A DNA stretch of 16,514 nt from assembly GCA_017995495.1 (NCBI GenBank), contig JAGOIS010000015.1, positions 1 through 16,514 on the forward strand, given 5' to 3'. The stretch's first letter is position 1; each line of letters opens with the position of its first letter. The translations under genes were made by a program, and so were the position numbers. Under the pieces are notes generated by a model. The model did no database searches. It was given only the letters and a program-made list of their open reading frames with translations, and was not told the DNA's origin. Shown one piece after another: positions 1-16,514 of this stretch. Source of the stretch: Candidatus Cloacimonadota bacterium (GTDB lineage: Bacteria > Cloacimonadota > Cloacimonadia > Cloacimonadales > Cloacimonadaceae).

Positions 1-1
1 C

Positions 2-454
2 ATCACCCCGATCCTGATCCCGGCCGCCAACACCAGCACCACCCACACCTACAGCATCACCGACGACAGCGTCGAGATCGGCGACACCTACTTCTACTGG
101 CTGGAAGCGGTGGATTACCAGAGCAGCAATTTCCACGGCCCCGTCAGCGTTACCGTCACCGGCAACGTGCCGCCCGTGCTGCCTGAGATCACTTCCCTGA
201 AGAGCGCCTATCCCAACCCGTTCAAGGCGAACACCACCATCGAAGTCAGCGTCAAAGCAGGCGAGAACGGCACCATGACCATCTACAACGTGGCTGGTAA
301 AGCCGTGCAGACCTACAATGTCACTGAAGGCACCCACAACCTCATCTGGAATGGCAAGGACAGCTCTGGCAATGCCTGCGGAAGCGGTATCTACTTCTAC
401 AAGCTTACCACTCCCTCCTTCAACCAGACCCGGAAAATGATCATTGTGAAATAA
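2..454 (+). CDS. C-terminal part of a secreted protein with sorting tail (5' end outside window)
   Basis: The reading frame is open from the left edge, so only the last 150 residues are present and the GTG at 110 is internal. The first 55 or so residues look like the end of a fibronectin type III-like domain (pattern GDTYFYWLEAVD...GPVSVTV). After a Pro-rich linker comes a C-terminal domain opening with AYPNPFKANTTIEV, with a middle block TIYNVAGK and closing with GSGIYFYKL and KMIIVK. This is the layout of type IX secretion type A sorting domains and FlgD-Ig-like tails in Bacteroidota and Cloacimonadota. The protein is therefore probably exported and surface-attached or released. Its catalytic or binding part lies outside the window, so no function can be given. 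An intrinsic terminator follows 22 bases after the stop. Confidence 0.85.
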   Translation: MTPILIPAANTSTTHTYSITDDSVEIGDTYFYWLEAVDYQSSNFHGPVSVTVTGNVPPVLPEITSLKSAYPNPFKANTTIEVSVKAGENGTMTIYNVAGKAVQTYNVTEGTHNLIWNGKDSSGNACGSGIYFYKLTTPSFNQTRKMIIVK

Positions 455-476
455 TCACAACCCACAACCCATATCG

Positions 477-508
477 CAGCCCCGGATCTTTTCCGGGGCT
501 GTTTTTTT
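477..508 (+). terminator. Intrinsic terminator after the first gene
   Basis: A perfect 10-bp GC-rich stem (CAGCCCCGGA paired with TCCGGGGCTG) with a 5-base loop is followed directly by seven T. It lies just after the stop codon at 454 and points the same way. The minus strand lacks a matching T tract, so it acts on plus-strand transcription. Confidence 0.93.
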
Positions 509-585
509 GGCTGTATTTCAAACGGCTCTCTTTCAAATTGGGTGGGTAATCATAACCGACAATGTGGCTGTGAACAGGCTTTGGG

Positions 586-666
586 CTGTCGACCTCCTGG
601 TCGACAGAGGCGGCGCAGCCGCCTGTTGCAGAGGTCTCCGACCTCTGTGGCGACGGGGACGTCCCC
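586..666. repeat. Four adjacent hairpins (dyad cluster) in a gene-free stretch
   Basis: Four perfect dyads sit almost end to end. The first, 586-607, has a 9-bp stem CTGTCGACC with loop TCCT. The second, 608-624, has a 7-bp stem AGGCGGC with loop GCA. The third, 629-647, has an 8-bp stem CAGAGGTC with loop TCC. The last, 655-666, is the loopless palindrome GGGGACGTCCCC. The surrounding gap 509-795 holds no convincing gene; open frames here are short and read through the hairpins. None of the hairpins is followed by a T tract, so they are not ordinary terminators. They look like a REP or palindromic intergenic element, but I cannot name the family. Confidence 0.75.
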
Positions 667-730
667 ACCCCAATTCTGCCGCGCTTCATAACACGACCCG
701 CCCGATATGAAAGGGAGCCGAAAATTCTGC

Positions 731-760
731 TTGACACAAAGCCGCTCCACCGGAGATTTT
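731..760 (+). promoter_or_regulatory. Possible promoter of the barrel-like protein gene
   Basis: A perfect -35 hexamer TTGACA (731-736) is followed after 18 bases by a poor -10 candidate, GATTTT (755-760, 3 of 6 consensus matches). It lies 35 bases upstream of the ATG at 796. The -35 is convincing but the -10 is weak, so this is only a candidate. Confidence 0.3.
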
Positions 761-795
761 GGCCTCAGCATCAAGCTACAACCAAGGAAATACTC

Positions 796-1341
796 ATGCC
801 CCGGAAAAAGTTTTGCCTGTTGATCCTGTTCACCCTGCTGGCCTGCCTTTGCGCCGCGCAGGAACAGGGGCTCGCCTTTCAGCCCGGTCGCCGGGGCACC
901 CTGGGTTTTGGCTATGGCATCCCTTATGGGGGCTATGGTTTCAGCGTGGACATGTATGTTTTTGACCAGCTTGCCCTCACGGTGGATGTGGGCACCTTCA
1001 TGTACGCCGCGGGCTACGAGTTGGGCATCAAATATCTGCGCGGCAACTCCGCCAGCCTCTGGCGTCCCCAGGCTGTCCTGCTCTACGGGGTGAACGGCAT
1101 CATCCCCTACACGAACGCGGACGTGACCCAAACCGAGGTTTTCAACGGGATCACGGCCGGCCTGGGCTCCCAGTTCATGTTCGGCCAAAAACGCAAACAC
1201 GGCCTGGACGTTGGCGCCACCTTCGTGGTGAGCTCCGGGCTGTTCAAGCGGCTGGAAGAGCTCTCAGGATATGAGTTCGACGTTTCCAGCCGCCTGGGAT
1301 TCTATCTGGGTTACCGCTACGCCTTCGAATTTCGCTATTGA
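796..1341 (+). CDS. Exported small beta-barrel-like outer-membrane protein
   Basis: This 181-residue protein starts with a basic n-region (MPRKK) and a hydrophobic core, with likely signal peptidase I cleavage near CAA|QE. The alternative LLAC (14-17) resembles a lipobox only weakly because of the Leu at -2. The mature part is rich in Gly and aromatic residues in alternating hydrophobic strands (FGYGIPYGGYGFSVDMYVF, LGFYLGYRYAFEFRY) and ends in Tyr. This is typical of small outer-membrane barrels whose last strand closes on an aromatic residue. The start is supported by AAGGA (784-788) seven bases upstream and by the signal peptide. It probably sits in the outer membrane; no substrate or partner can be assigned. 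Its stop converges on the next gene, 33 bases away, without a clear terminator between. Confidence 0.75.
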   Translation: MPRKKFCLLILFTLLACLCAAQEQGLAFQPGRRGTLGFGYGIPYGGYGFSVDMYVFDQLALTVDVGTFMYAAGYELGIKYLRGNSASLWRPQAVLLYGVNGIIPYTNADVTQTEVFNGITAGLGSQFMFGQKRKHGLDVGATFVVSSGLFKRLEELSGYEFDVSSRLGFYLGYRYAFEFRY

Positions 1342-1374
1342 GCCCCAGCCCGCCGCGGACCCGGTTTACTCCGC

Positions 1375-1824
1375 TCAGATCAGGTTGGTGAACCTCTCGT
1401 AGTCCTTCACTTCCGGCAGCAACCCCGCCTCGATCGCCTCTTTCACTGTGCGGCAGGGCAGGTTAGACTGCGTGATCTGCTCGCGGGTGATGTTCTTCAA
1501 CTGCACCTGCATCTTCTTTTGCATCGCGAACATCAGCTTGTTGTAGATGTTCGTCCAGGCTTGGGCGTTGTTGCCAGTGCTGCCGGAAAGCTTGTTGTAG
1601 AGGATCAGGTAATCCTTCAGGTTGCGCTGATACCCGGCTGAAGGCTTGAGCGCGTAGATCGCTTTCTGCGCGCTGGCAAAACCGGGCTGGCCGGGATGGT
1701 TCTCGAACTTGAACTGCTTGCGGACGTAGATCTTGCCGCCCGGTCTGCGGCGGTAGTAGATCAGATCATCCAGTTTCCCCGTGAACTCGCCCAGCAGATT
1801 TGCTCTGGTTGCTTTCATAAGCAT
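1375..1824 (-). CDS. Orphan 149-residue basic protein behind a strong promoter
   Basis: I do not recognise a characterised family. The product is soluble, basic and has no signal peptide or membrane segment. The N-terminal third carries a striking pattern, GEFTGKLDDLIYYRRRPGG then KIYVRKQF and NHPGQPGFASAQKAIYAL. The C-terminal two thirds look helical. The N-terminal pattern (a G-x-GK-x-D start, a YxR strand pair, then an Asn/Pro-rich turn before an alpha helix) weakly recalls DUF6266-type proteins of Bacteroidota; this is inference only. Two start codons are possible, ATG at 1824 and ATG at 1818. The Shine-Dalgarno AAAGGAG (1829-1835) is 4 or 10 bases away respectively, so the choice is open. 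A near-consensus promoter and a long palindrome lie upstream, suggesting the gene is well expressed. Confidence 0.8.
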   Translation of the reverse strand: MLMKATRANLLGEFTGKLDDLIYYRRRPGGKIYVRKQFKFENHPGQPGFASAQKAIYALKPSAGYQRNLKDYLILYNKLSGSTGNNAQAWTNIYNKLMFAMQKKMQVQLKNITREQITQSNLPCRTVKEAIEAGLLPEVKDYERFTNLI

Positions 1825-1893
1825 TTGTCTCCTTTGATGTTAATTCCGTTAAACGCCCTGCGGCATTCCCCGGTCTGTCAGCTATTGACAAAG

Positions 1894-1923
1894 ATAATAT
1901 AAGCGGCCTGTTCCCAATGTCAA
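1894..1923 (-). promoter_or_regulatory. Sigma-70-type promoter of the 149-residue protein
   Basis: Read on the minus strand, a perfect -35 TTGACA (1918-1923) is separated by 18 bases from -10 TATTAT (1894-1899, 5 of 6 consensus matches). It lies about 70 bases upstream of the start codon. It is the best promoter seen in the window. The palindrome at 1930-2000 ends six bases upstream of the -35, so a protein bound there could touch RNA polymerase. Confidence 0.75.
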
Positions 1924-1929
1924 CACAGT

Positions 1930-2000
1930 ATCAATACGGAATAAATACGGAATCAATACGGATGAAATCCGTATTGATTCCGTATTTATTCCGTATTGAT
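1930..2000. repeat. Perfect 34-bp inverted repeat built of 11-bp units (copy 1)
   Basis: Two 34-base arms pair perfectly around a 3-base loop GAA (1964-1966). Without its first A, each arm is three 11-base units: TCAATACGGAA, TAAATACGGAA and TCAATACGGAT. The other arm holds the same three in reverse. The whole 71 bases recur identically, in the same orientation, at 10851-10921. No T tract follows on either side, so it is not a standard intrinsic terminator, and no target duplication is visible. It could be a multi-site operator, a cruciform-forming element or a mobile palindromic repeat. Confidence 0.95.
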
Positions 2001-2034
2001 CGCGGGAGGGAAGGGGTGGAAAGGGGATGAAAAT

Positions 2035-2060
2035 ATGGCTCAAGTTCATGGCTCAAGTTC
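2035..2060 (+). repeat. Exact 13-bp tandem duplication
   Basis: The 13-mer ATGGCTCAAGTTC occurs twice head to tail. It lies between the palindrome and the REP-like cluster in the gap downstream of dprA and looks like a simple slippage duplication. Confidence 0.85.
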
Positions 2061-2130
2061 ATTTATGGTGGGCTTCCAGCCGTCATGCCAGCGCAGGCTG
2101 GCCTCCAGTTCTTGAGCGTGTTACGCCAGT

Positions 2131-2155
2131 CGTAGCGCAGCATTCCAATGCTGCG
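2131..2155 (+). repeat. Hairpin repeat, family CGTAGCGCA...TGCG, copy 1
   Basis: After the leader CGTAG, a 9-bp stem CGCAGCATT pairs with AATGCTGCG around CC (2136-2155). The same 25-base frame occurs on the opposite strand at 2167-2191 and 2199-2223, with a different inner stem. Confidence 0.8.
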
Positions 2156-2163
2156 TCCTGGCC

Positions 2164-2227
2164 CCCCGCATGATTGGCATCATGCGCTACGTGGTCCCCG
2201 CAGGATTGGCATCATGCGCTACGTGGT
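2164..2227 (-). repeat. Two tandem 32-bp units carrying the same hairpin family on the other strand
   Basis: Units 2164-2195 and 2196-2227 differ at one base. The first folds perfectly (CGCATGAT and ATCATGCG around TGGC, 2167-2186). The second has one T to G change that breaks one pair. Read in reverse complement, both begin CGTAGCGCATGATGCCAAT, matching copy 1 at the leader, outer stem and CCAAT but not at the inner stem. Confidence 0.85.
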
Positions 2228-2388
2228 CCGAACATACCGGGATAACGAAGATCTGCATCCCAACCTTCGCTGGGATGACGGAACTCCAACCCAATCTGAA
2301 CATGAGCCGAAAATATTCGCGAAAGCTTTGCCCAGGGGGTGAAAAATTCGGCAGCAGCAGTTGATGAAGGAGTTTCGGCCAGTAGAGG

Positions 2389-4505
<2,117 letters not shown>

Positions 4506-5996
4506 TTATTTGGTGATCACGAAACGGTGGCTGAAAGTCCTGCCACCCTGCGCCAGGCGCAATATATACATGCCGCTGCCCAGCGCTTTCCCGTTCATTG
4601 CCGCGTTCCAGGTGATATCCAGAACACCGAAAGCGGGGCAGCCTGAGAACAGCGTGCCGAGGTTTTGGCCGCGCAGATTGAAGACACTGATCTCCAGCGG
4701 CTCTTTGGTGAGTCCTGAAAGGTCGATCCGGACGGGACCGGCTCCGCTGCGCAGGGGATTTGGGAGGCGGCAATTGAAGGCGGCTGGCGGCAGAGCTTCA
4801 TCCTGGACGCCCACGAACCAATGCACCTGCTCAACTGGATCGCCGGCGTTGTCGCTGAAGCGCAGGATCACGAAATCCGGCGTTTGGTCAAGCTGCACAG
4901 TGTAGGACACGCTCTGGCCGTAATCCAGGCTGAGCGGCAGGGGTTCAAGTATTTGTCCCTCAGGCAGTTCCAGTTCCATCAGGAGGGGAAAATCCGCCTC
5001 GGCGTCCCAGTAGTCAAAGCTGAGCACCTGGCTGATCTCATCCAGGGTGATGTTATCACATTGTGGAAGTGTGTTTTCGCTCACCTCATAGCGGTGGTCC
5101 GCAAAGAAGAGAAATCCGGGAGTGCTGTAATCCCCAATGCCGAAACTGGTTTGCAGGCTATCCGGGTCCAGGCTGAGGTTCATGGTCAGGCTGGTAACGC
5201 CGAGGACGTTTTGGGCGTTTGGCCAGGCGCCAAAATCCGGATCTCCGGTCAAATCGTCCAGATCGCAGGCCATAAACAGCTTTCCACCCATCACCATGCT
5301 TTGAATGTTGCCGATGTGGGTTAACGACGGAATTCCTGAAGTGCCGGCCTTGAGTTTGTAAAGCCCGGGCTGGACCACACCCTCAATGTAGAAGGACCAG
5401 ACCATCGCGTAGGAGATCGAATCGGCCAGAGCATCCGGGCTGGTGAGGGTGGTGAGGTAAACATTGTATGAATAGACGTTGTTGATGGTGGGGAAGCTGC
5501 CGGAAACGTTGGCCAAAGCGGATATGAGCTGGGTCTGGGTGGCGCCGAACAGACTTTGGGTGAGATCCAGGTTGGGTGAATAGACCGTTACGGAATCGCC
5601 GGTGGCGTCAGTGCCGATCTGTCCCAACCTGCCTTCCTGGGGAGGAAAGAGGTTTGCATCGAGGAAGGGGGTGTGCATGTAGACAATCGATCCTTCCCCC
5701 AGGTCCAGTTCCGTGCGCAGCCGGTAACGCAGGTTCTGGCCAAATTCGTAAGGCAGCAGGGCCTGCATCTGCTGTTCCGCGAAAACCCCGCTGGGAGCCT
5801 GTTGCCAGGACGCGCCGTCCGCGCTGTACCAGCACTGGGTGTCCGTGCCCAAGCCAAGCGGGTCCTGCCAGCGCAGGCGCAGATAACCATCCTCGCAGCG
5901 CGAGCTGTGGCGCAGGGCCTGGAAGGGATCGAACAGCTGGGCGCATAACAGTGACGCTGTGAGCAGCAGCGCGGCCGTTATGATCTTTGCCTTCAT
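4506..5996 (-). CDS. Secreted protein of unknown function with C-terminal sorting tail
   Basis: The 496-residue product begins with a clear signal peptide (MKAKIITAALLLTASLLCAQ). It has no recognised catalytic domain. Residues 30-110 look like a small beta domain (LRLRWQDP, WYSADGASW, LRYRLRTEL). Residues 135-330 form a long beta-rich middle, and 330-400 another sandwich-like stretch. From about 408 the sorting tail begins (CRLPNPLRSG), with ISVFNLRGQNLG, GSGMYILRL and the final RFVITK. The N of the usual NPF is kept but F is replaced by L. The start is supported by GAGGAG six bases upstream. Only 18 bases separate it from obg and 34 from the gene before it, an odd place for a surface protein, so it may simply share their transcript. 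Confidence 0.8.
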   Translation of the reverse strand: MKAKIITAALLLTASLLCAQLFDPFQALRHSSRCEDGYLRLRWQDPLGLGTDTQCWYSADGASWQQAPSGVFAEQQMQALLPYEFGQNLRYRLRTELDLGEGSIVYMHTPFLDANLFPPQEGRLGQIGTDATGDSVTVYSPNLDLTQSLFGATQTQLISALANVSGSFPTINNVYSYNVYLTTLTSPDALADSISYAMVWSFYIEGVVQPGLYKLKAGTSGIPSLTHIGNIQSMVMGGKLFMACDLDDLTGDPDFGAWPNAQNVLGVTSLTMNLSLDPDSLQTSFGIGDYSTPGFLFFADHRYEVSENTLPQCDNITLDEISQVLSFDYWDAEADFPLLMELELPEGQILEPLPLSLDYGQSVSYTVQLDQTPDFVILRFSDNAGDPVEQVHWFVGVQDEALPPAAFNCRLPNPLRSGAGPVRIDLSGLTKEPLEISVFNLRGQNLGTLFSGCPAFGVLDITWNAAMNGKALGSGMYILRLAQGGRTFSHRFVITK

Positions 5997-6030
5997 ATCT
6001 CACTCCTCGCAAGGGACTTGTTTTTAGCCA

Positions 6031-7410
6031 TCATTCAGGGTTGAGGTTTTCCAGCAGGCCCGATTCGGCGAGTTTTTTGAAGCCAGTCCAGATCGTTTCA
6101 TTGGGTTGGCTGTAGGCCCGGGGGGCATCCGCGAAATCCGGATCCCAGGCCGTCACATAGTCTTGCAGATATTGGGGCAACTCGGTGAAACCGCCTTCCA
6201 GCTTGATCCCGCGACAGACCAAGATCAGGTTTCCCGGCCTTTCGCCCATCCGCATGAAAGGCAGCCATGGGTAGACGCGGGTGAAGGAATATTGCGCCGG
6301 AACGCCCTTCTGAAGAGGATCGTCCAGGTCTTTCAGATCGGCCAGATACTGGGATATATCCGCCGCCTGATAGATGTCGCTCTGGGAAAACAGCGGATAT
6401 TCCCGGCGGGGGAGCGCGCTGGGATAAAAGGGAAAGAGGTCGTTGTGCCAGGCTATTTGGCCATCCAACCGGGTGGAAGGAAGGATCAGACGCAGCATCT
6501 GATATTGCTCGTCGCTGAAGCGGAGGTCCATGTTGGCCGGGTCGTTAAACACATGAATTACAGGCACATCCTTACCCGAAATGGGATTGAACCAAGTGGA
6601 CAGGATCTCGCCGCTCTGGCTATCCAGAAACAGCATCACCTCTTTTCCCAGGAGCAGGTAGCCCTTTTCATCCGGGATCGCACGGACGATGTTGTAGCCT
6701 TCCACGCCAAAGAGCTCTTTGCGCCGCTCTCCCGGGATGAAGCTATAAGCCTTGCCCTTCCAGTGATATACGCAGGCTGCGCCGGAAAGGTCGGCCCGCA
6801 CGCGGATGTAGTTGTCCAGATACTCCTGATTGGGCCGGTGCAAACTGAAGGAGGCGAGGATGCTCTCAAAATCCGGGGTTGACTGATCGAAATACCAGCC
6901 ATCCTCGCCGCTGCAGGTGAGGATGTATTGCCATTGCTGATGCGGCATGCGGACCGAGATCTCCCTCATCCGCAGGCTGCCGTATTGCGCGTAGCTGTAA
7001 TCAAAGCGCAGGGCGGGATTCTGGCCGAGGCTGATTTCCCGCGCGGAAATCATCTGTATGTCTTTGGCATTGCGGCCTTGAAGCTCCTGGAGCAGTGCCA
7101 TTTCGCAGTTGATCTGATAGGGGGCAAGATCTCCCTCGTATCCTTCCAAAGGCAGAATATGCACGCCAAAAACGCTGGGCAGGGAGGCCTTGTCCGAGAG
7201 CGCACTGGCTTCAAACCAGCCGCTGTCCGGTTGTTCCCGCACTTGCCAGTCAGCCGGATATTGCAGCCTGTAGCCGTATTTGGAGTTTGTATGCGTGGCC
7301 AGGCCGGCGGTTCCCAACCCCAGGATCAGGGCTGGAACCAGCAACAGCAGGCAGATGATGGCAAGATATCGCGTTTTTCCTCCCGTGGGCGCAAGTTGTT
7401 TGGTATGCAT
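6031..7410 (-). CDS. Membrane-anchored protein with DUF1838-like domain
   Basis: This 459-residue protein has one N-terminal hydrophobic segment (about 14-36), either a signal anchor or an uncleaved signal. Residues 42-190 resemble the PsbP/DUF1795 fold (YGYRLQYPADWQVRE near the start, FESILASFSL at the end), a lipid- or metal-site-like beta sandwich. Residues about 195-445 resemble DUF1838: YHWKGKAYSFIPGERRKELF, LFLDSQSGEILSTWFNPISG and VIHVFNDPANMDL match the family's 'D-x-x-TGE-x-x-x-x-W-x-NP-x-TG' and 'VxHVxNDP' blocks as I remember them. The family has no known function. The ATG has no Shine-Dalgarno, and a -35-like TTGACA lies too near the start to serve it sensibly. The assignment comes from memory of motifs and should be checked. 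Confidence 0.7.
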   Translation of the reverse strand: MHTKQLAPTGGKTRYLAIICLLLLVPALILGLGTAGLATHTNSKYGYRLQYPADWQVREQPDSGWFEASALSDKASLPSVFGVHILPLEGYEGDLAPYQINCEMALLQELQGRNAKDIQMISAREISLGQNPALRFDYSYAQYGSLRMREISVRMPHQQWQYILTCSGEDGWYFDQSTPDFESILASFSLHRPNQEYLDNYIRVRADLSGAACVYHWKGKAYSFIPGERRKELFGVEGYNIVRAIPDEKGYLLLGKEVMLFLDSQSGEILSTWFNPISGKDVPVIHVFNDPANMDLRFSDEQYQMLRLILPSTRLDGQIAWHNDLFPFYPSALPRREYPLFSQSDIYQAADISQYLADLKDLDDPLQKGVPAQYSFTRVYPWLPFMRMGERPGNLILVCRGIKLEGGFTELPQYLQDYVTAWDPDFADAPRAYSQPNETIWTGFKKLAESGLLENLNPE

Positions 7411-7487
7411 AAAATATCAGTGTCCAAAAGTGTCAAGCGGGAATCTTGCCGCTTATTTCCAGTAACATTACTTGGAGTTACCACAGG

Positions 7488-8306
7488 TCATCGCAGATTG
7501 AGTAACACCAAACTCAGCAGCAGCAAAACCCAGAGGATGGCGTCCCGCTGGGTGGCGCGTTTTTTCCAGATCGCCAGATCGCTGACAATGCTTAAAAGCA
7601 CTATCGAAACTGCCACCAAGGGATAGGCGATGGAGGCCGGAACGCTGTCCAAACTTTTGAGGAAAAAGACGGTGGAATAGCGGTTGGGGATGCCCAAAAC
7701 GCAACCCAGAAGTATGCTTTGGAGCGAGATGGGGATCCTGCGGGCCAGGATGGTGGCCAGGGTGAAGAAGAAAGCGCTGGCAAAGATCACCAAAACAAAG
7801 GCGGATTCCGCCCCGCTGCCCAGTTCCTTGAAAACCTTCAGGCTGGCGTCTGTTAGCCCGGAGATCACAAACAGGGCCAGGATCCAAAGGAAATTCCGCA
7901 ACTGCCGCGGGTCGGCGCGGAGGCTGAAAGCGGCCAGTCCGGCGAGGATGCCCAGGCCGTTCCAGAGGGACAATTTTTCCCGGAACACCAACACCGCCAG
8001 CAGGATGGGAATGATCATGGCGATGCGCATCACACCCACCGAGAGGGACAGGCCGTTGATCACGATCGAGCGCTGATAGACCCAGAAATTGGCCAGAAAC
8101 AAGCCTCCGGCCGCCACCCCGAGCAGAACATCGAAGACTGGCAGCACGGGCAGGTTAAATTTCAGGCTGAACAAGCCAAAGATAGACGCCATCAGGTAAT
8201 TGCCCAGAAAGACCGGCATGATGTGCAAATCGCCGCGACGGTTGAACACCATCAGCAGATTGGCGATCAGGACGGAGCAGAGGACGCTGAGGAGCAGGTT
8301 GAACAT
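7488..8306 (-). CDS. EamA/DMT-family transporter
   Basis: A 272-residue inner-membrane protein with about ten hydrophobic segments in two similar halves (roughly 1-130 and 138-272), as in the drug/metabolite transporter superfamily. The first half has the family-typical block RIAMIIPILLAVLVFREKLS (94-113) followed by a glycine-containing helix. These proteins export or exchange small metabolites; the substrate cannot be told from sequence. The length is slightly short but normal. The start ATG has only a weak upstream GGA. It lies 71 bases after the methyltransferase gene and probably shares its transcript. Downstream, a modest hairpin at 7435-7454 (AAGCGG/CCGCTT) without a good T tract may end transcription. 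Confidence 0.85.
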   Translation of the reverse strand: MFNLLLSVLCSVLIANLLMVFNRRGDLHIMPVFLGNYLMASIFGLFSLKFNLPVLPVFDVLLGVAAGGLFLANFWVYQRSIVINGLSLSVGVMRIAMIIPILLAVLVFREKLSLWNGLGILAGLAAFSLRADPRQLRNFLWILALFVISGLTDASLKVFKELGSGAESAFVLVIFASAFFFTLATILARRIPISLQSILLGCVLGIPNRYSTVFFLKSLDSVPASIAYPLVAVSIVLLSIVSDLAIWKKRATQRDAILWVLLLLSLVLLNLR

Positions 8307-8377
8307 TTATCGACAGGTCCGGCGGAAGGTTAATTCACTGCCGGGATCCAGCGCGGGCAGATTTATCTTTAGGCTGG

Positions 8378-9181
8378 TCATCCGGCTTGGGCAACCAAGA
8401 TGTAGCACAGAGGCAGGCTCAGACCGCTTTTTTGCGCCCAAGGGAAGAGATTGCTGATATCGTGGTCGAATTCCTGAAAACCGGTGATCCTGAAAGCATT
8501 TGCCAGTATCGCGCCGAAGATTTCCGAGAGGGTGTGCAGAAACTCATAGGTGTCCGGTGCTTCGTATGCGGCATGGTCGTAGTAATCCAGGCTGTCATTG
8601 TGTTTTAGATAGCCGGAGGGGAAGTAGCTGTGGGCCAGGCAGATCTGTTCATCTGCAGCTGGTTGTTGATCCGGCAACATCGCAGTGAAGGGATGCGAGT
8701 CATAGAGAAACAGGATCCCTCTTTGCCTCAGCAGCTTTCTGGCCACCCTGAAGAATCCGCTCAGATCGGGCAGCCAGGCCAGCGCGCCGATCGTGATGTA
8801 AACCAGGTCGAAGCTGGCGTTGAACTCCTCTGACAGGTCATACACATCCGTTCTGTGGAACTCCACAGGGGTTCCGAAACGCTCCGAACGCATGACAGCA
8901 TCCCGAATGGCTTCGTCGCAGATGTCAAAACCCACGCAACGTCGTGCCCCGAGCCGTTTCAGGGATATCAGTTCCAGGCCGTTGTTACAGCAGAGATGGG
9001 CGATATCCTGGTCCTTGATCCCGATCTTCAGCAGCGCGCCCAGCTCCGGTTCCTGTACAAATATGAAGTCCGGATCAGCCAGCCGGTCATTCCAAAAACT
9101 GTCCCGAGCCTTTCTGTGATATGGCATGGCGGCGTTCCAGGCGCCGCGGTTGGCTTCGGTGAAGCGCTTTAGGTCCACCAT
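8378..9181 (-). CDS. Class I SAM-dependent methyltransferase
   Basis: A soluble 267-residue protein with the Rossmann methyltransferase order: motif I IAHLCCNNGLELISLKRLGA (60-79), acidic ribose-binding residue in VGFDIC (83-88), TDVYDL (111-116), motif IV region FDLVYITIGALAWL (124-137) and the strand GILFLYDSHP (155-164). Motif I departs from the usual D-x-G-x-G-x-G (HLCCNNG), a variant common in small-molecule methyltransferases of the type 11/25 kind. The substrate is unknown. The gene starts 3 bases after the comM stop, with GGGG seven bases upstream of ATG, so it is translated from the comM transcript. The C-terminal part (170-267), with many His, Tyr and Asp residues, probably forms the substrate lid. 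Confidence 0.85.
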   Translation of the reverse strand: MVDLKRFTEANRGAWNAAMPYHRKARDSFWNDRLADPDFIFVQEPELGALLKIGIKDQDIAHLCCNNGLELISLKRLGARRCVGFDICDEAIRDAVMRSERFGTPVEFHRTDVYDLSEEFNASFDLVYITIGALAWLPDLSGFFRVARKLLRQRGILFLYDSHPFTAMLPDQQPAADEQICLAHSYFPSGYLKHNDSLDYYDHAAYEAPDTYEFLHTLSEIFGAILANAFRITGFQEFDHDISNLFPWAQKSGLSLPLCYILVAQAG

Positions 9182-9184
9182 CGC

Positions 9185-10726
9185 TTAACCCCAGTATTTC
9201 CGGTCCAGGGTCCGGTATTGGATGGCCTCGGCAATGTGGTCACTGGTGATGCTGGCCAGGCCCTCGAGATCGGCAATGGTGCGTGAAACCTTGAGGATGC
9301 GGTCGAACACCCGGGCGGAGTAGCCCAAGTGGTCAATGGCATGCTGCATCTGGGCCTGGCTGGCCTCGTCGAGCTGGCAGTATTTGCGCAGCAGCCGGGA
9401 ATTCATCTGGGCGTTGCAGAAAATGCCTTCCTGGGCATAGCGTGCGCGCTGGATCTGGCGGGCTTGGTTGACTCGGGCGCGGATGTCCGACGAACGGTCT
9501 CCGGAGGGCAGGCTGGCCAAGTCCGTGTAGCTTACGCTGGGTACCTCCACGTGGATGTCGATCCGGTCCAGAAGCGGTCCTGAGACCCGGCCACGGTAAC
9601 GCGCGATGGAGCCCGGCTCGCAGGAACATACGTGGTTGGGGATGTTGGCCCCGTAATAGCCGCAGGGACAGGGATTCATGGAGGCGATGAGCATGAAATC
9701 CGCGGGAAAGGTGAGGCTGCTGGCAGCCCGGGAAATGGTGACGATCCCGTCTTCCAGCGGTTGGCGCATCACTTCCAGCACTCCGCGTTTGAATTCCGGC
9801 AGCTCGTCCAGGAAGAGCACACCAAAATGGGCCAGTGAAACCTCGCCGGGACGCGGGAAGGTGCCGCCTCCAATGAGTCCGTTTTCGCTGCAGGAATGAT
9901 GGGGACTGCGGAACGGCCGGGTGGTGATGATGCCATTTCTGAAGTTCTTCGAATAACCCGCCACGGAATGGATCTTGGTGGCCTCCAAAGCCTCATCCAG
10001 AGAGAGCTCCGGCAGAATGGTGGGCACGCGGCGCGCCAGCATGGTCTTGCCGCTGCCGGGAGGTCCGATCATCAGCAGGTTGTGTCCACCCGCGGCCGAA
10101 ACCTCCAGGGCACGTTTCACCTGATACTGTCCTTTGACGTCGTGCATGTCCAGAGGGAAATCGTTGAGCACGGAGAATATCTTGTCCTTGTCAACCGTTG
10201 CCGGCTTGATCTCAATTTCGCCTCTCAGAAACTGCACCGCCTCCCGCAGCGAAGTGACGGGAATAACCTTCAGATCGTCAATTATCGCGGCTTCCTCGGC
10301 ATTTTCATAAGGCAGCACCAGGGCGTCCATCCCGTCCCTTTTGGCGGCCAGGGCGATGGGCAGCACGCCTTTCACGGGCCTCAGATTGCCATCCAGAGAG
10401 AGTTCTCCGATCATGGCCGTGCTGTTCAGGTATTCCACCGGCAGCTGTTTGATGCTTTGCAGCACGGAGATGGCGATGGGCAGGTCCAGCGCGGCGCTGT
10501 CTTTCTTGATGTCCGCCGGGGCCAGGTTGATGGTGAAGCGCTTGATGGCGGCCTCAAAACCGGAGTTGGCCAGCGCGGCGAAAATGCGGTCCTTGCTTTC
10601 CTTCACGGCGTTTGAGGCCATGCCAACGATGTTCACGGAGTACATCTGGCCGGCGCTGTCGCACTCCACCGTCAGGAGTTGGCCGTCGATGCCGATCGTG
10701 GTGTATGTCTTTACTATTCCTACCAT
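9185..10726 (-). CDS. comM: ComM/YifB Mg-chelatase-like AAA+ ATPase (branch migration in transformation)
   Basis: ComM is a hexameric helicase that widens the joint molecule made by RecA during natural transformation. At 513 residues it is full length. Residues 1-165 are the Lon-protease-like N-domain (NIVGMASNAVKESKDRI, NLAPADIKKDSAALDLPIA, GELSLDG). The AAA+ core has Walker A GPPGSGKT (221-228), Walker B VLFLDELPEF (303-312) and SGPLLDRIDI (382-391). The cysteine cluster NPCPCGYYG (351-359) and CSC (367-369), typical of YifB proteins, is complete. The C-terminal Mg_chelatase_C part ends the protein. The start has AAGGA nine bases upstream. The palindrome copy 2 lies 124 bases before it. With dprA in the same window, this gives two transformation-related genes in separate runs. 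Confidence 0.95.
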   Translation of the reverse strand: MVGIVKTYTTIGIDGQLLTVECDSAGQMYSVNIVGMASNAVKESKDRIFAALANSGFEAAIKRFTINLAPADIKKDSAALDLPIAISVLQSIKQLPVEYLNSTAMIGELSLDGNLRPVKGVLPIALAAKRDGMDALVLPYENAEEAAIIDDLKVIPVTSLREAVQFLRGEIEIKPATVDKDKIFSVLNDFPLDMHDVKGQYQVKRALEVSAAGGHNLLMIGPPGSGKTMLARRVPTILPELSLDEALEATKIHSVAGYSKNFRNGIITTRPFRSPHHSCSENGLIGGGTFPRPGEVSLAHFGVLFLDELPEFKRGVLEVMRQPLEDGIVTISRAASSLTFPADFMLIASMNPCPCGYYGANIPNHVCSCEPGSIARYRGRVSGPLLDRIDIHVEVPSVSYTDLASLPSGDRSSDIRARVNQARQIQRARYAQEGIFCNAQMNSRLLRKYCQLDEASQAQMQHAIDHLGYSARVFDRILKVSRTIADLEGLASITSDHIAEAIQYRTLDRKYWG

Positions 10727-11040
10727 TTACTCGCGTCCTTGCTCTGATTGTCAGTTCAAATCACACAATTGGGCATTGCAGTTCGCGTCAAGGGAAAATG
10801 TGCGTGAAACAATTGGCTCGGAGTGGATTTTTACTTCCACCGTTCTGGCGATCAATACGGAATAAATACGGAATCAATACGGATGAAATCCGTATTGATT
10901 CCGTATTTATTCCGTATTGATCACCGGTGTTAAGCAAAGATTTTGCTGTTGTCGATGCTCTTGCTTCGCTGGAGGTAAGCGCGAAGCCCGATATGGCATG
11001 GCGGCCCGAAGAACCAGATGCCGGTCTGATCCATGGCTGG
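10727..11040. other. Gene-free stretch upstream of comM and downstream of the glucanase genes
   Basis: No convincing gene. It holds palindrome copy 2 and, nearer the glucanase stop, two modest hairpins: 10933-10947 (AGCAAA/TTTGCT) and 10963-10987 (GCTTCGC/GCGAAGC). CACCGGTG (10922-10929) is a perfect 8-mer palindrome. None has a good T tract on the minus strand, so the end of the glucanase transcript is unclear. I see no convincing promoter for comM: a TTGACG has no good -10 at normal spacing. Confidence 0.6.
10850..10922. repeat. Perfect 35-bp inverted repeat built of 11-bp units (copy 2)
   Basis: Identical over 71 bases, including the GAA loop and orientation, to the repeat at 1930-2000, with one further paired base on each side (G/C). 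It lies between the 3' end of the glucanase cassette and the start of comM, the same kind of position as copy 1, which lies between the end of dprA and the next promoter. Confidence 0.95.
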
Positions 11041-12621
11041 CTATTTCATCAGGATCATTTTTCGGATCACGGTCTGGGAGCCTGATTGAAGCCGGCAGAA
11101 GTAAATACCGCTGGGAAGATCCTGGGCATCCCAATCCAGCTGATGAGGTCCGGAAGGCAGGATCTGATCTATAAGAGTGGCGATATTTCTGCCTTTCAGA
11201 TCGAAGATCTCCAGCCTGACTTTTCCGGGGACGGCAAGCTCAAAACTGATCCGGGTGCTGGGATTGAAGGGATTGGGATAATTCTGGCCCAGCCAAATGC
11301 CTGAGGGCGCGGCAACAGGGTCGGCGGAGCTGACCACGCCGCCGGCAGGCACAAAACTGAAGCTGCTGAGGATTACCTCTTGCGGAAACACGGGCGGAGA
11401 TCCATAATACCAGAGGTTGATGTGCACGCGGGGCTGTTCCGGACGTGGTATATGGGGCCCGGCGTAGGTCCACTGTGTGATCAGGCTGGATGGAGATTCG
11501 TCCGCCGGGCCGCCTCTCCAGGCACGGCATTCCACCCGGTCCGGCAGCCAGCGGATGGCGTGGCTGGAAACTTCCGTGGCCCCAAATACCGTGCCATAAC
11601 GGAAGATATTGCCTGGCCAATCCCAAGGCTGCGCCACAAACTGGCCAACTTGGTTTCCGGGAGTTCCCCAGAGGCTGTATTCGATATCGAACTCGTTGTA
11701 GGGATTCCACCAGGAGGCGTCCGGATCCCAGCAAGTGCTGTATTGCCAGAGGAAGAGGCCAAGCACTGTGCGGAGATCGAGCTGATCGACGTTTCCCACG
11801 GTGGTAAAAATATAATCACCATAGCCAAGAGTATCCGCCAGGGTAATTTCCGTGCTGTACCAGACATCGCCGCTTTGCCGGATGGTCATGTGGAGGCGGT
11901 CAGAGCTGTCCACCCAGACATTTTGGGCTGAGTCACTGAAGTTGTTGGGTCCGGGACCATAAAATCCGGGACCTTTCACGCGCCAGGTCCGTTGCGAAAA
12001 CTCCAGGCTGCGCCCGCCGGGAAAGTCGTTCCACTGAACGTCGTCGATGGTGGGATATGATGTGCTGTAACAAGTTATTTGGTCGTAACATAAAGTGGCT
12101 GCCGGAACGCCTGGGCTTTGCAGAAGCCCCAAAACAAGGCGCATGGCCGCTGTTCCCGCTGGCGCGGGTTCGCTGAGCAATTCGAAGGCCAGATACTCGT
12201 TCTGAGGCGAGAAGGCATCCGCCACAGTATAGGTTTCAAGATCGATAAATCCGCCTCCGGCATTAAACCATTCCACCTTGATCCGCGCAGTGCTGGCCCC
12301 CGTGAGAGCTGCCCCGGAAGGGATCAAAGCGTGGCCGGCGATCCGCCACTGCTCACCAACCTGGCAATCAAGCTGCTGCCAAAAGCCGGATTCGTTCTCT
12401 GAGCCGGAATTCTGGCCGCTTACCCTGGCCGCGGTTGAGCCGTGCCAAGCCGTGTCTGTGGACCCTATGACGCCAAACTGGTCCCAGCCCCTGAAAACAG
12501 CTTCGCCGGAGCCGGCGATCTCAAAACTGGGATTGGCTAATGCGCATTGAGCCCGCAACCCGGCCATCAAACCAAGTCCAAGCAGGAGCGTCAGCAGCAA
12601 GGAAATTCGCGAGTAGTTCAT
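11041..12621 (-). CDS. Secreted GH16-like glucanase with N-terminal binding-like domain and sorting tail
   Basis: I place the start at 12621 (526 residues). This ATG has AGGA seven bases upstream and begins a proper signal peptide (MNYSRISLLLTLLLGLGLMAGLRA). The frame stays open to an ATG at 12660, but that adds 13 polar residues and overlaps the preceding gene. Residues 28-186 look like a galactose-binding-like carbohydrate-binding domain (NPSFEI...GWDQFG start, typical of CBM4/9-like folds). Residues 190-427 form a beta-sandwich with NEFDIEYSLWG (309-319), the GH16 ExDxE motif: E310 nucleophile, D312, E314 acid/base. This spacing lacks the extra residue of laminarinases. Residues 446-526 are the sorting tail (NYPNPFNPSTRISF...KMILMK). 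It is the last gene of a glucan-degradation cassette. Exact substrate is unknown. Confidence 0.82.
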   Translation of the reverse strand: MNYSRISLLLTLLLGLGLMAGLRAQCALANPSFEIAGSGEAVFRGWDQFGVIGSTDTAWHGSTAARVSGQNSGSENESGFWQQLDCQVGEQWRIAGHALIPSGAALTGASTARIKVEWFNAGGGFIDLETYTVADAFSPQNEYLAFELLSEPAPAGTAAMRLVLGLLQSPGVPAATLCYDQITCYSTSYPTIDDVQWNDFPGGRSLEFSQRTWRVKGPGFYGPGPNNFSDSAQNVWVDSSDRLHMTIRQSGDVWYSTEITLADTLGYGDYIFTTVGNVDQLDLRTVLGLFLWQYSTCWDPDASWWNPYNEFDIEYSLWGTPGNQVGQFVAQPWDWPGNIFRYGTVFGATEVSSHAIRWLPDRVECRAWRGGPADESPSSLITQWTYAGPHIPRPEQPRVHINLWYYGSPPVFPQEVILSSFSFVPAGGVVSSADPVAAPSGIWLGQNYPNPFNPSTRISFELAVPGKVRLEIFDLKGRNIATLIDQILPSGPHQLDWDAQDLPSGIYFCRLQSGSQTVIRKMILMK

Positions 12622-12640
12622 AAATCTATCCTGGGAAAGG

Positions 12641-14464
12641 TCATTCAAAACAAATATCATCCAGATAGAAGGTTACGGGCAGGCCTTTGCCGGCCAAGGT
12701 CCAGTAAAAAGGCGTCCGCACCTGGGACAGGTCCAGGTTCTTGAGGATGATCTGGTGGCGTTTCCACTTCGTTGTCAACTTCACGTTTGCCAACTGGGCG
12801 GAAACAGAGTCCGGATACTTGGCGTCCGGGCTGTCCAGGCCAACGCCGAATGAGATCATTTCACCGCCATAGTCGCTTCTTGCCCAAAAGCTTAACCTCT
12901 TTGCTCCGCTGAGGTCATAACCCCCGGGAAGATCACCCCAGTTATTGGGTGGATCCTGCCAGGCCACGCCAACCCAGGTATCCGACGGCGCGCAGTGAAA
13001 TTTAAGGCAGGTCTCACCGCTGCGGGGCGTTTCACGCGCGGCCGGGTCCATGCTCAGGGACTGATGATCGCCCATCCAGCCAGACGGAGCCCAGGGTTGA
13101 GGCGCAAGGTCGGAATAGACTGAGAGCGGAAGTTTGAGCCTCGGAGTGCGGGTCTCGCCCTCCACCTTGATGGGTACATTCGCCGTGGCGGCCCCGCCAG
13201 CGCCATCTGAAACTTCCACATAAAGACGATACAGGCCTCCACCGGACAGCAGCAATTCGGCGCTGGAGGAGGAAGAACGGATGATCGCGCCTCCCAGTTC
13301 CAAAGGCTGCCACCAGGTTTCGCCGAAGGTAAGGTATTCCGGGGCTTCCAGGCACAGCTTCCACTTCACTTTCAGCTTCGCGCCCTCGGGATCCTCCGCT
13401 GCCAGGACGGCCTTCAGCCTGGCTCCGGCCTGTACGGTATCCGGCCCCTCCAGGCTGAGGGAGCTGATCCCGGGGCAAAGGTTGGCCGGCGCTTTTCCGC
13501 TCCAAATTTCGGTCATGGAGTCCACCGGGGCGAGTTTTTCGCCGCTGGGCAAAAACATGCCGAACCAGGTGGCGGTCGCTTCGGGCTTGGAGCCCCAGAT
13601 GAAGGCGCAGCCGCCCAGGCAGAGGCTGTCGGCCAGGCAGCCCTGGGCAAAAAAGTCCTTGTAGATCTGGCCTTTTTGGGTGCTGGAGGGTTCCAGCGGA
13701 ACGCCGAAACCGGAGAGGGCGGATTCCCAGGCCCCGGGAGGGCCGAATTCCGTAACCAGATAGGGTTTGCTGCCTCCCAGGGCGCGGTATCTGGCGGGCA
13801 GCGAGGGCAGGCCGCCATAGGAGTTCACGCCCATAATATCTATGTCCGGACACAGCTTGTGGACAGCTTCCACCCGCTTTCCGCCGATATCGGCAGTTAC
13901 CACCATGGTGGGGTGCAGGGGGTCCAACTCATGGATCATGGCAGCGAGGTCCTGGATGTGGTTCCAGAGGGCGGGATCGCCTGCTTCGCCGATCCCCTCC
14001 ATTTCGTTGCCGATCCCCCAGAGCAGCAGCGCGGGGTGGTCCTTATAAGCCAACACGTCGCGGTGGACGCGCTCCTTTTGTTCCGCCAGCTGCGCCGGAT
14101 CGTGGTAATCGAAACCGTGGCGTTCGTGGCCCAGCCAGTGCCCCACGATCACCGTGAGGCCCAGGCTTTGCGCGAGGTCCAGCTGTTCCGGCAGGGTGGC
14201 GCCCACCCCCCAGGTGCGGAAAGTGTTGGCTCCGCTGGCGGCCAGCAATTCTTTGGAACCGTCGCCACCCGCCCCGAACACGTAGTAGGGCTGGCCGTTC
14301 CGCAGCAGCTGCCAGCCTCCGGACGGGGTTTGAACCACTTGCACCGGAACCGCCGCGGCCTCCAGGGCGAAAGCCGCGAGCAGCAGCAGCGCGGACAGCA
14401 GGGCTTGGCCCAGCCTGCCGGGATTCACTTCAGCAGAACGCATTTCTTCAGTTCGGAACCCCAT
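12641..14464 (-). CDS. Secreted clan GH-A glycoside hydrolase with Ig-like and carbohydrate-binding-like domains
   Basis: A TIM barrel (about 55-345) carries WGIGNEMEG with acid/base E154 and LVTEFGPPG with nucleophile E239, the two catalytic Glu of clan GH-A (GH2/GH5-like). An Ig-like domain follows (about 350-445, ending YRLYVEVSDGAGG), then a C-terminal jelly-roll (about 455-607, ending FYLDDICFE) like a carbohydrate-binding module. Barrel plus Ig beside GH16 recalls GH158 endo-1,3-beta-glucanases, but that is only a guess. Unlike its neighbours it has no sorting tail. The signal peptide core is ALLSALLLLAAFALEAAA. The start is uncertain: ATG 14464 (weak GGA six bases away), ATG 14443, or GTG 14428, which overlaps the upstream stop as GTGA and gives the most normal signal peptide. 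Nineteen bases separate it from the next gene. Confidence 0.82.
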   Translation of the reverse strand: MGFRTEEMRSAEVNPGRLGQALLSALLLLAAFALEAAAVPVQVVQTPSGGWQLLRNGQPYYVFGAGGDGSKELLAASGANTFRTWGVGATLPEQLDLAQSLGLTVIVGHWLGHERHGFDYHDPAQLAEQKERVHRDVLAYKDHPALLLWGIGNEMEGIGEAGDPALWNHIQDLAAMIHELDPLHPTMVVTADIGGKRVEAVHKLCPDIDIMGVNSYGGLPSLPARYRALGGSKPYLVTEFGPPGAWESALSGFGVPLEPSSTQKGQIYKDFFAQGCLADSLCLGGCAFIWGSKPEATATWFGMFLPSGEKLAPVDSMTEIWSGKAPANLCPGISSLSLEGPDTVQAGARLKAVLAAEDPEGAKLKVKWKLCLEAPEYLTFGETWWQPLELGGAIIRSSSSSAELLLSGGGLYRLYVEVSDGAGGAATANVPIKVEGETRTPRLKLPLSVYSDLAPQPWAPSGWMGDHQSLSMDPAARETPRSGETCLKFHCAPSDTWVGVAWQDPPNNWGDLPGGYDLSGAKRLSFWARSDYGGEMISFGVGLDSPDAKYPDSVSAQLANVKLTTKWKRHQIILKNLDLSQVRTPFYWTLAGKGLPVTFYLDDICFE

Positions 14465-16230
14465 TCGGTTTCCAGCCGGTAAAAGTAGAGGCCTGAGGGC
14501 AAGGGGCGGTTTTCAGCGTCTGTACCGTTCCAGAGGGCTGCATGTTCTCCGGCGGGGAAGGGCGCGGACAGCAGGGGTTTCACCAGCCTGCCCCGTACGT
14601 CGTAGATATCCAAGCGCACCCGGGAGGCTTCCTTCAGGGAAAAATCCATCCGGGTGAGCGGATTGAAGGGGTTGGGATAGTTGCTTTTTAGTTCAAATGC
14701 CCCGGGCGCAGCCACCTGATCGGCCAAGGCAGTGGCGCCGCCTTCCCAGTAAATATCGTCCAAGGCGAACTGGCACTGGGTGCCCTGTTCTTCCAGAATC
14801 ACAAACTCGTAGCTGAGCATGCGCAGATCGATATACAGCCCGCGGAGAACCTCCACCGGGATGCTGGCCTGGCCCCACTCGCCGTTCCGAACCAGCCCAT
14901 AGGTGGTTTGGCCGGCGGGGAAGCTCACATAATTCTGGTTGTTCCAGGCATCGATGATGCCGATCTTGAAGGTTACGTTGGCGGGTATTTTGATCATGAA
15001 CTTCAGGTGTCCGTCACCGAAATTGAACAGGTTCACCGGCTGGACAGACATGATGCCGCCTCCGAACCAGCCCAGGCCCGTGGTGGCCCAGGTTATGACG
15101 TTGTCGCCTTCGAAGGGGGGAATTGTGCCGGCCGCGAGGGTTCCTTCCCAAGCGTAGATCTCTGAGTTCAGACCTGCCTCCAAACCGTTTTCCGTGGGCG
15201 TTTCGTCGGTAAAGACGCCAAAAATGCCGTGCTCAAAAACGGGCGGGCCGAGATGCACCTCGCCCTGGCCGTTCCACTCCCAAACCTTGATGTAGTCTAC
15301 ATAAAGGTTGGCGGGCAAAGGCATGGATACAGGCAGCCCGCTGCCAGGATCGCCCAGATTCCAGGCATCCGTGAGAGCTCCGCCGATTGCCAGGTTCACG
15401 ATCAGGTAAAACCGGTCGCTAAGTTCCGCGGATTCGGCGTCGATGCTGAAGGGCTCTGTGTAAAGGTCGTACTCGGTGCCGTTGTCGGTAACCGTGAAGC
15501 GCAGGCTGTTTTCATCCCAGTAGGCGCGGTAGATCAGGAATCTGCCTGTGAGGGAGGGGTTGTAGCCATAGTAGGGGCGGCAGAAATCGTCGTCGGGGTC
15601 CCAGGCCAGGCTGGCCGCGCCGGAAGGATTGCCCGGGTTCACGGCGTCGGCAGTGTAGAAAATGGCATTGGCGGCCAGCATCTGGTTCACGGTGGAGTTA
15701 TTCTGGCCGTTTCCGCCGTTGTGTCCGTCATGCAGGTCCCGGAAAGCCTGGGTGAAGCCCATTTCCATGATGTCGATCTCGCCTTTCCGCGGCCAGGCAT
15801 AGTTCGCCGTACCCAGCATCCAGAGGGCCGGCCAGCCGCCCAGGTCGATATCGGGAACCAGCACGCGGGTTTCGATGAGGCCATGCTTCACGGAAACTTT
15901 GGATTTGGAGTTCAGCCGGGCGGAGGTGTATTGTAAGGGATTGCCCCACTGGTCCACAATGTCCGGCCCGGTTTCCTGCCTCGCGGTAATGCGCAGCGCG
16001 TTGTTTCCGGGTTCTCCGGGGATAGCGGCGATCACCGCGTTCGCGGCTTTGTAATACTGCAGTTCCCCGTTTCCCCAGCCCCAGGCGCCGTTGCCGGTTT
16101 CCGCGATCCAATTATCCAGGTTGTTAAAATCTTCCACCCAGATCAGGTCACCGATCTGGGCGGAAAGGGGGCAGAGCAGCTGGGCCAGCAGAAAAGCCAG
16201 GGTAACTGGTGCTTTGAAGCTGAGTTTCAT
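14425..16230 (-). CDS. Secreted GH16 endo-1,3-beta-glucanase (laminarinase type)
   Basis: This 601-residue enzyme should cleave internal beta-1,3 links of laminarin-like glucans outside the cell. It has a signal peptide (cleavage near LSA|QI) and a GH16 domain at 28-319: GWGNGELQYY (51-60), SARLNSKSKVSVKHGLIETR, GGWPALWML (131-139), the catalytic GEIDIMEMG (150-158; E151 nucleophile, D153, E156 acid/base) and VDYIKVWEW at its end. The ExDxxE spacing is that of laminarinases. Residues 336-497 form a beta-sandwich like the glucan-binding C-terminal domain of ExoP-type enzymes (FGVFTDETP...FALDDIYWEGG). Residues 516-601 are the sorting tail (SNYPNPFNPLTRMDF...CVLLK). The start has AAGGA six bases upstream. 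It is first in the cassette and overlaps the next gene; no convincing promoter is seen in the short gap upstream. Confidence 0.94.
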   Translation of the reverse strand: MKLSFKAPVTLAFLLAQLLCPLSAQIGDLIWVEDFNNLDNWIAETGNGAWGWGNGELQYYKAANAVIAAIPGEPGNNALRITARQETGPDIVDQWGNPLQYTSARLNSKSKVSVKHGLIETRVLVPDIDLGGWPALWMLGTANYAWPRKGEIDIMEMGFTQAFRDLHDGHNGGNGQNNSTVNQMLAANAIFYTADAVNPGNPSGAASLAWDPDDDFCRPYYGYNPSLTGRFLIYRAYWDENSLRFTVTDNGTEYDLYTEPFSIDAESAELSDRFYLIVNLAIGGALTDAWNLGDPGSGLPVSMPLPANLYVDYIKVWEWNGQGEVHLGPPVFEHGIFGVFTDETPTENGLEAGLNSEIYAWEGTLAAGTIPPFEGDNVITWATTGLGWFGGGIMSVQPVNLFNFGDGHLKFMIKIPANVTFKIGIIDAWNNQNYVSFPAGQTTYGLVRNGEWGQASIPVEVLRGLYIDLRMLSYEFVILEEQGTQCQFALDDIYWEGGATALADQVAAPGAFELKSNYPNPFNPLTRMDFSLKEASRVRLDIYDVRGRLVKPLLSAPFPAGEHAALWNGTDAENRPLPSGLYFYRLETEWGSELKKCVLLK

Positions 16231-16272
16231 CTTTGATCCTTATAGGGTTGGCGGGCGGGCCCGCGGACTGGG

Positions 16273-16310
16273 AAAACAAGCCCGGTCGCGGGATTGGGCC
16301 AACCGGGCTT
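16273..16310 (-). terminator. Intrinsic terminator of the right-edge gene
   Basis: On the minus strand a 9-bp stem, AAGCCCGGT with ACCGGGCTT, encloses a 15-base loop and is followed by TGTTTT. It lies 30 bases after the stop of the partial gene. It separates that gene from the glucanase cassette, so the cassette should have its own promoter or depend on readthrough. Confidence 0.8.
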
Positions 16311-16340
16311 CAAGTTTCTATACGAGTCGAGGGAAAGATC

Positions 16341-16514
16341 TCAGTTTCTTCTGGAAACCGTTCCCGTCTCGAAGTCGTACACGTAGCCCCATTCGCTGAG
16401 GTCGGCCAAAGCAAGTACCGGATCGCTGTAGAGCGGCAGCAGATTCATATCCGAAGGGTCGTAAAGGCTTTCGCACACCAGGTTTCGGATCAGAACGGCG
16501 TAGTAGGTTTCCTC
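16341..16514 (-). CDS. C-terminal end of an unrecognised protein (5' end outside window)
   Basis: An open frame enters from the right edge and ends at TGA (16341-16343), giving the last 57 residues. Visible features are EETYYAVLIRNLVCESLYDP near the left of the fragment and LADLSEWGYVYDFETGTVSR near the end. It is acidic, has no sorting tail and no membrane segment. Codon use resembles the neighbours and an intrinsic terminator follows, which supports a real gene. Too little is present to name it. Confidence 0.65.
   Translation of the reverse strand, partial: EETYYAVLIRNLVCESLYDPSDMNLLPLYSDPVLALADLSEWGYVYDFETGTVSRRN

Follow-up and report, generated by a model that had tools for sequence, protein, structure and literature searches.

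Why would a perfect palindrome of 71 bases, assembled from 11-bp units, stand unchanged at two places in one 16,514-nucleotide stretch of a Cloacimonadota genome (the whole of which we call the window)? A first-pass annotation of this DNA had described 34-base arms, each of three 11-mers, mirrored around GAA, together with a second copy, identical and in the same orientation, and both descriptions proved exact. The arms of copy 1, at 1930-1963 and 1967-2000, are 34 nt each and 100% complementary around a GAA loop at 1964-1966, and each is made up of A + TCAATACGGAA + TAAATACGGAA + TCAATACGGAT. At copy 2 the inverted repeat reaches 10847-10925 at 97%, and Tandem Repeats Finder reported a period of 11 for all four arms in the window. 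A search of the whole window against Rfam at gathering thresholds gave no match. On balance we favour, with modest confidence, the reading that these are REP-like arrays of phased protein-binding sites, which are homogenised genome by genome and serve an IS3-family element as landing pads. The features of the window that bear on this reading are as follows.

1930..2000, no strand: array copy 1, three plus three inverted 11-bp units around loop GAA (exact sequence comparison and folding)
10851..10921, no strand: array copy 2, the same 71 bases, identical to copy 1 and in the same orientation
2001..2011, no strand: CGCGGGAGGGA, the GC-rich 11-base step at the outside of copy 1, which is degenerate from copy to copy (flank profiles)
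1375..1824, minus strand: 149-aa ORF without a match in a Pfam search; copy 1 lies upstream of it
2389..3480, minus strand: dprA (PF02481), its 3′ end on the other side of copy 1
9185..10726, minus strand: comM-like gene for a Mg-chelatase family ATPase (PF01078); copy 2 lies upstream of it
11041..12660, minus strand: gene for a protein with a Por secretion tail (PF18962), its 3′ end on the other side of copy 2
1896..1923, minus strand: promoter-like pair, TTGACA at 1918-1923 and TATATT at 1896-1901 with a 16-nt spacer, 6 nt off the edge of copy 1 (consensus match, by eye)

In flank profiles of 29 copies from the source genome (G000) and 20 from a species of the same genus (G003), C/G-rich boxes stand at two distances from the centre, about 39-43 nt and about 50-52 nt. 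Each arm in the source species has three clear 11-bp units followed by one degenerate GC-rich outer step, and the feature belongs to a dispersed set of intergenic repeats, each about 95 bp long. Indeed, a 20-mer of the arm, AATACGGAATAAATACGGAA, has 28 forward and 29 reverse matches in G000 (1,493,285 bases in 194 contigs, 71% complete), with none for a reversed-pattern control, and a looser pattern finds 40 palindrome centres there, again with none in the control. Cores were compared at 33 centres obtained with a slightly different pattern, 32 of which include the full 71 bases. Among these 32, 27 are identical, only five distinct sequences occur, and the arms are perfect in 31; in three of the four variant sequences both arms are altered together. 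The expectation that unchanged copies reflect spread or homogenisation, and that symmetry is strongly kept, is therefore borne out in the source genome. Because several contigs terminate in or close to a copy, the true copy number may exceed this count, and the arrays seem to break short-read assemblies.

None of the copies lies within a gene called by a simple hexamer gene caller (0/31 in G000 and 0/20 in G003, 0/51 in total). They occupy tandem (11 in G000, 5 in G003), convergent (8 and 9), divergent (3 and 5) and contig-edge positions (9 and 1), such that convergent gaps hold 17 of the 51. Relative to arbitrary contig strands, 15 G000 copies have GAA as their loop and 16 have TTC. The suggestion of an iteron or operator array fares poorly here, since copies sit in convergent, tandem and divergent gaps alike, unlike a plasmid iteron set or a set of promoter-bound operators. 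A hairpin working at the RNA level, as a bidirectional terminator or an mRNA stabiliser at gene ends, would suit the many convergent gaps and the very stable fold (computed as single-stranded DNA, -37.8 kcal/mol against -8.79 with a standard deviation of 2.11 for 200 shuffles, z = -13.75), and 11 bp is also one turn of an A-form helix. However, no T-run follows the copies inspected, divergent gaps are used too (3/31 and 5/20), and, as judged by eye, the long hairpin is not kept in two further species, G019 and G012, where one arm is degraded or short. We consider such a role quite improbable.

The arrays extend beyond the source genome. The centre pattern was matched in 9 of 124 genomes of the phylum, all from one family: 40 centres in G000; 57, 57, 53 and 16 in the same-genus species G003, G011, G007 and G009; and 79, 12, 11 and 6 in the same-family species G020, G018, G065 and G033. 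In named genome records at least 80 loci match, and those listed come from three Cloacimonadota (Cloacimonetes) MAGs, mainly JAJBBF01 and JAKQNV01, which from their array type appear to be G011 and G009, respectively. A search of relatives for the unit, which the annotation had proposed, was thus productive, and the outcome that it had set against its own reading, namely two copies only, absent from relatives and with freely decaying arms, is excluded by the copy counts together with the core comparison. Plasmid and phage records gave no match to an 81-base query. Eleven stretches of viral contigs match AATACGGNATCAATACGG, but none of the 11 shows an inverted array and most repeat a few unrelated sequences, and these were rejected as candidates. 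One of the 11, a viral-labelled contig (IMGVR_UViG_3300042301_002270, locus L151), has three direct 11-bp AATACGG-like steps at about 2723-2740, with no visible inverted arm.

Each species has its own version of the array. For example, the first unit ends in GGT in G003, and GGG units occur in G011 and G009. Varying unit number per arm, which had been predicted, was also found: arms are 2+3 in G020, 3+4 in one G003 copy, 3+2 in one G009 copy and, by eye, about 1+4 in G019. Unit number and arm balance therefore vary while the 11-bp step is constant. Arms are perfect in 30 of 50 JAJBBF01 cores and in 4 of 21 G003 cores, where most share one common asymmetric base, found on the same side of the loop whichever way round the copy lies. 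Mean core identity within species is 0.992 in G000 (32 cores), 0.989 in G003 (21) and 0.972 in JAJBBF01 (50), compared to 0.887-0.931 between species. Copies at a shared flank in two species are no closer to each other than random cross-species pairs (0.928 for 8 pairs and 0.919 for 11 pairs, versus 0.931 and 0.915, respectively). From this pattern we infer that homogeneity probably comes from copying or re-insertion rather than from selection on each site.

Positions are nevertheless partly shared between species. Windows adjacent to G000 arrays match G003 DNA within 800 nt of an array in 8 of 55 cases, versus 0 of 216 distant windows, and match array-adjacent JAJBBF01 DNA in 15 of 55, versus 2 of 216. 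Counted by array, with genome-internal repeats masked, 8/33 positions are shared with G003 and 11/33 with JAJBBF01 (10/33 and 11/33 without masking), in a comparison that covered 21 of the 57 G003 centres and 51 JAJBBF01 centres. Mostly one flank alone matches; both flanks lead to one JAJBBF01 array in three cases (window copy 1, L012 and L018), while at L022 each flank leads to a separate place. Window copy 1 is among the best of these cases: both flanks match the corresponding JAJBBF01 gap (locus L168) at 80% and 82% identity, and JAJBBF01 has its own array version there. At that counterpart the final array bases would, by eye, supply part of the -35 box. Gene-anchored loci read by eye across species gave a patchier picture, with arrays at locus A in 2 of 10 species (G000 and G003) and upstream of comM in 3 of 10 (G000, G007 and G008). 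Reading the comM locus and two gene-anchored loci throughout the genus turned up no clean empty site, and array movement was therefore not seen.

The letters of the unit change far more than these species versions imply. Upstream of comM, where G000 has an array of the AATACGG type, G007 has one of its TATCACTTGTC-type arrays, so that two unit families coexist in G007, as they do in G009. The array unit is TCATCCTTAGG in G008, TTATGTCCAGC in G012 and CACTAGGGGAT in G019, and there are two array types, GATATGGGAAG and GTTACGGAAGT, in G021 (one contig of 2,246,820 bases, which we take to be Candidatus Cloacimonas acidaminovorans). With at most one mismatch, TTAATCAAGCC has 50 forward and 45 reverse matches in G005, 35 and 36 in G001, 17 and 23 in G009, and 7 and 10 in G004, with none for the control. 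At locus C, downstream of one gene, nine of the ten matching species were read by eye; arrays occur in 6 of these 9 and belong to three unrelated families: AATACGG in G000, G003 and G011, TTAATCAAGCC in G001 and G004, and TCATCCTTAGG in G008; within the 420 nt inspected there was none in G007, G009 and G002.

Phasing at 11 bp, which the annotation had offered as an inference, recurs in these unrelated sequence families. A scan of 1,052,637 bases of family DNA gave 25 hits at lag 11, compared to 4, 11, 0, 1, 0, 1 and 1 at lags 8, 9, 10, 12, 13, 14 and 15, in a sample that was not fully blind, as extra G019 and G012 DNA was taken after arrays were first noticed there and four loci (L265, L278, L281 and L282) were picked for a known array or IS. 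Seventeen of the lag-11 hits are in G019 (in 160 kb), three in G021, two in G012 and one each in G008, G016 and G026; at this threshold 12 of 18 sampled genomes gave none, including G001, G004 and G005, which have arrays by pattern. Two further palindromes in G033 have a best period of 11, although weakly so (0.42 and 0.48). The lag-9 hits are confined to G021 (9, in 240 kb from L263-L268 and L365-L370) and G019 (2) among the sampled family genomes. Twenty genomes from beyond the family, sampled over 273,559 bases, yielded two direct lag-11 arrays, neither of them inverted by eye. These direct 11-bp arrays come from other families of the order, CCATCCCGTTA at L382:15965 (G054), directly upstream of a possible gene start, and AACAATTATGC at L378:14418 (G043), and both look operator-like.

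Thus, in one Cloacimonadota family, the unit sequence changes by lineage and the geometry stays. We tentatively raise the further possibility, which is short of probable, that this is an element class defined by geometry rather than sequence: from lineage to lineage the letters would be exchanged as a whole, in part at intergenic positions that are retained, and the copies would be driven to one sequence per genome. If so, the DNA specificity of some protein would be re-programmed along with its sites, with the IS3 element following.

The main rival to REP-like arrays is a host role, in which they would be operator-like or chromosome-organising sites for an OmpR/PhoB-type protein, binding head-to-tail on 11-bp direct repeats, or for a nucleoid protein, with specificity drifting and sites following. 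Known sites of Streptomyces PhoP are 11-bp direct repeats, as described in PMC9019756. The partly kept positions and the 53-79 copies in several genomes are also what such a role would suggest. Furthermore, promoter-like pairs point outward at 8/60, 4/40 and 14/96 array sides in three array sets versus 20/1168, 6/786 and 24/1542 in controls, although coding DNA makes up most of the control windows and array bases form part of five of the outward pairs; inward pairs in the same sets number 2, 0 and 3. However, convergent gaps are common (8/31 and 9/20) and contain no promoter needing an operator, the swap of a whole family downstream of one gene at locus C is hard to achieve for a drifting regulator, and two families stand side by side in both G007 and G009. 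We therefore regard a host role as plausible, yet on the whole unlikely. Shared positions together with swapped families are explained about equally well by a selfish repeat and by selection for a host function.

The strongest functional clue to the proposed REP-like arrays is their distance from an insertion sequence. An IS left end, TGTC-N-CGTCCTAAAAAAGTTGA or close to that, was found beside arrays at five loci, each time 47 nt from the centre; two of these ends, in G000 and G003, are remnants. Searching 49 family genomes with the 141-base left end gave 21 matches, one of which (G062) covers the internal gene only. Of the remaining 20, 16 lie exactly 47 nt from an array centre (4/4 in G009, 5/5 in G003, 6/8 in G020 and 1/1 in G007), and the repeat thus shows the fixed IS placement expected for a target of an IS3-family element. 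One of the other G020 ends is at 79 nt and one has no array by the pattern used. In G021 the array beside the left end is of the unrelated GATATGGGAAG type, with its centre 45.5 nt away, and the G026 end adjoins a direct 11-bp array. An IS inserting in both directions would be expected to leave roughly every second left end without an array; nearly all have one, and orientation therefore looks fixed. At the one whole copy read, in G021, no array was seen in the inspected bases past the right end.

The G021 element encodes OrfA (HTH_Tnp_1, under the Pfam cut-off) and OrfB (rve), the latter assigned to the IS3 family by NCBIfam at 239.6 bits against a cut-off of 160, and is flanked, by eye, by a 3-bp duplication, TAC. 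Of 14 genomes queried with the OrfB protein, 4 contained a total of 5 matches. G003 and G020 were not among them despite their left ends, and the IS bodies there are taken to be collapsed or missing in the assemblies. A similar arrangement occurs with other letters in G001, in which an IS-end-like sequence of the TGACCCGTCCTGAACCAGGTTGACC type, sometimes degenerate, lies about 55 nt from the centre at 10 of 11 arrays read (12 loci, L331-L342, one of them unresolved; the distance of 55 was checked in three), and the arm is one unit longer at the arrays that bear it. At L340 the end continues into an OrfA-like start, and the other G001 ends look like remnants. Across L331-L342, lone left ends of about 31 nt, lacking an IS body, thus recur at one distance at most of the arrays read. 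In G005, none of 7 arrays read has an IS end (8 loci, one incomplete on one side). Taken together, the fixed left-end distances indicate that the IS stops about one helical turn past the last clear unit, whatever the unit letters. Most arrays, however, lack a neighbouring IS, and G000, G011, G018, G033 and G065 gave no match to the left-end probe; the IS is therefore not what keeps the arrays.

The array itself could be a minimal, MITE-like non-autonomous transposon, each arm being an end with several transposase-binding iterons, moved by a DDE transposase encoded elsewhere. Inverted iteron arrays do resemble multi-site transposon ends, of which those of Mu and Tn7 are examples; both loop orientations occur, the asymmetric base of G003 is fixed relative to the loop in either orientation, and G019 has its 17 lag-11 hits within 160 kb. 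On the other hand, an unsystematic reading of stretches brought no autonomous element with array-type ends to notice, an interior of 3 bases leaves very little room to pair two ends, target duplications around arrays were not identified, and positions are partly common to several species. We accordingly think a MITE-like origin unlikely.

Ordinary REP or REPIN elements driven by a RAYT are a further candidate. IS200-like Y1 transposases are encoded in 9 of 13 same-genus genomes (21 matches), and an array lies 128, 368 and 178 nt from the Y1 domain of one gene each in G007, G011 and G009. Six of 20 Y1 genes examined are within 900 nt of an array, although one gene, present in two species, accounts for two of the six and one gene type, in three species, for three others. 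However, these last three, which are the genes of G007, G011 and G009, and their relative in G001 come with their own REP-like hairpins (4, 2, 5 and 14, respectively, at the loci examined), the flank profiles of G000 and G003 copies show C/G-rich boxes and no GTAG foot, and G004 and G012 have arrays with no Y1 match. Given the Y1 genes' own REPs and the arrays in genomes with no Y1 match, the arrays are not RAYT-type REPs. The RAYT was rejected as their driver because of those hairpins and because arrays do not flank the gene on both sides at the loci examined, and we hold this explanation to be very improbable.

A RAYT-REP-like system is present in the phylum in its own right. Solo IS200-like Y1 genes (L311, L312, L314 and L316) have hairpins of the form GAGTCCC-loop-GGGAC or GAGTCTC-loop-GAGACG, and a Y1 gene of G001 has two outward hairpin sets, one on each side, mostly with a 53-bp step. 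The window contains three classical REP-like hairpins with a GTAG foot, at 2132-2155, 2167-2190 and 2199-2222, starting 132 nt from copy 1 and consisting of GTAGCGCAGCATTCCAATGCTGCG and two inverted copies of the GTAGCGCATGAT kind. Loci L022 and L012 also have related hairpins close to their arrays, and in L024 the separation is about 1.8 kb.

How might REP-like arrays work, if they do serve as IS3 landing pads? Judging from the geometry, a protein would bind once per 11 bp, or helical turn, along each arm. An IS3-family transposase may dock on the array, placing the left end of its element about one turn beyond the last unit, such that arrays would act as harmless landing pads. The pattern of identities suggests that an array is copied between arrays or re-inserted at old ones; such copying or re-seeding could impose one sequence per genome and could let a new unit family take over old gaps. 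The arrays offer a test case for how dispersed non-coding repeats hold one sequence genome-wide and then switch, and for how an IS keeps its distance from repeats whose letters are host-specific. Should a host protein bind the arrays, they would represent a type of chromosome-wide site not described before, in a phylum that has, to our knowledge, seen little experimental biology.

A literature search, with subscription papers mostly outside its coverage, found no description of phased, letter-swapping arrays, and comparison is best made with several partly similar systems. The landing-pad part has precedent, as IS3-family elements that choose palindromic repeats are known: IS1397, ISKpn1 and ISPsy8 target REP/BIME palindromes according to PMC1525189. 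Like those targets (PMC1525189), the arrays are dispersed, extragenic, palindromic, species-specific and used by a particular IS3-family element. Unlike REP/BIME sequences, they are 11-bp phased arrays in which unrelated unit sequences share one geometry, and whereas IS1397 is said to insert within the REP (PMC1525189), the IS here keeps a fixed distance from the array, not entering it and facing it with the left end. With REPIN/RAYT systems the arrays share inverted doublets, extragenic location and species-specific versions (PMC2817692 and PMC3116915). They are extragenic, palindromic, multi-copy and species-specific, as REPs are defined to be, but their 6-79 copies by one pattern fall below the more than 100 usual for REPs according to PMC2817692. 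GTAG or a close form marks the REPs of Table 1 in that paper, in contrast to the arrays, which have no GTAG foot and occur on at most one side of a RAYT in the loci read; these genomes contain, besides the arrays, RAYT-REP sets of different sequence. The arrays resemble the PHO boxes of PhoP-type response regulators in their 11-bp direct repeats (PMC9019756). Unlike PHO boxes, however, they have inverted arm pairs, are not tied to promoters (17/51 are in convergent gaps) and differ in sequence between sister species. The 11-bp iterons of the ParR-parC type and multi-site transposon ends likewise consist of several phased short binding sites, but these are single loci on plasmids or at the ends of transposons, whereas the arrays are dispersed by the dozen.
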